A stretch of DNA of 64,000 nt from a virus: IMG/VR virus record IMGVR_UViG_3300009502_000034, positions 1 to 64,000 of that record, one strand, 5' to 3'. The position numbers were made by a program, and so were the translations under genes. The notes beneath the pieces were generated by a model, which worked only from the letters and a program-made list of their open reading frames with translations, did not search any database and was not told the DNA's origin. Position 1 is the first letter of the stretch, and every line of letters starts with the position of its first letter. Positions 1 to 64,000 of the stretch are shown here, one piece after another.

Positions 1-132
1 GTAATTCAGGAAAGAAATATTAGTGTGGTTAAAACTCGAACGACAGGATATGAAACGGCAGAGTTAATAGGATTTGACAAAGCAATTGGAGTTATCAAAC
101 AAGCCATAGACCAATTACGAAGGAAAAGATAG
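1..132 (+). CDS. C-terminal fragment of an unknown protein
   Basis: The frame is open from the first base and stops at TAG (130-132), giving the last 43 residues of a gene that begins upstream. The tail is basic and ends in RRKR. No domain can be recognised from this length. The next gene starts 54 bases later with its own ribosome binding site. Confidence 0.6.
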   Translation, partial: VIQERNISVVKTRTTGYETAELIGFDKAIGVIKQAIDQLRRKR

Positions 133-186
133 CAGAATTTATCGGGAAAGATTTTAATGAAAGCGATAGATAAAATAGGAGGATAG

Positions 187-402
187 ATGAAACTAACAAT
201 ATATTCTAAAACCGGGAAAGTTTTAAAGATCTATTCTGCGTGGTCTATAGATGAAACAAATAATCCACACCAAAACGGCGGGAGCAAGGCTATCAGTGGA
301 GAATGTTTTAGGTTGGATAATGGAAGTGGAGATGGGAAATATAAAGTTGTATATATATCCGATGGTCAAGAATACATATTAGAAGAAAGCGTGAAGGAAT
401 GA
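187..402 (+). CDS. small hypothetical protein (71 aa)
   Basis: ATG follows a clear AGGAGG site (178-183). The protein is small and soluble-looking, with a Gly/Asp-rich centre and no membrane segment or Cys motif. It reads as one of a run of short accessory genes. Function not recognised. Confidence 0.6.
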   Translation: MKLTIYSKTGKVLKIYSAWSIDETNNPHQNGGSKAISGECFRLDNGSGDGKYKVVYISDGQEYILEESVKE

Positions 403-436
403 TTGCACAGAGAATACAGAATAAAGGAGTAAATAA

Positions 437-730
437 ATGGCCGACATAACGATGTGTTCGGATACTGACTGCCAGAAACGTTTTCAATGTTATAGGTATG
501 TGGCTGAGCAGGACGCTCGGCAATCGTGGTTTGTTCAATCTCCACGCAAGAAAGACAAATGTGAAGAATTTTGGGCCGCCGGTATTGATGAGATCAAAGC
601 CTATAAAAAAAGATTGAAAAATTACAAAACTCAAAAACCCCAGTCAAATAAGGAGTTAGAAAAAGAACTTGAAGAAGAATCTAGCATAGCTAGAAAATTT
701 TTCTTGACACGATTTAACAAAAAAGAATAG
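437..730 (+). CDS. Cys-containing small hypothetical protein (97 aa)
   Basis: The gene starts after AAAGGAG (422-428). The N-terminal third carries CSDTDC followed by C-Y-R-Y and a later Cys, a spacing that could bind a metal or form a small knuckle. The C-terminal half is strongly charged (Lys/Glu) and predicted helical. A TTGACA-like hexamer lies inside its 3' end, but its partner is poor. Function not recognised. Confidence 0.65.
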   Translation: MADITMCSDTDCQKRFQCYRYVAEQDARQSWFVQSPRKKDKCEEFWAAGIDEIKAYKKRLKNYKTQKPQSNKELEKELEEESSIARKFFLTRFNKKE

Positions 731-755
731 AATGGGTGCTGACTGGGGAGGGCGT

Positions 756-1112
756 GTGAAACTAACCAAGCGAGAATATGTAGACCTCGTATCTAAGATA
801 ACGTGGAAAATCGAAGACAACGGTCTCGAACATAAAATGTTCATGAGTTTTACCGGAGCATTTGAAGATCAAACATATAGGATGGTTGTATTCTTTACAA
901 AGAACAGCATACCGCACTTTGTTGCTCTATACTCAGACGGGACTGCTGTTGTAGTTGATAACAGTATCGGGCTGGATTGTTTTGATGTGGCGCCAATATT
1001 AGGAAAGTGTTTCAGTGATAGTGATAAGATGGCTGTGTGCGATGCCCTTTTAAAACACAATGAGGCCGCCATAGCAATTAGAGAAGTGTTTGGCAGCGTC
1101 ATAGGAGAATAA
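756..1112 (+). CDS. hypothetical protein (about 118 aa)
   Basis: I favour the GTG start at 756 because GGGGAGGG lies just before it. An in-frame ATG at 732 would add eight residues but has no good ribosome binding site. The sequence alternates beta-like and helical stretches and has no recognised motif. It stops immediately before the next gene, so the two are probably co-translated. Confidence 0.6.
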   Translation: MKLTKREYVDLVSKITWKIEDNGLEHKMFMSFTGAFEDQTYRMVVFFTKNSIPHFVALYSDGTAVVVDNSIGLDCFDVAPILGKCFSDSDKMAVCDALLKHNEAAIAIREVFGSVIGE

Positions 1113-1592
1113 ATGCACTTTAGAACTTTTTATTTATTTTCCAAAAAGGGGAAAGAAACCTCAAAACAAGCATTAAAAAGAATTTATGGTAAGCTCACCG
1201 AGGATATTACCACTGGCGACAACAAGATTTGCGATAGCTTTGTCGTAGGCGGAATGTACTCTGGCGTTTTAAATATGTTGCAATATGATCCGACTCTTAT
1301 CAATAAAGGTAATCTAGAGATATACGGAAAGAATGGCTACGCTCTGCTCAAAGAGGTTCAAGCAAGACACATGGGCGTGCAAAAAAAATTATTCCCAAAG
1401 ATCAAACAACCAATATTTTACAGAGATAGTTATGCAAATAACCCATGCGGAGACGATGTACTGCTCATAAATAAAGATATATTAATGGTGATTCGTGGTA
1501 CTGAGATCCAAAGCATAAACACGACTAAGATGCTGTTTGGTAAAAACATGATTGGTAGAGTGTGGGTTATCAATCTTGACTGCCGCACATGA
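1113..1592 (+). CDS. hypothetical protein (159 aa)
   Basis: ATG abuts the preceding stop, with AGGAG inside the upstream gene. It is a soluble, basic protein with aromatic residues near the N-terminus and no obvious membrane segment. Length and composition suit a globular fold, but I do not recognise a family. Confidence 0.6.
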   Translation: MHFRTFYLFSKKGKETSKQALKRIYGKLTEDITTGDNKICDSFVVGGMYSGVLNMLQYDPTLINKGNLEIYGKNGYALLKEVQARHMGVQKKLFPKIKQPIFYRDSYANNPCGDDVLLINKDILMVIRGTEIQSINTTKMLFGKNMIGRVWVINLDCRT

Positions 1593-1601
1593 TGGAGGTT
1601 T

Positions 1602-1697
1602 ATGCAAGAAGAAATCGTGGTATCATTTCAAATAGTATTTTGGAACCTTGTTGTGTTGACCACTGCGCTGCTTTTGCTTGGTATATTTAGCTCATGA
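1602..1697 (+). CDS. single-pass small membrane protein (31 aa)
   Basis: The start is preceded by TGGAGG. The 31 residues are mostly one hydrophobic helix (about residues 6-28) with two acidic residues in front of it. The stop overlaps the next start as ATGA, which supports real translation. It may be a phage membrane peptide. Function unknown. Confidence 0.5.
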   Translation: MQEEIVVSFQIVFWNLVVLTTALLLLGIFSS

Positions 1698-2014
1698 CTA
1701 TAATGGATATGGCCATAAGGAAGGCTAAGCAATCAAAGTGCCGGTATAAGATATCTGCGATAGGGCTGAACTACAAAGGAGAAGTTGTCGGGAGCGCAGT
1801 CAACAAACCAAGGTTTGATAGGCAACACGGTGGTCTTCATGCAGAAACAAATCTTATACGCCGTTATGGATCTAGACTCAAAACAATAATTATTTGCAGA
1901 GTAGGGGATGCCGGGGATTTGCTTGCCATTGACCCGTGCAAAAATTGTCAAAAGGTGGCTGATAAAATGGGCATTAAGATAGTAAGCATTCAAAAAGAGG
2001 AGGCCGCAATATGA
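1694..2014 (+). CDS. minimal cytidine-deaminase-fold protein
   Basis: The zinc signature of the cytidine/deoxycytidylate deaminase superfamily is visible: HAE near residue 51, then PCKNC near residue 81. At 106 aa the protein is shorter than typical deaminases and consists of little beyond the catalytic core. The substrate cannot be told. Free nucleotide or nucleoside, or a base within a nucleic acid, all fit the fold. A second deaminase-fold gene lies at 20223. Confidence 0.75.
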   Translation: MTIMDMAIRKAKQSKCRYKISAIGLNYKGEVVGSAVNKPRFDRQHGGLHAETNLIRRYGSRLKTIIICRVGDAGDLLAIDPCKNCQKVADKMGIKIVSIQKEEAAI

Positions 2015-2054
2015 GATATATTACGCTGGTGATAGCGATAGAAAGGAGGGGTAA

Positions 2055-2246
2055 ATGAGAAAATGCGGGTTAGAATTAACGATTGCAGATAGCGAAGGGG
2101 AACCTCTTGAATGCTCTTTACTGAAGGGACATCGGGGTTCTCACGCAACTATTGTCGAAGCCTATATGGATAGCGACCAGAAGGCTATAGACAACGAAAA
2201 GTATGTTTATTATAAAATAACTTGGAAGAAAGAGATGGAGGAATAG
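2055..2246 (+). CDS. small hypothetical protein with Cys/His pattern
   Basis: It starts after AAGGAGGGG. The pattern C-x15-C followed by GHRGSH resembles a small zinc knuckle of the kind seen in short phage proteins. The rest is acidic. Length 63 aa. Function not recognised. Confidence 0.6.
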   Translation: MRKCGLELTIADSEGEPLECSLLKGHRGSHATIVEAYMDSDQKAIDNEKYVYYKITWKKEMEE

Positions 2247-2258
2247 GGAGGAGGTCGA

Positions 2259-2417
2259 ATGAGAAAATGGGAATATAAAACAGCAATACACAAGGGGTGG
2301 CTTCTGGATGATTTATTAAACGAATATGGAGAAGACGGATGGGAACTTGTTTCAGTTAACATCGCATCCACAGGGCCAGACGGTCTTTATTGCGTATTTA
2401 AACGGGAGGTCGAATGA
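2259..2417 (+). CDS. DUF4177-like small protein (52 aa)
   Basis: It begins MRKWEYKT and contains a central L-N-x2-G-x2-GWELVSV, the layout of the DUF4177 family of about 50-60 residues. RBS GGGAGGAGG precedes it. The stop overlaps the next gene's ATG. Role unknown, as for the family. Confidence 0.7.
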   Translation: MRKWEYKTAIHKGWLLDDLLNEYGEDGWELVSVNIASTGPDGLYCVFKREVE

Positions 2418-2944
2418 AAGATATAATGATAGACGTGGAAACACTTGGAACAGCTCCAGGCTCTGTTGTCACACAAATTGGTGCCGTATATTTTGACAGA
2501 GACACTGGTGAACTTGGTAGCGAAATGCTAGTTAACCTTAACATAGATGATTGCCTCAATGCCGGTCTGGTTGTTGATGGCGGGTCTCTTAAGTTTTGGT
2601 TTGACCAACCACGAGAAAACGCATCATTCACGAAGAATGCTGTACCTCTCACAAAAGGATTACAGACGCTGAGAGATTTCTACGATGGTAAAGCTCTCGT
2701 GTGGTCACATGCAACTTTTGATTTTCCCATTCTGCACAGCGCATATAGGGCGATTGGTCAGAAGCTCTGCTTCCCATATCGCAACCTGCGTGACATTCGC
2801 ACACTGGTAGACTTGTCCAATAGGCCGTTTACGAAAGATAAGGACGGAGATCCTAAGAATCACAATGGGCTTGATGATTGTAAATATCAGGTAAAATATT
2901 GCGTGGAGTGTTTTAATATTCTCAGGGCAGGGAGGCCTGTGTGA
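2414..2944 (+). CDS. DEDD-family 3'-5' exonuclease
   Basis: RNase H-like exonuclease fold. Motif I, IDVETLG (D and E near residues 7 and 9), is followed by TQIGAVYFD. Motif II is the Asp in SHATFDFPIL near residue 98-104. Motif III is HNGLDDCKYQ near residue 150, giving the DEDDh arrangement. It is similar in layout to T4 DexA and the Rv2179c-like exonucleases. At 176 aa it is a stand-alone catalytic domain. It may degrade DNA or RNA ends. The GTGA overlap at its end couples it to the next gene. Confidence 0.85.
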   Translation: MKDIMIDVETLGTAPGSVVTQIGAVYFDRDTGELGSEMLVNLNIDDCLNAGLVVDGGSLKFWFDQPRENASFTKNAVPLTKGLQTLRDFYDGKALVWSHATFDFPILHSAYRAIGQKLCFPYRNLRDIRTLVDLSNRPFTKDKDGDPKNHNGLDDCKYQVKYCVECFNILRAGRPV

Positions 2945-3117
2945 AAACAATAACCTTATTTGGCATGAACAGCAATGAGGTGATAGCGTACGCTAATGTT
3001 AAGACTGTCGATGTTTTTGGCAATCGAACAGAAATCACGCTTGATAATGGTGATAAGATACATACTACTTTATGGTACATTGTCACAGAAGAATCCCAAA
3101 GGTTGTGGGGGGGGTAA
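2941..3117 (+). CDS. small hypothetical protein (58 aa)
   Basis: GTG start sharing four bases with the upstream stop (GTGA). It is predicted mostly beta, with an N-x-V-I-A-Y pattern and a WYIV strand, perhaps a small barrel. Ends in a G-rich run that also serves as ribosome binding site for the next gene. Confidence 0.5.
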   Translation: MKTITLFGMNSNEVIAYANVKTVDVFGNRTEITLDNGDKIHTTLWYIVTEESQRLWGG

Positions 3118-3120
3118 AAA

Positions 3121-3384
3121 ATGGCAGTTAAAAAGTGGGTTAGTAGGAGCGGAGCGATATTTGAGGAGGTTGCTATCTCAGGCCTTTTGGCCCTGCATAG
3201 CGAGGGGAAACTGTGTTGCAAGTTAATCACGCCGGGCAAGATTGGACTTCAGTATAACATCAAGGCTTATATAGGAAAGATATACTGGTTTAAGCCAGAA
3301 CATCTCACCCCATGGGAGGAACCGAATGCAGATAAAGGTGTCAAGCCGGGAAGCGTGTTACCTGAAAAGAGTGTTGGAGCATGA
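3121..3384 (+). CDS. hypothetical protein (87 aa)
   Basis: Starts three bases after the preceding stop, using the G7 run as its ribosome binding site. The last 59 bases overlap the next gene in another frame, so its C-terminus is constrained by two frames. No recognised domain. Confidence 0.55.
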   Translation: MAVKKWVSRSGAIFEEVAISGLLALHSEGKLCCKLITPGKIGLQYNIKAYIGKIYWFKPEHLTPWEEPNADKGVKPGSVLPEKSVGA

Positions 3385-3520
3385 CAGAGACGGATTAAAA
3401 AACTTAGCACACGAGGAAGAATTAGCTGAGGCAGATAGAAAATGTAATATTGAAGAATATAAGTGTGCTGTTGGAATACTAAGACAAATACGAAAGAAAC
3501 AATATGCCACCGGAGGTTAG
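3326..3520 (+). CDS. small helical hypothetical protein (64 aa)
   Basis: GGAGGAACCG directly precedes the ATG. The protein is charged and helical, with Arg/Lys at both ends. It overlaps the end of the previous gene by 59 bases. Both frames have good ribosome binding sites, so both are probably translated. Confidence 0.55.
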   Translation: MQIKVSSREACYLKRVLEHDRDGLKNLAHEEELAEADRKCNIEEYKCAVGILRQIRKKQYATGG

Positions 3521-4210
3521 ATGCCAAAGTTGCTAGTATTGTTAATGCTTCTGCTTACATCTTTTTCGTTAAGATGCGATGACAAAGATATTATACGGGA
3601 ATTAAAAGATAAGACAAGGGAGATAAACAATGCCAGGATAGTGGTCGGGACTCTAGAAGATGAGAAGAATAGTCTAGAATACTCGCTCATAGTGTACCAG
3701 CACTACGCATCAGCTGGCACCATAAGCAAGAACAATATCACATCTGAAAGTTTATACAATATAGAGCGGTGTTTAAAGAAATATAAGTTTTTAGCCCCGC
3801 ACTATAATTTTGACACATTCAAACCTATAGTTTTAGGTAATATGTGGATATCGGCCGAGAGCGGGTTTAACACATCATCAACATGTAAGTATACCAATGT
3901 TGGCGGTATTGCTCCCGGAAGCATAGATTTATGGGTGATGTGCATGAACCAATGTCATTACAATGAACCGATACCAAGTAAGAACTACTGGCGCATAGCT
4001 GATAGAATGTTTCCATATTTAGCGGATAGGCCAGACAGCGACCCCGAGAAAAACATAGTGGTTTGGTATCTGTGGCTAGATAAGCAATCGGAGAAGACCA
4101 ATAATGGGGTTTGGCAACTTTACAATAAGTGGAGATTCGGTATTAAGGGCAAATTGAAACCAAGATTAGATGTAATTGAGTTGTATGAAAAGTTAAAAAT
4201 TATAAAATAG
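3521..4210 (+). CDS. exported lytic-transglycosylase-like protein
   Basis: Residues 1-18 form a signal peptide (MPKLLVLLMLLL then S-F-S-L-R-C). A coiled stretch follows, and the segment near residue 112, ISAESGFN...GGIAPGS, resembles the Glu-Ser catalytic motif of the SLT lysozyme-like superfamily; VWQLYNKWRFG follows further on. If right, it acts on peptidoglycan outside the inner membrane. The match is by motif only and much of the fold cannot be confirmed. It could be another secreted protein. The Cys after the signal is not a canonical lipobox. Confidence 0.5.
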   Translation: MPKLLVLLMLLLTSFSLRCDDKDIIRELKDKTREINNARIVVGTLEDEKNSLEYSLIVYQHYASAGTISKNNITSESLYNIERCLKKYKFLAPHYNFDTFKPIVLGNMWISAESGFNTSSTCKYTNVGGIAPGSIDLWVMCMNQCHYNEPIPSKNYWRIADRMFPYLADRPDSDPEKNIVVWYLWLDKQSEKTNNGVWQLYNKWRFGIKGKLKPRLDVIELYEKLKIIK

Positions 4211-4219
4211 GAGGGGTCT

Positions 4220-4816
4220 ATGCCGTATGAATTAGATATTATATTTGACAATGGGCGATATGCTTTTAACATATACGAAATAGACCGCATGGACAGGTCT
4301 AGAATTTTGGTTACAGAATTCGCCTATTCTGCCAAGAAAATACAGTTTTCCGTTTTGGATAATAAAATTTCACCTGCGTCTCCGGCGCACACGCTAGCTG
4401 TAGAGTGGTTGACGACCGGTAAGCGCAGGATATCGTTATTAAGTGGCTTTAATGGGACGGAGATGACGTCCAATTCGTTTATTGTAACAGTGGAAGAAAA
4501 AGATAATTTGGTAGAATGTCTTGATGAAATGGGGCGTGAACAAATGACACCTAAAATGTGGGTGTCAATGGCTCTTACGCCTAGAGCTAAAGCTCACCTA
4601 ATTAAGACTTTGACCGGCAAAAACATATTAACGCTGGCAGAGAAGTCTTTAGGCAACACCAGATATAAGAAGTTTTTGATAGACCTAGTAAGATTTTACG
4701 ATGAGGTTGCGGTTCCCAAAGACATCAGACCCTGGGACAGCGTGGTTGAGGAAGATGCTCTTTGGAAGGAAGAGGTAGCGGCAATAAAGAGCGGCAAGCT
4801 TAAGGAGGCTGTATGA
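4220..4816 (+). CDS. hypothetical protein (198 aa)
   Basis: GGAGGGGTCT precedes ATG. The N-terminal half looks beta-rich, the C-terminal half helical. No motif recognised. It overlaps the next gene by four bases and the pair may form one functional unit. Confidence 0.65.
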   Translation: MPYELDIIFDNGRYAFNIYEIDRMDRSRILVTEFAYSAKKIQFSVLDNKISPASPAHTLAVEWLTTGKRRISLLSGFNGTEMTSNSFIVTVEEKDNLVECLDEMGREQMTPKMWVSMALTPRAKAHLIKTLTGKNILTLAEKSLGNTRYKKFLIDLVRFYDEVAVPKDIRPWDSVVEEDALWKEEVAAIKSGKLKEAV

Positions 4817-5526
4817 ACATGCAAATGTTTCTTAATTTTTTACGAACCAAAATAGCCCCGAATATGTTTGAAAAGATTATCGTTGATAATCTTAGATTTG
4901 CGGCTATATATGATTGGATGTTAAACAATGATTCATTGTATTATAAGGCAAAACGCCAAGAAGATTCCATGAGTGATAGTGGATATCACAGGTTATCACC
5001 TGAGGAATTTAACATTTTGGTGGACAATCAAATCCTGGAGGTCACCACAAAACTTCCGTCATTTGTTATAGCATCTTTAATGCCTACGGGGAGGGATAAA
5101 ATTATGGGAACCATTAAGGAAATGAGAGACTATATAGTTAATTCAAAATGGGAATGGGAAATGCTGTCTAATACAGATGATTCTGTAGCATTCAGCATTG
5201 AAAATATAGTCTTCAGAATTAAAATGGAGGATGATAAACTCCAGTTTTTAAAGCCCTTGGAGGGAATGAGCTTAAACCTGGCCGCCGGGAAGCCATTAAC
5301 GTCTTCAGATAAGTTTGATTCATTGATAAACCTTGTATATAAAACATATCCGCAAGATATAGAGATGAAGATTGCCGCTGAGGTATCTGATACTGATCTT
5401 GCAGACGAACTGCTCGACCAAATGCTACAGAATAAAATGTCTGCGTGGAGAAGGTTTATACGTGAAGACTTAACAAACAAGATTAAAGATAGTAAGGTAA
5501 CCCCAACAGCGCCAGAAGGTAATTAA
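4813..5526 (+). CDS. hypothetical protein (237 aa)
   Basis: ATGA overlap with the gene before. Mostly helical, acidic in the middle, with a Lys-rich end. It is the last gene before a 270-base gap, so it may close an operon. Function not recognised. Confidence 0.65.
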   Translation: MNMQMFLNFLRTKIAPNMFEKIIVDNLRFAAIYDWMLNNDSLYYKAKRQEDSMSDSGYHRLSPEEFNILVDNQILEVTTKLPSFVIASLMPTGRDKIMGTIKEMRDYIVNSKWEWEMLSNTDDSVAFSIENIVFRIKMEDDKLQFLKPLEGMSLNLAAGKPLTSSDKFDSLINLVYKTYPQDIEMKIAAEVSDTDLADELLDQMLQNKMSAWRRFIREDLTNKIKDSKVTPTAPEGN

Positions 5527-5553
5527 TTATTTACAAACATTGCTAAATATCCG

Positions 5554-5582
5554 TTGAAATTTGATCAAATTATGAGTATATA
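5554..5582 (+). promoter_or_regulatory. sigma70-like promoter candidate
   Basis: TTGAAA, a 17-base spacer and TATATA lie in the gap 5527-5798, upstream of the gene at 5799. The rest of the gap holds a 14-bp tandem repeat and a long purine-rich run with no convincing gene. Short frames inside it lack ribosome binding sites. Confidence 0.5.
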
Positions 5583-5628
5583 TTAGTATATATCTAAAAA
5601 GGGGAAAAGAAAAAAGATGTTATTTGTA

Positions 5629-5666
5629 TGGGTGTTAGATGGTGGGTGTTAGATGGTGGGTGTTAG
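5629..5666 (+). repeat. 14-bp G-rich tandem repeat, 2.7 copies
   Basis: The unit TGGGTGTTAGATGG is repeated without change at 5629, 5643 and (partial) 5657, followed by a degenerate GATGGGTGTGAAG. It sits in a non-coding gap downstream of a promoter candidate. It may be a slippage product or a protein or G-quadruplex site. Confidence 0.7.
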
Positions 5667-5798
5667 TGTAAAGATGATGGGTGTGAAGAAGAAGAGAAGA
5701 AGACCTTGTAATAACAACACACGAGGTTGTGATGATGGATGAGGGGTCCGGGGAGAAGGAAGAAGAGAAGGGGTGTATTCACTTTTTAAAGGAGGTAT

Positions 5799-6065
5799 AT
5801 GGAAGACCAATACAAAGTTACTATAGCCCCAACTAAATATTCATATAGAATCAATTGGTTTACATGCTTTAAGTTTTTACTGTCACTGCCCATCTGGCCT
5901 ATAGCGCTAGCGGTTAATATCTTTGGATATCTTATTGGCACAGGTTGCATTCTGTATAGTTCTAGTGATTGGAAAGAATGCTGGGCTAGATTACGTGATG
6001 ATTGTTACGGTGATGCTCTTATTAAATGGAATTACAAATTTATAACAAAGGAGAAAATACAATGA
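5799..6065 (+). CDS. small membrane protein (88 aa)
   Basis: AAAGGAGGT precedes the ATG. A hydrophobic block at about residues 25-52, with one break, predicts one or two membrane passes. The C-terminal tail is charged and presumably cytosolic. ATGA overlap with the next gene. Function unknown. Confidence 0.65.
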   Translation: MEDQYKVTIAPTKYSYRINWFTCFKFLLSLPIWPIALAVNIFGYLIGTGCILYSSSDWKECWARLRDDCYGDALIKWNYKFITKEKIQ

Positions 6066-6232
6066 AAAATAAAAAAAATACGTATGCGGTTGTAATGGTA
6101 TGTAATAACTGTGATGCAGTATCTACCATATTGGTCCCAAAGGGAATTTTGGTTGCTAATTCCGCAAACGGGGCCGGGGACGCAAAGTGCAAAAATTGTG
6201 GTTGCGTCGGTACACTGTATAAAGAAGATTAA
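6062..6232 (+). CDS. zinc-ribbon small protein (56 aa)
   Basis: Start chosen at 6062 because AAAGGAG lies upstream and ATG overlaps the previous stop. Two knuckles, CNNC near residue 14 and CKNCGC near residue 43, form a plausible zinc ribbon. A longer in-frame start at 6026 lies wholly inside the upstream gene. Confidence 0.65.
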   Translation: MKNKKNTYAVVMVCNNCDAVSTILVPKGILVANSANGAGDAKCKNCGCVGTLYKED

Positions 6233-6236
6233 TCCA

Positions 6237-6449
6237 ATGATAGCTAAATTAGAGATGGGAATATTGAGCGGGTGCCAAGAGGTACAAGAGTTCACTCCGT
6301 ATCTTTATTTTTCTCTTGACGTTTGCGTTGAAGCTATGTATACTGGTGGTATAGATAACATTACACAGAAAGCATATAGGATTAGATTTAGGCGGTGTAA
6401 TATGATTAACAGAGATGTTTGCATATACAAGTTTGAGGCGATAGTATGA
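6237..6449 (+). CDS. small hypothetical protein (70 aa)
   Basis: Starts four bases after the zinc-ribbon gene and ends overlapping the pyrimidine-dimer glycosylase start. The ribosome binding site is weak, so translation may rely on coupling. Contains several Cys and aromatic residues with no clear motif. Confidence 0.5.
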   Translation: MIAKLEMGILSGCQEVQEFTPYLYFSLDVCVEAMYTGGIDNITQKAYRIRFRRCNMINRDVCIYKFEAIV

Positions 6450-6793
6450 GAATGTGGATGGTTAATCCAAAAATACTGTGTAGGAAGCACTTACTCGGCG
6501 AACATGTTGAAACCCATATGTTCGTTGGATCCATTAAAAAAGATCATAAAATGGACGGATATATCACCGGTGGTTTGCTTGATGTTGGCAAACTATCTTC
6601 CAGACATGATGAACTGGCGAAGGAAATGATCGATCGTGGATATAAACATAATAGTCCAATAGATCAATTAGGCAAGAAGTTAATTACTTCTGACCGTAAA
6701 ATTAATATAGAGGAGAATTTAAAGGATCTGCGAAACAGATGCGGAGAATGTAAAAGGTTACAGGAACATAGTTTGTGCGAGGAGGTAAAATGA
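6446..6793 (+). CDS. pyrimidine-dimer DNA glycosylase (T4 endonuclease V-like)
   Basis: The N-terminus MRMWMVNP...LLGEHVETHMF matches the Pyr_excise family. T4 DenV has the corresponding HL-x3-E-x5-F arrangement. The family motif continues with SSRHDELAKEMIDRGY, equivalent to the DenV segment that contacts DNA. DenV cleaves the glycosyl bond at UV-induced cyclobutane dimers and then the backbone. Here the protein is 115 aa, shorter than DenV (138), and the aromatic C-terminal tail is replaced by a Cys-rich CGEC segment. Dimer repair is the best guess, substrate untested. Confidence 0.75.
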   Translation: MRMWMVNPKILCRKHLLGEHVETHMFVGSIKKDHKMDGYITGGLLDVGKLSSRHDELAKEMIDRGYKHNSPIDQLGKKLITSDRKINIEENLKDLRNRCGECKRLQEHSLCEEVK

Positions 6794-7194
6794 AAAATCC
6801 AAGTAATGTAAATATATGGGGAGCATTTATATTAAGCGGGTGTCTTATAGTTGTGTTATTTATTAGTAGCATTCTACAGCAACGTACCATAGACAGTTTA
6901 AAAAATCAGATCAATAGGGATGGCCTAGGGCAGATGTTTACCACAAACACAATTGATAATCGATGCGATGATATAGATAAAGACATTAATACAATATGGA
7001 AAAAGGTAGGGTTAGCCGTTAAAGACAGGGCGAAGTATGTAGAAAATCCTGAGCTTTATCAATCTGATGCTTCTAGGGACGCAGAGAAAAAAGAACTAAG
7101 CAATATAGAAAATCAGATAGAGGCGCTTAAGGATAAACAAATCGCAATTAGGCACAAGTATGGAGAAGATGTGGATTATGGATGTGACAAATGA
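6790..7194 (+). CDS. membrane-anchored coiled-coil protein (134 aa)
   Basis: Start at ATG 6790 after GAGGAGG, overlapping the previous stop. A GTG 15 bases earlier is less likely. One transmembrane helix spans about residues 8-30 and the rest is a charged coiled coil with a Cys near each end. It resembles small phage spanin- or holin-region proteins only in outline. Function unknown. Confidence 0.6.
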   Translation: MKNPSNVNIWGAFILSGCLIVVLFISSILQQRTIDSLKNQINRDGLGQMFTTNTIDNRCDDIDKDINTIWKKVGLAVKDRAKYVENPELYQSDASRDAEKKELSNIENQIEALKDKQIAIRHKYGEDVDYGCDK

Positions 7195-7457
7195 AAAAGT
7201 TTAAAGACATGACATTATGGGAACAATATAACAGCATGAAAAATTCATTCAGGTTTATGTGGTGGATGTTAATTATTACAGGAGTGACGGTATGGCTTCC
7301 TGGCATCTGGTACTTCACAGTAGCAATATCCTCATGTATAATTGCACTTGTATGGCTGCACTTTAGAACTAAGGCCGCAATTAAGCATATGCGAAGTGCA
7401 ACTACAGAAGAGATGGATGATTTTGTAAGACGCAGAATGGAGGCCTACCACAAATGA
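7191..7457 (+). CDS. two-pass membrane protein (88 aa)
   Basis: ATGA overlap with the gene before. Two hydrophobic helices at about residues 23-42 and 43-60, followed by a basic tail. It probably works with the preceding membrane coiled-coil protein. No family recognised. Confidence 0.6.
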   Translation: MKKFKDMTLWEQYNSMKNSFRFMWWMLIITGVTVWLPGIWYFTVAISSCIIALVWLHFRTKAAIKHMRSATTEEMDDFVRRRMEAYHK

Positions 7458-7603
7458 AAGCCACAAGGCGGAAGAAATTTAACATCGATGCCTTAGAGCC
7501 TATCATAGATAAGGATATTTGGCCTATAGTTAAAGCTATTAATGATAAAGGTATTGTTACTGAGATGTCCTGGGACTGCACGGTGGAATGTCCATCAATA
7601 TAG
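7454..7603 (+). CDS. small hypothetical protein, possibly the 5' part of a frameshifted gene
   Basis: Starts in ATGA overlap and gives 49 residues ending DCTVECPSI. The next frame (7588-7680) overlaps it and would join smoothly if one G were present near 7582, giving SWDCTGGMSINIDD. I cannot tell a real pair of genes from a broken one. Confidence 0.45.
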   Translation: MKATRRKKFNIDALEPIIDKDIWPIVKAINDKGIVTEMSWDCTVECPSI

Positions 7604-7680
7604 ATGATGAACTAGTTTACCATAGGGCTTGGGATAAGAAAACTCTGGATGAAATTATTAAAAGATTAAAGGAGATATAA
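7588..7680 (+). CDS. short frame, possibly the 3' part of a frameshifted gene
   Basis: Thirty codons starting MSINIDDELVYHRAW and ending before the next gene. The frame is open upstream to 7564 and reads GLHGG, which suggests that the natural protein once continued from the gene at 7454. The GTGGA stretch ahead of it is a weak ribosome binding site. Confidence 0.35.
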   Translation: MSINIDDELVYHRAWDKKTLDEIIKRLKEI

Positions 7681-7851
7681 ATGAAACAGAATATTTCAGC
7701 TTATTTGATACCATCTATAGTTTGTGAGGGGCGAGAAAATCTAAATATAAGGTGTATTATGGGCGGTGTCAAGCGTGATATTTTTGCTGGAACGTATACT
7801 AAAGAAGTAGCTGAATATTTAAAAAATAAAATTAATAAAAAGGAGGATTAA
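7681..7851 (+). CDS. small hypothetical protein (56 aa)
   Basis: AAAGGAG precedes the ATG, which abuts the stop of the short frame before it. Predicted beta-beta-alpha, with a Lys-rich helix at the C-terminus. No recognised family. Confidence 0.55.
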   Translation: MKQNISAYLIPSIVCEGRENLNIRCIMGGVKRDIFAGTYTKEVAEYLKNKINKKED

Positions 7852-7853
7852 TA

Positions 7854-8054
7854 ATGGCCCTATTTGATAAATGCCCGCATGTGTGGAAGGTAATTGATAA
7901 AACTATTCTTGAATCTCCATGTGAATTATTCGCTAAAATGACAAAAGGGACCGATGCTAAACTGAAATCTGAGCCAGAAGATTTTTTCAAACAAACCTAT
8001 ATCTGCATAATGGTGTGTGAGAAGTGCGGAGAAGTAAACAAGACAGTTGTTTAA
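7854..8054 (+). CDS. small Cys-containing protein (66 aa)
   Basis: AAGGAGG lies just upstream. The C-terminal CEKCGE with an earlier CPH could bind zinc. The protein otherwise looks globular and acidic. Function unknown. Confidence 0.6.
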   Translation: MALFDKCPHVWKVIDKTILESPCELFAKMTKGTDAKLKSEPEDFFKQTYICIMVCEKCGEVNKTVV

Positions 8055-8064
8055 GGAGGGTTCT

Positions 8065-8409
8065 ATGCGCTTAGACGGAACTCCTGAACCTATTGTTACA
8101 TTTCGAGGGTGGAAAGAATCCACAGGGTTTAATAACATGATTAGGACTGTGGTTTATGATTTTGCTATTTTGCACCCTAGAGTATATGGATCAGAACTAA
8201 GACGTATAAAATACACAACGATTCAACCTGATGGATATTGGCATTCAGATGATTTTAGTAACTACTCATTTATAAGTGACATCTATGATTATGTCGTACT
8301 TGCTATTCCTGAGCCAGAATTTATGGACAGATTACTTGCCAAGTGTCCTGTGGCCATGTATCTTCGTGATAAGACAGATGTAATAAAGCTATATGCGATG
8401 GCCAAATGA
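8065..8409 (+). CDS. hypothetical protein (114 aa)
   Basis: Start at ATG 8065, just after AAGGAGGG; an upstream in-frame ATG would overlap the previous gene. The protein is aromatic-rich with a central YDF...LHPRVYG segment. ATGA overlap with the next gene. Not recognised. Confidence 0.6.
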   Translation: MRLDGTPEPIVTFRGWKESTGFNNMIRTVVYDFAILHPRVYGSELRRIKYTTIQPDGYWHSDDFSNYSFISDIYDYVVLAIPEPEFMDRLLAKCPVAMYLRDKTDVIKLYAMAK

Positions 8410-8879
8410 AACCAGACTTTATTCAAAGTCAAGATGAAATACAGCAGGAGCGGTTATATAACGCAACACATAAGAATATTTTTATTGTAGTTATGAAGGT
8501 TTTTATCTTTCTATTTTGTTGTTTATTCGCCTTTGCGGCGTTCCAGACCATTATAGTATTAACACCAATTTTATTAAAGGATCCTTTAGTTACAGTATTT
8601 TTGGCGTTAATGTCGCTACCGGTAGTGGCGCTTTTGTGGATGGGTGTTAAGCACGTCTTCGCTAAATTGATGAATGCTATAGAAAACGTCAAGGTGGATG
8701 AGGGGAATAGAATATGTCATAAGGTTCAAGACGCTAGTAATTTCGTGCCACACTCTCAAAATGAGGTTAAACACGGAGTGTCAGCATTCTCATGGATAGG
8801 CATGGTTATATTAGGGATTTTGAGTGCTGTTTTTGTATCAAAGATATTTAAAAAACATGTTGATAAATCTGATAAATAA
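8406..8879 (+). CDS. three-pass membrane protein (157 aa)
   Basis: Hydrophobic helices lie at about residues 20-42, 46-75 and 122-143, separated by a charged loop of about 45 residues. The C-terminus is basic. It could be a phage membrane-remodelling or exclusion protein; nothing in the sequence decides. Confidence 0.6.
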   Translation: MKPDFIQSQDEIQQERLYNATHKNIFIVVMKVFIFLFCCLFAFAAFQTIIVLTPILLKDPLVTVFLALMSLPVVALLWMGVKHVFAKLMNAIENVKVDEGNRICHKVQDASNFVPHSQNEVKHGVSAFSWIGMVILGILSAVFVSKIFKKHVDKSDK

Positions 8880-8906
8880 GAGTATATATAATTGGAGGGT
8901 AAATGC

Positions 8907-9302
8907 TTGATTAATACAATTTTAGTAGGGATTCTGATAGGCGCCACCCTCGCTTTAATAGCAGAGCTTTGGTTTGATAACAAGAGGGTTCGTGGGCTTC
9001 TTAAGGCCGCCCTCTTTATTAGGAACAAAGATCGCCAAGTTGTAATGCTGCACAGCGAGTTTATTCAGAAGCTTGTTCATGATGAGATTGTCGCAAAGCA
9101 CATGCAGTCTAAAGAATTTAAAGATGAAGAGGAATATAAGAAATTGTACGCCAACATCAATAAGTTAATAGATGAAATAATTATTGGAGAACAGATTTTA
9201 TTCCCTGCGTTGGTAAAGGCTGGGTTAATAGAAAAGAATTCAATAAAAATGCAAGAGCGGGAGGCTTTATTCAATGCCAACAAAACAGACGAAAAGAAAT
9301 AA
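8907..9302 (+). CDS. membrane-anchored helical protein (131 aa)
   Basis: I place the start at TTG 8907, six bases after GGAGGGT. The nearby ATG at 8903 runs into a stop at once. The N-terminal helix (residues 3-20) is a membrane anchor, followed by a charged helical body. The end overlaps the next gene by 29 bases. Confidence 0.55.
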   Translation: MINTILVGILIGATLALIAELWFDNKRVRGLLKAALFIRNKDRQVVMLHSEFIQKLVHDEIVAKHMQSKEFKDEEEYKKLYANINKLIDEIIIGEQILFPALVKAGLIEKNSIKMQEREALFNANKTDEKK

Positions 9303-9582
9303 ATATCTTCCTAGTATATTGGAGGAAGCTGATAAGCTTGTCAATGAGGACCGTCAGAAACAATACGGTCACCCATACGATAATTGGAATCACATAGCAA
9401 GCATAGCCTCGGCAATACTTAAGAAGCCGCATACAGCGGAAGAGTGTATAGTTGTCTTATTGGCCACAAAGTTAAGCCGAGAAATATTTAAAACCAAGAG
9501 AGATAATTTGATCGATGCGGCAGGTTATTTAAAAATTTGGGATATAGTTAAGACAATGAGTAAACATGACTCAAACAGATAA
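9274..9582 (+). CDS. DUF6378-like phage protein (102 aa)
   Basis: The core ILEEADKLV then DRQKQYGHP with W-N and later TKLSRE matches the common phage DUF6378 layout. RBS GCGGGAGG. The family is widespread in phages, without a proven function. It overlaps the genes on both sides. Confidence 0.7.
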   Translation: MPTKQTKRNKYLPSILEEADKLVNEDRQKQYGHPYDNWNHIASIASAILKKPHTAEECIVVLLATKLSREIFKTKRDNLIDAAGYLKIWDIVKTMSKHDSNR

Positions 9583-10000
9583 TCAAATAGCACATGTTTT
9601 TAGTTGGTGGTGGAAATTTAAAAGTAAGGTTGCGGATGCATGGTTTTTCATCACGGATTTGAAGCACAGATATAAACACGGGTGTTCTGAACGTGAGTTG
9701 TATGCTTTGGACTATCACGCTTCTAAATGGTTAGTTAAAAGATTGACGGCCATGAAAGAGTATGAAGAAAACAATAAAGAAAACGAAGGGTGTGAGGATT
9801 GTGAGCATGCGCATAAGGAATGGATAGTAGAGTTAGATAAAATGATAGCGGCTTTTAATTTAATTATATGGAACAATGAATGGCATCCAGAAGATCCAAA
9901 TTTTCATTCAATAGATATAAAAGATAATCCGGACGCAAAAAGGGTATATGACGAGGGCATGGAAAGTTTTAAGGCGCATTTTCAAGATCTTTGGATATAG
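9566..10000 (+). CDS. hypothetical phage protein (144 aa)
   Basis: Starts inside the end of the previous gene. The N-terminus is Trp-rich (HVFSWWWKF) and the centre has CEDCEHAH followed by a helix. It is a soluble helical protein with a possible metal site at the Cys/His cluster. Function unknown. Confidence 0.6.
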   Translation: MTQTDNQIAHVFSWWWKFKSKVADAWFFITDLKHRYKHGCSERELYALDYHASKWLVKRLTAMKEYEENNKENEGCEDCEHAHKEWIVELDKMIAAFNLIIWNNEWHPEDPNFHSIDIKDNPDAKRVYDEGMESFKAHFQDLWI

Positions 10001-10008
10001 GAGGCGCA

Positions 10009-10101
10009 GTGATAGAGATAGGCCCAAATCTATCAGGTTTGATAAAAAGTTCATTTGAGATTATTGTAGTAATTGTAGTGTTGTATTTTTTACTTCGTTA
10101 G
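10009..10101 (+). CDS. single-pass small membrane protein (30 aa)
   Basis: GTG start after AGGAGGCGCA. One hydrophobic helix occupies residues 15-29. The same small-membrane-peptide pattern is seen at 1602 and 14625. Function unknown. Confidence 0.45.
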   Translation: MIEIGPNLSGLIKSSFEIIVVIVVLYFLLR

Positions 10102-10109
10102 GAGGTCTG

Positions 10110-10301
10110 ATGAAAAAAAAGAAAGAGGATGAAAGATGTTGCGGTAATTGCGGAAATTCGATATCAGTTACTAGAACCGTATGTAATAGGATATGCTCTT
10201 CAACGCAGAGCTCCAACACCCCAAGACTTAGGAAGTGGGAGCCACTGCCGGTTGGGTTTGTACGCCCACCAATAGATATGGAGATTGAGATAAATGAATA
10301 A
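10110..10301 (+). CDS. small Cys-rich protein (63 aa)
   Basis: TAGGAGGTC precedes the ATG. A basic start is followed by CCGNCGN and two further Cys, a likely zinc knuckle. The C-terminal half is Pro-rich and acidic and overlaps the SPFH gene by eight bases. Confidence 0.55.
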   Translation: MKKKKEDERCCGNCGNSISVTRTVCNRICSSTQSSNTPRLRKWEPLPVGFVRPPIDMEIEINE

Positions 10302-11760
10302 TTATTTTGGATTTTTCTCGGATGGTGACTACAGAGTTATAGAAGTAGTAGACGAGCAGGAATACAAACAATATTTAAGAGCGGTTAATCAAAAATACCC
10401 AAAAGCTTTTGTCTCAGAAATGTTCGAGGCTAGCTCTGGAGAGGAGGCCAAACAAAAGTTTAAAGATAAATTAGGAGTTCATTCTAAACAAGAAAAAGAA
10501 AAAATCGAGGCTAAAGAGAAGGAGGAAGCAGAAATGAAACGAAAAGAGGAGGCAGTAAAAATGGACGAAAATAAAGCGTTGATGGTAAAGATTTTCAAAT
10601 GGGGAGCGGCAGTTGTAGGCGTTATATTAGCCATAATACTCTGCACCAACCTGTTTAAAAATCTGTCAGCAGACAAGGTAATGTGTATACAGAATCCTAT
10701 CACAGGCTCTTTAACATGGTACACGGAGCCGGGTCTTAAGTGGCAGGGCTTCGGGAAGGTAACGAAGTTTGAGAAGCTGGAAACTTATGAATTCCAGATT
10801 CCAGTAAGATTTAATGACGGCGGACACGGAACGGTGGTAGGTTCCATTAACTATGAAGTTCCGCTCGATGTTCCGTCTCTTACATCATTGCTTCAGAAGT
10901 ATGGTAGTCAGGAAGCAATACAAAAGAACCTTGTAGAGGTTGTTACCAATAAGTGTGTGTATATGACTGGCCCGCTTATGTCTTCGAAAGAAAGCTATGC
11001 TGAAAAACGCACGAGCTTAATATTCTATATCGAGGATCAGATTAAGAATGGTGTTTATCGCACAACTCAGGAAGAGGTAAAAACTAAAGACCCCATTACC
11101 GGGGCAGATAAAACCATCACCGTCGCTAAGATTGTGATAGATAAGGACGGCAAACCGATGAGGCAGGAAGATGCTATACTGACAGGGTATGGTATCAAAA
11201 CTAGCAATTTCGCAGTAACCAAGCTTCCCTATGATGATGCAGTAGAGAAACAGATTACACAACAGCAGGGCATCACAATGTCTGTGCAGACCGCAATGGC
11301 ACAGGCCAAAGAAGCGGAACAGAATGCAATCACCGTAGGTAAACAGGGTGAGGCTAATGCGGCGAAAGCAAAGTGGGAACAAGAGGTTGTTAAAGCGAAG
11401 GCTGTCGTAGAGGCTCAACAGCAACTCGAAGTTGCGACCCTTCAGAAACAGGCTGCAGCGCAAGAGAAGGAAAAACAGATCATGCTTGGTGAGGGTGAGG
11501 CTACCAGGAAGAAGCTTGTGATGGCGGCCGACGGTGCGCTTGAGAAAAAGATAGAGGCGCTCGTAGCAATTAATAGCCGTTATGCACAGGCGATGGAAGC
11601 TTATAAGGGAGCGTGGGTTCCTAGCGTCGTGATGAATGATGCGAAGGGAGCCACTGCAGGATCAGGAGCGAACGATCTAATCGAGCTTCTGAAAGCAAAA
11701 TCCGCAAAAGAATTATCGATAGATATGACGATACCTGATAGAAAGAAAGAAGATAAATAA
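10294..11760 (+). CDS. SPFH/band-7 (prohibitin-like) membrane protein
   Basis: The protein has 488 residues. A charged N-terminal part with a Lys/Glu coiled coil (about 55-92) is followed by a transmembrane helix (about 101-122), then an SPFH-type domain (about 127-300) and a long Ala/Gln/Glu/Lys coiled coil (about 320-440). SPFH proteins form membrane rings and microdomains; bacterial examples include HflK/C and floatillin-like proteins. The N-terminal extension is unusual. In a phage it may shield a protease or organise the host membrane. Role inferred only. Confidence 0.75.
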   Translation: MNNYFGFFSDGDYRVIEVVDEQEYKQYLRAVNQKYPKAFVSEMFEASSGEEAKQKFKDKLGVHSKQEKEKIEAKEKEEAEMKRKEEAVKMDENKALMVKIFKWGAAVVGVILAIILCTNLFKNLSADKVMCIQNPITGSLTWYTEPGLKWQGFGKVTKFEKLETYEFQIPVRFNDGGHGTVVGSINYEVPLDVPSLTSLLQKYGSQEAIQKNLVEVVTNKCVYMTGPLMSSKESYAEKRTSLIFYIEDQIKNGVYRTTQEEVKTKDPITGADKTITVAKIVIDKDGKPMRQEDAILTGYGIKTSNFAVTKLPYDDAVEKQITQQQGITMSVQTAMAQAKEAEQNAITVGKQGEANAAKAKWEQEVVKAKAVVEAQQQLEVATLQKQAAAQEKEKQIMLGEGEATRKKLVMAADGALEKKIEALVAINSRYAQAMEAYKGAWVPSVVMNDAKGATAGSGANDLIELLKAKSAKELSIDMTIPDRKKEDK

Positions 11761-11767
11761 CAAAATA

Positions 11768-11841
11768 CCGTGCTGGGCGACAGTTAGCCCGATTTGACTG
11801 AGCAAGGGGAGGCGCCTAGCGCTTCCCCACTCGGTCCACGG
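11768..11841 (+). ncRNA. candidate structured RNA (three-way junction, 74 nt)
   Basis: The gap between the SPFH gene and the next one folds well. CCGTG (11768) pairs with CACGG (11837-11841). Inside are a GGGC/GCCC hairpin, and a GACTGAG/CTCGGTC helix capped by GGGGAGGCGC/GCGCTTCCCC with only a CTA loop. It has tRNA size but lacks a T-arm or anticodon arm. It may be a riboregulator in the leader of 11853, or a processed small RNA. Confidence 0.5.
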
Positions 11842-11852
11842 AATGGAGTGAA

Positions 11853-12302
11853 ATGTCAGTAAGAAAAAAGTTCGACAAAGAATTATATAAAGAAAACGAT
11901 GAGATAGCTAAACGCATAGCGTCTCTTGTGGCTACCAAAAAATACGGCTATGAAGTAAAACAAAATCCAGACCAATATGGTGTGGATCTTTTGTTATTTA
12001 AAAACGGTTTAATATCTGGTTATGCTGAAGCTGAAATTAAAACGGTATGGGACACGTTTAATTTTCCGTACGAAAATATACAGTTTCCAGAACGCAAGAT
12101 TAAGTTTACAAATCTAGGATTGCCAACAATGTTTTGCATGGCTAATTCATTGAAGGATAGGGCGTTGGTGGTTTGGGGGAAGGATCTGAGAGCAAGCCCA
12201 ATAGTGGAGGTCTCTAACAAGTATAATGCTAAGGGCGAGTTGTTCTTTCAGGTTCCGTTAGAAAAAGCCATATTTTATACTATTAAATTAAGGACGGAAT
12301 AA
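11853..12302 (+). CDS. PD-(D/E)XK nuclease-like protein
   Basis: The segment QYGVDLLLFKNG then YAEAEIKTVW gives the D...E-x-K spacing of the PD-(D/E)XK superfamily near residues 44-66. Length 149 aa suits a small Holliday-junction resolvase-like or restriction-like fold. The DNA target is unknown. It follows the structured RNA leader and precedes an acetyltransferase gene two bases later. Confidence 0.6.
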   Translation: MSVRKKFDKELYKENDEIAKRIASLVATKKYGYEVKQNPDQYGVDLLLFKNGLISGYAEAEIKTVWDTFNFPYENIQFPERKIKFTNLGLPTMFCMANSLKDRALVVWGKDLRASPIVEVSNKYNAKGELFFQVPLEKAIFYTIKLRTE

Positions 12303-12303
12303 T

Positions 12304-12657
12304 ATGGAATTTAAAACGTCATTGTCTAAAATATATAGTAATTCAATTTATTGGGACGTTTATAACGATGACGAAAAACTCATTGGCACATTCGGTGTAT
12401 TATGGTTAGATCAGAAGCTTTATACAGATATAGAATTGAAAAAGAAATATAGGGGTAAGGGGTATTTTAAATTGGTGTACGATTATTTTATTAATCACCT
12501 TTGGGATGACATGTGGCATACACAAACATTATATGCTTTTGTTGGGAAAAATAACATAGCATCACAAAAAGCCCATCAGAAATATGGATGTAAGTTGGTT
12601 AAGACGAATAGACATACTTATATTTACTTAGTTAAAAAGGCGGTTAAGAATGGCTGA
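12304..12657 (+). CDS. GNAT-family acetyltransferase-like protein
   Basis: Acetyl-CoA binding motif KKYRGKGYF near residue 47 (R-x-G-x-G/A type), then VGKNNIASQKAHQKYGC near residue 81, the usual N-x2-S-x6-G element. At 117 aa it is a compact GNAT domain. The substrate could be a host protein, small molecule or phage peptide. Confidence 0.75.
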   Translation: MEFKTSLSKIYSNSIYWDVYNDDEKLIGTFGVLWLDQKLYTDIELKKKYRGKGYFKLVYDYFINHLWDDMWHTQTLYAFVGKNNIASQKAHQKYGCKLVKTNRHTYIYLVKKAVKNG

Positions 12658-12715
12658 TATGCCGGTTCAAGTGCATTTGAAGAGTATTATACTTGTTAAC
12701 AAGGAGGAAATATGA
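12650..12715 (+). CDS. very short reading frame (21 aa)
   Basis: It overlaps the end of the acetyltransferase gene and the start of the next (ATGA). It has no strong ribosome binding site and may only serve translational coupling. Low confidence that a functional peptide is made. Confidence 0.25.
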   Translation: MADMPVQVHLKSIILVNKEEI

Positions 12716-13086
12716 GTGAAGACACAGAAATGAAAGACGCAAAGGAATGTAATTGTAACTGTGAAAAGGAAGACCCTCGTGCACCGGCATATAAGGATGA
12801 TGTGGCTAATCTAGCGTTCAATCATCTACAAATGATAGCTGCGCTTGAGGCGAGAGTATCTGAACTAGAGAAAAAGATTGCGGCATTAAGTGCTACACCT
12901 GAAAATCACTATCATTATCACTATGATATGAAGGGTGATTTGCCTCCGGCTTATAATCCGGGGTATCCGGTTAATCCGTATCCGATATCACCGTCGTGGC
13001 CAGACAGGCCCAACTATCCGATTATAACTAGTGAAAATGATAAAAAGAATTGTGACTACCATAATCTATCAGGAGATGTAAAGTGA
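12712..13086 (+). CDS. coiled-coil protein with His/Tyr and Pro-rich tail (124 aa)
   Basis: AAGGAGG precedes the ATG. An acidic start with CNCNC is followed by a coiled coil (about 38-63), then alternating His/Tyr (HYHYHYD) and a Pro/Tyr-rich low-complexity tail. The alternating His may bind metal. Function unknown. Confidence 0.55.
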   Translation: MSEDTEMKDAKECNCNCEKEDPRAPAYKDDVANLAFNHLQMIAALEARVSELEKKIAALSATPENHYHYHYDMKGDLPPAYNPGYPVNPYPISPSWPDRPNYPIITSENDKKNCDYHNLSGDVK

Positions 13087-13415
13087 ATATAGAGTGGGAC
13101 ATTAAAATAAAGAACGTCGGTGGCGGCTTTATCATTGAGGTTCCGTCTGATGCGGAAGAGGGGAGATATAATCAGATTGTGATAGAGGAGAGAGACACGT
13201 CACCCATGACAGACGATAGTGCTCGTTTAGATGAAACCATGGCCGCTAGAGATTTAATCTTTCGTATATTGTCGGCTGTCGGATATTCTTTTAGTGATCA
13301 CAGCGCATATAATATCAAGGTGTCAATAGAGGATAAAGATGGCGACGAAGTAGAAGTTAGGCCAGGTAACTACACCATAGATAAGGTAAAAGATTTAAAT
13401 GAGGGCGCTGAATGA
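13083..13415 (+). CDS. hypothetical protein (110 aa)
   Basis: Overlaps both neighbours by four bases. A beta-rich N-terminus is followed by an acidic helix. No recognised motif. RBS AGGAG is inside the preceding gene. Confidence 0.55.
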   Translation: MNIEWDIKIKNVGGGFIIEVPSDAEEGRYNQIVIEERDTSPMTDDSARLDETMAARDLIFRILSAVGYSFSDHSAYNIKVSIEDKDGDEVEVRPGNYTIDKVKDLNEGAE

Positions 13416-13645
13416 ATATCGAAAAGTATGAATATTACGGAGTTAATGTCTCGGTATTTTCGGAACTAAAAGGTAAACACAAGGAGATGTGCTTATGTTG
13501 GAAATGTGCCCTTCTAATAATCGACCCGGCATATCCAGCACAGAACTGTGAAATTGCCCGTGAGAATTATGAGCTGTGTAAGAAGCACCACGTTGTGACT
13601 CCAGTATTTGAATGTCCAAAATTTATTTCAAAGGAGAAGATATAA
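13412..13645 (+). CDS. Cys-rich small protein (77 aa)
   Basis: Cys residues occur as CLCWKC, then single Cys further on, with CKKHH near residue 57. This is a probable zinc-binding protein of unknown role. TAATG overlap with the next gene. Confidence 0.55.
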   Translation: MNIEKYEYYGVNVSVFSELKGKHKEMCLCWKCALLIIDPAYPAQNCEIARENYELCKKHHVVTPVFECPKFISKEKI

Positions 13646-13809
13646 TGGAAAATTTAATGAGGATTGCAGGCGAGATCAAGGCTCTGCCGATAGAAGACAA
13701 GCGTAGACTAGCGGCTGTTATGGCAGGGGCTGTTTCACAACACATGGATGTAACTAAAATAAGGGACACACATGATTTAGAAATAGCTCTCATAGCATCA
13801 ATGGGATAG
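13645..13809 (+). CDS. small helical protein (54 aa)
   Basis: ATG 13645 is chosen because AAAGGAG precedes it. An earlier in-frame start overlaps the previous gene. All-helical, amphipathic. It ends at the promoter-like motif that precedes the tRNA. Confidence 0.55.
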   Translation: MENLMRIAGEIKALPIEDKRRLAAVMAGAVSQHMDVTKIRDTHDLEIALIASMG

Positions 13810-13839
13810 GTTATAAAAATCCTTATATAGTGTAAGAGG
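13809..13839 (+). promoter_or_regulatory. phage promoter-like motif, copy 1
   Basis: GGTTATAA then CCTTATATA and GTGTAAGAGG, seven bases ahead of the split tRNA. It belongs to a set of four closely similar blocks (also 20995, 31031 and 56565), each directly upstream of a gene start or RNA gene. Confidence 0.55.
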
Positions 13840-13878
13840 ATACGGTCCGGGGTAGTGTAATGGTAGCACGGGTGGCTT

Positions 13879-14227
13879 GTGTCCGGGGAGCGATAATGAG
13901 ATTTAGTAAGATTTGGATGATACCGAAGGGTGAATTAATTAATATAGTGTAAATTGAGGCGTAAGGTTAATAGACCAGATTTAGTGACCTTAAATAATGA
14001 AATAGGAACATTGGGATATGTTGGTACTGGCAGAAAATACGGAGTAAGTGACCATGCTGTTAGAAAATGGGTTGGTTTGAAATGATACAGGGTCATCTAA
14101 AAGTAGGATGGATCCCTTTGAAGGATCCTATGAAGGTGCGAGTCCTTCCCCTGTAGCTAAAACAAATAAGTATCAAAAGGATTCTTACATTTCAAAGACA
14201 AAAGAAACAAGTTTGCCAATTTTTTTG
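13879..14227 (+). mobile_element. group I-like intron in the tRNA anticodon loop (349 nt)
   Basis: It lies after U34 of the tRNA. GCTT at the exon end can pair with GAGC in the intron as a P1 helix. Near its 3' end, TACAGGG pairs with CCCTGTA and encloses GAAGG/CCTTC and TAGGAT/ATCCTA hairpins. The classical S-element seen in the capsid intron is not evident, so the class is not settled. Confidence 0.55.
13896..14085 (+). pseudogene. decayed HNH homing-endonuclease remnant in the tRNA intron
   Basis: Two short frames in the intron resemble pieces of one homing endonuclease. 13896-13952 reads MRFSKIWMIPKGEL. 13954-14085 reads NRPDL...GYVGTGRKYGVSDHAVRKW, the helix-turn-helix end typical of HNH endonucleases. 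The catalytic HNH part is missing and the frames are shifted, so it should be inactive. Confidence 0.6.
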
Positions 14228-14278
14228 TGAACCACCTAATCCCGGTTCGAGTCCAGGCCCCGGAACCAAGGAGAACGA

Positions 14279-14644
14279 ATGAATATTTTAGTTGTAGAAG
14301 ACGACCCCAATAGGATAGCGTGGTTTAAGAATAAAATATCTGTTGGTCTCGATATATGTACCACAGCCAAAGACGCTGTCGCTCGTGTTAATTCAAAGAA
14401 ATATGACTTCATATTCTTGGATCACGATTTGGGCGGTCGTGTCTTCGTTCCTTCAGAAGATGAAGAAACAGGATACACTGTGGCAAAAGCCATAGCAGAA
14501 TCCAGTAATAAAAATACGGATGTTATAGTGCATAGCATGAACCCGGTCGGAGCCGAAAACATTTGTAGAGTTCTACCGCAGGCTCTCAGGAGGCCCTTCG
14601 GCACTTTTGATTTAAGGCAGGTTGATGATGATGGACAAAAATAA
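14279..14644 (+). CDS. cyclic-phosphate-processing receiver-like (cREC) protein
   Basis: A receiver-like fold: ILVVEDDPNR at the start, FIFLDHDLGG near residue 45, then VIVHSMNPVGAENI near residue 82. This combination is the signature of the cREC family, which was predicted from gene neighbourhoods to act on cyclic phosphates, for example RNA 2',3'-cyclic ends. It lies ten bases after an intron-split tRNA, consistent with RNA end processing. The activity is inferred from the family. Confidence 0.75.
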   Translation: MNILVVEDDPNRIAWFKNKISVGLDICTTAKDAVARVNSKKYDFIFLDHDLGGRVFVPSEDEETGYTVAKAIAESSNKNTDVIVHSMNPVGAENICRVLPQALRRPFGTFDLRQVDDDGQK

Positions 14645-14726
14645 AATAACTGTAATAGACATTGTCTCTATATTGGAAATAGTACTCTTGATAGCGGCTT
14701 TACTATATCTCGGTCTTAGACATTAA
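14625..14726 (+). CDS. single-pass small membrane protein (33 aa)
   Basis: It begins inside the end of the cREC gene, with AAGGCAGG upstream and three tandem in-frame ATG codons (14625, 14628, 14631). One hydrophobic helix covers about residues 10-30. Function unknown. Confidence 0.45.
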   Translation: MMMDKNKITVIDIVSILEIVLLIAALLYLGLRH

Positions 14727-14742
14727 TCTTCACGGAGGTCTA

Positions 14743-14985
14743 ATGGGGAAAAAGGAAAGGTTGCAAGAAAAAGCCGATATATTGCAGGATAAAATCAACA
14801 AGGTAGAAGGCGAGTTAAATGAGCTGGATTTAGAGGATAAGGAAAACGAATTGCAAGAGGCTCAGGATTTGGTGGCGAATATAGAATCTCAGTTAGAGGA
14901 TATGATATCTTCCATAGATGAGCTGGAGATCGAGAAGACAAGGCTGGAATCACAATTAGACGCTATACAAGATCAAATGGACTAG
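14743..14985 (+). CDS. coiled-coil protein (80 aa)
   Basis: CGGAGG precedes the ATG. The whole protein is a heptad-patterned Leu/Ile/Glu/Lys/Gln coiled coil without other domains. Could be a structural adaptor. Function unknown. The next 130 bases show no convincing gene. Confidence 0.6.
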   Translation: MGKKERLQEKADILQDKINKVEGELNELDLEDKENELQEAQDLVANIESQLEDMISSIDELEIEKTRLESQLDAIQDQMD

Positions 14986-15116
14986 TTGCTTCTGAAATCC
15001 AACACCTTGCCGTAAAATAATTGCACTACCGAAGGGAGCAAACAGCCACATCAGAGTGCATGGAATGTGGCGGACTAGAGGTTGGCAATTGTGTTGGGTT
15101 ACAATGGAGGCTGGCG

Positions 15117-15323
15117 GTGACACATGATAAAACAAACGGCAGTATTTATATATATTTGATACCAAAAGAAAGGATGAAATCACTGCATTATAACACAGCT
15201 CTGAAGCCGGTTACTAAATCGTGCATGGTAGCGGTCGACACTGACAAAGACGGCAACACGCTTGGCGTAGAAATCATCTATGAGAAGCATCAAAAGATAC
15301 ACTCATTCATCGTACCCAAATAG
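15117..15323 (+). CDS. DUF2283-like protein (68 aa)
   Basis: I choose GTG 15117, seven bases after TGGAGG; earlier in-frame starts (TTG 15021, ATG 15060) lack such a site. The sequence SIYIYLIP...VAVDTDKDGNTLGVEI follows the small-protein DUF2283 pattern (D-x-D-x2-G-x-L-x-G-I/V-E). Molecular role unknown. Confidence 0.55.
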   Translation: MTHDKTNGSIYIYLIPKERMKSLHYNTALKPVTKSCMVAVDTDKDGNTLGVEIIYEKHQKIHSFIVPK

Positions 15324-15329
15324 GAGAGC

Positions 15330-15500
15330 ATGAATATATCCGTTGACGACATAGAAAAGGGCATACACGATATAGTGAAACAGCCGGACGGCATTAGGCG
15401 TCTTGCTGAGGTCATTCATTTAATTCTGAGTGATATGGAATCAACAGCAATGAATACGAAAAAGGCTGTTATTGTTATTAATCAACACAAGGACAACTAA
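15330..15500 (+). CDS. small hypothetical protein (56 aa)
   Basis: TAGGAGAGC is upstream. All-helical, mildly acidic. The stop overlaps the HNH gene's start as TAATG. No recognised family. Confidence 0.5.
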   Translation: MNISVDDIEKGIHDIVKQPDGIRRLAEVIHLILSDMESTAMNTKKAVIVINQHKDN

Positions 15501-15988
15501 TGCAGAACAATGCGAAACATAAAATAGAACAGTTGGGGATGTCTGAGGGCAAGGCTCGTAGACGGCTTGAGAAGAAGTTTATATTTATGCTTATAGAGAA
15601 AGCTGGTATGAATGTTTGTTATAAGTGTCTTAAGCCAATGACAGCGGATACGTATTCTGTAGAACATAAGAAGGAATGGTTGTATTCAGAGGATCCGGTA
15701 AATGCTTATTTTGATATGGCTAATATAGCGTTTTCCCATAGGAAATGTAATAGGGGAACCAGAGGAATGGTCAGGAAGTCCAGGGGCACTATTTATAAAG
15801 GCATATTCAAGATTAACGATGACAAGAGAAGTAAGCTTTGGAGAGCCAATGTTTACGTGAACGGAAAGCGACATTATGTAGGAAGTTACGCCACGGATAA
15901 GGAAGCCGCCATAGCGTATGATGAGGCCGCTGTTAAATTGTTGGGCGACAGGTGTATAACTAACAAGGCGCTTCATCTTCTCCCTTAA
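15500..15988 (+). CDS. free-standing HNH homing endonuclease with AP2 domain
   Basis: HNH part at residues about 40-90: CYKC, then SVEHKKEW, then N-I-A-F-S-H-RKC, giving paired Cys and catalytic His/Asn/His. An AP2 DNA-binding domain follows at about 98-155 (WRANVYVNGKRHYVGSY then EAAIAYDEAA). This is the standard HNH-AP2 phage endonuclease. It lies among tRNA/tmRNA genes, which are frequent targets of such elements. Transcription probably ends at the hairpin just after it. Confidence 0.85.
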   Translation: MQNNAKHKIEQLGMSEGKARRRLEKKFIFMLIEKAGMNVCYKCLKPMTADTYSVEHKKEWLYSEDPVNAYFDMANIAFSHRKCNRGTRGMVRKSRGTIYKGIFKINDDKRSKLWRANVYVNGKRHYVGSYATDKEAAIAYDEAAVKLLGDRCITNKALHLLP

Positions 15989-16010
15989 AAGCATTATTCT
16001 ATAATGCTTT
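15988..16010 (+). terminator. terminator-like hairpin
   Basis: A perfect 10-bp stem AAAGCATTAT/ATAATGCTTT with a TCT loop sits at the stop of the HNH gene. A full U-run is absent. The gap 16011-16150 after it holds no gene. A diverged relative of the phage promoter motif (AATAAGCCTTATGCCATAATG) lies about 20 bases ahead of tRNA-Asn. Confidence 0.55.
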
Positions 16011-16150
16011 CCAGTCACTATACTCTCTCAACAACGTGAAAACGCATTATTATATAAGTGGTTTTAGAGGCTGTTTTCGTGAAAAGTGGACTTCAAACGC
16101 TCAACACCTTAAGAATAAGCCTTATGCCATAATGTGTTTTAAGCATATTT

Positions 16151-16226
16151 TCCCGAGTAACTCAGCTGGCAGAGTGCGAAACTGTTAATTTCGATGTCCC
16201 ACGTTCGATCCGTGGCTCGGGAGCCA
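16151..16226 (+). tRNA. tRNA-Asn (GUU)
   Basis: A complete cloverleaf: acceptor TCCCGAG/CTCGGGA, D-arm CTCAGCTGGCAGAG, anticodon loop CTGTTAA with GTT, T-arm with GTTCGATCC, G73 and encoded CCA. 76 nt. The tmRNA follows after ten bases. Confidence 0.9.
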
Positions 16227-16236
16227 ATATCAATGT

Positions 16237-16573
16237 GGGGGTGACTAGTATCGACCGGAAGTTGAAGTCTGTATTGCCTGTTGAGGTTGAGTCTCCTCGT
16301 TAAAAAGATTCAAAAAACAAAAGCTAACTCAAACTTAGCTCTGGCAGCTTAGCTGTCACGCCCACTTTTCCTTGCTCACGTGGTTAAAATGGGCGTCATT
16401 ACAGTGAGATATATCTACTAGTGCGTATGAGAGTAGACGAAAAACAATACGCTGAGGCGTGTCAAGGTTTGCGCATTTGTCTTTGATGCCCTAAAGCTAC
16501 AATTGCGCTACACAGGTAGATATACATGCGGACGCTTTTTGGGACCCGGGTGCGAATCCCGGCACCTCCACCA
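16237..16573 (+). ncRNA. ssrA: transfer-messenger RNA (tmRNA)
   Basis: The 5' end GGGGGTGACTAGTATCGACC and the 3' end with GGGTGCGAATCCC, CACCTCC and encoded CCA form the tRNA-like domain. Acceptor GGGGGTG pairs with CACCTCC. The tag frame ends ANSNLALAA followed by TAG (16323-16352). The exact resume codon is unsure and could lie further upstream. Length 337 nt is typical. tmRNA rescues stalled ribosomes and tags products for proteolysis; here a phage supplies its own. Confidence 0.92.
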
Positions 16574-16581
16574 AATTACTA

Positions 16582-16610
16582 TTGACAAGCAATATTACAT
16601 GTGGTATACT
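16582..16610 (+). promoter_or_regulatory. sigma70-type promoter
   Basis: TTGACA, 17-base spacer, TATACT: near-consensus for host RNA polymerase. It sits right after the tmRNA and 22 bases before the glycosyltransferase start, so it should drive 16632 and following genes. Confidence 0.8.
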
Positions 16611-16631
16611 TTTATCAATTAAGGAGACGAG

Positions 16632-18677
16632 ATGAAAACTATTTCAGCATGCATAATTTGTAAAAACGAAGAGCCAGTTCTAGATAAAATGTTTAATAGT
16701 ATTAAGTCTGTAGTCGATGAAATCATTTTTGTAGATACCGGCAGTACAGATAAGTCTAAAGATATAGCCGCTAAATACGGCGCAAAGATATATGATTTCC
16801 CATGGACTGGTTCTTTTTCTGATGCACGTAATGAAGCCATGAAACATGCAACGAAGGATTTTATATTTCAAATAGATTGTGATGAAACCCTAACATCTCA
16901 GAGCGTTGCAGAGTTGCAAAGATTAAAAAACTGCGATCTGAAATTATATAATGTCACCATGCACAATTTTTTAGATACCGGTGATATGGTCGTGAGCAAT
17001 AATTTTAGATTATTTCCCAATGATAAAGAGTTAGTGTATGAATTGCCGATACATGAGAATGTATCTGACTATAAAAATAAATATAAAATAGACGGTACGT
17101 CAATTATATTAGATCACTACGGATACACTAAATCCGAGAAAGATAGAAAGGGCTCTGATAAACGAAATTATGATATGCTTAAAGAGTGTGTTGATAAAGA
17201 ACCCAATAACCCTTACTTTATATATCATTTTGCGCAACAGTGTTTTCTTGCTAAAAAATATGAAGATGCATATAAGTTTTATATGCAAGTTGTTGATATA
17301 TTAAAAGCTGATCCTAAACATTTTTATGCAAACTATCTTCCGCTTTCATATGACGGAGCAGCTGTTTGTGCGACGACAATCAATGATATTAATAAAATTA
17401 ATGCGCTTAAGGATGTTGAAACAACGTCATCAGCATTCTATTTAAATTTAGGTACGTTCTGCGAAAACGCAAATCTATTAGATGCAGCGATAACGCTATA
17501 TGATAAAGCGTGCTACTGTACTAAGTTAATAGGAAAATTGTTGAGCTATGATAATGGCGCAATGACGTGGAAACCATATGCTAGCTTAGGCAATGCATAC
17601 TTTAAGGCCGGGAAGATAAGCAAGGCAATAGATGCATACAGGCTGGCATTAAGCGAGAACCAAGTTTTGCCAGAGATATGGGCACAGGCTAGCAGACTTT
17701 ATATTGCTCTTGAAAATATTCCAATGGCTGAAACCTATATGAAGGAAGCCATCAAACATAAAAATGATAAGGTAAATAATATCGCACTAGCCAATATATA
17801 CATTGCTAGCGAGCGGTTAAAGCCTGGGGTAGAACTCTATTTTAAGTGGGCGTCACCAGAACAGTTGATAGCCTTGATGCAAGAGATGCATAGAAATGGA
17901 TTTACCGATATAGTCGACGATATTCAACATGTATTAGATAGTAGGGAACATGCGTTTACGATGCCTAATGTTGACATGCCGTTGCTAGAAAACTCAGTAA
18001 CGATTATCATGCCAACGTTGTTGGTGGCTCCAGCAAGGTGGATAGAAAGATCGTTGGAAGAGGCTGAGAAGTGTAAATACATCAAGAAAGTAATAGTGAT
18101 AGACAATACCGCTAAGAAGGAATTTAAGAGCAAAATAAAGTTTGGAAATAAAGTTATGGTCGTGGATGACCAGCCAGATTTACAGGTCAACCCAGCCTGG
18201 AACTATGGCGTTAATTTGTGCGACACCAAGTACTATCTTCTTTTGAATGACGATATATTGTGGAACAGTGATGTTATACAAAGTTGTTTAAACGTGGTCG
18301 AAAAGAATGACAGGTATTCCGTGTTGACTGTCGTCACTCGTAGAGAAAGTTTTGATGAATATAATAAGGGGTTTCCGGTAACGACGCCAAAGATTATCAC
18401 AGCAGCAGTCCCGCTGAATCATATTGAAGGCGGTTGGTTCGTATTCGGGAAGAAGGATGAATGGATAAATATTCCTAGCGAATTAAAGATTTTTTATGGT
18501 GATAATTTTATATTTGAGAATGCTGTTATAAAGCATAAAAAGAAAATAGGCAAGATTTTAACGCAGTATATTTGTCATATAGTGTCTATCACCGTAACAT
18601 CTCTTCATCTTTATGAGGAAGGATTATTGCAAACAGAAGGTAAGATATATGAAAAGATCAGAGCGAAAATAAGGTAG
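16632..18677 (+). CDS. two-domain glycosyltransferase with TPR linker
   Basis: The protein has 681 residues. Residues 1-120 form a GT2 domain (ACIICKNEEP, FVDTGSTDKS, FQIDCDE as the DxD-like site). Residues about 190-400 contain TPR-like helical repeats (AYKFYMQVVD, AYRLALSENQ and similar). Residues about 455-600 form a second GT-A domain (TIIMPTLLV, PAWNYGVN, LLLNDDILW). It probably transfers sugars to a phage or host protein, or to another acceptor. A near-consensus promoter precedes it. Which domain is active is unknown. Confidence 0.8.
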   Translation: MKTISACIICKNEEPVLDKMFNSIKSVVDEIIFVDTGSTDKSKDIAAKYGAKIYDFPWTGSFSDARNEAMKHATKDFIFQIDCDETLTSQSVAELQRLKNCDLKLYNVTMHNFLDTGDMVVSNNFRLFPNDKELVYELPIHENVSDYKNKYKIDGTSIILDHYGYTKSEKDRKGSDKRNYDMLKECVDKEPNNPYFIYHFAQQCFLAKKYEDAYKFYMQVVDILKADPKHFYANYLPLSYDGAAVCATTINDINKINALKDVETTSSAFYLNLGTFCENANLLDAAITLYDKACYCTKLIGKLLSYDNGAMTWKPYASLGNAYFKAGKISKAIDAYRLALSENQVLPEIWAQASRLYIALENIPMAETYMKEAIKHKNDKVNNIALANIYIASERLKPGVELYFKWASPEQLIALMQEMHRNGFTDIVDDIQHVLDSREHAFTMPNVDMPLLENSVTIIMPTLLVAPARWIERSLEEAEKCKYIKKVIVIDNTAKKEFKSKIKFGNKVMVVDDQPDLQVNPAWNYGVNLCDTKYYLLLNDDILWNSDVIQSCLNVVEKNDRYSVLTVVTRRESFDEYNKGFPVTTPKIITAAVPLNHIEGGWFVFGKKDEWINIPSELKIFYGDNFIFENAVIKHKKKIGKILTQYICHIVSITVTSLHLYEEGLLQTEGKIYEKIRAKIR

Positions 18678-18685
18678 GAGGGAAA

Positions 18686-19048
18686 ATGTACAATAGCACA
18701 GATAAGTTTGGGTGCGACAATTGTAAACAAAGGCCAAATTGCGATCTTCCGGTCGGATATATTTCACCCGGCAAGAATATATGTAGTTTGTGGATTGGGA
18801 TAGCATCTGGAAACTTTGAAGCACCTATAACTGAATCTCCTGGGAACGTTGGTGAATTTAAAATTAATAGAGACAAAGTGGTAAAAGAATTAGCCGAAGT
18901 GCTAAACAGGAATTGTGTTGAGAATGAAAGCAACACGGCGGACTTTATATTAGCAGAATATCTCTACGATTGTTTAGAGGCCTATAAAAAGATACATGAT
19001 CGTAACGAAAAATGGTACGGAAAGGAACTTAAAATAGGAAATTTTTAA
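18686..19048 (+). CDS. small Cys-containing hypothetical protein (120 aa)
   Basis: GTAGGAGGG precedes the ATG. The N-terminus has CDNCKQRPNC, a likely zinc site. The C-terminal helix ends with DRNEKWYGKE. This combination recurs in small phage proteins of unknown role. Eight bases after the glycosyltransferase. Confidence 0.6.
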   Translation: MYNSTDKFGCDNCKQRPNCDLPVGYISPGKNICSLWIGIASGNFEAPITESPGNVGEFKINRDKVVKELAEVLNRNCVENESNTADFILAEYLYDCLEAYKKIHDRNEKWYGKELKIGNF

Positions 19049-19058
19049 AGGAGGCAGT

Positions 19059-19367
19059 ATGGCAAATACCGGAAAAGAAGTGACCATAAACATGGCGCTA
19101 GGGAAGTTGAAATCCCTGCACCAGAGGCACTCGGAGCTTTGCACTCTGAGGAACATCAACGCTCGTAGGGTCGAGCGGTTCGGGTATGGCAAGGACGGAG
19201 AGAAAGAGGTCTCCGAGCCAACATACTCGGCAATAGAACTGGATAAGAAAATATCCAGGATAGCCAAGGAGATACGTCTCCTTGATGAGTCCATCAAAGC
19301 GACCAATCAAGTTACGGCCGTTAAGGACTATCTTTGGGATGACGAGGTCCTTTCAGAGATACTGTAA
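19059..19367 (+). CDS. coiled-coil hypothetical protein (102 aa)
   Basis: AAGGAGGC precedes the ATG. Two helical regions with heptads flank a central GYGKDGEKE loop. Codon choice is more GC-rich than its neighbours. No family confirmed. Confidence 0.6.
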   Translation: MANTGKEVTINMALGKLKSLHQRHSELCTLRNINARRVERFGYGKDGEKEVSEPTYSAIELDKKISRIAKEIRLLDESIKATNQVTAVKDYLWDDEVLSEIL

Positions 19368-19369
19368 AT

Positions 19370-19830
19370 AATTCTCGGCATGCTTGTTGGCAGTCGCTCT
19401 GCCTAAGACGGGTATGATATTAGAGCTCCCTTGTCGAGAGAGATATAATCAGTCTTTGCGGGCTGAGGACAGATAGAGCTCGAGTCTTGTCTCCACTTCA
19501 CTTATTGAGCTCGATAATCAAAAGCATAAAGTGACTTGGCGGGAATGGGCGTTACCACTAGTGCCATTCAAACATACAGGTATGTTGGTGCCTGGTCGTC
19601 GGTGACCGGTACCTAACTTGTTGGTTGTTGATTTTTGATGTGCCACCCTTATGGGTTTGATTATTTTAATTCTTTAAGGTTGGTTGTTACCTCTGTCAGC
19701 TCGCTTATAAAATATTAACGCTGGTGCACGACCAAACGAGGACGGCTAACAAATGGCTCGTCTGGAGTAGATCCCTTAAATCGTATGCTGCTTAAATATC
19801 TGCTGGTGTCTGATGCAGATTGCCAGCCTC
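19370..19830 (+). ncRNA. candidate large structured RNA in a 480-base gene-free gap
   Basis: No convincing gene lies between 19368 and 19847. Local helices follow each other: GGCAG/CTGCC (19389-19403), GGACA/TGTC, TCACTT/AAGTGA, GAATGG/CCATTC, AACATAC/GTATGTT (19571-19586), a 10-bp helix GGTGCC-GGTC/GACC-GGTACC (19587-19613), CCAAACGAG/CTCGTCTGG and GCTGG/CCAGC. It lies near tRNA and tmRNA genes, as the large phage RNA classes ROOL and GOLLD often do, but I cannot assign a class. Confidence 0.5.
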
Positions 19831-19847
19831 TTAATTTAGGAGAATGC

Positions 19848-20213
19848 ATGAAAAGATTTACAATAGAAGATCCAGTATACGGTCAACATCTGCATGTTGT
19901 ATTAAACACATCCCCTAAGGCATTTTTCAAATTAGTGAAATCAGAAATAAAAATTGGCACGTTTAGCAAGGATGACGATATAACACCAACCGATGGCGCA
20001 GCGTATTTTATGTTTAAAGACAATAGCGGAGATGAGCATTGTTATCTTTGGATGGAATCTTTTAATAAGAGCACGCATAATATAAGCGCATTAATACATG
20101 AGCTGTATCATCATATGTGTTACGCCATGTCATTTGTAGAAGTTAAGGATGAAGAAGCATCGGCTTATTATCTGACATTCCTTTGTAATAATGCACTCAG
20201 TAAACTAGCTTAA
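19848..20213 (+). CDS. hypothetical protein with HE-x2-HH metalloprotease-like motif (121 aa)
   Basis: Start at ATG 19848 after AGGAG. A longer in-frame start at 19785 would enter the structured gap. The protein carries IHELYHHMCYA near residue 87, an H-E-x2-H zinc-binding helix, then Glu residues about 15-20 residues later. This fits a small zincin-like fold, perhaps a SprT-like or anti-host peptidase. Activity is inferred from the motif only. Confidence 0.6.
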   Translation: MKRFTIEDPVYGQHLHVVLNTSPKAFFKLVKSEIKIGTFSKDDDITPTDGAAYFMFKDNSGDEHCYLWMESFNKSTHNISALIHELYHHMCYAMSFVEVKDEEASAYYLTFLCNNALSKLA

Positions 20214-20222
20214 GGAGAACTC

Positions 20223-20552
20223 ATGTCTTGTGCTAAACAATTAGTAGTAGCCGTTATAAAAAATAAAGGTCGTTATTGGGTTGGCACTAACTGGTGTCAC
20301 AATCCTCAGACCAAATGCCCACGTGGTGACATGCCATCCGGAGAAGGATACGAGAACTGCCAACAAATCTGTAAACAAAACGCCCATGCAGAAATAGACG
20401 CAATAGCAAATGCTGGGGAGAACGCACGTGGTGGCACACTCTATTTATATGGTCACACATATTGCTGCGAAAAATGTAGAAAGGCAATTTTAAAGGCTGG
20501 TATAGTCGGTGTTATTTACGGGTTTCCTGATGAATTTAATAAAGTGTCTTAA
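20223..20552 (+). CDS. deoxycytidylate-deaminase-like protein
   Basis: Zinc deaminase signature: HAEID near residue 59, then YCCEKC near residue 80 in place of PCxxC. A Cys-rich insertion (CPRGDMPSGEGYENC) near residue 37 resembles the extra zinc site of phage dCMP deaminases. Length 109 aa is short for the family. Probable role in dCMP to dUMP conversion or a related reaction. Confidence 0.75.
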   Translation: MSCAKQLVVAVIKNKGRYWVGTNWCHNPQTKCPRGDMPSGEGYENCQQICKQNAHAEIDAIANAGENARGGTLYLYGHTYCCEKCRKAILKAGIVGVIYGFPDEFNKVS

Positions 20553-20558
20553 AAAGAC

Positions 20559-20587
20559 TTGACAGGAAATATTTATTCTGCTATAAC
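20559..20587 (+). promoter_or_regulatory. sigma70-type promoter
   Basis: TTGACA, 17-base spacer, TATAAC, directly after the deaminase stop and 17 bases before the next start codon at 20605. It appears to drive a single short gene, which is closed by the terminator at 20852. Confidence 0.8.
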
Positions 20588-20604
20588 CAATGGAGGGTAT
20601 AAAA

Positions 20605-20835
20605 ATGGAACAAACTGTTGAGTCTCTGATTAACACATATGATATCAACGTCGGTAAAAAATATACATGGACAAGATACGCATATGTAGTTGAGGTTAAA
20701 CAAAAAGACAGGGATTTATGTAAAGTTGTTATTTTATCCGCACCAAAAAGAAAAGACCCGCACCCAACTTCTATCGGAACCTACATAACGGTTCTGCAAA
20801 AAGACTTACGCAAAATGCCGGCAAACCCATCATAA
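20605..20835 (+). CDS. small hypothetical protein, own transcription unit (76 aa)
   Basis: ATG 20605 is chosen because TGGAGGG precedes it. Predicted beta-rich with a basic C-terminal half. It lies between a near-consensus promoter and a strong hairpin, so it is expressed alone, probably early. Function unknown. Confidence 0.6.
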   Translation: MEQTVESLINTYDINVGKKYTWTRYAYVVEVKQKDRDLCKVVILSAPKRKDPHPTSIGTYITVLQKDLRKMPANPS

Positions 20836-20851
20836 TCTAAATTTTAACCCA

Positions 20852-20883
20852 GGAGCTAGTAGAGATGCCTCCCTACTAGCTCC
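20852..20883 (+). terminator. terminator-like hairpin
   Basis: A perfect 11-bp stem GGAGCTAGTAG/CTACTAGCTCC with a ten-base loop, 16 bases after the previous stop. There is no U-run. The following stretch to 20994 holds no gene. It separates the accessory region from the structural operon. Confidence 0.6.
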
Positions 20884-20994
20884 ACCGGCTCTCTTCGTAC
20901 TTTATTCCCATCATTTTATAATCCCTCAAAACTCTTTTAAAGTCAATCTATTTTTGCATTTCTGTGTTTTCTTTCCTGTAAAACTCATAAAATG

Positions 20995-21022
20995 GGTTAT
21001 AATAAGCCTTATATTATGAGGG
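20995..21022 (+). promoter_or_regulatory. phage promoter-like motif, copy 2
   Basis: GGTTATAATAAGCC then TTATATTATGAGG, 36 bases upstream of the first gene of the structural block (21059). It differs from copy 3 at only a few positions. Likely a middle or late phage promoter. Confidence 0.6.
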
Positions 21023-21058
21023 ACATACACCTATGTCCAATAGATACAGGAGGAATTT

Positions 21059-21391
21059 ATGTCTGAATTGAAAATGAGTAAGGGAGGGCTTTTTGGCTCT
21101 AGCAATGTAGACTGGTATTTGGGCAGGGATCATCACAAGCTTTCTAAAATGAAAAAGCATTTCGTTTCAGCAATGACAGAAATGATTAAATTTGAAAGAG
21201 CAGAGTGTGCTAAGGTTCACATCGATCCACAGTTTACATTAGATAAATCTAAAAAGGTGGCCAGCATTCTTGAACAGATCAAGGATCATTACGAGTTGGA
21301 GGCTCTTCGTCGGGTTATATTTGATCTTAATATTATCCCGGATACTTACGAAGAAATTAAAAGAGCAGGAAGCCTCTTAAGAGAAGAGTAA
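21059..21391 (+). CDS. first gene of the structural block, hypothetical (110 aa)
   Basis: AGGAGG precedes the ATG. The N-terminus is Gly/Ser-rich (SKGGLFGSSN), the rest helical and charged. Position behind the repeated promoter motif suggests a virion or head-assembly role. Not recognised. Confidence 0.6.
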   Translation: MSELKMSKGGLFGSSNVDWYLGRDHHKLSKMKKHFVSAMTEMIKFERAECAKVHIDPQFTLDKSKKVASILEQIKDHYELEALRRVIFDLNIIPDTYEEIKRAGSLLREE

Positions 21392-21405
21392 TTGGAGGAA
21401 TAACT

Positions 21406-23109
21406 ATGCCTGGAAAATTTAAGACAGACGAAGAAATAGCAGCTGAATTAGCTGGCGGACCATCAGCAGAATCTAAGCCGTCAAATTCAACAGAAGTTAA
21501 AACGTTAAGTGATTTGGCTAAGCCCGGTGTCGCCGATGAAATATTTAAACCTAAGGAACAATCTAAGGCTGTCAGCCCTGGCGCTGTCGGTGGAGAGATA
21601 ACTGACGCAGAAGTTATTTCTAAATTAAAGGAAGCCCAATCCAAGGGTGCGCTTGCGCTCGCCAAAGCAATAGTAGAATTAATACCGGCTCTTGGGACTA
21701 AGCAATATAAAATTCTTTCAGACTACAAGGTTCCGATACAGGAGTTGTTTAAGTCTTCTGATGGTAACAAACAAACCGATAGACTTGGCAACCTTGCTTT
21801 GAAAGAGCTTAAACATAAAAAATCAATAATCGTTAAAAATGAAAAGAGTAAGGCACCAAAATCTCCTGAAGTAATATTTAAAAATCTTCACGAGTTTCTG
21901 CAGTTGAACAATACCGTTTTCCATCAAGCGTTTATAGAAACAAACGTACCCTTGGTACAGGAAAAATTAAAATCAATCGGTATCACCATTCCAGATCCGG
22001 AAGCGTTTAAAACTGCGTATGAGAGCGCCAACAAGGAGCGTAGTTTTGATAAATTATCACAAAGTAAACTTACTGAGCCGGTTCAGAAAAATACCAAAAT
22101 GTCAGCCGGAGATTTGAAGAAAATATTACAATCACCAAAGAAATATTTATCCAAGGCGTGGTCCAGCCTTGTGGCGCAAATTAAAATGGTCAGAGCTACC
22201 ACAAAGGCAATAAATAATGGATTAAATGAGGTTATGAAAACACAAGGCAAGGAAATTTCTAATTTTGTCGCAACCAAGGTTTCAGATTATTTGGCTCAGC
22301 AAAAGGGGGCAGTACCGCTCACTCCAGAACAAAAGGCCGCTGAGATAGAAGAGATTACAAAGGGACTGCATATACCAATCACGTACACTAATCAAGACTA
22401 TGATAAGTTATATTTAAAACTAGAGAGCTATCTGTCTAGGCTTAAGTCTGGTATATCTGTATATGCCAAGTTGTGGGATGAGACAGGTAAGCTTTATTCT
22501 CTTGAGCAGATTACGTATAAGAGCAGCGTGGACAAGGTTAAGTATGCCGCTAACCACGCAGCTGTTGGTAAGATGTTAGAAGAACTGGACAAAAAATTAT
22601 TTAAGACGCTGCAGGATACCATTACGCAGGTAGGGAAGTTTAATGTAGGGTATGACCCTAGTCTAGAATTTAGAACCATAGTTAAGGTTGCTATCAATGA
22701 ACAAGGAAAGGACATGTTGGAAGAATTAGAAAAGGGCAAGGCAGGTACTATAGACACAGCCGCAAAAACTCCTCCAATCCCGCAAGATACCAAAAAGCCA
22801 GAACAAGATGGTAAAAATGTTAAGAGTTTTTGGCTTATTAATGCTGCGTCTATAATGAATGATAGGGGAGTTACTGCTTGGTTGGTCAATTACTTCACGA
22901 TGGCTTATACTGATTTAGAAGGACTTTGTACAGAAGTTGAACAAACCGTCAGCACGATAGAAGCGCTGACGAGAGAACTATTCCAAATCCGCAATCAGTT
23001 AGAAGCTACAAAACGTGGGATATCTCAAGAAGAAAAGCCGGCTAATATTATGCAATTTAATCAACAGCCTCTAGCAATGGCGGCCACGTTAAAAGATAAG
23101 TCAAAGTAA
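21406..23109 (+). CDS. large helical structural-region protein (567 aa)
   Basis: TTGGAGGA precedes the ATG. A low-complexity Ala/Gly/Lys start is followed by long helical Lys/Glu-rich segments and a Pro-rich linker near residue 455. The composition suits an internal head or core protein. No enzyme motif seen. It lies in the head module and precedes another acidic helical protein. Confidence 0.6.
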   Translation: MPGKFKTDEEIAAELAGGPSAESKPSNSTEVKTLSDLAKPGVADEIFKPKEQSKAVSPGAVGGEITDAEVISKLKEAQSKGALALAKAIVELIPALGTKQYKILSDYKVPIQELFKSSDGNKQTDRLGNLALKELKHKKSIIVKNEKSKAPKSPEVIFKNLHEFLQLNNTVFHQAFIETNVPLVQEKLKSIGITIPDPEAFKTAYESANKERSFDKLSQSKLTEPVQKNTKMSAGDLKKILQSPKKYLSKAWSSLVAQIKMVRATTKAINNGLNEVMKTQGKEISNFVATKVSDYLAQQKGAVPLTPEQKAAEIEEITKGLHIPITYTNQDYDKLYLKLESYLSRLKSGISVYAKLWDETGKLYSLEQITYKSSVDKVKYAANHAAVGKMLEELDKKLFKTLQDTITQVGKFNVGYDPSLEFRTIVKVAINEQGKDMLEELEKGKAGTIDTAAKTPPIPQDTKKPEQDGKNVKSFWLINAASIMNDRGVTAWLVNYFTMAYTDLEGLCTEVEQTVSTIEALTRELFQIRNQLEATKRGISQEEKPANIMQFNQQPLAMAATLKDKSK

Positions 23110-23118
23110 AGGAGTACC

Positions 23119-23745
23119 GTGGAAGACAAAATTAAGGAACAGGTAGCCAAGGGTGCCAAGATAGAAGGCGAACATGCCAATACCATAATGTCTTTGATTA
23201 AGGAAGTCAATCCAGATTTTCCTAAAGACAAGACGGATGAGTTGGTTAAGAGGATAAAAGAGGAGTTAGCTAAGGATCACGTGGTTAAGGAAAATATGCC
23301 TAACTACTATGATGAACTAGAGCAGTTAGAAAAAAAGCTGAAGGGCGGAGAGGCCAATAGTGCAGCAATGTCGGAGCCAGGCAATATGACTGTTCGTGAT
23401 GATACGCAGAATGATTCTCACAGCACGCCATTTGATACAAAGAAGCCGGACACAATAAGCACTAAGCCTGTTGCTACAGGTGACGACCCAGAACCTTATA
23501 ACGCAAAAAATGTACCGCCTCAGTATGGTTCAAATGACACTCAGACATTTGCCCATAATTCTGCTCTAAAGATCAATGCTAGTGCATATTTACCGACAGA
23601 TAGTGATATGAGAAAGGTAGTAATACTCAATGATAACGGTAGTGGCCGGTATACGGTTAGAGATTTAATTAACAACACAACATTTATTGTATCTTCCGAT
23701 GAACTGCTTTCAGAGGAAGAATATAAAAATACAAATTTCTTTTAG
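23119..23745 (+). CDS. structural-region hypothetical protein (208 aa)
   Basis: GTG start after AAAGGAG. Helical charged first half, Thr/Asp/Pro-rich linker in the middle, and a small beta-rich C-terminal domain (KVVILNDNGSGRYTVRDL). It could be a capsid-associated protein. Not recognised. Confidence 0.6.
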   Translation: MEDKIKEQVAKGAKIEGEHANTIMSLIKEVNPDFPKDKTDELVKRIKEELAKDHVVKENMPNYYDELEQLEKKLKGGEANSAAMSEPGNMTVRDDTQNDSHSTPFDTKKPDTISTKPVATGDDPEPYNAKNVPPQYGSNDTQTFAHNSALKINASAYLPTDSDMRKVVILNDNGSGRYTVRDLINNTTFIVSSDELLSEEEYKNTNFF

Positions 23746-23757
23746 GAGGAAATCACA

Positions 23758-24219
23758 ATGATACTAAAGAATGTAGTTTCAACAGGCAAGGATCTTCATG
23801 TTCAGGATATAATCGACTCAGCGGTGGTTCTGGTTTATAACACAGACACAGTCGTGCTCGAAACTCCTGGGGCAGTAAAGTCGTATCTCGTCGGCGATCT
23901 TGCAAGACTGATCACTGCTGGCACGGTCACAGTGACTCAGCCACCTTCAGCTGATGTTCCATCTAACATAGCTGTCGGCACCGCAACTGTTTCAGCCACC
24001 ACAGGCTCTATAGTGGTAACGGGCGTCCCTTCAGTTTGGGGAACCAACTACGTTGTTTTCACGTCCATAGTGTCTTCTCCAGTAACGGTTGCTAGAGTAA
24101 TAGTAACCCCGGTAACTTCTTCATTCACAATTGCCGTGAAAGATGCCGCAGGTGCTGCAATAGATACTACAAGCGTCAATGCTGTAATATCTTACGGGAT
24201 CTTTAAGTCCAATATATAA
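23758..24219 (+). CDS. beta-rich virion-like protein (153 aa)
   Basis: TAGGAGG precedes the ATG. The sequence is rich in Val/Thr/Ala/Ser, with repeated strand patterns like an Ig-like or decoration domain. The codon choice is slightly more GC-rich, as for abundant proteins. It ends before tandem hairpins, consistent with a highly expressed gene. Confidence 0.6.
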   Translation: MILKNVVSTGKDLHVQDIIDSAVVLVYNTDTVVLETPGAVKSYLVGDLARLITAGTVTVTQPPSADVPSNIAVGTATVSATTGSIVVTGVPSVWGTNYVVFTSIVSSPVTVARVIVTPVTSSFTIAVKDAAGAAIDTTSVNAVISYGIFKSNI

Positions 24220-24233
24220 TATAGTGTATAATC

Positions 24234-24302
24234 GGGGAGGGGCTGCGGCCTAATAAGCTGTAGCCCTCTCCAGAAAACTTCGTTTCAAGGGGCGAAGCTT
24301 TT
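24234..24302 (+). terminator. tandem hairpins, second resembles a rho-independent terminator
   Basis: First hairpin: GGGG-GGGCTGC/GTAGCCC-CTCC with one mismatch. Second: AAAACTTCG/CGAAG-C-TTTT. They fill the gap between 23758-24219 and the next gene. A TATAAT-rich stretch (about 24216-24230) just before them could be a further promoter. Confidence 0.5.
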
Positions 24303-24324
24303 CAAAACCTTATAGGGGGTTCAT

Positions 24325-25671
24325 ATGTCAGACAATAAATTCAGCCACAATCAGGTAGATGCCGGCGATGATTCTGCCGAGCTCTTCGCTGATCAAGAAA
24401 TTCAGCGAATACTCATGAAGAGGGAGGCGTCCACAAACGGCATAGGCGATATTTCTAAGGCTCTTAGGAATAACACTTTTGTCGGCTCAAATTTAAAGAA
24501 TGAAATAGTTGAGCTTGAAGAAAATATGCGCCAACTTCTGAGCGAAGGACGATATGGGTATAAATTTATTGAAGGCACCCTCATGTCTTTAGGCTATCCC
24601 CTTGATGAAATACGTAACGTGTTTGAAAGATTGACCGGAGTATCTGTTGAAAAATGGATGAACGTTGATCAAATTTATGATGTTCCGGGTAGTATCCCGG
24701 GCATTAATTACGGTTGGGGCGCATCTAAAAACAGTGCGTATGATTTCTATTTTATCATGCCGTTTAAATGCGGATATTCGCTATTTGGCCAGAAGGGTGA
24801 TTTGCAGAGAGACGAGGTGGATTATTCTGACACGCTAAGCAAGGCGATAGAAACACTGAAGTCGAAAGTTAAAGAAGCAGTCATATGGGATAAGCCAATC
24901 GACGCTAAAACTCTTGGTGAATTCCCTAAATCTAATTTTACACTACCAACAGTTTTTGCGCTTTCAGCCAACGAGAAGTTCAATTCTTTAGACAAATATT
25001 TATACAATAACATAGACAGACTAGATTTAGGGTCTATAGAAAAAATAATAGTCAGGGCTAAGTTAAATAATAATATTAGCGAAGACGAGTTTCAAATTCT
25101 TAAGAAAGATTATATAGATATTAAGGCAGATGAACTAGAAGAAGCAGAACCAAACAAGAGAGAAGAGAAAGAAGAAAAGGATGCCAATGCTGAGTTAAAA
25201 GACATAATGAACACCGAGGAAGAGAATGCTCTTAGTAAAAGCGTGGAAGAAGAGTTGGACGAGACCACGCCTACCGAGTATTTTAAGAACAGTGTAGACG
25301 AAACTAAATACGAAACTCTCCCGGCCATAGTCGTAGATAAAATATATTCCTATATAGATTATAAGAACGAAAGTTTGGACACGTTTGAAATAATCATAAA
25401 AGGATTTAAATACACTTCCATAGATGTTATAGAAGATTTCCAAAATACAATTTCCATAGATGACCAGCAATCGTTCTTTGACGCTAATGCGCTTATAACA
25501 GTTATACTCGTTATCAAAAACATGGCGCTTCCACAGGATCAGCAAGAGAAGAATGCTCTTATGGTATTCTCGGTCGTCAAAAGCGATATAGTGACCGCAG
25601 ATTATTGCAAGGGGTCGGATAACAAGATGTACAGCTTAACAAATGAAGGATTATCTAAACTTTATATGTAG
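24325..25671 (+). CDS. head-region hypothetical protein (448 aa)
   Basis: Starts after ATAGGGGG. N-terminal half is helical with a conserved-looking WMNVDQIYDVPGS segment; the centre is very acidic and Lys-rich; the C-terminal 120 residues look globular. Position two genes before the portal suggests a packaging or virion role, but no terminase motif (Walker A) is present. Confidence 0.6.
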   Translation: MSDNKFSHNQVDAGDDSAELFADQEIQRILMKREASTNGIGDISKALRNNTFVGSNLKNEIVELEENMRQLLSEGRYGYKFIEGTLMSLGYPLDEIRNVFERLTGVSVEKWMNVDQIYDVPGSIPGINYGWGASKNSAYDFYFIMPFKCGYSLFGQKGDLQRDEVDYSDTLSKAIETLKSKVKEAVIWDKPIDAKTLGEFPKSNFTLPTVFALSANEKFNSLDKYLYNNIDRLDLGSIEKIIVRAKLNNNISEDEFQILKKDYIDIKADELEEAEPNKREEKEEKDANAELKDIMNTEEENALSKSVEEELDETTPTEYFKNSVDETKYETLPAIVVDKIYSYIDYKNESLDTFEIIIKGFKYTSIDVIEDFQNTISIDDQQSFFDANALITVILVIKNMALPQDQQEKNALMVFSVVKSDIVTADYCKGSDNKMYSLTNEGLSKLYM

Positions 25672-25680
25672 GGAGAGGAA

Positions 25681-26436
25681 ATGGATTTTGAAAAGAGATG
25701 TAAGATTTGTCATAGAACCATCCCACTTAGTAAGATCTACTGTTCTATGAGTTGTATGAAGATTGGTATAAGTCAAAAACTTAAGGGTATCAACAAGGTT
25801 AATCATTTTGTTTCCAAGTGTGAGGTATGTGGTAAAGAGTATAATAATGTTGAGGGAACTAAATTTAGAAAAACCTGTTCCACTAAGTGCAAACAAAAGT
25901 TAACAGGCATAACTAATAAGAAAAATGGATTAATGGTCTGGAATAAAGGGTTGACAAAGAAAGATTCTAGAGTTAGAAAATACATAGATGCGATTAAGAA
26001 GAGATTTCCAAAAGGCACCCACTATAACATTGGAAGAGTTTATTCAGAAGAACGAAATAATAAAATATCTAAGAGCCTAAAAGGCGTCCCACTAAGCAAA
26101 GAACATAGAAGAATTCTTAGTATTTCTAAGGGCGGGGACGGAACTCCAGTTAAGGGATATGGAGTTGAATTCAACTACGATTTAAAAGAAATGATTCGTG
26201 ATAGAGATGAAAGAAGATGTCAAAAATGTGGTGTACCAGAGGTGGAATGTATGACCAAGTTACCGATACATCACATAGACTATAACAAGAAAAATAACAG
26301 TGATGTGAATTTAATAGCATTATGTACAACCTGTCACCCTAAGACCAACTCTAATAGGAAGTATTGGGAAGAATATTTTACCCAATTAATGATATCTAAA
26401 ATAAGTTTCACGAACCCGAACCCAAGGAGATTTTAA
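25681..26436 (+). CDS. free-standing HNH homing endonuclease with NUMOD3
   Basis: Two N-terminal Cys knuckles (CKICHRT...CSMSC and CEVCGKEY...CSTKC) may be zinc-binding. NUMOD3-type segments follow near residues 118-150 (KISKSLKGVPLSKEHRR). The HNH domain is near residues 180-225: CQKCG, LPIHHIDYNKKN, N-L-I-A-L-CTTCH. Stop and portal start overlap as TAATG, so it is inserted directly in front of an intein-bearing gene. Confidence 0.88.
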   Translation: MDFEKRCKICHRTIPLSKIYCSMSCMKIGISQKLKGINKVNHFVSKCEVCGKEYNNVEGTKFRKTCSTKCKQKLTGITNKKNGLMVWNKGLTKKDSRVRKYIDAIKKRFPKGTHYNIGRVYSEERNNKISKSLKGVPLSKEHRRILSISKGGDGTPVKGYGVEFNYDLKEMIRDRDERRCQKCGVPEVECMTKLPIHHIDYNKKNNSDVNLIALCTTCHPKTNSNRKYWEEYFTQLMISKISFTNPNPRRF

Positions 26437-29400
26437 TGCCTAAAGAAGATCCCAAGATTGATAAGAGTCTCATTAAGAAGCTTAATGCCTCTAAACCAAT
26501 AGGGATAAGGGCTGGATTTCACCGTCAATCTGCTGAAGACATAGCTGATAAGATTACAATGGCTAGAGATAAACAAACCGCAAAGGGGTTCTCTAGGCAG
26601 GCCAATGATATGAGCTTCCAGTCCACCGGTGGCGCTGATAGAGTGCCGCTGCTTTACATGGACCCACTTTTCGACCCAGTAATAATGATGTTCCCCAAGG
26701 ACAATGTTAGGGAACTCAATAGACGTTTGCGCCATTATTATCAGTATAATCCGTATATCAGAAATATTATAGATCTCCACAGTGAGCTCCCGCTTAGTGA
26801 TTTTGATCTGAAGTGCGAAGACCCAGCCATAGAAAAATACTATAACGAATTTAAACAGCGCAAGCAGGTTCTTGAAACTTTTATCATGATGTCTAAGGAC
26901 TATTGGCTTCTTGGCGAAGGCATGATGTATGGTAATTGGGATGAGTATAATAGGGAGTTTTCTTCATTTAATCAGTATCCTCCGGAAGATGTCGAAATTA
27001 AAAACACATATCTTAATGAGTATATTTATTTAATGAAACCTAATGAAACCATCAAGAAGCAGATGCACTCCGCCGATCCCATAGACATGAAGTTAAATGA
27101 TGTCCTTGAGGCCGAGATGCCAGATTTTTATAACAAGATGATGTCAGGTCAGCCATACATTTTTAATAATTCCAGATTCATGCACTTAGCTAGAAGGCCG
27201 AATAAATATACACCAAGGGGCGTCAGTCCCGTGCTTTCGATAGTAAAAGATCTCATGTATGAAGATAAGCTTAGAATGCTGTTGATGACGTTTGTTGACA
27301 GGCACGTATTCCCTATTAAAATATTTAAAATTGGTTCTGAGGCAAAGGGATGGGTTCCACCTCCGTCAAAGATGAAGGAATTTGAGAATCTATTACTACA
27401 AGCCTGTTTCCCAGAAGATATAACAGAGATATTGACCGATTCAGGATTTAAGAAACACTGGGAAATCACTGACACCGATAAACTTGCGACAGTTAACCCA
27501 ACAACTGGATTGATGATGTATGAAAAACCATCTAAGAAGTACGTGTATGACTGGTCAGATGATGGTGCTGTTCATGAAGATAATGGACTAGAACCAGAAG
27601 CTGTTGGGGCGACCATCGAGTCTTTAAGGAAACTAGGTAAAGCCATTGGACTTGATAGTTATGAAAAGATTCCCCAATATGTTTCTAGTCTTAAAAGACC
27701 ATATATAAAAGCCTTTATTGACTCCTTCCTTTCAGAAAGAAAAGTATATTATAGATCAGATATTTCTGCCAAGGAACTAAGACTTAGAAATATTGACATG
27801 GTAGATAGTTTAAAACAATTATTCTTAACATTAGGATATAAGGCTAGGGTATTGCATAATGAATATCAGGGCGTCATGGCATACAATCTACAGTGGGTGG
27901 ATTACGGAACAGATTTAATACACTTTAAAACAGAATCAGTAGATTGTGTTGTGACCCCTAATCATAGGATGCTGGTAAAAGATTATAGAAATGATGGTGA
28001 ATGGAAAGCCAAAGAAGCCTATGAAGTAAAAACGGGTGACCAATTTAGAACGTATGTTGATGGGGTGGAAGATAATATTGAAGTACCAAAAACATATAGG
28101 CTTGGTAAATACGATATAGATATGAAGGATTTTGTTGAACTGATTGGATATGTTGTGACAGAAGGTGGAATAGACGCTAAGAATAGAAGAACAGTCATAA
28201 CACAGTCATCCTCAGCTAACCAAGATATATGTGAAAAAATAAAATCCTGCCTAGACAGAAGTGGGATATCATATAGAGTGCATTCAAGAGATTTTGAAAG
28301 TACGCTCAAGGGAAAGAAATATAAAAATAAATTAAATGATTATGTAATCAATGATGTGGATATTACTAATCAATTGTCTTTATTGCTTGGTGTTAAGACA
28401 AAAGAAAAACATCTTCCAAATATTGTAAAGAATTTACCTAAAGAATATTTACAAATTCTTTTTGATGCTATGATTGATGGTGATGGTACGATAATAAAAT
28501 CTAATCTTGGAGATTACAATAGATTCTATTTCTACCCATCATCTGATGAGCTAGCGAAAGATTTCCAGGAAATATGCTTTAAACTAGGGTTTAACTCTAG
28601 TTGTAGAGAAAGATTTATGAAGAGTCCATCATCTGAAAAAATATTGAGAAGTTTAAGAATAAATATTGTTAAGAGAGATGGAAAGAAAATTAAGAAAAAT
28701 TTTGAGCCTGTGATTTATAAAAAATCACAAGTTACAAAAGAAAAATATTCTGGAAAAGTTTTTTGTTATGATGTTGGAGCGAACCACACGCTCATTGTTA
28801 GACAGAATGGAAAAATTCTAATCACGATGAACAGCAACGATCCTGATTTTAATATAGTGACTCACCCATTCGTTAATGTGGATTACGTGGTTGGTAATGA
28901 TAAGATCATGGATGTCACAGCCCATATGGATTGGGTTGCTAAACGTTACATGGTAGGGCTCTTTGTTAATGACACCGTTCTTCATGGTGAACTTGGCACG
29001 TATGCTGCTCAATCAGTGAGTTTAAAAGTACTCATGAATAAATATATGGCGTTTAGAGAATCCGTATCAGGTTTATCAATAGATAAAATATTTAAACCGC
29101 TTGCTGTTGCTCGTGGTTTTAAAAAGAGAAAACAAGCAGATTTAGATCATAACGTAAGAACAACTGCTGATGAATATGATGTACCAAAAGTATTCTGGAG
29201 AAGGATGAACCTTCTTAACAGCAGAGACCTTATGGAGATGGTATCACGTCTTAGAGAAAACGGTGAAGTTCCGTTTAAATACGTCGCTGATATATTCGAT
29301 TGGGATGTTGAGGGGATTAAGAACGGGTTTAAAGAAGAAGAGGGCACGTCTCTTGATAAGCTTTGGAGAGATATAAGGATTAAGAAGAGCGAAGATCCCA

Positions 29401-29747
29401 ACATCGCAAGTCAGATTTTAGACGGCACTAAGACTGAAGATTTAAAAATACCCAAAGTAAAACTAGAGACTCAGGAAGAAAAAGATGGAGTGATGGCGGA
29501 AGAGCCAGCAGCTCTTTCTAATATGAAGACAGACTTGCTTGGCGGTCCTATGGGCGGTGGTGGTACACCCCCTCCGCCACCGATACCCGGCGCAGAATCA
29601 TTAGAGGCTCCAGGCCCATCAGCGGAAGCTGAAGCCGGAAAAAAGACAGGCGTTAATGGCCTAGAAGAAGCTGTTGGTGGACCGACAGAATCTAAGCTTC
29701 CTGGTGAACAAGGGTCTGCGGAAGCCGGCGGACCACCAGCACTATAA
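26436..29747 (+). CDS. portal protein with embedded intein
   Basis: The extein parts (residues 1-323 and 800-1103) join to about 627 residues. The joined sequence reads LLLQA-SNDPDFNIVTHPFVNVDYV, a pattern found in myovirus (T4 gp20-like) portals, which form the dodecameric DNA-entry ring. The C-terminus is Pro/Gly/Ala-rich low complexity. The intein occupies residues 324-799. The neighbouring protease and capsid genes support the call. Identification is by pattern and context. Confidence 0.8.
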   Translation: MPKEDPKIDKSLIKKLNASKPIGIRAGFHRQSAEDIADKITMARDKQTAKGFSRQANDMSFQSTGGADRVPLLYMDPLFDPVIMMFPKDNVRELNRRLRHYYQYNPYIRNIIDLHSELPLSDFDLKCEDPAIEKYYNEFKQRKQVLETFIMMSKDYWLLGEGMMYGNWDEYNREFSSFNQYPPEDVEIKNTYLNEYIYLMKPNETIKKQMHSADPIDMKLNDVLEAEMPDFYNKMMSGQPYIFNNSRFMHLARRPNKYTPRGVSPVLSIVKDLMYEDKLRMLLMTFVDRHVFPIKIFKIGSEAKGWVPPPSKMKEFENLLLQACFPEDITEILTDSGFKKHWEITDTDKLATVNPTTGLMMYEKPSKKYVYDWSDDGAVHEDNGLEPEAVGATIESLRKLGKAIGLDSYEKIPQYVSSLKRPYIKAFIDSFLSERKVYYRSDISAKELRLRNIDMVDSLKQLFLTLGYKARVLHNEYQGVMAYNLQWVDYGTDLIHFKTESVDCVVTPNHRMLVKDYRNDGEWKAKEAYEVKTGDQFRTYVDGVEDNIEVPKTYRLGKYDIDMKDFVELIGYVVTEGGIDAKNRRTVITQSSSANQDICEKIKSCLDRSGISYRVHSRDFESTLKGKKYKNKLNDYVINDVDITNQLSLLLGVKTKEKHLPNIVKNLPKEYLQILFDAMIDGDGTIIKSNLGDYNRFYFYPSSDELAKDFQEICFKLGFNSSCRERFMKSPSSEKILRSLRINIVKRDGKKIKKNFEPVIYKKSQVTKEKYSGKVFCYDVGANHTLIVRQNGKILITMNSNDPDFNIVTHPFVNVDYVVGNDKIMDVTAHMDWVAKRYMVGLFVNDTVLHGELGTYAAQSVSLKVLMNKYMAFRESVSGLSIDKIFKPLAVARGFKKRKQADLDHNVRTTADEYDVPKVFWRRMNLLNSRDLMEMVSRLRENGEVPFKYVADIFDWDVEGIKNGFKEEEGTSLDKLWRDIRIKKSEDPNIASQILDGTKTEDLKIPKVKLETQEEKDGVMAEEPAALSNMKTDLLGGPMGGGGTPPPPPIPGAESLEAPGPSAEAEAGKKTGVNGLEEAVGGPTESKLPGEQGSAEAGGPPAL
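27405..28832 (+). mobile_element. portal intein (476 aa) with LAGLIDADG endonuclease and an extra insertion
   Basis: Block A begins at Cys324 (CFPEDITEILTDSGF). Block B is TPNHRML (507). LAGLIDADG motifs are LIGYVVTEGG (569) and LFDAMIDGDG (675). Block F/G ends ILITMN (799) followed by Ser800 as +1 nucleophile. The usual penultimate His is Met. Between W373 and W487 lies about 113 residues resembling another endonuclease half (IPQYVSS, YIKAFIDSFLSE, LKQLFLTLGYKARV), an unusual position ahead of block B. Confidence 0.88.
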
Positions 29748-29756
29748 GGAGATAAT

Positions 29757-30095
29757 ATGGAATGGTTAAGAAAGGCTGCAGATTTGCACACAACAATTCA
29801 CTCAGACACAACTGCCGGGCTATCTTTACTAATTGCACAATATCAACGGAAGGGATGGACGTTGATTGACACTTATGAAATTGATAAGGGTCATTTTACA
29901 CCAGAGGGATTTGTTGGTAAATATTCAGCCCTTTTAAAAAAGCCAGAAGATGTGATCCCAGAGAATATGCAGGTCGTTGAATCCGAGACTAATGCTAACA
30001 AGGGTTCAGGTGCCGGAGCGGATACAGCCGGTGAACATGGTCTTTCTCCAACCGGTACTACCCCATATATCATGCCTGGGACTGGTCAAAAATGA
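29757..30095 (+). CDS. small hypothetical protein, MxWLxKA type (112 aa)
   Basis: AAGGAG precedes the ATG. Begins MEWLRKAAD, an N-terminus shared in style with the proteins at 30300, 30814 and 40300. The C-terminal half is Gly/Thr/Pro-rich. Its place after the portal and before the protease suggests a head-internal protein. Function inferred only. Confidence 0.55.
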   Translation: MEWLRKAADLHTTIHSDTTAGLSLLIAQYQRKGWTLIDTYEIDKGHFTPEGFVGKYSALLKKPEDVIPENMQVVESETNANKGSGAGADTAGEHGLSPTGTTPYIMPGTGQK

Positions 30096-30340
30096 AAGAA
30101 AAAATGTCTATAGGTGATATGGAACGTGTGCATGATTCCGTTTCTGCCGCCTTTAATAGGATAGCAAACGAGTTAAGTGCTGTCCGTAAAGAGACGGAAG
30201 AAATGGATTACGATGCTTCTAGAAAGATACAAATTTGCGTAGGCGTTTTAAAAGCCACGCTATATGAAATACAAGACTACATAGAGACTGAGAGGCGTAA
30301 TGCAAACAGGAATGCCATGGTTAATAAGAAGAGCAGATAG
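30092..30340 (+). CDS. small helical protein (82 aa)
   Basis: ATGA overlap with the gene before; its last 41 bases overlap the next gene. Helical and charged, with a single Cys. No recognised family. Confidence 0.5.
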   Translation: MKEKMSIGDMERVHDSVSAAFNRIANELSAVRKETEEMDYDASRKIQICVGVLKATLYEIQDYIETERRNANRNAMVNKKSR

Positions 30341-30812
30341 CACAGTATCACCATCATCTGTGCAGGAGTTTCTTAGGTCCGAAGATTTTGCTCAAGCTTG
30401 GAAGGATGCGCCCGGTATGAATTACGAGGGCGTTAATATGAACAGGCACCCCACTCTTATCAATCTCAACAAGGTATTTCAAACAGACAATAAATTTAGA
30501 AAATGCGACACCTGTGGCAAGGTGTTGAGAGATAGTAAATCTAGATGTGAAAAGTGTGCGCTCAATCATCCACAAAAGAATATGGTGAAAACGGACAAGG
30601 CAATAGTAAAAGATAAAAATAAAGATTCAAATAAAAAGATGATCGAGAATGCTCCAACAGCCGGTAAACAAAATTCTAATACATATTATAATTCTGGAGC
30701 AGATGATGAAATTAAGGGCAACTCGACGTATGACGCTTATAAGAACTATCTTATTACAGTAAAACCAGACGGACAAGAGGGTGCGTATACCCACACTACG
30801 CACAGCGATTAA
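30300..30812 (+). CDS. zinc-ribbon protein (170 aa)
   Basis: Starts after GAGAGGCGTA. Residues 1-12 contain PWLIRRAD. CDTCGKVLRD...CEKC near residue 70 forms a zinc ribbon. The remainder is Lys/Asp/Asn-rich and disordered. An internal ATG at 30312 would give MPWLIRRAD as N-terminus. Virion-associated role possible. Confidence 0.6.
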   Translation: MQTGMPWLIRRADSTVSPSSVQEFLRSEDFAQAWKDAPGMNYEGVNMNRHPTLINLNKVFQTDNKFRKCDTCGKVLRDSKSRCEKCALNHPQKNMVKTDKAIVKDKNKDSNKKMIENAPTAGKQNSNTYYNSGADDEIKGNSTYDAYKNYLITVKPDGQEGAYTHTTHSD

Positions 30813-30813
30813 T

Positions 30814-31026
30814 ATGTGGCTTCTTAAGGCAGAGTTAATAGATGATTTGACCATAGAGGATATACGGAAACAGCTTGATTTTATAAAGGGTTTAGATGCA
30901 TATCGTCAAAAAAACGGTCTTACATTAAGCGGGAATGCTTTAAAGGTGCGTAGAGAAAGGTTAAGATTCATTAAAAAGTGGAAGGAGAAGCACCTTCAAC
31001 AGCTTGAGCTGCCTCTAGATATCTAA
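30814..31026 (+). CDS. small protein with QLELPLD tail (70 aa)
   Basis: I start it at ATG 30814 (MWLLKAEL); longer in-frame starts overlap the gene before. Charged helices are followed by the C-terminal QLELPLDI. The protein at 40300 shares both the N-terminal style and the QLELPLD ending, so the two are probably related. QLxLPL-like tails can act as sliding-clamp binding peptides; that is a guess here. Confidence 0.55.
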   Translation: MWLLKAELIDDLTIEDIRKQLDFIKGLDAYRQKNGLTLSGNALKVRRERLRFIKKWKEKHLQQLELPLDI

Positions 31027-31030
31027 AATA

Positions 31031-31059
31031 GGTTATAATAAGCCTTATATATTGAAGGG
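31031..31059 (+). promoter_or_regulatory. phage promoter-like motif, copy 3
   Basis: GGTTATAATAAGCC then TTATATATTGAAGGG, directly after the preceding stop and 27 bases before the gene at 31087. The first 20 bases are identical to copy 2. Confidence 0.6.
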
Positions 31060-31086
31060 CAAGTGTAGTGGTATCAAGGAGATAAT

Positions 31087-31296
31087 ATGGCATTCTCACG
31101 TAGAGGAACCAGCGAACCAGTAATTGAAGTGATAGATGGCTACGATAAGAAAAACGAGCAGGCAATACTGTGCCCGGAATGTAAAAAGCCGTTAAATTTA
31201 AAATCGTCTTCTGGCATAATTCGCCAGGGTTCGAAATTAATAATCGGCCAGATAATTATAAAGTGTTCAAGTTGTGGCAAGCAAGTCAGAGTATAA
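31087..31296 (+). CDS. zinc-ribbon small protein (69 aa)
   Basis: CPECKKPL near residue 25 and CSSCGKQ near residue 60 make a Com-like zinc ribbon. AAGGAG precedes the ATG. Such small ribbons often bind RNA or DNA as regulators. It follows the repeated promoter motif and precedes the protease operon. Confidence 0.65.
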   Translation: MAFSRRGTSEPVIEVIDGYDKKNEQAILCPECKKPLNLKSSSGIIRQGSKLIIGQIIIKCSSCGKQVRV

Positions 31297-31305
31297 GGAG
31301 ACACG

Positions 31306-31887
31306 ATGGACTCATTTAAAAGAAATGCTTGGGAAGTATCCGACATTCAAAACACGAAAGCTGAATTGCAGTCTATTTTGGATGAAATGCAAGGGGTCCC
31401 AGATTACACAGCATTTAAAGTAAAATGCGAGAATCTTGCCGCTAAAATTAAAGGTCTTTTAGAAATCAACGACGAAGCTCACGTTTATTTGTTCCAAAAT
31501 TCTAAGATTGTAGAAAAGATATCTTCTATGGGCGTATACTTCAAGAACGTTTCTAATAGTGCTCGGAAGAGTCAAGAAATACTTGCGCAGTACATTAAGT
31601 CTTTAGAGGTTATGTCCAACGCAAATAACTCAGCAGGTGTCGCAAAAGATGTGGCGGTACAAGATGTAGCGGTGCAAGATGTGAGCGATATATCAGAAGC
31701 CCCGGCATCAGCCCCAATAGTGGTTCCGCCGCCGCCAGAAATTGCCACTCAAGGTCCTCTTTCCAAAGAATCTCGTCAAGCAGCCGCTCAATATTTAAAT
31801 CTTACTGCGGCTGATAAAAAGAAACACAAAAGAGATTTAGCTATTAAAAAGGCTAAAGAAAAAGCTAAAGCAAAAAAGGGTAAATAA
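31306..31887 (+). CDS. helical head-region protein (193 aa)
   Basis: AAGGAGACACG precedes the ATG. Long helices (about 15-110) are followed by a Val/Ala/Asp repeat (VAVQDVAVQDV) and a Pro-rich linker, ending in a Lys/Ala-rich tail. It resembles a scaffold or core-type protein. It stops one base before the protease gene. Confidence 0.55.
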   Translation: MDSFKRNAWEVSDIQNTKAELQSILDEMQGVPDYTAFKVKCENLAAKIKGLLEINDEAHVYLFQNSKIVEKISSMGVYFKNVSNSARKSQEILAQYIKSLEVMSNANNSAGVAKDVAVQDVAVQDVSDISEAPASAPIVVPPPPEIATQGPLSKESRQAAAQYLNLTAADKKKHKRDLAIKKAKEKAKAKKGK

Positions 31888-31888
31888 C

Positions 31889-34800
31889 ATGTGGATGAGA
31901 TATGGTTCTCTTGTTGACATTAGTGTTTTAAACGAGAAAGAATTAACAGAAACAGGCATGATCAAAACAGCCAATCTAGCAAATGAGTGGAGAGAAATAG
32001 TAAAGAAGTCGTACACTCTTCCAACTTATGAAATACATGGCGAGTTAGATATGGACAACTTCGTGTACTTTCGTGCTAGGGCAATTTCTGCGGGTGAGAA
32101 ATATAGTTGCAACGGTAACGGAGATTATTTCCCAGCCGAAGAAATTAAGAAATCTATAGGGACGTTTGTAGGAAAAGGATTTTACATAGAACATAAATCC
32201 GATGATCCAGATAAAGCCGTCGGTATTATAGTATCAGCTAAGTATCTAGAGCCGGTCGACTACGCAGAATGCATAGTTGCCGTCAGCAAGAAAGATGCAC
32301 CAGATGTTTGTGAAGAGCTTATTAATCATCGTCTTAATGCAGTAAGCATGGGTTGTTTTTTAGCCGGGACCCCGGTGTTGCTATCAGACGGTGTCTCTGT
32401 CCCGATAGAAACGGTAGATGAGGGAAGTGAAGTAATATCGCACACAGGCAAGAATAGAGTTGTTACCCATGCAATTAAACAACACTATTCTGGAGATCTC
32501 TATAAAGTAAGTGTAAATGGTAATGGGAACGCCACCATAAACGCAACAGCGGAACACCCATTTTATGCCATAGTTAAAAATAAAAAGTGTGTGTGTGGAT
32601 GCGGTAGTGAGCTCCCTCAGAAAACAAATTCTTCTAAGAGGTCTTTTGATAGGCAATACATAACTGGTCATCATCAAAATGTAAAGAACAGCAATCCTAA
32701 GGCGGCTACTGCGTTATTAGAAGCTGTAGAGACAAAGATAGAGCCAAAGTTTGTTGAGGTAAAAGAATTAACGGTTGGCGATCTTCTGTTATGTCCGGTG
32801 TCATGCGATATTGTGGACTCAGGCATCACGGAAGGCCAAATGAAACTCATAGGTTACTTTTTGGCAGAGGGAAACTATCTTAAGCGTCAAGGTTCAGTTA
32901 GTGCTATTCAGTTTAATTTAAATAGCAATGAAGAATTTACTCTCGCAGAAGATATTATCAACTTAATTAAAAAAGAGTTTAACATAGTTGCCAAAAAATA
33001 TTTTTATACCACGAGACTGAGTTCTATGACCGTGCAGGCATGCGGCAAGGACCTGGCGCAGTGGTTTTACAAGCATTGTGGTGAATATTCTCATGGTAAG
33101 AAAATATCTTATGAGGTAGTACAAGAAGATCCGAAAAAACAGATCTCTCTGTTGGCTGGTTGGCTTAATGGAGATGGGCATTTACATATAGATGACACAC
33201 GTAAAACATTAACAGAGTGTACGACTTCTCCACTGCTAATAGAACAGTTAAGATATGTAGCCGCAAGATGTGGGATTCGTACGTATGTATCTGTCGCATC
33301 ACAGAGGGAAAATAGGATGCAAGCATACACGCTTGGGTTTTCTTTACCGTGTTCTAGTGAACTGATAAAGAAAACCAAATGGTCATCCGAAAAAATTGAT
33401 TTTGGTGATCCAAGCATAGCAAGCAAATTTGATAATTATTTAACATATCCTATAACAAATATAGAAAAAGAACATTATGATGGTATGGTTTATAATTTAG
33501 AAGTTGCGGATGACAACTCTTATATTGCCGGTGGGGTTAGTGTGCATAATTGTCTTTGCCATGAAGCCCAGTGTAGCGTGTGCGGAAATGTGGCACATAA
33601 CAATGACACCTTGTGCATGCACATGAAGCCTTATCTGGACGCAAAGGGAGAGATTCCTAACCCATCATTCATAAAGGGTAGGGAAGTATCTGCAGCGGTC
33701 TCAGTATTCAGCGGTATTAAGGCATTCAATGGAAGACACGTTGCATACGAAATTAACAGAAAATTAATATTCAATGAACTGTCCGGCGTTAAGAAACCTG
33801 CGGATAGGGATGCGAATATTTATACGAACACGATTATAGCAAATAAAAGGGAGGAAATAACCATGCCAGGAGAAAACCTGTTAGATAAGCTTTCTTATAA
33901 CGATTATAAGAATCTTAAAAAGGCGCTTGCTGAAGATGATGATGAATTTATCACCAAGATAGCCAAGAAGATTAAGGCTGAAATAGGCGAGACCGTAAAG
34001 AAAGAAGAAGAAAAAGAGGCAAAGAAGGACGAAGACAAAGAGAAGAAAGGTGACGATACTCCAGCTAAAGAAGAAAAAAAGCCGGAGGCTGCTAAGGTAG
34101 AGCCAGAGAAAAAGGCTCCCGAAGACGCAAAAGGTCAGATGAACAAGGTTAAAGAAGAAATTAAGGATCTTAAAGAAGAAATTAAGGAAGTAAAGGAAGA
34201 AATCAAAGAAGTAAAGGTTGATGTGTCAGAAGTGTCTAATGAAGAAAAGGCTGAAGTAAAAGAGGAAAAGAAGGAGGGCGAGGAAGAAGCAGCGGAAGTG
34301 CCAGAAGAAGCAGGAGAAGATAAACTTGAGATGAGCGATGATGAGCTGCAAAAAGCACTCGACGAAATCAATAGCGGCACGGAAGAGGGCGCACCAGCCG
34401 AGGGAGCACCGGCAGCACTTAGCGCAGAGGCTCCAGTTCCTGAAGCAAGTAATTTACTGCCAGAGGCCGAGGGAGCACCCCTTGCAGCTGCGGCATCACA
34501 AAATAGCAATATAAAGGAGGGAAACATCATGAATCTAGTTTATGTACCAGGATCAACATTTGAAACGTCATATTTTGTCGCCTCAAACGATAAAGGGGAT
34601 AAAAAGGCTCTTAAGGCTTCAGAGGTAATCCCGGCCGCAATTCAGGAAAAAATACTAAAAGAGGCCACCGATGTTCCTAAGACAGAAGATGTTATAGCGA
34701 ACATTGTTAAGGCTTGCGAATCATCTTATGATAATTTTGTTAAGATGGCAAGCGACAAAGAAGGATTTTCTAAGAAAGCGTATGACTTCTTTGCTTTTAA

Positions 34801-35371
34801 AATGGAGAATGCGCCTAAGTCTGAAAATGGCACAGAACCCATCATGGCTCTAAATGAGAAAGAAGTGGCGAGTAAAGAAAAGGCCACAAGGTCAGCGCCC
34901 AAAACCATATCGACCTACTACAATAGGTTGCCTGGTTCCACAGTTGCTGAGCCAGAAATAGCTCTTAATCTTAAGAGTGCTCTTGATGAAACTACAAAGA
35001 CCGTTGAAAGCTTAAAGAAAATAATTGCTGAGAAAGATGCAACCATCTCTAAGCTCTCTACCGACCTTGACGTAGTTTCGAAGAAAGTGAAAGCAGAAGA
35101 TGTATCAAAGGTACTTGAAGGCGTCACTGTCACCGACGAAGACAAAACCAGACTTTCAGAACAGCTTTCAACCCTTAGCGAACCTCAGCTTGCACTGGTT
35201 AATGAGATAGTTAAGACAGCAAAAGTAAGGGAAGTAAGGGCTTCAATCTCCGCAGGTGATAATGCACCTCAGATAATCAAAGATGAGACCGGAAACGAAT
35301 CGCCAGTTGAATCTTTAATTCATACTTGGATCGACCTCACGGACGCCAAGAATTCTAGCAACGAGCAGTAA
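31889..35371 (+). CDS. prohead protease with intein, continuous with scaffold-like region
   Basis: Residues 1-155 and 555 to about 650 form the protease: YIEHKSDDP with His102, then NAVSMG with Ser153, and after the intein CSVCGN and VYEIN-like YEINRKL. The His/Ser pair fits the phage prohead serine protease fold. The intein is residues 156-554. After about residue 655 the frame continues through a very acidic Lys/Glu coiled coil (700-800), Ala/Pro-rich linkers and a helical C-terminus, as in core or scaffold proteins. In-frame internal starts with strong ribosome binding sites occur at 33863 and 34529. Confidence 0.8.
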   Translation: MWMRYGSLVDISVLNEKELTETGMIKTANLANEWREIVKKSYTLPTYEIHGELDMDNFVYFRARAISAGEKYSCNGNGDYFPAEEIKKSIGTFVGKGFYIEHKSDDPDKAVGIIVSAKYLEPVDYAECIVAVSKKDAPDVCEELINHRLNAVSMGCFLAGTPVLLSDGVSVPIETVDEGSEVISHTGKNRVVTHAIKQHYSGDLYKVSVNGNGNATINATAEHPFYAIVKNKKCVCGCGSELPQKTNSSKRSFDRQYITGHHQNVKNSNPKAATALLEAVETKIEPKFVEVKELTVGDLLLCPVSCDIVDSGITEGQMKLIGYFLAEGNYLKRQGSVSAIQFNLNSNEEFTLAEDIINLIKKEFNIVAKKYFYTTRLSSMTVQACGKDLAQWFYKHCGEYSHGKKISYEVVQEDPKKQISLLAGWLNGDGHLHIDDTRKTLTECTTSPLLIEQLRYVAARCGIRTYVSVASQRENRMQAYTLGFSLPCSSELIKKTKWSSEKIDFGDPSIASKFDNYLTYPITNIEKEHYDGMVYNLEVADDNSYIAGGVSVHNCLCHEAQCSVCGNVAHNNDTLCMHMKPYLDAKGEIPNPSFIKGREVSAAVSVFSGIKAFNGRHVAYEINRKLIFNELSGVKKPADRDANIYTNTIIANKREEITMPGENLLDKLSYNDYKNLKKALAEDDDEFITKIAKKIKAEIGETVKKEEEKEAKKDEDKEKKGDDTPAKEEKKPEAAKVEPEKKAPEDAKGQMNKVKEEIKDLKEEIKEVKEEIKEVKVDVSEVSNEEKAEVKEEKKEGEEEAAEVPEEAGEDKLEMSDDELQKALDEINSGTEEGAPAEGAPAALSAEAPVPEASNLLPEAEGAPLAAAASQNSNIKEGNIMNLVYVPGSTFETSYFVASNDKGDKKALKASEVIPAAIQEKILKEATDVPKTEDVIANIVKACESSYDNFVKMASDKEGFSKKAYDFFAFKMENAPKSENGTEPIMALNEKEVASKEKATRSAPKTISTYYNRLPGSTVAEPEIALNLKSALDETTKTVESLKKIIAEKDATISKLSTDLDVVSKKVKAEDVSKVLEGVTVTDEDKTRLSEQLSTLSEPQLALVNEIVKTAKVREVRASISAGDNAPQIIKDETGNESPVESLIHTWIDLTDAKNSSNEQ
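32354..33550 (+). mobile_element. prohead-protease intein (399 aa), LAGLIDADG type
   Basis: Starts at Cys156 (CFLAGTPVLLSDG) and ends VSVHN before Cys555. Block B is ATAEHPFYA. A Cys cluster (CVCGCG...GHH) sits after block B. LAGLIDADG motifs are LIGYFLAEGN and LLAGWLNGDG. All splice residues are canonical. Insertion is directly after the SMG catalytic motif. Confidence 0.92.
33863..35371 (+). CDS. putative nested scaffold protein, internal start 1
   Basis: GGGAGG (33849-33854) lies at good distance ahead of ATG 33863, in frame with the protease. The product would be 502 residues starting MPGENLLDKLSYNDY, free of the protease domain. The layout recalls lambda C/Nu3, where a scaffold starts inside the protease gene. 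Confidence 0.55.
   Translation: MPGENLLDKLSYNDYKNLKKALAEDDDEFITKIAKKIKAEIGETVKKEEEKEAKKDEDKEKKGDDTPAKEEKKPEAAKVEPEKKAPEDAKGQMNKVKEEIKDLKEEIKEVKEEIKEVKVDVSEVSNEEKAEVKEEKKEGEEEAAEVPEEAGEDKLEMSDDELQKALDEINSGTEEGAPAEGAPAALSAEAPVPEASNLLPEAEGAPLAAAASQNSNIKEGNIMNLVYVPGSTFETSYFVASNDKGDKKALKASEVIPAAIQEKILKEATDVPKTEDVIANIVKACESSYDNFVKMASDKEGFSKKAYDFFAFKMENAPKSENGTEPIMALNEKEVASKEKATRSAPKTISTYYNRLPGSTVAEPEIALNLKSALDETTKTVESLKKIIAEKDATISKLSTDLDVVSKKVKAEDVSKVLEGVTVTDEDKTRLSEQLSTLSEPQLALVNEIVKTAKVREVRASISAGDNAPQIIKDETGNESPVESLIHTWIDLTDAKNSSNEQ
34529..35371 (+). CDS. putative nested C-terminal product, internal start 2
   Basis: AAAGGAGGG precedes ATG 34529, again in the same frame. The 280-residue product starts MNLVYVPGSTFETSYF and is helical and soluble. 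It could be a second scaffold or core component. Confidence 0.5.
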   Translation: MNLVYVPGSTFETSYFVASNDKGDKKALKASEVIPAAIQEKILKEATDVPKTEDVIANIVKACESSYDNFVKMASDKEGFSKKAYDFFAFKMENAPKSENGTEPIMALNEKEVASKEKATRSAPKTISTYYNRLPGSTVAEPEIALNLKSALDETTKTVESLKKIIAEKDATISKLSTDLDVVSKKVKAEDVSKVLEGVTVTDEDKTRLSEQLSTLSEPQLALVNEIVKTAKVREVRASISAGDNAPQIIKDETGNESPVESLIHTWIDLTDAKNSSNEQ

Positions 35372-35397
35372 AATTTAATTAAGGAGGAAGACGGTTT

Positions 35398-35907
35398 ATG
35401 ATAAACGAAAGTTTGAACCAAACAATATTCACGCATGGCATAAATATTGAAAAAGCCCTGCTTGAATGGAACGATGCCACCGTTACCGCAGCGGTTACCA
35501 TTAACGCCGGCGGATGCGTAAGGCTCGATTCTACCACAGGTCCTGCAACACTCGTCCCCGTCACTACGGACGTGAAGGTTCTTGGTCTTGCGAAATCCAA
35601 CAAGAACATCTATGTCGACGAAGTCGGCGGGGCACTCGGAGGTATCTACGGCTCTGGGAAAATGGGAGTAATAATCAAAGGCATAGTAACACTTATGTCT
35701 AACTACTACCAGGATCCAGTAACCGGGGTTATCAATGAGTTCAAAACCTTTGACGGAACTTCGTTCACAAAAGGTGCCGCAGTATATGCGTCAGCCACAA
35801 GCATCATCAATACTACTGGTGCTTCTGGTACGACTAACTGTAAAGTTGGATCAGTGCTGGATTACAATAGCACGACCAAAACACTTCAAATTCTAGTTGA
35901 CTGCTAA
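35398..35907 (+). CDS. capsid decoration-like protein (169 aa)
   Basis: AAGGAGGAAG precedes the ATG. Val/Thr/Gly/Ala-rich and probably all beta. Position between protease and major capsid gene is typical of head decoration or stabilisation proteins. Codons look optimised like those of the capsid gene. Identification rests on context and composition. Confidence 0.6.
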   Translation: MINESLNQTIFTHGINIEKALLEWNDATVTAAVTINAGGCVRLDSTTGPATLVPVTTDVKVLGLAKSNKNIYVDEVGGALGGIYGSGKMGVIIKGIVTLMSNYYQDPVTGVINEFKTFDGTSFTKGAAVYASATSIINTTGASGTTNCKVGSVLDYNSTTKTLQILVDC

Positions 35908-35924
35908 TAAAGGAGGAGAATAAT

Positions 35925-36134
35925 ATGATAGGCAAACTTTCCAATCTAACATCGAGAGACAAGGATAATTTCATCAAAGAATTGATGAAAGTATCCGAAA
36001 AAGTCCTCGGCGAAGAAGGCATGACTAAATCAGCTTCAGCGACCGTACCGTACAACGCTATGTCGACGAAGGCTGAATCTGCTTTCAACGCAATTTTCAC
36101 AGGCCCCAACGGCCTTAAGAGGGTCGCATTCGCT
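35925..36134 (+). CDS. major capsid protein, exon 1
   Basis: AAAGGAGGAG precedes the ATG. It encodes 70 residues ending GLKRVAFA. The frame would run on to a TAG at 36141-36143 inside the intron. The splice after GCT joins codon-to-codon with exon 2 at 37012, giving a protein of about 329 residues. See exon 2 for fold evidence. Confidence 0.75.
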
Positions 36135-37011
36135 AGACAGTAGTATGGCGCTTTTACGGGAAACCGTAACCGAAACGTGAAATATGCTAGGAACTCCTTA
36201 GAGCCTCAACCACCGAAGAGTTAAAGTGTTGAGGATTGGACAACCAGCAGGAGGTTCAAGATGGGACATAAAAGAGTAAACAATCTCGCAATGACTTATG
36301 AGTTGGGATATGTGATAGGCGTATATTTTGGCGATGGTAGCATATGCAGTAGTGCCACCGAACAAAATAAGGGCAAGTCCTGGTTCTCTTTAACTACTAT
36401 AGATTTAGAGTTTGCAGAGTATGTTAAAGAGTGTTTGTCTATGTTTGTTGGTCCAATAGAAGGCGGGATCAATCACTACATAGATAAGAGATCTGGGAGA
36501 AAGCCGCAGAATCACTTGAGGGTAACTGCTTCAGATTTCTGTAGAGCAATATCGACAATCACAATGAATAAGACAAAGATACCAGAGATCGTTTACAATC
36601 ATCAATCAGTCAAACAAGGTTTCATAGAAGGCTTCCTTGATTCTGAGGGATGGGTAAGCAAAACTAAAGAAATTTGTAACAATCCAAAATCTAAGTATTA
36701 TGGACACAATCAATATAGAATAGGTTTTGGTTGTACAAATAAAGAAGTAATGAAGATAATGGGAAACTTTCTTTTTGAGTTTGGAGTTCAGATAAATCAG
36801 ATGAATGAGGCTCCAATACCGTCAGGAAAGACATTTTATCGTTACTTCATGAATATAGATAGTTTTGTTAACTCACCGCTCAAGTTCATAATTAAGAGGA
36901 AGCAAGATAGATTGATTGAATATAAAAGTCTTATCACCTCCCCAGAGACTACCAATCACAGCCCGCAGAAATAGGGTTAAGGTATAGTCCGATCTTCATA
37001 GAAATATGAAG
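36135..37011 (+). mobile_element. group I intron in the capsid gene (877 nt)
   Basis: It begins after a U (CGCT/AGACAG) and ends at a G. CGCT can pair with GGCG at 36146 as P1. The 3' part carries AAGGTATAGTCC, the S-like core segment of group I introns, followed by a TTCATA...TATGAA hairpin. It carries a LAGLIDADG gene. Splice sites are inferred from frame plus the group I rule. Confidence 0.75.
36261..36974 (+). CDS. intron-encoded LAGLIDADG homing endonuclease
   Basis: CAGGAGG precedes the ATG. 237 aa with two motifs, YVIGVYFGDGSI near residue 17 and FIEGFLDSEGWV near residue 118, so a single-chain two-motif enzyme. Both motif acidic residues (D and E) are present. It should cut the intron-less capsid gene and spread the intron. 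It may also assist splicing. Confidence 0.9.
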   Translation: MGHKRVNNLAMTYELGYVIGVYFGDGSICSSATEQNKGKSWFSLTTIDLEFAEYVKECLSMFVGPIEGGINHYIDKRSGRKPQNHLRVTASDFCRAISTITMNKTKIPEIVYNHQSVKQGFIEGFLDSEGWVSKTKEICNNPKSKYYGHNQYRIGFGCTNKEVMKIMGNFLFEFGVQINQMNEAPIPSGKTFYRYFMNIDSFVNSPLKFIIKRKQDRLIEYKSLITSPETTNHSPQK

Positions 37012-37791
37012 CTAACAGAAATGATGCAGGTCCCTCTTAAGAACCGTCTTGACTACGTGGCAATCGGCCGTAACAGAATGATCCTCGTAGACGAAATACC
37101 TCAGGGTGAGGTGCCAATATACGACCTTGATATTCCTGAATTCGGCGCCGTTACTATCGCTTCTCGTGGAGAACCACCCCACTTTCAAACGAACATCAAA
37201 AGGCTCCAGTTCCCCACTTTCCCTCTTACCATCGATCATGAGTTGAAATGGGAAGAGATTCAGATTCGTAGATATCCTGCATTTGATAGGGCGAAGGAAC
37301 GTGTTGCCATATCAATGGCTATTGCAGAAGACGATCTGATAATCTCCACGCTTGCAACCGCAGTAAAGAACGGTCCCAACACTTCGTTCACAGCTTCTTC
37401 CGTGACAAGGTATGCTATAGCGGATGCTTTCAAACAGATCCTCAGCAACCAGTTAATAGTCGGCGGAATTGCGATGAACCCAGCGCAGTATGCGGACATT
37501 CTTAAATGGAATACCAGCGACCTTGACCAGGTTTCCGTAAATACCATAATCGAGACTGGGCTTTTCGGCTCAATCTTTGGTTCCAAAATGATGGTCTCCA
37601 CCAGGATACCAGCAGGAACAGTTTATGTTTTTACTACTCCTGACAAGCTCGGAAGGCTTCCAGAACGTAAGGGTGTTGAAGTCAAGATATTTGACAACAT
37701 ACCTAGGGCGCAATATGATATAGTTGGTTTCGAGCAGATCGGAATCGGCATTCATAATACGGCCGGCATTACCAGCTTTACGATCGCTTAA
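37012..37791 (+). CDS. major capsid protein, exon 2
   Basis: Encodes 259 residues starting LTEMMQVPLKNRLDYVAIGR. IPQGEVPIYDLDI, later SMAIAEDDLIISTL and a C-terminal VFTTPDKLGRLP look like the P- and A-domain pattern of HK97-fold capsids in jumbo phages. The in-frame ATG at 37006 lacks a ribosome binding site, so it is not an independent gene. A strong terminator follows. Confidence 0.78.
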   Translation, partial: LTEMMQVPLKNRLDYVAIGRNRMILVDEIPQGEVPIYDLDIPEFGAVTIASRGEPPHFQTNIKRLQFPTFPLTIDHELKWEEIQIRRYPAFDRAKERVAISMAIAEDDLIISTLATAVKNGPNTSFTASSVTRYAIADAFKQILSNQLIVGGIAMNPAQYADILKWNTSDLDQVSVNTIIETGLFGSIFGSKMMVSTRIPAGTVYVFTTPDKLGRLPERKGVEVKIFDNIPRAQYDIVGFEQIGIGIHNTAGITSFTIA

Positions 37792-37804
37792 TACCGTTTG
37801 ACAG

Positions 37805-37840
37805 ATAGGGAGTGTGGTTCTACTCCACACTCCCTATTTT
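37805..37840 (+). terminator. rho-independent terminator after the capsid gene
   Basis: A perfect 13-bp stem ATAGGGAGTGTGG/CCACACTCCCTAT with a seven-base loop and a TTTT tail, 13 bases after the capsid stop. The strongest terminator in the window. Confidence 0.9.
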
Positions 37841-37864
37841 AAAATGAAAAGAATGGAGGACGAT

Positions 37865-38233
37865 ATGAAAATCAAGCTAAGTATGCGACTTAAGCTATAC
37901 TGGTTGTACGCTAAGTTGTTCGTGTTTAACCCGCCATATAGCGCCATAAAGTATATGATAAAAAAAATCACTAATTATATATCGTTTATTACTAGGTCAT
38001 CAGTGGTTTTTATTTTATCATATATTATAACATATGAAGTTCTTGCAGCAGCTCTTTTGAGGAAAAGCAATAAGAGTGTAAAACTATTGCAAGAACTTTT
38101 TGATTTTAATACAGAGATAGAAAAAATAATCAATAAGCTAACATTTGAGCCTCTCCCAGAAATTAAACCGGAAGAACAAGAAAAGTTAGCAGCCGAAGCC
38201 GAACCAGTAAAGCCTTCGTGGCTTAAAAAATAG
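37865..38233 (+). CDS. membrane-associated hypothetical protein (122 aa)
   Basis: Start at ATG 37865 after GGAGGAC; an earlier in-frame ATG would overlap the terminator. A basic aromatic N-terminus, a hydrophobic helix at about 43-63 and a Glu/Pro-rich tail. Function unknown. Confidence 0.55.
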   Translation: MKIKLSMRLKLYWLYAKLFVFNPPYSAIKYMIKKITNYISFITRSSVVFILSYIITYEVLAAALLRKSNKSVKLLQELFDFNTEIEKIINKLTFEPLPEIKPEEQEKLAAEAEPVKPSWLKK

Positions 38234-38255
38234 AACCTGAACCGAGGAGGAACAT

Positions 38256-38945
38256 ATGAAGTTTGTAAATTTGACCGAAACGATTGTACTTCTGTATGAC
38301 GATTCTAAGATGCATGGGCAGATAATGCCGGGTGGAATTTCCCTGGATATAGACGATAAAGTTGTAAAGGAATCTACCGCTATTCAGAAATTCTTGATGA
38401 ATGGGATAATTAAAGAATACGAGGGAGAGAAGGTTAAAGAAAGAACCCCTCGCCTTAGCGTCCCTTCAGTTATAGCAAAAGAGTCAATAAACAGGCCAGA
38501 CAGCACAATAGAGACAGTGGCGCAGCCTCCGCAGGTGAAAGTACAGGCTCACGTCGCAGCGGTTATACCAGACATAGAATCAATGGATTTTGTGCCAGGA
38601 CTTGGTGACGAAGGTGAGATGGTCATTAAGAGTAAGAAAGACCCAATAGGCGGGACATCTGAAAAGATATCCACGGTTATTAAAGAAAGAACAACAAAGG
38701 CCGGTAAGGCGCTAAAGGCATCTCTGGAAAAGGCCGAAGAAGATATTATGGCTGATAGGGCAGAAAGAGAGAAGCAGGCTAACGCTCCTGAGGAAATTAA
38801 GAAATTTATAGCTCAGAAATTTATGGCTAAAAAATGGGCTATATTAAAGTCTTTAGACAAAGAGTTCCTGAAGACCATAGCAGATTATGATAGTTCTGTC
38901 GCAGCTCTTGTTGAGCAGAGATTAACAGAACTAGAAAAAAACTAA
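38256..38945 (+). CDS. head/neck-region hypothetical protein (229 aa)
   Basis: GAGGAGG precedes the ATG. Small beta-rich start, disordered Pro/Val-rich middle, long charged helix (about 140-190) and a helical end. It follows the capsid gene, where head-completion genes usually lie. Not recognised. Confidence 0.6.
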   Translation: MKFVNLTETIVLLYDDSKMHGQIMPGGISLDIDDKVVKESTAIQKFLMNGIIKEYEGEKVKERTPRLSVPSVIAKESINRPDSTIETVAQPPQVKVQAHVAAVIPDIESMDFVPGLGDEGEMVIKSKKDPIGGTSEKISTVIKERTTKAGKALKASLEKAEEDIMADRAEREKQANAPEEIKKFIAQKFMAKKWAILKSLDKEFLKTIADYDSSVAALVEQRLTELEKN

Positions 38946-38964
38946 GCTTTTTAAAGGAGCTGAT

Positions 38965-39474
38965 ATGAACGTCAAAGTGAATCTCCGTGTGTATAAGAGA
39001 ACAGATGAACAGATCATTTTGTTCTGGAATAATGATATGCTGAACGACGATCAGACGGGCTCCGTCAAGATTTATCTCATAGATAAGTCAGAGGAATCCG
39101 AAGATCCTAGTCCAAAAGACGTTAAGGATATGAAGGAAATAAAGTTTCTTAGCGCAGATGCAAACAAGCTTAAGGATTTGGGCACAGCCAAGAACGTTTC
39201 AATAGCTGTTATAGATCAGGCTGAAAATGGTATAGACTCGAGCAGAAGCGTACTTATTAGATTGGAGCTAGGTGTTGCTAGCAAGATAACATCTTTCCTG
39301 AGAATCTCTCCTGCCGGGGTATTGCCCATGTTTGAGAGGGATTCAAAAAATCAGCATGTTCAGTTATTTGGCTTTTGCAAGGAGAAGAACATGTGGGGGA
39401 AGGTGCCTCTTGTTAAAACAAAATCTGGCCAATACGCAATCCCTATGGTGATTATAGAAGACCAGACTAAATAA
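38965..39474 (+). CDS. head/neck-region hypothetical protein (169 aa)
   Basis: AAAGGAGC precedes the ATG. Predicted mixed beta with a central acidic loop. The ending QYAIPMVIIEDQ looks beta. Probably structural by context. Function unknown. Confidence 0.6.
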   Translation: MNVKVNLRVYKRTDEQIILFWNNDMLNDDQTGSVKIYLIDKSEESEDPSPKDVKDMKEIKFLSADANKLKDLGTAKNVSIAVIDQAENGIDSSRSVLIRLELGVASKITSFLRISPAGVLPMFERDSKNQHVQLFGFCKEKNMWGKVPLVKTKSGQYAIPMVIIEDQTK

Positions 39475-39486
39475 AATGGAGAGGCT

Positions 39487-40221
39487 ATGAGTATTTCGAT
39501 TTTTTGGGACATACCTGTTGCTATTATTAACACTCAGAATTTCGACAAAGTTAATATTTATAAAAGCACTGGAGAAAATTCAGATTACTCTCTATTGGTG
39601 CAAATCGATTCAAAGACGGCTGGTGCTTGGGTTAGGTCTTATACAGACATTTCCCCAGACGCTAGCCGCTCTCTTTTCTATCTCATAAAGTTTTTTGATT
39701 CAGTGGCTAATGTTGAGACACAATTTTATTTAACATTCTTCCCATTGACGCCGAAAGAGTTAAGATTAACGTCTTGGCTTCGTGGCTGGCTTCCATCAAT
39801 TATGCTTCAAAATACGACCGATGAAACGTTGCGTGTAGCTTTAACAATGGCGGTACACAATTTTAACGTCTATCCCCCGGAAACTAGATTCACCATAGAT
39901 AATTTTCCAGAAGAGTATCTTGGGTTGTTAATCATGCAGGCACAGATAACGTTCTGTATGTATTCATATATTGGCATAGGTATTAAAGATTTTAGTTATG
40001 GAGATCAGGGCCTGTCTCTAACAATAGACAGGGGCGAGAAGATACGCAGTGCAATGGAAGACGTTTTAAAAGTTTACAACGAACTTCTTAGCATATCTAA
40101 GCTTAATTTTATGAGCATGGGCATTGGAATGGGCACGACACAACTTCCTGTTTCGCTCGGCGGAAACCTCGGTAGAAATACACTTTCTGTGCTGGATATC
40201 TTCCAAAGCCTTGGTAGGTAA
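39487..40221 (+). CDS. neck-like structural protein (244 aa)
   Basis: Residues 1-85 look like a fibronectin-III-type domain (VNIYKSTG, YTDISPD, FYLIKFFD). The C-terminal 150 residues are helical. FN3-helical fusions are common in head and neck proteins, and another FN3-start protein lies at 55408. Exact role unknown. Confidence 0.6.
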   Translation: MSISIFWDIPVAIINTQNFDKVNIYKSTGENSDYSLLVQIDSKTAGAWVRSYTDISPDASRSLFYLIKFFDSVANVETQFYLTFFPLTPKELRLTSWLRGWLPSIMLQNTTDETLRVALTMAVHNFNVYPPETRFTIDNFPEEYLGLLIMQAQITFCMYSYIGIGIKDFSYGDQGLSLTIDRGEKIRSAMEDVLKVYNELLSISKLNFMSMGIGMGTTQLPVSLGGNLGRNTLSVLDIFQSLGR

Positions 40222-40260
40222 AGGGGTTTTATCGAGATAATGGATGGTACATATAAACAA

Positions 40261-40280
40261 AAGATAAATAAATTTATCTT
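40261..40280 (+). terminator. weak terminator-like hairpin
   Basis: An eight-base stem AAGATAAA/TTTATCTT with a TAAA loop lies in the 78-base gap after 40221. AT-rich and without a clear U-run, so weak. Confidence 0.35.
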
Positions 40281-40299
40281 CCAAAACTAGGAGACCAAT

Positions 40300-40551
40300 A
40301 TGAAATGGATAAAAAAGGCAGCACTGAGTGAGCAGGATATAGATGCAATGATTGCCAGCCTTACTGATATTAAGGTTGCAGCGTCAGGCGTGTATTCTAA
40401 ATTGACAGGACTTGGCGGCGTAGAAATAGGTCTTGCCAGACAATTTGTGTCTGATGCGTCTGTTAAACTTGACGGACTCATACAAAAACTTCAGGCGCAA
40501 AAAGTGCCTGTGCAACTTGAGCTACCACTAGATTCAAATAAGCCACAATAA
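40300..40551 (+). CDS. small protein with QLELPLD tail (83 aa)
   Basis: TAGGAGACC precedes the ATG. Begins MKWIKKAAL and ends VQLELPLDSN; compare the gene at 30814. Helical centre. The shared ends suggest that the two are paralogues or carry the same targeting peptides. Confidence 0.6.
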   Translation: MKWIKKAALSEQDIDAMIASLTDIKVAASGVYSKLTGLGGVEIGLARQFVSDASVKLDGLIQKLQAQKVPVQLELPLDSNKPQ

Positions 40552-40562
40552 AGGAGACTAAT

Positions 40563-40859
40563 ATGGCAGATATCAATGAGTTAGAAAAGAGACTTGCGAA
40601 GCTGGAAGAGGGCTTTAATAAGCTCGCATCTATAATTATACAAGCGTCTGAGGAAAAGAAGGCTTCGTCAGACGTTATTCCACCTCACGTAGCTCTTGCT
40701 GGTGAGGGAGCCTCTGCTGGTTACCTGGCTTCAAATTATAACGGTGATGATGATGCTATGGAACTTGGCATGCTTATGGCCGGTGCAGATGCTGAACACG
40801 CTGCTAAAATAGAGCGTCAAGCTTCCCTGTTTAAAAATTCTGTTAAGGAACAGGAGTAA
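40563..40859 (+). CDS. small structural-region protein (98 aa)
   Basis: AAAGGAGAC precedes the ATG. A coiled coil (about 4-30) is followed by an Ala/Gly-rich stretch and a helix. The stop overlaps the next gene (TAATG). Not recognised. Confidence 0.55.
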   Translation: MADINELEKRLAKLEEGFNKLASIIIQASEEKKASSDVIPPHVALAGEGASAGYLASNYNGDDDAMELGMLMAGADAEHAAKIERQASLFKNSVKEQE

Positions 40860-41629
40860 TGAATTTTATCGGCGGGTTTAATAAGGTTGCTGATACGCCC
40901 GACGATAGGACTTGGGAGACTTTTAAGGGGATAGAAAGACTCAACAAGGAAATTAAAAAGATTTTGGCTGAAGCCATAGTGCAATTAGAATCCGGCAAAC
41001 ATAAATATAGTTCAAACTCAGAGCATATTATAGAAGAAATAGATGGCGCCGGAGATTTATCATATAATACAGTACACATAGACGCCGACGGTTCTGATTG
41101 TGATAGATGTTCTTCAGCAGCTGGCACAGATGAGCCCTTAGAGAATTATACGCATAAGGCTAGTAATATGGTGGCCACTGACTCAAAAGGGCACAAAGAA
41201 CAGCTAGATGAGCCTGCACCGCTGTATATAAGAACTCACCCAGGATGTAAACACGATATTATAGTGTTTAATGACGGTGAATATCGTGAGGTATTTGAGG
41301 ATATTATCTTTGATTTCTCCGGTAAAAATATAGGTACCGGTGACGCAAAAGCAATAGTTGATGCACTTATAGAAAAAATTAATAGCGGAGAAAAGGCCCC
41401 AGTTGTGCCAGATGAATCAGATGAATCAGATGAATCAGATGAGGTGGTTGAAGAAGGGGATGGGTCTGAAGAGGAAGAGAAAAACGAAGAAGAGTCTGAA
41501 GAAGAAATCCCTGGGATCTCTCAGGATTTTGAAGACGTTAACACAATGCCATCGATAGCTGATGTAGGCAAGAAGACCACGGAAATATTAAATAAGAAAG
41601 TAAAGTCTTGGCTCATAGGAAAATTATAA
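40859..41629 (+). CDS. structural-region protein with DES repeat (256 aa)
   Basis: Starts in TAATG overlap. Contains CDRCSSAAG near residue 81 and a second Cys/His region near residue 125, then an acidic low-complexity part with repeated DES triplets. Overlaps the next gene by one base. Function unknown. Confidence 0.55.
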   Translation: MNFIGGFNKVADTPDDRTWETFKGIERLNKEIKKILAEAIVQLESGKHKYSSNSEHIIEEIDGAGDLSYNTVHIDADGSDCDRCSSAAGTDEPLENYTHKASNMVATDSKGHKEQLDEPAPLYIRTHPGCKHDIIVFNDGEYREVFEDIIFDFSGKNIGTGDAKAIVDALIEKINSGEKAPVVPDESDESDESDEVVEEGDGSEEEEKNEEESEEEIPGISQDFEDVNTMPSIADVGKKTTEILNKKVKSWLIGKL

Positions 41630-43182
41630 TGGATGAATTAGATTACTTTAAGGGTGGTAAACCGAATATAGCTGATAATCCAGAGATGGATCACGGGTCG
41701 CAAAAGAGCTTAGACAGGATGGACGTGGGCCCAATAGCTAATTATTTTGCTAAGATATATGGTGTTCATCGTGCCGACTTTGACAAAATATTTAAGGGGT
41801 TGTCAGAAGAGGAATATCATTATTATGCTAAGTTAGTTAAACAAGCACCTAAAGAGGAGCCAGATGTAGAGGTTAAGGCGCCCGCAAAAATTGAACATAA
41901 AGAACCATCAAATATTATAGAGATGAGTCAACCCAATAAGGAACTAAATTCTCCAGAAGGAATAGTAGATAGAAGTAAATCTGTTCAAAATACAGAGGAT
42001 AATTTTACTAAGGAAAGAGGTCCGATAAATAACCCGCAGCCTGAGGTTCTTAAACAAGAGACGTTCAACCCGGGCCCAGAGTTAAAAGCTGCTGCCTCTA
42101 TAGGCAATCAAGGAGATACAAATATGAAACGCATTGTTTATGCAAGTCTAGGTGAATGCAAGGTTACGGATTTAAAGAAGGGTGATTATTTTGCATTTTT
42201 AGACAATCCTACGATCTATAAAATAACCGCCGCTGAAGACGGCGTCACCAAGGTCAGTGATGCTTACGGCGGGGATTACGCTTTTGCTAATGAAGAACTT
42301 GGCGAAGAGCGTATGGAAAAACTTCAACCAACTGAGCCTGATAAAATAGTTTTCGCCCCACTAGACCCAGTAACTAGCGTTGAAGATAATGCTAAGCAGG
42401 GTTACGTGATTTATGTAGATGCGGAAGAGCCTGATAGTTATATAGTAACTTGGGACACCGATGGCGAAAATATAGAGGAAGTGTCAGGGGAAGATATAGT
42501 TAAATTAGACACGGAAATAGATGAAAAATTAATTAAGAAGTTGCAGGGTATAAAAGAAGAATACGAGAAGACGCTGTTAGAGGTTGATGCAGAGATGGAC
42601 TCAGATTCAGAAAAAGCTGTTGCCCTGGCTGCTTCAGAAAGATCTGCAGAGGTTGCTGAGTTTAGCAGGTATGTTACAGAGCATGTTGCCTTGTCAGATT
42701 TAGTCGCCAATATGGAAAGCGACATGAGTATTCAGGACGTTAAGGATTTAAAGGGTACGGCAGAAAGTTATGTGCCAGAAGTATTAGCCAGGATTGCCGG
42801 GCTAGATTTAGAGAACAATGAAGGCGTTTATATCAAGGGCGCTAGCGATGCTCTTACCAATGCTTTTTGGGCAGAAATAACCGCCCGCCCAGCAGGGCCT
42901 AAAATGGAAGCAATATTGAAGACTGTGTCAGATGGTAAAAAACAGTGGCTTGCAGAAGAGGCCGTTAAACACGCTAAAAATATTATAGAGAGTCAATACG
43001 TGGCCACAGCAAGGCCAATCGGTAATACTTCGCCGGATAATCACTTATCTGGCGAGCCCTCGTCACCCAAACTATCACCAGAACAAGATGCTAGATATCA
43101 AGAACTTGGTGGTAAAATAAATAGAACCCCAGAGGAAGAAAGAGAGTTCCAGGGTTTATATGCAAAAACTATTCAGGAATAA
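41629..43182 (+). CDS. large structural-region protein with internal start (517 aa)
   Basis: Start at ATG 41629 after TAGGAAA. Residues 1-160 are disordered and Pro/Glu-rich. From residue 166 (MKRIVYASLGECKV) a folded region with small barrel-like segments and acidic helices begins. AAGGAG precedes that internal ATG (42124) in frame, so a shorter 352-residue product may be made as well. Not recognised. Confidence 0.6.
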   Translation: MDELDYFKGGKPNIADNPEMDHGSQKSLDRMDVGPIANYFAKIYGVHRADFDKIFKGLSEEEYHYYAKLVKQAPKEEPDVEVKAPAKIEHKEPSNIIEMSQPNKELNSPEGIVDRSKSVQNTEDNFTKERGPINNPQPEVLKQETFNPGPELKAAASIGNQGDTNMKRIVYASLGECKVTDLKKGDYFAFLDNPTIYKITAAEDGVTKVSDAYGGDYAFANEELGEERMEKLQPTEPDKIVFAPLDPVTSVEDNAKQGYVIYVDAEEPDSYIVTWDTDGENIEEVSGEDIVKLDTEIDEKLIKKLQGIKEEYEKTLLEVDAEMDSDSEKAVALAASERSAEVAEFSRYVTEHVALSDLVANMESDMSIQDVKDLKGTAESYVPEVLARIAGLDLENNEGVYIKGASDALTNAFWAEITARPAGPKMEAILKTVSDGKKQWLAEEAVKHAKNIIESQYVATARPIGNTSPDNHLSGEPSSPKLSPEQDARYQELGGKINRTPEEEREFQGLYAKTIQE

Positions 43183-43201
43183 AATTTAAAGGAGATTAAA
43201 C

Positions 43202-43768
43202 ATGTCAGACATTCAAAACGTCACTCAAAGACAGGGGGCAACCCCAGCAGAATTAGTGGGTAGAGTGGTAGATTCAGTCACTGGGAAGGAAACTATAGTC
43301 CCTATTAAACTTCATAGTAATGGAGATGGTACGTGGTCTCTGGATATAGCTGCCACCATCGAAGGAGATGTTATAGTTGGTGCGGCCATGAATGTGAAGA
43401 ATGTTGCCGGAGCCACTATTAATCCAGCCACAGAAGACACATTATCATCTTTATGCGGCGTGGCTGTAACACCCATCTGTTCTGTGACGACAGCCTCCGG
43501 TGAGATAGTTCCAGCAACGCTTGCCAAGCAGATCAAAATAAAAAATCTCATAATTAATAATGCAGGGGCCTCAGATGTTACAGTTGGGCTTATTATTACC
43601 CAATCTTCCGCTCCTGTCACAATATATTCATTTTTGTATAAACCAGGGGTTATTTATCAACCAATCACTGCGCCTGATTTTATATTGTGCGACGTAAACA
43701 CTAATGTTGGTATAGCCCTTGACGCAACAGTAACGGTAAATTATCACATAGATTATACACTAGTTTAA
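43202..43768 (+). CDS. beta-rich virion-like protein (188 aa)
   Basis: AAAGGAG precedes the ATG. Thr/Val/Ala/Ile-rich all-beta pattern with NVKNVAGATINPATEDT, a segment often seen in phage head or fibre proteins. Probably a surface or decoration protein. Context: just upstream of the radical SAM pair. Confidence 0.6.
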   Translation: MSDIQNVTQRQGATPAELVGRVVDSVTGKETIVPIKLHSNGDGTWSLDIAATIEGDVIVGAAMNVKNVAGATINPATEDTLSSLCGVAVTPICSVTTASGEIVPATLAKQIKIKNLIINNAGASDVTVGLIITQSSAPVTIYSFLYKPGVIYQPITAPDFILCDVNTNVGIALDATVTVNYHIDYTLV

Positions 43769-43779
43769 TAGGAGGTTTT

Positions 43780-43950
43780 ATGGCAGACGTAAATAATGTA
43801 ATTGTAATAAATTCTCAAATGAACAAGGCTGATGCACAGAGACTTTTGACAGCGCTTCAAAATGAAGTAGCCAATTGGGATACGATTAAAGCCAAGCAAT
43901 TAGCGGATATTCAAGCAAGAATAGTTGCGCTGCAAGCAGCGTTAGTGTAA
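43780..43950 (+). CDS. short coiled-coil protein (56 aa)
   Basis: TAGGAGG precedes the ATG. A helical, Ala/Gln-rich heptad pattern covers residues 12-56. It lies between a beta-rich virion-like gene and the radical SAM gene. Function unknown. Confidence 0.55.
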   Translation: MADVNNVIVINSQMNKADAQRLLTALQNEVANWDTIKAKQLADIQARIVALQAALV

Positions 43951-43972
43951 AGTCTTAACTATAGGAGCCGAA

Positions 43973-45139
43973 GTGAGACTAAATACAATTGATTTAATGC
44001 TTACAAATTCATGTAATTTAAGATGTGCTTTCTGTTATATAGGTCAGAATCAGCATGATATAATTTCACAAGAAGATGAGATCAAACGCAACATAGCAAC
44101 ATGTGAATGGGTTTTATCTCAATATCGTGTATCTATGTCAGAGGTTGACCCACAATATAGAATAATAAACTTTAATCTATATGGTGGTGAACCTACAATG
44201 GCATGGGAAAGTGTTAAAGCTTTAGTAGAATGGCGTAAAACTGTGTCAGATATAAATATTCAGATGGGCTTAGTTACTAACATGGTTTTAATGGATGAAG
44301 CTAAGATAGACTATTGTATAGCGAATAATGTAGGAATTCACCCATCTATAGACGGTTGTAAATCGGCCGAAGATATGTATAGGATAACTGCCGATGGAAG
44401 TACGGTATCTGATAAGGTATTTGCCAATGCTAAAGTTTTAACTAGTAAACTTAAAGGTCGTAGTTGCAGATCTACTATAGACCCTAAGACTGCTCCATTT
44501 ATGTTTGAATCTGTTAAATTTGTAACGCAAGAACTTGGTTTTACAACAGTAAACCAAGTATTGGCCGGTGGAGTAGATTGGAAAGACTCAGATATAGAAG
44601 TTGTCAAGACTCAATCTAGATTGATAACAGATTGGTGGTTAGATCAAATGCGTGTTGGAAAACATTATTCTTTATATTATATAAGGAATATGCTAACAGG
44701 CATTTGGAATCCAATTCGCAGAAGAGGATTATGTTCAAGCGGTGTTAGTCATGCTGCTATAGACACAGATGGTAATATTTATCCATGTCATAGATTTTGC
44801 GGAGGCACAACACCTCCTGAATATTTAATGGGTAATATCCATACTGGTGGAGTAGTAAATAAAGAATTAGAAGATAAATTAAAAAATTTTGATTTAGCCA
44901 AATACCATAAAGACAAATGTAGTGGATGTATAGCAGTTAATTCTTGTATGGCTTTGTGCTTACATGAGATGATGTTAAATGGAAGTATGTTTGAGCCTTT
45001 ACCTCATTATTGCAAACTGTGGCCGTTTTATTATGCAGAAGCAATGAGAGCACACGCAATAATGGACGCAGAGAGAAATCAGTTGTATTACCAAATCTAT
45101 CGTCCAAGACCTGCTCAAAATCAGGTTAGGAGAAACTAA
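43973..45139 (+). CDS. radical SAM/SPASM peptide-modifying enzyme
   Basis: GTG start after TAGGAGC. The protein has 388 residues. CNLRCAFC (Cys14, 18, 21) binds the S-adenosylmethionine iron-sulphur cluster; NLYGGEPT near residue 65 is the GGEP-type SAM motif. The C-terminal SPASM domain has Cys254, 272, 276, 316, 319, 325, 329 and 347 for auxiliary clusters. SPASM enzymes such as PapB, QhpD and anSME modify peptides. Its stop overlaps the Cys-repeat gene's start (TAATG), so that protein is the likely substrate. No RRE domain is evident. Confidence 0.9.
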   Translation: MRLNTIDLMLTNSCNLRCAFCYIGQNQHDIISQEDEIKRNIATCEWVLSQYRVSMSEVDPQYRIINFNLYGGEPTMAWESVKALVEWRKTVSDINIQMGLVTNMVLMDEAKIDYCIANNVGIHPSIDGCKSAEDMYRITADGSTVSDKVFANAKVLTSKLKGRSCRSTIDPKTAPFMFESVKFVTQELGFTTVNQVLAGGVDWKDSDIEVVKTQSRLITDWWLDQMRVGKHYSLYYIRNMLTGIWNPIRRRGLCSSGVSHAAIDTDGNIYPCHRFCGGTTPPEYLMGNIHTGGVVNKELEDKLKNFDLAKYHKDKCSGCIAVNSCMALCLHEMMLNGSMFEPLPHYCKLWPFYYAEAMRAHAIMDAERNQLYYQIYRPRPAQNQVRRN

Positions 45140-46419
45140 TGGCCTGTGTAACAAACGATTTAGTATATGGCGGACCTTGTAGTTATTGTGACCAAGGCCC
45201 CTGCATTTTCTGTGACCAAGGCCGTTGCTCTTCTTGCGACCAAGCCACCTGCTACTCTTGTGACCAAAGCACTTGCAGTGTTTGTGACCAAGGTAAATGC
45301 TCTGCTGGAGACAATGGCTGTTGTAATTATTTAGATGCAGGTAAGTGTAGTTTATCAGATTCTGGAATATGCTCTGGAAACGATTCTGGTAAATGTAGTA
45401 ATGGTGACCAAAATTTTTGTAGTAATTGTGACCAAGGACGTTGCTGGAATGGAGATGTAGGCCCTTGTGTTGGTTGGGACATCGGCCCCTGCTCGTATTG
45501 CGACCAAGCCTCTTGTTCTGTCTGCGACCAAGGCCCCTGCTCTTCTTGCGACCAAGCCCGTTGCTCTTCTTGTGACCAAGCTCGTTGTGCTGGCTGTGAC
45601 CAAGGCCCCTGCTCTTCTTGTGACCAAGCCGCTTGCCCACATTGTGACCAAGCCTCTTGTTCTGTCTGCGACCAATGGTCTCACTGCCCTAACGACATCG
45701 GCCCCTGCTCGTATTGTGACCAGGCTTCTTGCACAGGATGTGACCAAGGGAAATGTTCAGGTTGTGACCAGGCTTCTTGCACAGGATGTGACCAAGGGAA
45801 ATGTTCAGGTGGGGACCAGGCTTATTGCGTAGGATGTGACCAAGGGAAATGTTCAGGTTGTGACCAGGCTTCTTGCTCAAATTGTGACCAAGCTCGTTGT
45901 GCTTCGTGTGACCAAGGCCCCTGCTCTTCTTGCGATCAACGCTGGTGCTCTTCTTGCGACCAAGGCTATTGTGTTGGCTGTGACATCGGATATTGTATAA
46001 ACTGTGACCAAGGGAAATGTAGTGGTGTAGACCAAGGGAAATGTTCTGCTGGAGATATTGGGCCATGTAGAAATACTGATGCAGGTATTTGTTCTGCTTG
46101 TGATGAAGGACATTGTAGCAATGGAGATAATGGTTTATGTTTATTGTGTGATGATAGTCCATGTAAAATTAATGATATTACTGATTGGCCTTGCTCTCAA
46201 AATGATTCTGGAAAGTGTTCAAGTTGTGACCAAGGTTATTGTACAAACTGTGACCAAGGGAAATGTAGTGGTGAAGACCAAGGGAAATGTGCTGCTGGAG
46301 ATGTTGGACCTTGTACTAACTGCGACCAAGGTCCTTGCTTAGCAATGGATGTAGGCGGTTGTACGGCAAGCGACATGCCAGTTTATTTAATTATGACTAA
46401 TGTAAAAAAAAATAGATAA
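45139..46419 (+). CDS. giant Cys-x3-Asp octad-repeat protein, likely radical SAM substrate
   Basis: The protein has 426 residues, nearly all octads of the form C-x3-D-x3, for example CSSCDQGP or CSAGDNGC. I count 51 units: 50 keep Cys and Asp four apart, and one (HCPNDIGP) has the Cys shifted by one. About 31 units also have Cys at position 4; the others have G, N, S, L, W, V, T, E or M there. So C1 and D5 are the fixed pair. Cys-x3-Asp is the pattern crosslinked by ranthipeptide maturases. There is no signal peptide and no clear leader. It could instead be a metal-binding or beta-helical virion protein. Confidence 0.8.
   Translation: MACVTNDLVYGGPCSYCDQGPCIFCDQGRCSSCDQATCYSCDQSTCSVCDQGKCSAGDNGCCNYLDAGKCSLSDSGICSGNDSGKCSNGDQNFCSNCDQGRCWNGDVGPCVGWDIGPCSYCDQASCSVCDQGPCSSCDQARCSSCDQARCAGCDQGPCSSCDQAACPHCDQASCSVCDQWSHCPNDIGPCSYCDQASCTGCDQGKCSGCDQASCTGCDQGKCSGGDQAYCVGCDQGKCSGCDQASCSNCDQARCASCDQGPCSSCDQRWCSSCDQGYCVGCDIGYCINCDQGKCSGVDQGKCSAGDIGPCRNTDAGICSACDEGHCSNGDNGLCLLCDDSPCKINDITDWPCSQNDSGKCSSCDQGYCTNCDQGKCSGEDQGKCAAGDVGPCTNCDQGPCLAMDVGGCTASDMPVYLIMTNVKKNR
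45718..45861 (+). repeat. 48-bp tandem repeat inside the Cys-rich gene, three copies
   Basis: A 48-base unit (two octads, starting GACCAGGCTTCTTGC) occurs at 45718, 45766 and 45814 with few changes, and a partial fourth copy follows. It shows recent in-frame expansion of the repeat gene. Confidence 0.8.
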
Positions 46420-46429
46420 TGGAGGCGTG

Positions 46430-46762
46430 ATGAATTTTCTTGGCGCATCATATTTTTATATATCAGTTTTTAACATAATTGTGGGGTTGTATATGATGAT
46501 CTCATTTATGAGAAATTATTTTACTCTAAAAAATTTTTTAAACACGTCTAAAATTATTGATCGTAGACGTGGTGGTTTAATAATGTTGGAAATTATGATT
46601 TTGCTATCATTTTCCATTTGGTCTCACGGGACAATAGCAATCATTAATATGTTTGATAAGGTGTACAATTTTGGTCAATTTACACATGTGTTATGGTTTG
46701 TACCAGCCATAGCCATTATGATTGCTTTAATTAAAATGGTAACAATTTCTACAAAAGGATAA
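46430..46762 (+). CDS. three-pass membrane protein, holin-like in outline (110 aa)
   Basis: ATG 46430 is favoured over GTG 46427 because TGGAGG is then four bases away. Hydrophobic helices lie at about 9-28, 49-69 and 83-104 with basic loops. Small size and three passes would fit a holin or other phage membrane protein. No family confirmed. Confidence 0.55.
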   Translation: MNFLGASYFYISVFNIIVGLYMMISFMRNYFTLKNFLNTSKIIDRRRGGLIMLEIMILLSFSIWSHGTIAIINMFDKVYNFGQFTHVLWFVPAIAIMIALIKMVTISTKG

Positions 46763-46764
46763 AT

Positions 46765-47070
46765 ATGCCTGGTAAAAACGACATAAGCGTATTGCTGTTA
46801 AACCAAATATCTACAATGGTCGCTGCCTCAAATGCATCTGCTGAGGAGACCAAAAAGGCTCTTATAGCTGTTAGGGATTTAACGGACAGACAAAACGTGT
46901 TGCTTGCAGAGATTTTGGCAGGGCAAAAACAATTCCAGTCTCTAACCGTGAGATATGGTGCGTATTTTGTTATAGTTCTTTTTCTTATTATAGCAGGATT
47001 ATTGATGGCCCTAAATGTGAAAGGCGCAGATACAATTTCCAATGTTATAGCTAAGGTGGTAACAAAATGA
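46765..47070 (+). CDS. membrane protein with C-terminal anchor (101 aa)
   Basis: The N-terminal 65 residues are helical and may form a coiled coil (Ala/Glu/Lys/Asp). One membrane helix covers about 68-90. This XhlA-like layout occurs near lysis genes. Overlaps the next gene (ATGA). Function inferred weakly. Confidence 0.5.
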   Translation: MPGKNDISVLLLNQISTMVAASNASAEETKKALIAVRDLTDRQNVLLAEILAGQKQFQSLTVRYGAYFVIVLFLIIAGLLMALNVKGADTISNVIAKVVTK

Positions 47071-47276
47071 TAAAGCAGTATAATCTAAAGAAGAGAGGGA
47101 AAAATATGACTAGCGTGGACATACAAAAGTTTGTAAATAGGGCCAACATAACTGTAAAAGCAATGAAAAAGAATACGGAGGAAATGGCAGGTATAAACGA
47201 CGACTTGCGTGAGGCCATATGCACAGTAGAACAACTATCCCAAGCGTTTACCGGGAAAATAAAGAATGGTAAATAA
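47067..47276 (+). CDS. small helical protein (69 or 56 aa)
   Basis: The ATG at 47067 overlaps the previous stop. A second in-frame ATG at 47106 has the better ribosome binding site (AGAGGG). Helical and charged; overlaps the ligase start by eleven bases. Function unknown. Confidence 0.5.
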   Translation: MIKQYNLKKRGKNMTSVDIQKFVNRANITVKAMKKNTEEMAGINDDLREAICTVEQLSQAFTGKIKNGK

Positions 47277-50200
47277 TGCGCTAGAAATAGCTGCATTCCG
47301 TAAAGACATTATCAAGTTAAATCCTATATCTCAAATGTTAACTGAGTACAAGGATAATCTTGATATGAAGCTTTACACATTCGATGAATTGAAAACCTTT
47401 ATTGGTAATCAAAAAGCAACAGTATCGATCAAAATTGATGGAGAAATATGTCTGTCTGGAGATACATCAGTTAAGTTGTTGGACGGCACACATAAAACCG
47501 TTAAACAGTTATATGATCTCGGCGCTAAAGATTTTTACGTCTATAGTATAGATCAACAACAGGCTGTTGTCCCCGGTAGGTGTTCATCAGTTGTGTTAAC
47601 CGGTAAAAATAAAAAGGTGTTAAAAATAACACTAGATAATGGTGAATTTTTTAAGTGCACCGAGAACCATAAAATCATGTTAAGAAATGGCGAATATATA
47701 GAAGCTAAAGCATTAGTTGCCGGGGCATCTTTAATGCCGTTATATACGAGAATCTCTATTAGGGAAGATCATAAGGGAATAGTTGGTTACGAGATGTGCT
47801 ATAATCTCACAACTGATAAATGGGAATGGACTCATAAAATGGTGGCTCAAAGCATATATGAGGGCACGTTTAAAAATAAGGCCATACATCACAAAAATTT
47901 TAATAAACTTAACAACGTTCCAGATAATTTGTTAATAACCGACTGGGATGAACATGTTAAGTTGCACAAAGAATTAGCATATAAAGGAATGATGGCATAC
48001 AGAAATGATCCTGTGACTGGGCCTTTGTGGAGAGAGAGGCAAAAAAGGTCTCATTTAGCCATTTCCGATAGTAAAAGCAAAAACATTAAAATAGCATTAA
48101 GTGATCTCAGTGTTCGTAAATCTCTTTCAGAAGCCAATATTAAGGCTTGGAAAGATCCAGTTGTAAGGGCTAAGCGCTCTATTGGCATTAGCAAGGGGAA
48201 TACTGGTAAGGTCAGAACACAAGAGTTTAAGGATCTCCAGAGCATTATACAAACTAAATTACAAAACACGTCAGAATCCAAGAAAAGGAATAGTGAGAAA
48301 GCCAATGCGTTTTGGGCCTCAAACAGTGGAGTTAAGAGAAAAGCAAGAATGATTGTCAATGGCGCCGAGATTATGGCTTCTCGTTGGAAAGATGAAAATA
48401 TGGTTAACAAAATGAAGCTTGGAATGGTTAATGCTTGGGCTCACAAAACCGCAGAAGAAAAATCTCTTAACGCAAAAAGGGGATGGGAAACTAGAAGGGT
48501 TAAAAAAGTAGCGGTTAATCATAAGGTAGTATCAATAGAAGAGTGTGGGTACGAAGATGTATATGATTTAAGCATGGTTGAACCGGTGCATAACTTTGCT
48601 TTATCATGTGGAATTTTTGTGCATAATTGTGGTGTAAAATATGATGGTCAAAGAGCCATCACCTATACCAGGGGCGGGATGATTCGTTATGACATGCCGC
48701 TCACCAAAGAGATGGAAGAAATGTTCGCTCACAATGGCATATCAGAATTTACTGGCATAGGCGAGATGTTCGTTGTTAAAGAAGACGGCATGCCGCTGAG
48801 TTATCTTAAGGCTCAATCAATACTCAGATTGCCAAAGAACCTTGAAGAAGAATCTAGAATGAAAATGATGATGTTTGATGTGTATAGCATTAATAATAAT
48901 GTTATTATAAATAATCCATTGAGCGAGAGAATACAAAAAATACATACAATATTTAGTAAAGACGGTAAATATGTCATTCCAGCGCACTACGAAGAGAACG
49001 CAGGAATGGCAGAAATAGACAATCTTTGGAAGAAGGTCTTGGCTCCGGAAGAATATGGCTACGAGGGCCTAGTTGTTCATATTAATGATAAAATAATTAA
49101 GGTGAAGCCAATTTTGTCCTTTGATATGGTTATCGTCGCTATCAACAGGAGCAGGACTGATCCGGGGATGATAAGTGCTGTTGTAGCTTCTTTTATGGAT
49201 AAGGCTGGTCATTTTAGATTCCACGGCAAGATAGGGTCAGGATTTTCCGACCATGATAGACAATTGCTTTTCAGATGGGCTGAGCAGAACAAGGTGTTTG
49301 AGGATGATACCGGGCAAATATGGGTAAATCCATTTAAACATCCGTTAATAGCTGAAATACAAGGTGAAGAGGTTAGCATCAAGGATGGCCCTGCATATAA
49401 ATTTGAAAACAATAATTGGATAAGGATAGAAGATAAACTTACTGGTGTCGTAAGATACCCGGTAATTATACAATTTAGGCCAGATAAGAGAACTACACCA
49501 AGCGATTTAAGATTGGCGCAGATACCAGGATTTCCTGAAATTAAAGCATATCTGCAAAGGGCTGGTGGCGAACCTATTCATCCAGATGCAATGGTTATCC
49601 CTCCGTCTCCTTATAACAATGAGGGATTAACTGAGCGTGATGTTTGGCAATATTACAATGATAATAAAGAAGCAATCATCCACAATTATAAGGAGAATGA
49701 ACAAGCAGTGCCTCTCAAGGCTATGATCGGTATTATGACTAATGAGGGGCTACTTTATAGGCGTAAAGACGAAAACGATAAAGAGTTAGATTTTACCAAT
49801 CCATCTGAATACGATTTGAATAATACTGGTAGGACAGTCACTATGAATTTTGTTCTTGGTGATGAGGTTGACTTTATATATGTCGATGTAGACCCACAAC
49901 AAGAATTTCCTCTTGAAGATACTAAGAGAATAACTGAAGAGCTGGCAGAATATTTTCAGGAAAGCGATACCATAAAAGAGGTACAAATCTTTTTTAACGG
50001 GCTTACTGGATTTCATGTATATGGCGTGCTAAAACAAGCAACCCCAATAGATGAAGCGTCAGAAATGTTAAAAGGTATAATAAGGGAATATGTCGATTCT
50101 ACTCCGGATGAAAGGATAAGTGTTGGTCAAGAGAAACAGCCAGGGACAATTAAGCTTGACATATCCACATTTCATAAAGGCGGCGGATTGAAAATACCAT

Positions 50201-50328
50201 ATTCTCTGCATGAAATTACAGGTTTAGTGTGTAAGAGGGTTGAGGATATTAAATCATTTAAATACGAAGATGCTGCAGGGTATATCATGAAACAAGCAGG
50301 ACTTATAAATGTTGGAGGAAAACAGTGA
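47266..50328 (+). CDS. ATP-dependent DNA ligase fused to a primase-polymerase (AEP) domain, with intein
   Basis: Extein residues 1-61 and 455-1020. Motif I KIDGE (Lys56 as AMP acceptor) is next to the intein; after it come KYDGQRA, GIGEMFV, EGLVVHI and IIKVKP, the later nucleotidyltransferase motifs. From about residue 850 an archaeo-eukaryotic primase fold follows: YVDVDP (Asp874, Asp876), GFHVYG (His917), KLDIST (Asp965) and IPYSLHE (977-983). This resembles LigD of bacterial end joining, with domain order ligase then polymerase. It probably seals or fills DNA breaks. Confidence 0.8.
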   Translation: MVNNALEIAAFRKDIIKLNPISQMLTEYKDNLDMKLYTFDELKTFIGNQKATVSIKIDGEICLSGDTSVKLLDGTHKTVKQLYDLGAKDFYVYSIDQQQAVVPGRCSSVVLTGKNKKVLKITLDNGEFFKCTENHKIMLRNGEYIEAKALVAGASLMPLYTRISIREDHKGIVGYEMCYNLTTDKWEWTHKMVAQSIYEGTFKNKAIHHKNFNKLNNVPDNLLITDWDEHVKLHKELAYKGMMAYRNDPVTGPLWRERQKRSHLAISDSKSKNIKIALSDLSVRKSLSEANIKAWKDPVVRAKRSIGISKGNTGKVRTQEFKDLQSIIQTKLQNTSESKKRNSEKANAFWASNSGVKRKARMIVNGAEIMASRWKDENMVNKMKLGMVNAWAHKTAEEKSLNAKRGWETRRVKKVAVNHKVVSIEECGYEDVYDLSMVEPVHNFALSCGIFVHNCGVKYDGQRAITYTRGGMIRYDMPLTKEMEEMFAHNGISEFTGIGEMFVVKEDGMPLSYLKAQSILRLPKNLEEESRMKMMMFDVYSINNNVIINNPLSERIQKIHTIFSKDGKYVIPAHYEENAGMAEIDNLWKKVLAPEEYGYEGLVVHINDKIIKVKPILSFDMVIVAINRSRTDPGMISAVVASFMDKAGHFRFHGKIGSGFSDHDRQLLFRWAEQNKVFEDDTGQIWVNPFKHPLIAEIQGEEVSIKDGPAYKFENNNWIRIEDKLTGVVRYPVIIQFRPDKRTTPSDLRLAQIPGFPEIKAYLQRAGGEPIHPDAMVIPPSPYNNEGLTERDVWQYYNDNKEAIIHNYKENEQAVPLKAMIGIMTNEGLLYRRKDENDKELDFTNPSEYDLNNTGRTVTMNFVLGDEVDFIYVDVDPQQEFPLEDTKRITEELAEYFQESDTIKEVQIFFNGLTGFHVYGVLKQATPIDEASEMLKGIIREYVDSTPDERISVGQEKQPGTIKLDISTFHKGGGLKIPYSLHEITGLVCKRVEDIKSFKYEDAAGYIMKQAGLINVGGKQ
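47449..48627 (+). mobile_element. ligase intein (393 aa), HNH type
   Basis: Starts at Cys62 (CLSGDTSVKLLDG) and ends FVHN before Cys455. Block B is TENHKIML. The endonuclease part is HNH-like: AIHHKNFNKLNN then P-D-N-L, followed by NUMOD-like Lys/Ala helices. It interrupts the ligase three residues after the motif I KIDG. Confidence 0.92.
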
Positions 50329-51557
50329 ACAATAATATCGGTATGCCAAGAATAGCAGTCAAAACTAAACAGGAAATTATAGACGCTATTAATAAGAGGA
50401 AACAAGGTCTTCAGAGTAATGAGACAAAACAATCAGATGCCGAATTAGCAAAAGCTAAGCGTGCTCTAACGCTGGAAAAAGCGGACAAGTTTACAGATGC
50501 AGAATGGGCTAAAGCAAAGGTAAAACTCACAGCGCTTATAGATGGATTGTCTAAAATCTTGGGGCAGGACATATCCAATTTTCATGATGAGAGCACAAAA
50601 TCTAAATACCCGCTCTCCACGTTTGTTAGAAAGTTAAGCAAAGAAGATCTTGAACATCTTGCTAATAGGAAGGTTTTGTTTGAGTACGGTCATAAAACCT
50701 CTAAGCTGAAACAACTTAAGAGTAAAGATGGTAGGCCAATGCTTGTTAAACAAACAGGTCCGGCGAAGCCAACAATCATGCCAAATAACGATGGTAAGCC
50801 ATCTCAATGGCTTGGAAATAATGTGTTGGATATATCTAACATTATTGGCAATAATGTTCAGGGCGTTTTATTTCAAGACAGATCTCCTGACCACACAGGG
50901 TTTTATTTTGCGTACGATAAAGACGGCGGAATTATAGCCCATAAAGATAAATTAAAACAAATACCCAACGAGTACATAACAGACGAGCAGGTACAAAAAC
51001 TTCTAGAAATAAGGCATCCAGAGTGGCTACAGGAAGAAGCTTTTGTTAGGAATATACAAGACCTTTTGCCACAGTGGTTTCATGATGTTCTTGACGGCGA
51101 AGATGTAAGGACTTTTGGCCCAAGCAATAATGTCGGATCAGGAACCACCCCGGCGACAGATAAGCTTTTTGGCGGAAACGCAGAGGTGGCAGAATCTAGA
51201 AGGAGATACAATAAAGATGCCTTTATATCTCACGAGCAATATCACAGGGAGTTGGCCGGGGTGGTGCAAAAGGCCGATAAGTTGCTAGCAGACGATTCCA
51301 TGTATGCTAAATATCCAAAGATAGCTGAAGAGACTGTTAAGGAAATAGACCTTTTGGCCAGGATGATAGGATTTGTAATTTCTTGTGCCCAGATTAATGG
51401 AAAGTCAATATCGGCTGGATATAAGCCTGTTTATGATGAATGTATAAAGCAGAAAAATCGTTTTGCTGATTTACTTAAGACTCAACCATGGAAAGCAAAA
51501 GAGCGTGGTACATCAGCAGTGGATCCAGAAAATCGCCATAGGGGTGGAAATGTCTAA
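50325..51557 (+). CDS. hypothetical protein (410 aa)
   Basis: GTG start, four-base overlap with the ligase, GGAGGA upstream. Helical charged N-terminus, central beta-rich domain (GVLFQDRSPDHTGFYFAYD), helical C-terminus. Position between the ligase and tail genes gives little guidance. Not recognised. Confidence 0.6.
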   Translation: MNNNIGMPRIAVKTKQEIIDAINKRKQGLQSNETKQSDAELAKAKRALTLEKADKFTDAEWAKAKVKLTALIDGLSKILGQDISNFHDESTKSKYPLSTFVRKLSKEDLEHLANRKVLFEYGHKTSKLKQLKSKDGRPMLVKQTGPAKPTIMPNNDGKPSQWLGNNVLDISNIIGNNVQGVLFQDRSPDHTGFYFAYDKDGGIIAHKDKLKQIPNEYITDEQVQKLLEIRHPEWLQEEAFVRNIQDLLPQWFHDVLDGEDVRTFGPSNNVGSGTTPATDKLFGGNAEVAESRRRYNKDAFISHEQYHRELAGVVQKADKLLADDSMYAKYPKIAEETVKEIDLLARMIGFVISCAQINGKSISAGYKPVYDECIKQKNRFADLLKTQPWKAKERGTSAVDPENRHRGGNV

Positions 51558-54500
51558 CTTAGAAATACTTAGAGAGAAGGTTAAAGATGCTTTGTCATTG
51601 TCTGGAGTGAATGCTCAAGACGGCGTTGAAAATCTTATTAAGAGTATTCATATCGACATAACCAAGTCAACAGATCAGGTGGAAAGAGCAGAGTTATTCT
51701 CTTTGATTAATATTTTAAATATGTTCCAGCAGGAGCATGATGTTGAATCTGACGTATTTTATTTGGCCGTCGATGGGGATGATACATCAGAATTAATAGG
51801 CGAGGCGTTAAAGAATGGCGACGCTGCGGCTAAGCATGTTTCTGATTCATTAAAAAGCGTAGGCGAAGAAATATTATCTTTTATATCAGAAATTAAGGGT
51901 GACGTATTAATGTCCGGTGGCGATGGTCATTTATTGACTATTACAGGTGATTCGGAAGAGTTTATGGGCCATATGGGGCAGTGTTTAATTAACATTTACC
52001 TAAATTATACTGGCAAAAGCGCAACAGTCGGGATAGGTAAGACGGCTGAAGAGGCTCATAAAGCTTTAACGTTAGGTAAAAACAGTGGTAAAAACAAAAC
52101 AGTGATTTGGAACGATAAATATGCTCCGTACTACGAGGAAGTTTCCAGGTATCTCGACAACGTTAAAAAGAACAAAATTCAGATAGCCATAAAAAGCGAG
52201 GAAAAATCAGCGTATTTAGGGGTCATTTCTCACTTATTTTCTGTTGTTGCGGCAACAAAGGATGCCAAGAAAACCAAGAAAACACAAACACATGGTACTA
52301 CTGAGAAAAGCCGAAAAAGAGAACAGCAAAAATCTGATACTGCGAAACATAAGGCGAAAAATAAGGCTAAAACACAGCCAAATGAACAACAGCCAGATGA
52401 ACAACAGCCAAATGCGCAACAAGGTGATAATTCTGCCGTTCAGCGCACGATAGATCAAGCAGCGTTTAATAATGCCAGCACAGTTAGAGAACTTGGGCAG
52501 CTGGCTAGAACTGCACAAAACAATCAGCTATATGTGTTTGCGCATAATAGTGATATCATTGATATGAATTATGGAACCAGCGGTTATCAACTATGGCAAC
52601 TTAAAAACATAGGAAACCGTGGTGGTAAAACCTCATATACATTCAACAAGCATCCCAATGGCAAAACCTCTATAGTTATTGAGATGGCAATGATGCAAAA
52701 ATGCATTGGTGCTGGATATCTTAAATATATTGTGTCTAAGGATATTCCTGTTGCTGAGACAGTAAATTATATGGATGGCTTAGATATTAAAGTCGGGAGC
52801 CATGTTAAATATATTGAATTATTTGATTCTGCCGTTAACGCAGACCCTGCAGCTAAAGTGGCACAACCGGTACAAGGTGAACAAGGTGCTGAGGCGACTC
52901 AGGCGGCGGAAGCGGTACAAGGGTCAGGCACAGAACAGGCATCAGATGGGCCAGCTCAAGCTCCAGCTCCAGCCCCAGAACAGGCTCAAGATAATCAAAA
53001 CCAAGCCGTTTCTCCGGCCGATAAACCAGCGTTAGATTTATCTAAAATGAGCAAACACCCAACAAATATGGGTGGTGTTGTTCAAGATATTAAAGAAAAT
53101 GTCAGTATGATAATTCTTGGTGGCAAACCAGCAACGCTATATTTGGTGGAATGGCACGCCCCCGTGACAGATAAATCCTTAATTTCTGTTCCATATAATA
53201 GGACCAATCAACCAAATGCGTCTGATTCAGCTCTGTTGACGGACGCTAAGTCCAGGGAATCTCAGGAAATATTGTGGCACGTTAAGGAGCAATTAGAAAA
53301 GATTGGTGATCAATCTAAGCTTGATGAGGAAGTTAATTATGCTCATTATAATGTAGCAAAGCCCAATCCTGATGAGGATTATCACTATTTAAGGGATTTT
53401 CATAATAAGGGAGCGTCTTTATCAATAACCGCTAGCCCAACAACTGAAGAAAGGGTTGAAGAAAACGCTCCAATCATTGCAGCAATCTTTGATTACCAGC
53501 TTAATAGTAAATCAATAAGCTCGTCAGTCATTAATCAAGCTAGTGAGTTGTTTGTAAGATCCGTGCTTTCTAAAACATACCCTCATGAAACTGCACTTTC
53601 TATGTTTCTGTCAACTCTTGATAAGGGGAATACTACACTTAACACAAACATTGGTGATATACAGCCAAAAGATATGGAGGAACAACCACCGGTTCAATTA
53701 GGGGATACCGAGTGGGAAAGCGTTATCAATAAAGACGGGACAGTAGATAAGCAGTCGACGCTTAAGGATTATTTTTATGTTATGTTCTACAGCAAAATTT
53801 TACCCAATTTTGGAAACAAAATTAAAAAAGAAGATAAGAAAATGATTCTTGGTGTTTTACAGGAATACATGCGTACCAAGAAATCTGAAGTTTTGGCCCA
53901 AATTAAACCATTTTATGATCAGTTTTATATAGCTCAATATATGGTTAATGCTTGGGAAAACGCTGTAATAAATAAGGTAAAGAAATTATCGCCAAAAGAA
54001 GAAACACTTGGTGTTATAAACCATACATCGATAAATCCTGGAGAAAGAGACCCGGATTCGGCTAGCACCTCATTTAAGGTATTTGAGGGAGATCTCGAGG
54101 TTCCAGAGGGGCAAGAAACAATAGACATTGCTGAGCAGCAAGAATTTAATAAGAATAATGAATTCGCAATAGATTTCGTTCTTGATGGTATTGAAGGTGT
54201 CGTTAAAGGGCTGTCTGATGAAGATATCAGAAAATATAAAATATTCAAGTATTGGGTGAGCAATATCGAAACAGGGCAAAGAGAACCAGGTATATCCTTT
54301 TCTGAATTGGCTGAAAAGTCTCAAGAGCTTTGTGGCCAATTTTTTAACGAGAGAATACTGTCAACATATATCAAGAGCACGGCTATAGCAATAGTTGGCA
54401 AAATATTAGAGCGCATCAGCGTAAACAATAGACTTCCATATCAATTAGTCGTTAACTTAGAATATGATAAAAACGGTAAGCCGGTTCGTGGACAAGATGA

Positions 54501-54870
54501 TTTGCGTGCTGCACCAATTTCGCTTATCAAGTTAATATTTGGGGCCATGAGAAGTTATTATTCCGGAACGTTTGCCAAGCATTCTTCTTTGAAATTTATC
54601 GAGAATGTGTTCAAATACGATCTGGACACTCCGCAGTTAATGTCGGACATAAATACTATTAGAGAATTAGGCCCACTATTCAGAAGGAATGCGGCCTTTT
54701 ACGAATTAGCGTCAAGATACAACGTAGATTTAAATGATGTCGAATATGACGCATTCACGATAATGGAGATGGAAGCGCAGTTAGAGAGGGTTGGTAAGAA
54801 CGTTGAAGATCTCGACTTAGATGAAGTGTTTGATGTAGCCAAATCAATATCAACCAATAGGAGGTTGTGA
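51550..54870 (+). CDS. very large hypothetical protein (1106 aa)
   Basis: ATG 51550 is chosen after GGGGTGG; a longer in-frame start lies deep in the gene before. Helical N-terminal 280 residues, a Lys-rich and then Gln-rich linker with repeated NEQQPDEQQ, a beta-rich middle, an Ala/Gln/Pro-rich linker (about 445-490), then long helical regions. It may be a virion or injected protein. No enzyme motif recognised. Confidence 0.65.
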   Translation: MSNLEILREKVKDALSLSGVNAQDGVENLIKSIHIDITKSTDQVERAELFSLINILNMFQQEHDVESDVFYLAVDGDDTSELIGEALKNGDAAAKHVSDSLKSVGEEILSFISEIKGDVLMSGGDGHLLTITGDSEEFMGHMGQCLINIYLNYTGKSATVGIGKTAEEAHKALTLGKNSGKNKTVIWNDKYAPYYEEVSRYLDNVKKNKIQIAIKSEEKSAYLGVISHLFSVVAATKDAKKTKKTQTHGTTEKSRKREQQKSDTAKHKAKNKAKTQPNEQQPDEQQPNAQQGDNSAVQRTIDQAAFNNASTVRELGQLARTAQNNQLYVFAHNSDIIDMNYGTSGYQLWQLKNIGNRGGKTSYTFNKHPNGKTSIVIEMAMMQKCIGAGYLKYIVSKDIPVAETVNYMDGLDIKVGSHVKYIELFDSAVNADPAAKVAQPVQGEQGAEATQAAEAVQGSGTEQASDGPAQAPAPAPEQAQDNQNQAVSPADKPALDLSKMSKHPTNMGGVVQDIKENVSMIILGGKPATLYLVEWHAPVTDKSLISVPYNRTNQPNASDSALLTDAKSRESQEILWHVKEQLEKIGDQSKLDEEVNYAHYNVAKPNPDEDYHYLRDFHNKGASLSITASPTTEERVEENAPIIAAIFDYQLNSKSISSSVINQASELFVRSVLSKTYPHETALSMFLSTLDKGNTTLNTNIGDIQPKDMEEQPPVQLGDTEWESVINKDGTVDKQSTLKDYFYVMFYSKILPNFGNKIKKEDKKMILGVLQEYMRTKKSEVLAQIKPFYDQFYIAQYMVNAWENAVINKVKKLSPKEETLGVINHTSINPGERDPDSASTSFKVFEGDLEVPEGQETIDIAEQQEFNKNNEFAIDFVLDGIEGVVKGLSDEDIRKYKIFKYWVSNIETGQREPGISFSELAEKSQELCGQFFNERILSTYIKSTAIAIVGKILERISVNNRLPYQLVVNLEYDKNGKPVRGQDDLRAAPISLIKLIFGAMRSYYSGTFAKHSSLKFIENVFKYDLDTPQLMSDINTIRELGPLFRRNAAFYELASRYNVDLNDVEYDAFTIMEMEAQLERVGKNVEDLDLDEVFDVAKSISTNRRL

Positions 54871-54871
54871 T

Positions 54872-55408
54872 ATGTCTAATGAAAATGGTTCAACACAGAA
54901 GCCGGCGTTTAAGGTTGGCGACAGGATAGTCCTTGCATATTTAAAGGATATGGAACCTGGCGTAATCAGAAAAATTGCCGGTGATCGAGCGCTAATAGAT
55001 ATCGGCGCAGATCAGCTATATGGTGAGGAACTTAGGAATCTTCTATCAGTAGAAGATAAGGCCGAGTTCTCTTCGCAAGAAGCGCCAAAGCCAGAACCAT
55101 CGGTTTTCTCTAAAGTTGTTGAGAAAATAGATGAGGTACAAAAGGCCGAGGATATTGTTCACAAGGTCATATCTTCTATTAAATATGAAAACGAGGTTAA
55201 GGATGGTATAAATAACCTTGGGGCGCCAGAGCAGGCAAAGGCGTTTGAGGATCCCAAAATCGGAAATAAGGTCCGCAAGGTTGGGACGCAAAGAATTGGG
55301 ACCATAGTATCAGTTGACAGCCACACACATAATTATCGTGTGCAGTGGAAAGATACAAATATTGTGACCACAAATTGGAAACAAGAGTTAACGAGGGCTA
55401 GTGAATAA
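54872..55408 (+). CDS. two SH3-like barrels linked by a helix (178 aa)
   Basis: ATAGGAGGTTG precedes the ATG. Residues about 12-55 (KVGDRIVLAYL...GVIRKI) and about 125-175 (KIGNKVRKVG...GTIVSVD...YRVQW) both look like small KOW/SH3 barrels. One-base overlap with the connector gene. Structural role possible. Confidence 0.6.
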   Translation: MSNENGSTQKPAFKVGDRIVLAYLKDMEPGVIRKIAGDRALIDIGADQLYGEELRNLLSVEDKAEFSSQEAPKPEPSVFSKVVEKIDEVQKAEDIVHKVISSIKYENEVKDGINNLGAPEQAKAFEDPKIGNKVRKVGTQRIGTIVSVDSHTHNYRVQWKDTNIVTTNWKQELTRASE

Positions 55409-56403
55409 TGTCTGATATCATTATTCCATCGTCATTGCCCGATAATGTTGTTACCGTTACGCAAGTGCAAGAGAAAAACGGTGTTTATAGGGTCACGTGG
55501 AATTTGGTGGCTGGGGTGTCCGTATATAAAATTTACATATCTCCTACCCCAATGACACCTAATTTATACGACACGGTTACTAGCGGGAATTCCTACGATT
55601 TTGTACAACCTCCTTGGACCCCGCAAGATGTGACGTATTATTTTTGGGTGTCGTATATGGGATATAATGGCGAAACATTTATGAATTCGTTTCCTGCATA
55701 TGTTAATTTGGTAAATCCATTTAGTGCGGACTCGTTGCCATACTCACAAGACACTAAAGATTATAGTTTAATTTATGGTGGTGACAACGATGCCTCTATG
55801 AAGTTTTATTTTGAGGAAATAAGAAGAAGGAATGCGGCAATGTTAGAAAATGATGGAGAATATTTTTATCTCTATCTCCGTAAGTGGTCTGGAAAAGCCT
55901 GTACCTGCGTTAGATCATCAGACACTATAGTGGATGATTCTGATGCCGGTCTGGTACAAAGGAAAGAAGAAATAGATAACGCTAATTTAGGTGATCCAGA
56001 CTATCAACCAGTATGGAGATGCCCTCTTTGTTTTGGTACTGGCGTTTATGGAGGCTACTATCCCAAAATGAGGATAAGAGCGAGATACGGAAATTTACCG
56101 CAAAGACAGATAGACTTTAAAAATGGCGGTATAGATTTTCGCCACGATTTTGACAGTTGGACATTGTGGCATCCAAAACTTCATAGGCTTGATGTATTAC
56201 ACAGGATAGGTACCGGAGACAGGTTTGTTGTTGACGATATAGGTCAATCTGAGTGGCGTGCCCAACCGCTACATCAAGAATTTAAAATGATTAATAAACC
56301 GCATACCGATGTTGTATATGCAATTAACGATGAGGCAATTGCAGTAGGGGTGGCCGCTGGTTATGCTGATGTCGACAATAATTGGTACAAAGTGTGGTTA
56401 TAA
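55408..56403 (+). CDS. neck/connector-like protein with FN3 and zinc site (331 aa)
   Basis: Residues 1-100 form an FN3-like domain (YRVTWNLVAGVSVYKIYIS). Residues about 165-220 hold CTC and CPLCFGTGVYGGYY, a zinc finger that recurs in phage head-tail joining proteins. The C-terminal part is beta-rich. It stands at the head-tail border ahead of the tail genes. Good context, family not proven. Confidence 0.6.
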   Translation: MSDIIIPSSLPDNVVTVTQVQEKNGVYRVTWNLVAGVSVYKIYISPTPMTPNLYDTVTSGNSYDFVQPPWTPQDVTYYFWVSYMGYNGETFMNSFPAYVNLVNPFSADSLPYSQDTKDYSLIYGGDNDASMKFYFEEIRRRNAAMLENDGEYFYLYLRKWSGKACTCVRSSDTIVDDSDAGLVQRKEEIDNANLGDPDYQPVWRCPLCFGTGVYGGYYPKMRIRARYGNLPQRQIDFKNGGIDFRHDFDSWTLWHPKLHRLDVLHRIGTGDRFVVDDIGQSEWRAQPLHQEFKMINKPHTDVVYAINDEAIAVGVAAGYADVDNNWYKVWL

Positions 56404-56549
56404 TGGATAAACTGACAATCACAATAGAGTTTGCAAACTCGCAAGAACTGATGGAATTTGTTGAACTTATAAAGGGTTGGGAAGAAAGCAAAGAAAAAGC
56501 CTTGATAAATAAGGATAAGCTTTTGCACGGCGACAATGATATTGAGTAA
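56403..56549 (+). CDS. small helical protein (48 aa)
   Basis: Starts in TAATG overlap with the connector gene. Helical and acidic. Ends before the fourth promoter-like motif. Function unknown. Confidence 0.5.
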   Translation: MDKLTITIEFANSQELMEFVELIKGWEESKEKALINKDKLLHGDNDIE

Positions 56550-56564
56550 AATTCACCAAAATAA

Positions 56565-56593
56565 GGTTATAAAATGCCTTATATTATGAGAGG
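56565..56593 (+). promoter_or_regulatory. phage promoter-like motif, copy 4
   Basis: GGTTATAAAATGCC then TTATATTATGAGAGG, nine bases before the GTG start at 56602. Its GAGAGG end may serve both as promoter and ribosome binding site. It marks the start of the tail operon. Confidence 0.6.
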
Positions 56594-56601
56594 ATAACGA
56601 C

Positions 56602-57192
56602 GTGATTATCAAGCAAATAAATTGGCTTAAAACTAGTTATGTTGCCATACTCAGGTTTGCATTTGGCAGCGACACAACTCCAGTAGAATATAAATATAAT
56701 AGAGATGTGAAATTAAACAAGATCTCTATATATCGTGGCTTTCCTCGCAGAGTAGAATTATACCCGGCTATTATTATAGAATCTGACGCCTCTAATGCTA
56801 ATATGACTTTTTTGGGCGAAGAGCAACTACAAGAAAACAGAGATGTATCTGGAAATTTAATATCTGTTACGTATGGTGGGTCTCTCACAGTACCGATAAA
56901 GTTAACAATTCAGGCTCGTACTATCACGGACATGGAAAGATTAACAGATATTTGTATGGTTTACGTGAGGTATCTATTCAGGAATAAATTTGCGGAGTAT
57001 GGGTTTGCATACACGCATATTGGCATCGGAGCTGATTCACAGGATGAAATAGACGGTGAGCCAATATTTAGTAAAACAATAACAGTGGACAACTACACAG
57101 AGTTTCAAAACACTATAGATGGTGCATTGTTCACCGATATAAAAAAGATTAATCTCAACGTATTAGTAGAGGGTATAGAACTAGAGTCTTAA
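56602..57192 (+). CDS. tail-terminator or connector-like protein (196 aa)
   Basis: GTG start after GAGAGG. Mixed alpha/beta with MERLTDICMVYVRYLF helix and a beta-rich end (TDIKKINLNVLVEGIEL), like the small joining proteins placed ahead of the sheath gene. First gene after the promoter motif. Assignment by context. Confidence 0.5.
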   Translation: MIIKQINWLKTSYVAILRFAFGSDTTPVEYKYNRDVKLNKISIYRGFPRRVELYPAIIIESDASNANMTFLGEEQLQENRDVSGNLISVTYGGSLTVPIKLTIQARTITDMERLTDICMVYVRYLFRNKFAEYGFAYTHIGIGADSQDEIDGEPIFSKTITVDNYTEFQNTIDGALFTDIKKINLNVLVEGIELES

Positions 57193-57206
57193 TAAGGAGG
57201 AACACC

Positions 57207-57557
57207 ATGTATTCAGTCGCTATCACGGGCGGTTTATCAATAACAGATTCTAACGTTATGACGCTTAATAAAACTTACAGTGCCTCAAACACTACAACGG
57301 TTTCAGAGTTTAGATACAATACTTATACTGTTGCTGCGTCTACCACGAATAATGTAATATCATTCCCAAACATTACCGCCTCTCAATATATTTATATCGA
57401 GTCAGATAAACCAATAGACGTAAAATTTAACGATACCGCCAACACTGCTATCACCATTAATAAGTTTTTGTTAACAGATGTTGCTGCTACAGCAATATAC
57501 ATTACTAATAATAATGCACTTTCAGCCACAGTGAAAGTTGTAATAGCTGGAGCGTAA
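57207..57557 (+). CDS. small beta-rich virion-like protein (116 aa)
   Basis: AAGGAGG precedes the ATG. Thr/Asn/Val-rich strand pattern throughout, as for small decoration or tip proteins. Lies between joining and sheath genes. Not recognised. Confidence 0.55.
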   Translation: MYSVAITGGLSITDSNVMTLNKTYSASNTTTVSEFRYNTYTVAASTTNNVISFPNITASQYIYIESDKPIDVKFNDTANTAITINKFLLTDVAATAIYITNNNALSATVKVVIAGA

Positions 57558-57567
57558 CGGAGGTAAA

Positions 57568-57786
57568 ATGATTCTCAGGGTTACAAATATAGCAAACGGC
57601 ACTCTGACCATCAATATGTATAATAGGGTTCTCAATTATGGAGAACACATGGATATAGTTGTTGATGTGTATCCTTATGAAGTACGTGATTTGGAAAGCA
57701 AAGGGATGATACGAGTTAATACCATAACAAAGCCAGAAGTTAAACCAGATAGCAAACCAAGCAAAAATAAATTTAAGGAGGAATAA
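57568..57786 (+). CDS. small hypothetical protein (72 aa)
   Basis: CGGAGG precedes the ATG. First 45 residues mixed beta; Lys/Pro-rich tail. Two bases before the sheath gene. Function unknown. Confidence 0.55.
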   Translation: MILRVTNIANGTLTINMYNRVLNYGEHMDIVVDVYPYEVRDLESKGMIRVNTITKPEVKPDSKPSKNKFKEE

Positions 57787-57788
57787 AT

Positions 57789-59402
57789 ATGTCAGACATT
57801 TCTAATAGCTACGTTGGCCCAGGGGTATATGTAGAATATCAGGACGTTTCTATCCCCGCAGCCCCAAACGGGACGCTGTTCCCGGTGATTATAGGACTTG
57901 GCCAAAAAACCATAACCTACACAGAAACAGTGACCAGGGGCGCCACTACAACCAGCCCTCTTTATGATGTGTTATCTAAGCCAAGCCTATTGTCTGTACA
58001 GAGTGTGGCGTCAAGAGGCACGGTGTATGCGGCCACTACAAATTACACAGTAGATGTTACAAACAATGCTATACTGTGGGTCTCAGGTTCAGCTCCAGCC
58101 GCAGGGACAGATTATAGTGTCACTTACACATACAGAAAGGGTACGGCAGACTATGGTCCGTTTACCACTACTCGCATGGAAGATATAGAAGCACTTTATG
58201 GACAAGCAGTGTTCTCTAGCAATCTATTAACCAGCACGGTATCAGCTGCTACCACAACGTCAATATCTTCTCTTATACCAGCGACCGTGTCAGCAAATCA
58301 ATATGCCGGAAACTATCTTCAGATTAAATCCGGAACGGGTGTCGGGCAAGAAAGACTAATTATCTCACACGCCGCAACTACTGTGACCTCCAACCCTGTT
58401 GTGTTTGTCGTTGAATCATTAATAGCAACCCCAACCAGCGGCGACGTCATAGCGGTAAATGATATATCAACCAATACCCTTTCTATAGGCGCTAAACTGG
58501 CCATTCAGTCTGGTGCGGGTTATGTGACTGTTGTGCAGGCAACAGACGACATCACTGGTTCAGATTCTCAGGGGACAGGGTGGGAAGGCGCAATATACTC
58601 ACTTAGAAATATTGAGTGTTATGCCATTACACTTATGAAAGGCATGACCGGCGATTCAAATTCGGCGCTCATTAATTATCTCAAAAATCACGTGCTTTCT
58701 ATGTCTTCTCTACTTGAGAAGAAGTTTAGGATAGCGCTGATAGGGGCTCCCGTAAACACTGTTATACCGGCCACATACTCAGCAACAGCAGCTCTTCTTA
58801 ACAGCAATAGGATAGCTTTAATGTGCCCATCAACCATGACACTTACCTTGAACAACGTGTCTAAGACTGTTGATGGCAGCTTCCTTGCGGCTTGCGTGGC
58901 AGGCATAGTTTGTAACCCCAATTATACTTGGGCTGAGCCAATTTCTGGAAAGTCAATAACGCCTTTTGATGATATTGCAAACCCATTTATTGTGGCAGAA
59001 CAAAACACCATTGGCGGTTCTGGCGTTATGCTGATAGAGAAAAAGAATCCAGGAGATTTCAGGATTCGTCACGCTCTTACCACAGATCCCAAAAACCCAA
59101 TTACTCAGGAGCTTAAGGTTACCAAGATTCAGGACGCTCTGTCTAAGTATCTAATAGCCAGCCTAGAATCAACATTTATCAACACCAAGAATGTTGGGAC
59201 AGACACCATATCCAATGTTAAGGCATTCCTTAAAACATTGCTTACCGGCGTCATGGCGCCACCTCGTCAGGATATTACAGGGTTCACTGACCCAAGCGTT
59301 GTTCCAAGCGCCCTTGACCCTAGACAAATTAATGTGTCATTTATGATTCAACCGTCTTGGGATGTTAACTGGATTAAGGTAACGTTCGGGGCTTCTATAT
59401 AA
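57789..59402 (+). CDS. contractile tail sheath protein
   Basis: AAGGAGG precedes the ATG. 537 aa. The start SYVGPGVYVEYQDVS and a C-terminal half with DPRQINVSFMIQP...WDVNWIKVTFG follow the myovirus sheath pattern; a beta-rich inserted domain lies at about 50-250. Sheath subunits ring the tube and contract at injection. It is followed by a hairpin and then tube genes, the usual order. Confidence 0.88.
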   Translation: MSDISNSYVGPGVYVEYQDVSIPAAPNGTLFPVIIGLGQKTITYTETVTRGATTTSPLYDVLSKPSLLSVQSVASRGTVYAATTNYTVDVTNNAILWVSGSAPAAGTDYSVTYTYRKGTADYGPFTTTRMEDIEALYGQAVFSSNLLTSTVSAATTTSISSLIPATVSANQYAGNYLQIKSGTGVGQERLIISHAATTVTSNPVVFVVESLIATPTSGDVIAVNDISTNTLSIGAKLAIQSGAGYVTVVQATDDITGSDSQGTGWEGAIYSLRNIECYAITLMKGMTGDSNSALINYLKNHVLSMSSLLEKKFRIALIGAPVNTVIPATYSATAALLNSNRIALMCPSTMTLTLNNVSKTVDGSFLAACVAGIVCNPNYTWAEPISGKSITPFDDIANPFIVAEQNTIGGSGVMLIEKKNPGDFRIRHALTTDPKNPITQELKVTKIQDALSKYLIASLESTFINTKNVGTDTISNVKAFLKTLLTGVMAPPRQDITGFTDPSVVPSALDPRQINVSFMIQPSWDVNWIKVTFGASI

Positions 59403-59416
59403 ATTAATGTGTGATA

Positions 59417-59436
59417 GGGGCTCTAATAAGAGCCCC
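59417..59436 (+). terminator. hairpin between sheath and tube genes
   Basis: GGGGCTC/GAGCCCC with a TAATAA loop, 15 bases after the sheath stop. No U-run; may attenuate transcription or protect mRNA ends. Confidence 0.55.
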
Positions 59437-59459
59437 GCACCACTCAGGAGGAAACAAAT

Positions 59460-59996
59460 ATGGTACTTCAAATTCCAGCAACAAAATTACGTTTACAGCC
59501 CTACATAAACTGTAAAGCTGCGGCTTACGATGGGGGTCAGGGCTTACCAGATTTTTCCAACCCCAATTTTAAGATGAATAACGTATTTGCGGTGCAAAAG
59601 GTATCTTTGAAAAATGAGAGACCTGGGCACTTTTGGCGTGAACTCGGTATAGAAAGATACCGGGGTGCTGCACCAAGACCGATAGTTGAAACCTATCCTG
59701 GCCTTCCCACATATGAATTGACGTTAGAGCGTGTTGTTCTATATGAGGGAAACTTGATAGAGGCTCTTGGTTTTGGAGAAGGCGGGCATGATGTGTTTTA
59801 CCAAGATAAGCCGCTCGTGATGGCGTTCGAACTTTATCAGCCGCCAACCACACCAACTGGGGCATCAACTACAACTACGTTTATGTACCACGGTGTTTGG
59901 CTTAAATCCAACCCATGGGATTTTGATATTACACAAGACGATCTCAAGATGGTTCAGTCGATAGATATGATAGCAGCTGGCGTAATACAGGCGTAA
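59460..59996 (+). CDS. tail tube-like protein 1 (178 aa)
   Basis: CAGGAGG precedes the ATG. Follows the sheath gene. ELTLERVVLYEGNLIEALGFG near residue 80 is closely matched in the next gene (KLTLERVVLYKKDMLYRVFGF). Beta-rich, with VWLKSNPWDFDI near the end. Size fits gp19-type tubes. Confidence 0.7.
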   Translation: MVLQIPATKLRLQPYINCKAAAYDGGQGLPDFSNPNFKMNNVFAVQKVSLKNERPGHFWRELGIERYRGAAPRPIVETYPGLPTYELTLERVVLYEGNLIEALGFGEGGHDVFYQDKPLVMAFELYQPPTTPTGASTTTTFMYHGVWLKSNPWDFDITQDDLKMVQSIDMIAAGVIQA

Positions 59997-59998
59997 CC

Positions 59999-60652
59999 AT
60001 GGCCAATGATCCGGTAGGAATTCCCGCAACATCTGGTAGGTTAGGTTATTCAGTCACTATTTATGCGATGCCACAACCCGATTATGTCAATGCAATGATC
60101 GGCGCATTTACTGGTGCGGGCGGGCCTGCCATTGCGGCAACAGCGGCCTTAACTGTCGCATCGATGGCCCAAATTAAAGATGGAATAGTTAATCTTAAAC
60201 TCGGCGCAGCAAGAAAGTTTTCTAGAGATCAGACCATGACAACCTATAGGAGATATTCTATAGGTAAAAATTCCCAACAGCCGTTCCAAATAGTACCGCA
60301 AGTCATAACCACAAAGTTAACATTAGAAAGGGTTGTGCTTTATAAAAAGGACATGTTGTATAGGGTTTTTGGGTTTAATGGGGAAACTCTAGGACAGCAG
60401 CAAATTCCGATGATGTTGGTCGAGTATAAAGATTCTCCAAATGGGAATTTGGATGAAACAGCCTTGATTACCTATTTAGATTGCTGGTGCGTTACAAATC
60501 CAGTAGCATATGATGCAGGGGCGGAAGACCAACTAATTGTCCAAAACATAGACGTGGAATGCGGAAGGGTAATAGTGAGCGACCTTTCATTAAGTGGAGC
60601 AGTAGACACATTTAATACAATAACCAATTTAGCTAATAACATCAAACTATAG
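59999..60652 (+). CDS. tail tube-like protein 2 (217 aa)
   Basis: Starts two bases after tube protein 1 and shares the TLERVVLY segment and the pattern N-P-x-A/W-x-D-x2 near the end. A paralogue with an extended N-terminus. It may form part of the tube or its tip. See the preceding gene. Confidence 0.65.
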   Translation: MANDPVGIPATSGRLGYSVTIYAMPQPDYVNAMIGAFTGAGGPAIAATAALTVASMAQIKDGIVNLKLGAARKFSRDQTMTTYRRYSIGKNSQQPFQIVPQVITTKLTLERVVLYKKDMLYRVFGFNGETLGQQQIPMMLVEYKDSPNGNLDETALITYLDCWCVTNPVAYDAGAEDQLIVQNIDVECGRVIVSDLSLSGAVDTFNTITNLANNIKL

Positions 60653-60675
60653 AACCCGACTTTTAAGGAGGTCAC

Positions 60676-61206
60676 ATGAAAGAAATAGACGAGAAGACGT
60701 TTGCAGCAGGAACAGTTGCCACAGCGCAGCCCACACCGACAGCCCCAACAGCAGCACCTAGTATACCAACAGCGGTCCCAGCTCCGGAGGCAGAAACAAG
60801 TGTTCTTTCTCCAGACATTAAAATCAAAAGTGACAGTGGAACATTTATAGTTAACATAGAACAATTTGTAAAGTTTGGGTCAGTTTCTAAAAACTTTAAG
60901 GTTGGGCCAATGACTGTGGTAATGCGTTCTCTTCCTTCTGATCAAAAAGACATGGCACTTAGTTTGATAACCACAAGCCCAGAAGAGACCGTTGTCGCAT
61001 ATTTGAGAAAAATAAGATACCCTCTTTTGGCGTATGCAATATCTAAAATAGACGCTTTGGAATTCACTGACGCACATAGACAGGCTTTATTTGAATATTT
61101 AAAAACAGCACAAGGGGCTTTAATAGACAGGCTTTGGGCTGAGTACGAAAAAATAGATACCGAACAAAATGAATTTATGTTGAATGAAGACTTAAAAAAA
61201 AACTAA
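60676..61206 (+). CDS. tail assembly chaperone, short form (176 aa)
   Basis: AAGGAGG precedes the ATG. A Pro/Thr/Ala-rich start (8-42) is followed by a helical domain (about 60-170). The gene ends in TTAAAAAAAAAC, a slippery run next to the stop. It lies between tube and tape-measure genes, the place of lambda G/T-type chaperones. See the frameshift extension. Confidence 0.75.
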   Translation: MKEIDEKTFAAGTVATAQPTPTAPTAAPSIPTAVPAPEAETSVLSPDIKIKSDSGTFIVNIEQFVKFGSVSKNFKVGPMTVVMRSLPSDQKDMALSLITTSPEETVVAYLRKIRYPLLAYAISKIDALEFTDAHRQALFEYLKTAQGALIDRLWAEYEKIDTEQNEFMLNEDLKKN

Positions 61207-61451
61207 TTGAACATCCAGTAAGCCAGTTTTATTGGGCTATTCTTAAGCACGCTAATGTGCTTCCCTCAAATCCAGACTTTCGTAAACTGGAGCCCGCACA
61301 AGCTTATTGGTATTACTATAATATAGCAAATGATTCAGAAATGAGAGAAAAAGCAATCAATGGTTCAGGCAAGAGTACTCTATTAGATTCTAATTCATCA
61401 ACGAGTGAGTTTATCAAAGCAGTTAAACAAACAATGGGAGATAAACAATAG
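61200..61451 (+). CDS. tail chaperone -1 frameshift extension
   Basis: In the -1 frame the reading continues from the A run as KLIEHPVSQFYWAILKHANV and on to TAG at 61449-61451, adding 83 residues. No ribosome binding site precedes any start in this frame; the GTG at 61257 is the first candidate. So it is best read as a long form (about 258 aa) made by -1 slippage at A-AAA-AAA (61194-61200). The stop overlaps the tape-measure start. Confidence 0.75.
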   Translation, partial: KLIEHPVSQFYWAILKHANVLPSNPDFRKLEPAQAYWYYYNIANDSEMREKAINGSGKSTLLDSNSSTSEFIKAVKQTMGDKQ

Positions 61452-63433
61452 TGGTTGATCAAGTAAATCCATATGCCTCAAAAACCGTAGCTAAAGATTC
61501 TCCTCAAAAAGAAGTAACAACTCGCAACGCACCATCATTTGTGCAATCACTAAACTCGTCCAAAATTTCCAGTGATGCGGCAGCCATGGCAAAAGTTGCT
61601 GATGTGTTATCAAGGCTTTCAACAGAAAGCGGTAAACTGTCAAACGTCATGGGGAAGCTAACCAATTATGACTTAATTCATCTTGGCGAAGGCATTGACA
61701 ATGTAGGAAATTCTGTATCCGATTTTGAAAAGTTAAGCGCAGCATCCAGAGCAGCTATGTTGAATGGCCTTCAGAAGGCCTCCGGCATAGAGTCTAAAAA
61801 CATATTAGACCACTTAGTAAAAATTAAGAAGTTGGTGGATACACAATCTGCTCTTAACGTCGCATATGATAAGCTAGGATTTAAGCAAAATTTTGAGATA
61901 TCTAGGATGGAAGAAGAAATAAAATTAATAGACAAGATAAAGGATGACGCTACAGCAGAAGAACGGATACTACTGAGAATAGCAAAATCTAAATTAAAAT
62001 CAGCAAAGGATGAGGAAGAAGCTCGTAAAAAGGCTGCCAAAAGATTGGGTCTGTTGGGTTTAGGAAGTTTTGATTATGGTAAGAATTTGTTAACAAAAGG
62101 CGGTGAATCAGTAAAGGGTGCTATGGGCGGTCTCGGAGAGGCGCTCGGCCCTGCAATAGGGCATCTTGTTGAATCTGCTGGAAAATTCTCCGAGCTTGCC
62201 GGGTATATTGGTATTTTTGCACTCCTTGTTAAAGAAACTTTTAAATCTATAGCCATGTCATCTAAGGCGTCTGCGGCGATGTTTAAGTTCAATGGTGCGC
62301 TTGGAGATACATGGCATAATGCAACTCAATATAACACACTAACATTTGGTTTAGTGGCATCTGGTATGAGTATGGAAGAGGCTGAAAAAAGATTGTCAAT
62401 GGCAACCAAGAGTTATATACAATTAACTGGGCAGTTGCACATGTCGGCGCCGGAAGCAGTTGATGCTACAGAGAATGCTTTGGAAAAACTAAGTTACCAA
62501 GCCACCGCTTTTGGTGAAGACGCCAATCAATATACAGCGTTCGCTATAGAAAACTCCAGACAATTGGGTGTCACCTTATCTCGTATGTCAGAAAAATATG
62601 GGACAGCCATTACCATGCTTAACAACATGGGAATTCAGGTCGGTACCAGTATGGAAGTTATGAAGCAGCTTGGCGAAGAGTTTGAATACACAAGTGTCGG
62701 TTTTGACGAATTAACAGAGGGGACTATTCAGTGGGGCAAAGCGCTTAAGGATTTTTCTAAAGATTTGAACACCCCAATTGGCCAAAAAATGAGAGGTCTT
62801 CTCCCGCAACTTTTAGGAGCCGGTATGCAGGCGTTTTCTAAAATTTCTGCGGAAGAGTACCTTGCATATAGAAACACGCCTGTAGCCAACATAGGTACAG
62901 AATGGACTGAGGCTGTCAACGCCGGCCCCATAGCCAAAGTGTCAGCGTTTTTGGCTAGGATGTCCCCAGAAATTAATAAGTATGGCAAAACAGAGGCTGA
63001 GGGGCGCTTAGGTATGTATATGACCACACTTCTGAAGCTTCCTCCAGCGATGGCAACGATGCTGGCCCCACTGTTAAGGGAGGCTACAAGTACACCAGAA
63101 AAGAGGGCTAAATTTTTAAAGATGAATGATGATGAGCGTAAAAGGTATTTGCAGGCATCTGCAGGTGATGATGCACAAAGACAAGCCTTAGAGGGAATGG
63201 GAAGTGCAATGCAGAAGTTTAATGACCCAATGCAATATATCATTCAACTCCTAGAAGGTGGTTTCCAAGCATTAGAGGTATTCTTTGGCGCTGCGCTTAG
63301 ATTTATCGGCCAGGGTCAGCTTGTTTCTAAGATGGAGGCAGGTCTTAAACATGGGGAAACTAGCACAAAGAATAACGTTTACACGCAGTCAGGTTTACAA
63401 AAAATAGCAGGGCATAGTACCAGTAAAATATAA
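61451..63433 (+). CDS. tail tape-measure-like protein (660 aa)
   Basis: GTG start, overlapping the chaperone extension's stop. Helical throughout, with a hydrophobic Gly/Ala/Leu-rich segment at about 195-275, typical of tape measures that cross the host membrane. It lies directly after the frameshifted chaperone. At 660 aa it would predict a fairly short tail if a full measure; a second measure-like gene could lie beyond the window. Confidence 0.7.
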   Translation: MVDQVNPYASKTVAKDSPQKEVTTRNAPSFVQSLNSSKISSDAAAMAKVADVLSRLSTESGKLSNVMGKLTNYDLIHLGEGIDNVGNSVSDFEKLSAASRAAMLNGLQKASGIESKNILDHLVKIKKLVDTQSALNVAYDKLGFKQNFEISRMEEEIKLIDKIKDDATAEERILLRIAKSKLKSAKDEEEARKKAAKRLGLLGLGSFDYGKNLLTKGGESVKGAMGGLGEALGPAIGHLVESAGKFSELAGYIGIFALLVKETFKSIAMSSKASAAMFKFNGALGDTWHNATQYNTLTFGLVASGMSMEEAEKRLSMATKSYIQLTGQLHMSAPEAVDATENALEKLSYQATAFGEDANQYTAFAIENSRQLGVTLSRMSEKYGTAITMLNNMGIQVGTSMEVMKQLGEEFEYTSVGFDELTEGTIQWGKALKDFSKDLNTPIGQKMRGLLPQLLGAGMQAFSKISAEEYLAYRNTPVANIGTEWTEAVNAGPIAKVSAFLARMSPEINKYGKTEAEGRLGMYMTTLLKLPPAMATMLAPLLREATSTPEKRAKFLKMNDDERKRYLQASAGDDAQRQALEGMGSAMQKFNDPMQYIIQLLEGGFQALEVFFGAALRFIGQGQLVSKMEAGLKHGETSTKNNVYTQSGLQKIAGHSTSKI

Positions 63434-63445
63434 GGAGTATTTTAA

Positions 63446-64000
63446 ATGGGTCTGTATACACTGAGAGATAGAACAGTTAGACTTTACACATATCAAGAGG
63501 TACAGAACAATGGGCAAAAGGAATCTGATGCCGCTTCTGCCAACAGGTCTCTTTTATTCCACGCAATTAAGAATTTTTTTCCAGCCCTATCAACAGCTAA
63601 TTCGTTGGCTTCCGATGCTCCTGCCGGGGCCATTTTGTTTAAGGAAGTCAGCAGTATAAGCTTTGATTTTACAATAGGCGTAGGTGTAGACAAGGGTATT
63701 TCTAGGTCATTCTTGCAACCATGGTATATGGAACCGGCAAAGATATCGTTGAGTGGCGCAAGTTATATAGGTGCGTTTGAAGATATTTCTAATCCAGATA
63801 CCGATGTAGAAGATACGTATAATTTAATTTTGCAACACTTTGCCGAGATAAAGGGACACAAGAAAAAGATGACGATGGATATAGCCAATAATCCAAAATA
63901 TGCGACCAAGTTTAATGGTTATATTACGGCTTTTAATTTTGCAGAGAGCAAGGACAATCCGTACATTTTGAAATATAGTATTACGTTTACTGGTAAGCCG
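63446..64000 (+). CDS. tail/baseplate protein, 5' part
   Basis: AAGGAG precedes the ATG. 185 codons are visible and the gene runs off the window. FDFTIGVGVDKGISRSF and FNGYITAFNFAE then Y-I-L-K-Y-S-I-T-F-T-G look like the beta-rich start of a baseplate hub or tail-tip protein. Placement after the tape measure agrees. Confidence 0.6.
   Translation, partial: MGLYTLRDRTVRLYTYQEVQNNGQKESDAASANRSLLFHAIKNFFPALSTANSLASDAPAGAILFKEVSSISFDFTIGVGVDKGISRSFLQPWYMEPAKISLSGASYIGAFEDISNPDTDVEDTYNLILQHFAEIKGHKKKMTMDIANNPKYATKFNGYITAFNFAESKDNPYILKYSITFTGKP

Follow-up and report, generated by a model that had tools for sequence, protein, structure and literature searches.

Why should a tailed phage encode a radical SAM/SPASM enzyme immediately ahead of a very long protein composed of Cys-x3-Asp octads, and does the one act on the other? 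The two genes lie in the stretch of DNA analyzed here (the window), which consists of bases 1-64000 of the 78,565-base record IMGVR_UViG_3300009502_000034; features past its end are given in the coordinates G000 or L009, and the same phage is also represented by a second contig, IMGVR_UViG_3300009175_000027. Portal and major head genes are present at 26436-29747 and 37006-37791, and baseplate and tail-fibre genes follow on the continuation of the record, so this is a tailed phage. The window also contains a tmRNA gene (16237-16573, tag ANSNLALAA), with tRNA-Gln and tRNA-Asn genes at 14086-14157 and 16151-16226. A 1020-aa ORF at 47266-50328 contains an apparent HNH-bearing intein (PHROG HNH endonuclease matches, residues 174-239), and the 1103-aa portal ORF has an endonuclease-like segment at residues 569-764 that is probably a second one.

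The first gene of the pair (43973-45139, plus strand, GTG start) encodes a 388-aa product. Translation and alignment place Cys14, Cys18 and Cys21 in the CX3CX2C motif that binds the SAM cluster (44012-44035), and eight further cysteines follow at residues 254, 272, 276, 316, 319, 325, 329 and 347. Seven of these eight, all but Cys276, align with the SPASM cysteines of PapB, QhpD and the SCIFF maturases, and the SPASM region extends from Cys254 to Cys347 (44732-45013). Together with Pfam matches to Radical_SAM (E 3.6e-8) and SPASM (E 1.4e-4) these features place the protein in the radical SAM/SPASM superfamily, as originally predicted from the cysteines. The gene is joined to the next by the one-base overlap that had also been noted (TAATG), and each has an AGGAG ribosome-binding site on the plus strand a few bases 5' of its start codon, at 43963-43967 for the enzyme gene and at 45128-45132, within the end of the enzyme gene, for the second. 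The latter site lies in the segment AGGAGAAACTAATGGCCTGTGTA, an identical copy of which occurs 5' of a second octad gene described below.

The second gene (45139-46419, plus strand, ATG start) encodes the predicted substrate, which is 426 aa long. The protein contains 50 exact C-x3-D units, and in one more the spacing is shifted to C-x2-D (HCPND); together these account for the 51 octads originally counted. Its main array (residues 14-412; 45178-46374, plus strand) has the consensus C-S-x-C-D-Q-[GA]-x and a unit spacing of eight that is interrupted by just three breaks. When residues are counted independently of the motif, 50 of the 83 cysteines fall at position 1, 31 at position 4 and two elsewhere, and 50 of the 53 aspartates fall at position 5; position 6 is Gln in 32 units and position 7 is Gly or Ala in 42. 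Shuffles of the same residues gave a mean of ten C-x3-D motifs and a maximum of 20 in 2000 trials, against the 50 observed. The original description of Cys1 and Asp5 as kept while other positions vary was thus right about the fixed pair, and overlooked Cys4, which is common yet optional (31/50 units here and roughly two thirds of the units across the family). The array is not a fresh duplication, because many codons differ from unit to unit and even those of the conserved residues vary synonymously (Cys TGT 29, TGC 21; Asp GAC 35, GAT 15). The C-x3-D units begin at residue 3, and the N-terminus has no leader-like character.

Past the window end the same phage encodes a second octad protein of 393 aa with 32 C-x3-D units (G000:72722-73903; L009:12723-13904). 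The two proteins begin alike (MACV[TA]NDLVYGGPC), and stretches of as many as 64 bases, identical in DNA but at shifted positions, occur in both arrays, so that the two copies must recombine or undergo conversion. The second copy is preceded by the gene for a baseplate wedge protein (phrog_6, E 2e-28) and then by one whose Ig-like tail match is weak, and a tail-fibre gene (phrog_8469) lies downstream; the octad protein ends in an fn3-like domain that falls below the Pfam cut-off (E 7.6e-4). Following the tail-fibre gene is an ORF (L009:16130-16966) that by eye resembles a papain-like cysteine peptidase in translation. Only one radical SAM gene of this type was found in the 78,565-base record, and a single enzyme would therefore serve both octad proteins.

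To ask how general this arrangement is, 2.9 million viral contigs were scanned at the DNA level for four tandem C-x3-D octads, and more strictly for CxxCD[QE][GA] doublets. Counting the window phage, this brought the lineages with arrays of the CxxCD or CDGD type to six. Among the five lineages represented by records longer than 6 kb, all five have a SPASM enzyme gene adjoining the array, at distances from a one-base overlap to a few hundred bases; in 50 control viral loci drawn by the same pattern and lacking a true array there was no SPASM match (0/50; Fisher p 3e-7). The relatives include G001 (200,903 bases), whose 62 units come after linkers rich in Ser and a Laminin_G_3 domain (E 1.7e-14); G003 (60,178 bases), with about 40 units in a gene downstream of the tape-measure gene; a single phage present as two records (G004 and G005), with eight units between TTTEGP linkers; and the more distant lineage G006, with a CDGD-type array. 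Their enzymes are 50, 38, 38 and 26% identical to that of the window. In the sixth lineage, L030, an array of 21 units with spacers rich in Thr adjoins major tail genes; no radical SAM gene is present within the 5.7 kb of this record, which is too short and was left out of the pairing count. The search for this pair in other phages thus bore out the prediction, and the refuting pattern, repeats that regularly lack an accompanying radical SAM gene, was absent from the testable records.

Several weaker candidates were discarded. An array match in Enterococcus phage 156 lies opposite an annotated gene and another in Bordetella phage BIP-1 is on the minus strand in VR2, and both were treated as unrelated; the DPC[DE]CGWG repeats of Phycisphaerales have a different spacing and no related enzyme was found with them. 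In a C-x3-D scan of bacteria most of the matches listed were short or out-of-frame repeats.

The consistent pairing bears on whether the array is simply a Cys-rich scaffold held together by disulfides or metal ions, with the radical SAM gene serving some other target. CxxC pairs are indeed frequent, and Cys-rich repeats such as those of Phycisphaerales exist apart from any related enzyme. However, the second cysteine of CxxC is dispensable where Cys1 and Asp5 are not, and an enzyme adjoins the array in five of five lineages as against none of 50 controls, so that we give this explanation hardly any credence.

What kind of enzyme is it? The best NCBIfam model for the window enzyme is PapB (NF047865, E 1.2e-45), and PapB is the top model for all five octad enzymes, followed by QhpD, SCIFF or Nif11 maturases. 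However, the curated cut-off of 340 bits is reached neither by the window enzyme (156 bits) nor by its relatives (118-225 bits), and because Paenibacillus SPASM paralogues score alike (113-223 bits) we did not accept the PapB score as proof of identity. The QhpD and SCIFF cut-offs are likewise missed (TIGR03906, 124 bits against 453; TIGR03974, 119 bits against 425), and at the 274 and 332 columns the window enzyme has Arg and Glu. An AlphaFold model of the enzyme matches CteB (E 2e-19, TM 0.73), which is the nearest solved structure by both sequence and fold (5wgg/5why). Structure prediction, proposed at the outset for both proteins, was informative for the enzyme and gave no usable model of the bare array, for which AlphaFold returned no fold (pLDDT 30); this says little, because AlphaFold cannot model thioethers.

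For comparison we assembled nine PapB genes scoring above the cut-off, six SCIFF maturases, and four QhpD genes, the last obtained in a wide search after one of 15 proteobacterial genomes had returned none. In a tree of these enzymes the nine PapB proteins are monophyletic (100/99) and four of the phage octad enzymes group in a clade of their own (100/100); the G006 enzyme, whose SPASM region aligns poorly, is placed elsewhere. The octad enzymes also lack the N-terminal region of PapB that presumably binds the leader: 13 residues precede the CX3CX2C motif in the window enzyme and 6-18 in its relatives, compared with 109-118 in PapB and about 110 in QhpD. A short ORF with the C-x2-C-D motif precedes the PapB gene in all nine cases, an example being GCSVNDYCYFCDTKDYCRACDGSDWCNYSDT with six C-x3-D motifs. 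The window enzyme resembles PapB in having a C-x3-D substrate gene next to it, but that substrate is a protein of 426 aa and not the short precursor with a removable leader that characterizes a ranthipeptide. Judged from its sequence, the window enzyme works like PapB and QhpD, yet it is not a member of the PapB family, because the cut-off is missed, the clade is separate, and both the N-terminal region and a short precursor are missing. With the leader-binding region and short precursor gone, substrate recognition must rest on the repeats themselves or on an unseen partner.

The active-site residues indicate the nature of the acceptor. PapB and QhpD join Cys to Asp or Glu (PMC8172795) and CteB joins Cys to Thr (PMC11002830). 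The column of Arg274 (44792-44794, plus strand, in the motif YPCHRF) is Arg in 9/9 PapB, 4/4 QhpD and 5/5 octad-phage enzymes and Gln in 6/6 SCIFF maturases; that of Glu332 (44966-44968, plus strand) is Glu in 9/9 PapB, 4/4 QhpD and four of the five octad-phage enzymes, all but G006, and Asn in 6/6 SCIFF maturases. In PapB_L230, whose precursor has six C-x3-D motifs, the Arg aligned with Arg274 is residue 372, a numbering consistent with its identity to the published PapB Arg372, and an R372A mutant of PapB is inactive (PMC9413430). PapB moreover requires an acidic acceptor, since a change of Asp to Asn fails and one to Glu works (PMC8172795). The conserved Arg and Glu thus indicate an acidic acceptor, in line with the fixed Asp5.

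It is nevertheless conceivable that the octads are modified with other chemistry or connectivity, such as sactionine bonds from sulfur to the alpha carbon, cross-links from Cys4, modification of only some units, or a different radical change. The octad enzymes do form their own clade, Cys4 is widespread in the arrays, and PapB tolerates spacings of n = 0-6 in minimal Cys-Xn-Asp substrates (PMC9413430). Set against this, Arg274 and Glu332 match the Asp/Glu-linking enzymes, Asp5 is as fixed as Cys1 where Cys4 is optional, and on nested peptides PapB prefers CX3D to CX0D (PMC9413430), and we regard departures of this kind as unlikely. PapB precursors often contain a nested C4-x3-D8, but none of the 31 Cys4 residues of the window array has Asp or Glu at +4. 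The octad therefore amounts to the unit of a PapB precursor, placed in tandem and without D8, and a bond between Cys1 and Asp5 is likely, with Cys4 left free or used later. As to the predicted cross-linking of the repeats, the pairing of a PapB/QhpD-like enzyme with a C-x3-D substrate is supported by adjacency in 5/5 lineages, the C-x2-C-D motif of the precursors and the retained Arg; the thioether itself is predicted.

Where would such a product act? The first array is at the edge of the head-gene block and outside any tail block, whereas the second copy lies in a structural module, and in the relatives the arrays are fused to Laminin-G-like domains or have tail-tube, major tail and tape-measure genes as neighbors. 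The modified protein might instead be a non-virion RiPP-like product, secreted or intracellular, that acts against competitors or superinfecting phages, as the small peptides made by known PapB-type systems and the short ORFs of unknown function 3' of the first array gene could suggest. However, no peptidase or exporter was noticed adjoining the enzyme-array pair, the octad proteins of relatives are 366 to over 1200 aa long, some with Laminin_G_3 fusions or Thr/Ser-rich spacers and tail-gene neighbors, and the second copy is within the tail module; a non-virion role seems to us very unlikely. The prediction of a virion protein has thereby gained a tail setting, and gene neighborhoods and fusions suggest that the octad proteins are virion components.

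We consider it likely that the window encodes a PapB/QhpD-like thioether synthase that works independently of a leader and staples both octad proteins, which would be parts of the virion, mostly of the tail and adhesins. In the host cytoplasm it would act on the neighboring array and on the second octad protein of the tail module, joining the Cys1 sulfur to the Asp5 beta carbon in each octad. The CX3CX2C cluster would cleave SAM and the resulting radical would take a hydrogen from the Asp beta carbon, while the SPASM cluster would hold the Cys thiolate and Arg274, with Glu332, would position the Asp carboxylate. Up to about 50 small rings could form in the first protein and 32 in the second, each with a loss of 2.016 Da, and Cys4 would stay free or serve later disulfides. 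In the virion the modified arrays may serve as stalks, linkers or surface extensions, with thioethers making them resistant to proteolysis and reduction in a setting that precludes disulfides; that they make up a stiff rod or shield, as first proposed, is a guess. Because distantly related phages repeat the enzyme-array pairing on tail-associated proteins, these phages probably introduce dozens of permanent sulfur bridges into components of their own particles.

If a Cys-x3-acid motif with its own enzyme is a principle of wider use, arrays with other periods or with Glu should exist. Scans for C-x3-E octads and for periods of nine and seven gave 178 loci, only two of which have SPASM-type radical SAM matches. 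At L322:260-4464 a 959-aa tail-like protein has a Cys/Asp-rich C-terminal tail and the enzyme lies 50 bases on; its motif is YGCQEM where the octad enzymes have PCHRF, and its acceptor may accordingly differ. At L257:1-1970 F5/8 type C domains and Ser linkers precede a (CGCECPEE)n tail, and a radical SAM gene comes directly after, truncated where the available sequence ends.

Less similar loci were also seen. Fibre-like proteins with terminal CTGGC/CSGSC-type repeats have SPASM radical SAM genes close by at L211:3294-7161 and L253:4442-7245, PHROG 6085 (unknown function) spanning part of the Cys repeats, and L210 likewise has a Cys-rich fibre-like protein with a SPASM gene. On one viral contig a Cys-rich protein of 97 aa is encoded close to four radical SAM ORFs (L207:3960-11116). 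Four human-gut phage records with SCIFF-type maturases (PCHQF; L248, L249, L250 and L252) resemble bacterial DNA and were excluded.

Radical SAM thioether chemistry has so far been a matter of small peptides and one enzyme subunit. If the proposed stapling is correct, what is new here is its use at tens of sites per repeat protein, without a leader and within virus particles. Such stapling would account for the presence of SPASM enzymes in some phages, reinforce virions covalently without the need for an oxidizing compartment, and provide a leaderless enzyme with which long repeat polymers could be stapled. An unusually easy test follows, as about 100.8 Da would be lost from one 426-residue protein. 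More tentatively, and with doubt prevailing, several unrelated phage groups may independently have come to mature tail and adhesin proteins with radical SAM enzymes, dozens of reduction-proof thioether staples being installed in the reducing cytoplasm. After release, interchain disulfides between the remaining Cys4 residues would lace the fibre a second time, and virions would thus have a general, undescribed route to cross-linking.

Among the closest known systems is PapA/PapB of Paenibacillus polymyxa, which makes the ranthipeptide freyrasin and has the same C-x3-D geometry, the same C-x2-C-D unit, adjacent genes, and an enzyme with Arg at position 372, Glu in the 332 column and a seven-Cys SPASM domain. 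The PapA precursor is roughly 50 aa, however, against a phage substrate of 426 aa and 50 units, and the phage system is phage-encoded, without a leader or leader-binding region, and has Cys4 without a D8 partner. QhpD is alike in forming Cys-Asp/Glu thioethers within a larger protein and not a short peptide (PMC8172795) and in its Arg and Glu signature; it differs in the length of the region ahead of CX3CX2C and in its substrate, a subunit with three thioethers. The SCIFF maturases, including CteB (thermocellin), offer the nearest structure, but have Gln where the window enzyme has Arg274 and Asn where it has Glu332, and CteB forms a Cys-Thr bond (PMC11002830). A search of open published papers found none on radical SAM cross-linking of phage virions, in agreement with the original remark that no described phage example of this size was known. 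Campylobacter phages CP220 and CPt10 do encode radical SAM proteins, which match the window enzyme distantly and whose genes were proposed to be metabolic (PMC2853527). Beside the matching CP220/CPt10 gene we saw no Cys-rich repeat gene. The HK97-type capsid cross-link is a self-catalysed Lys-Asn isopeptide bond formed without a separate radical enzyme. It resembles the proposed staples as a covalent bond that stiffens the virion, and differs from them in the bond, its catalysis and its location in the capsid.
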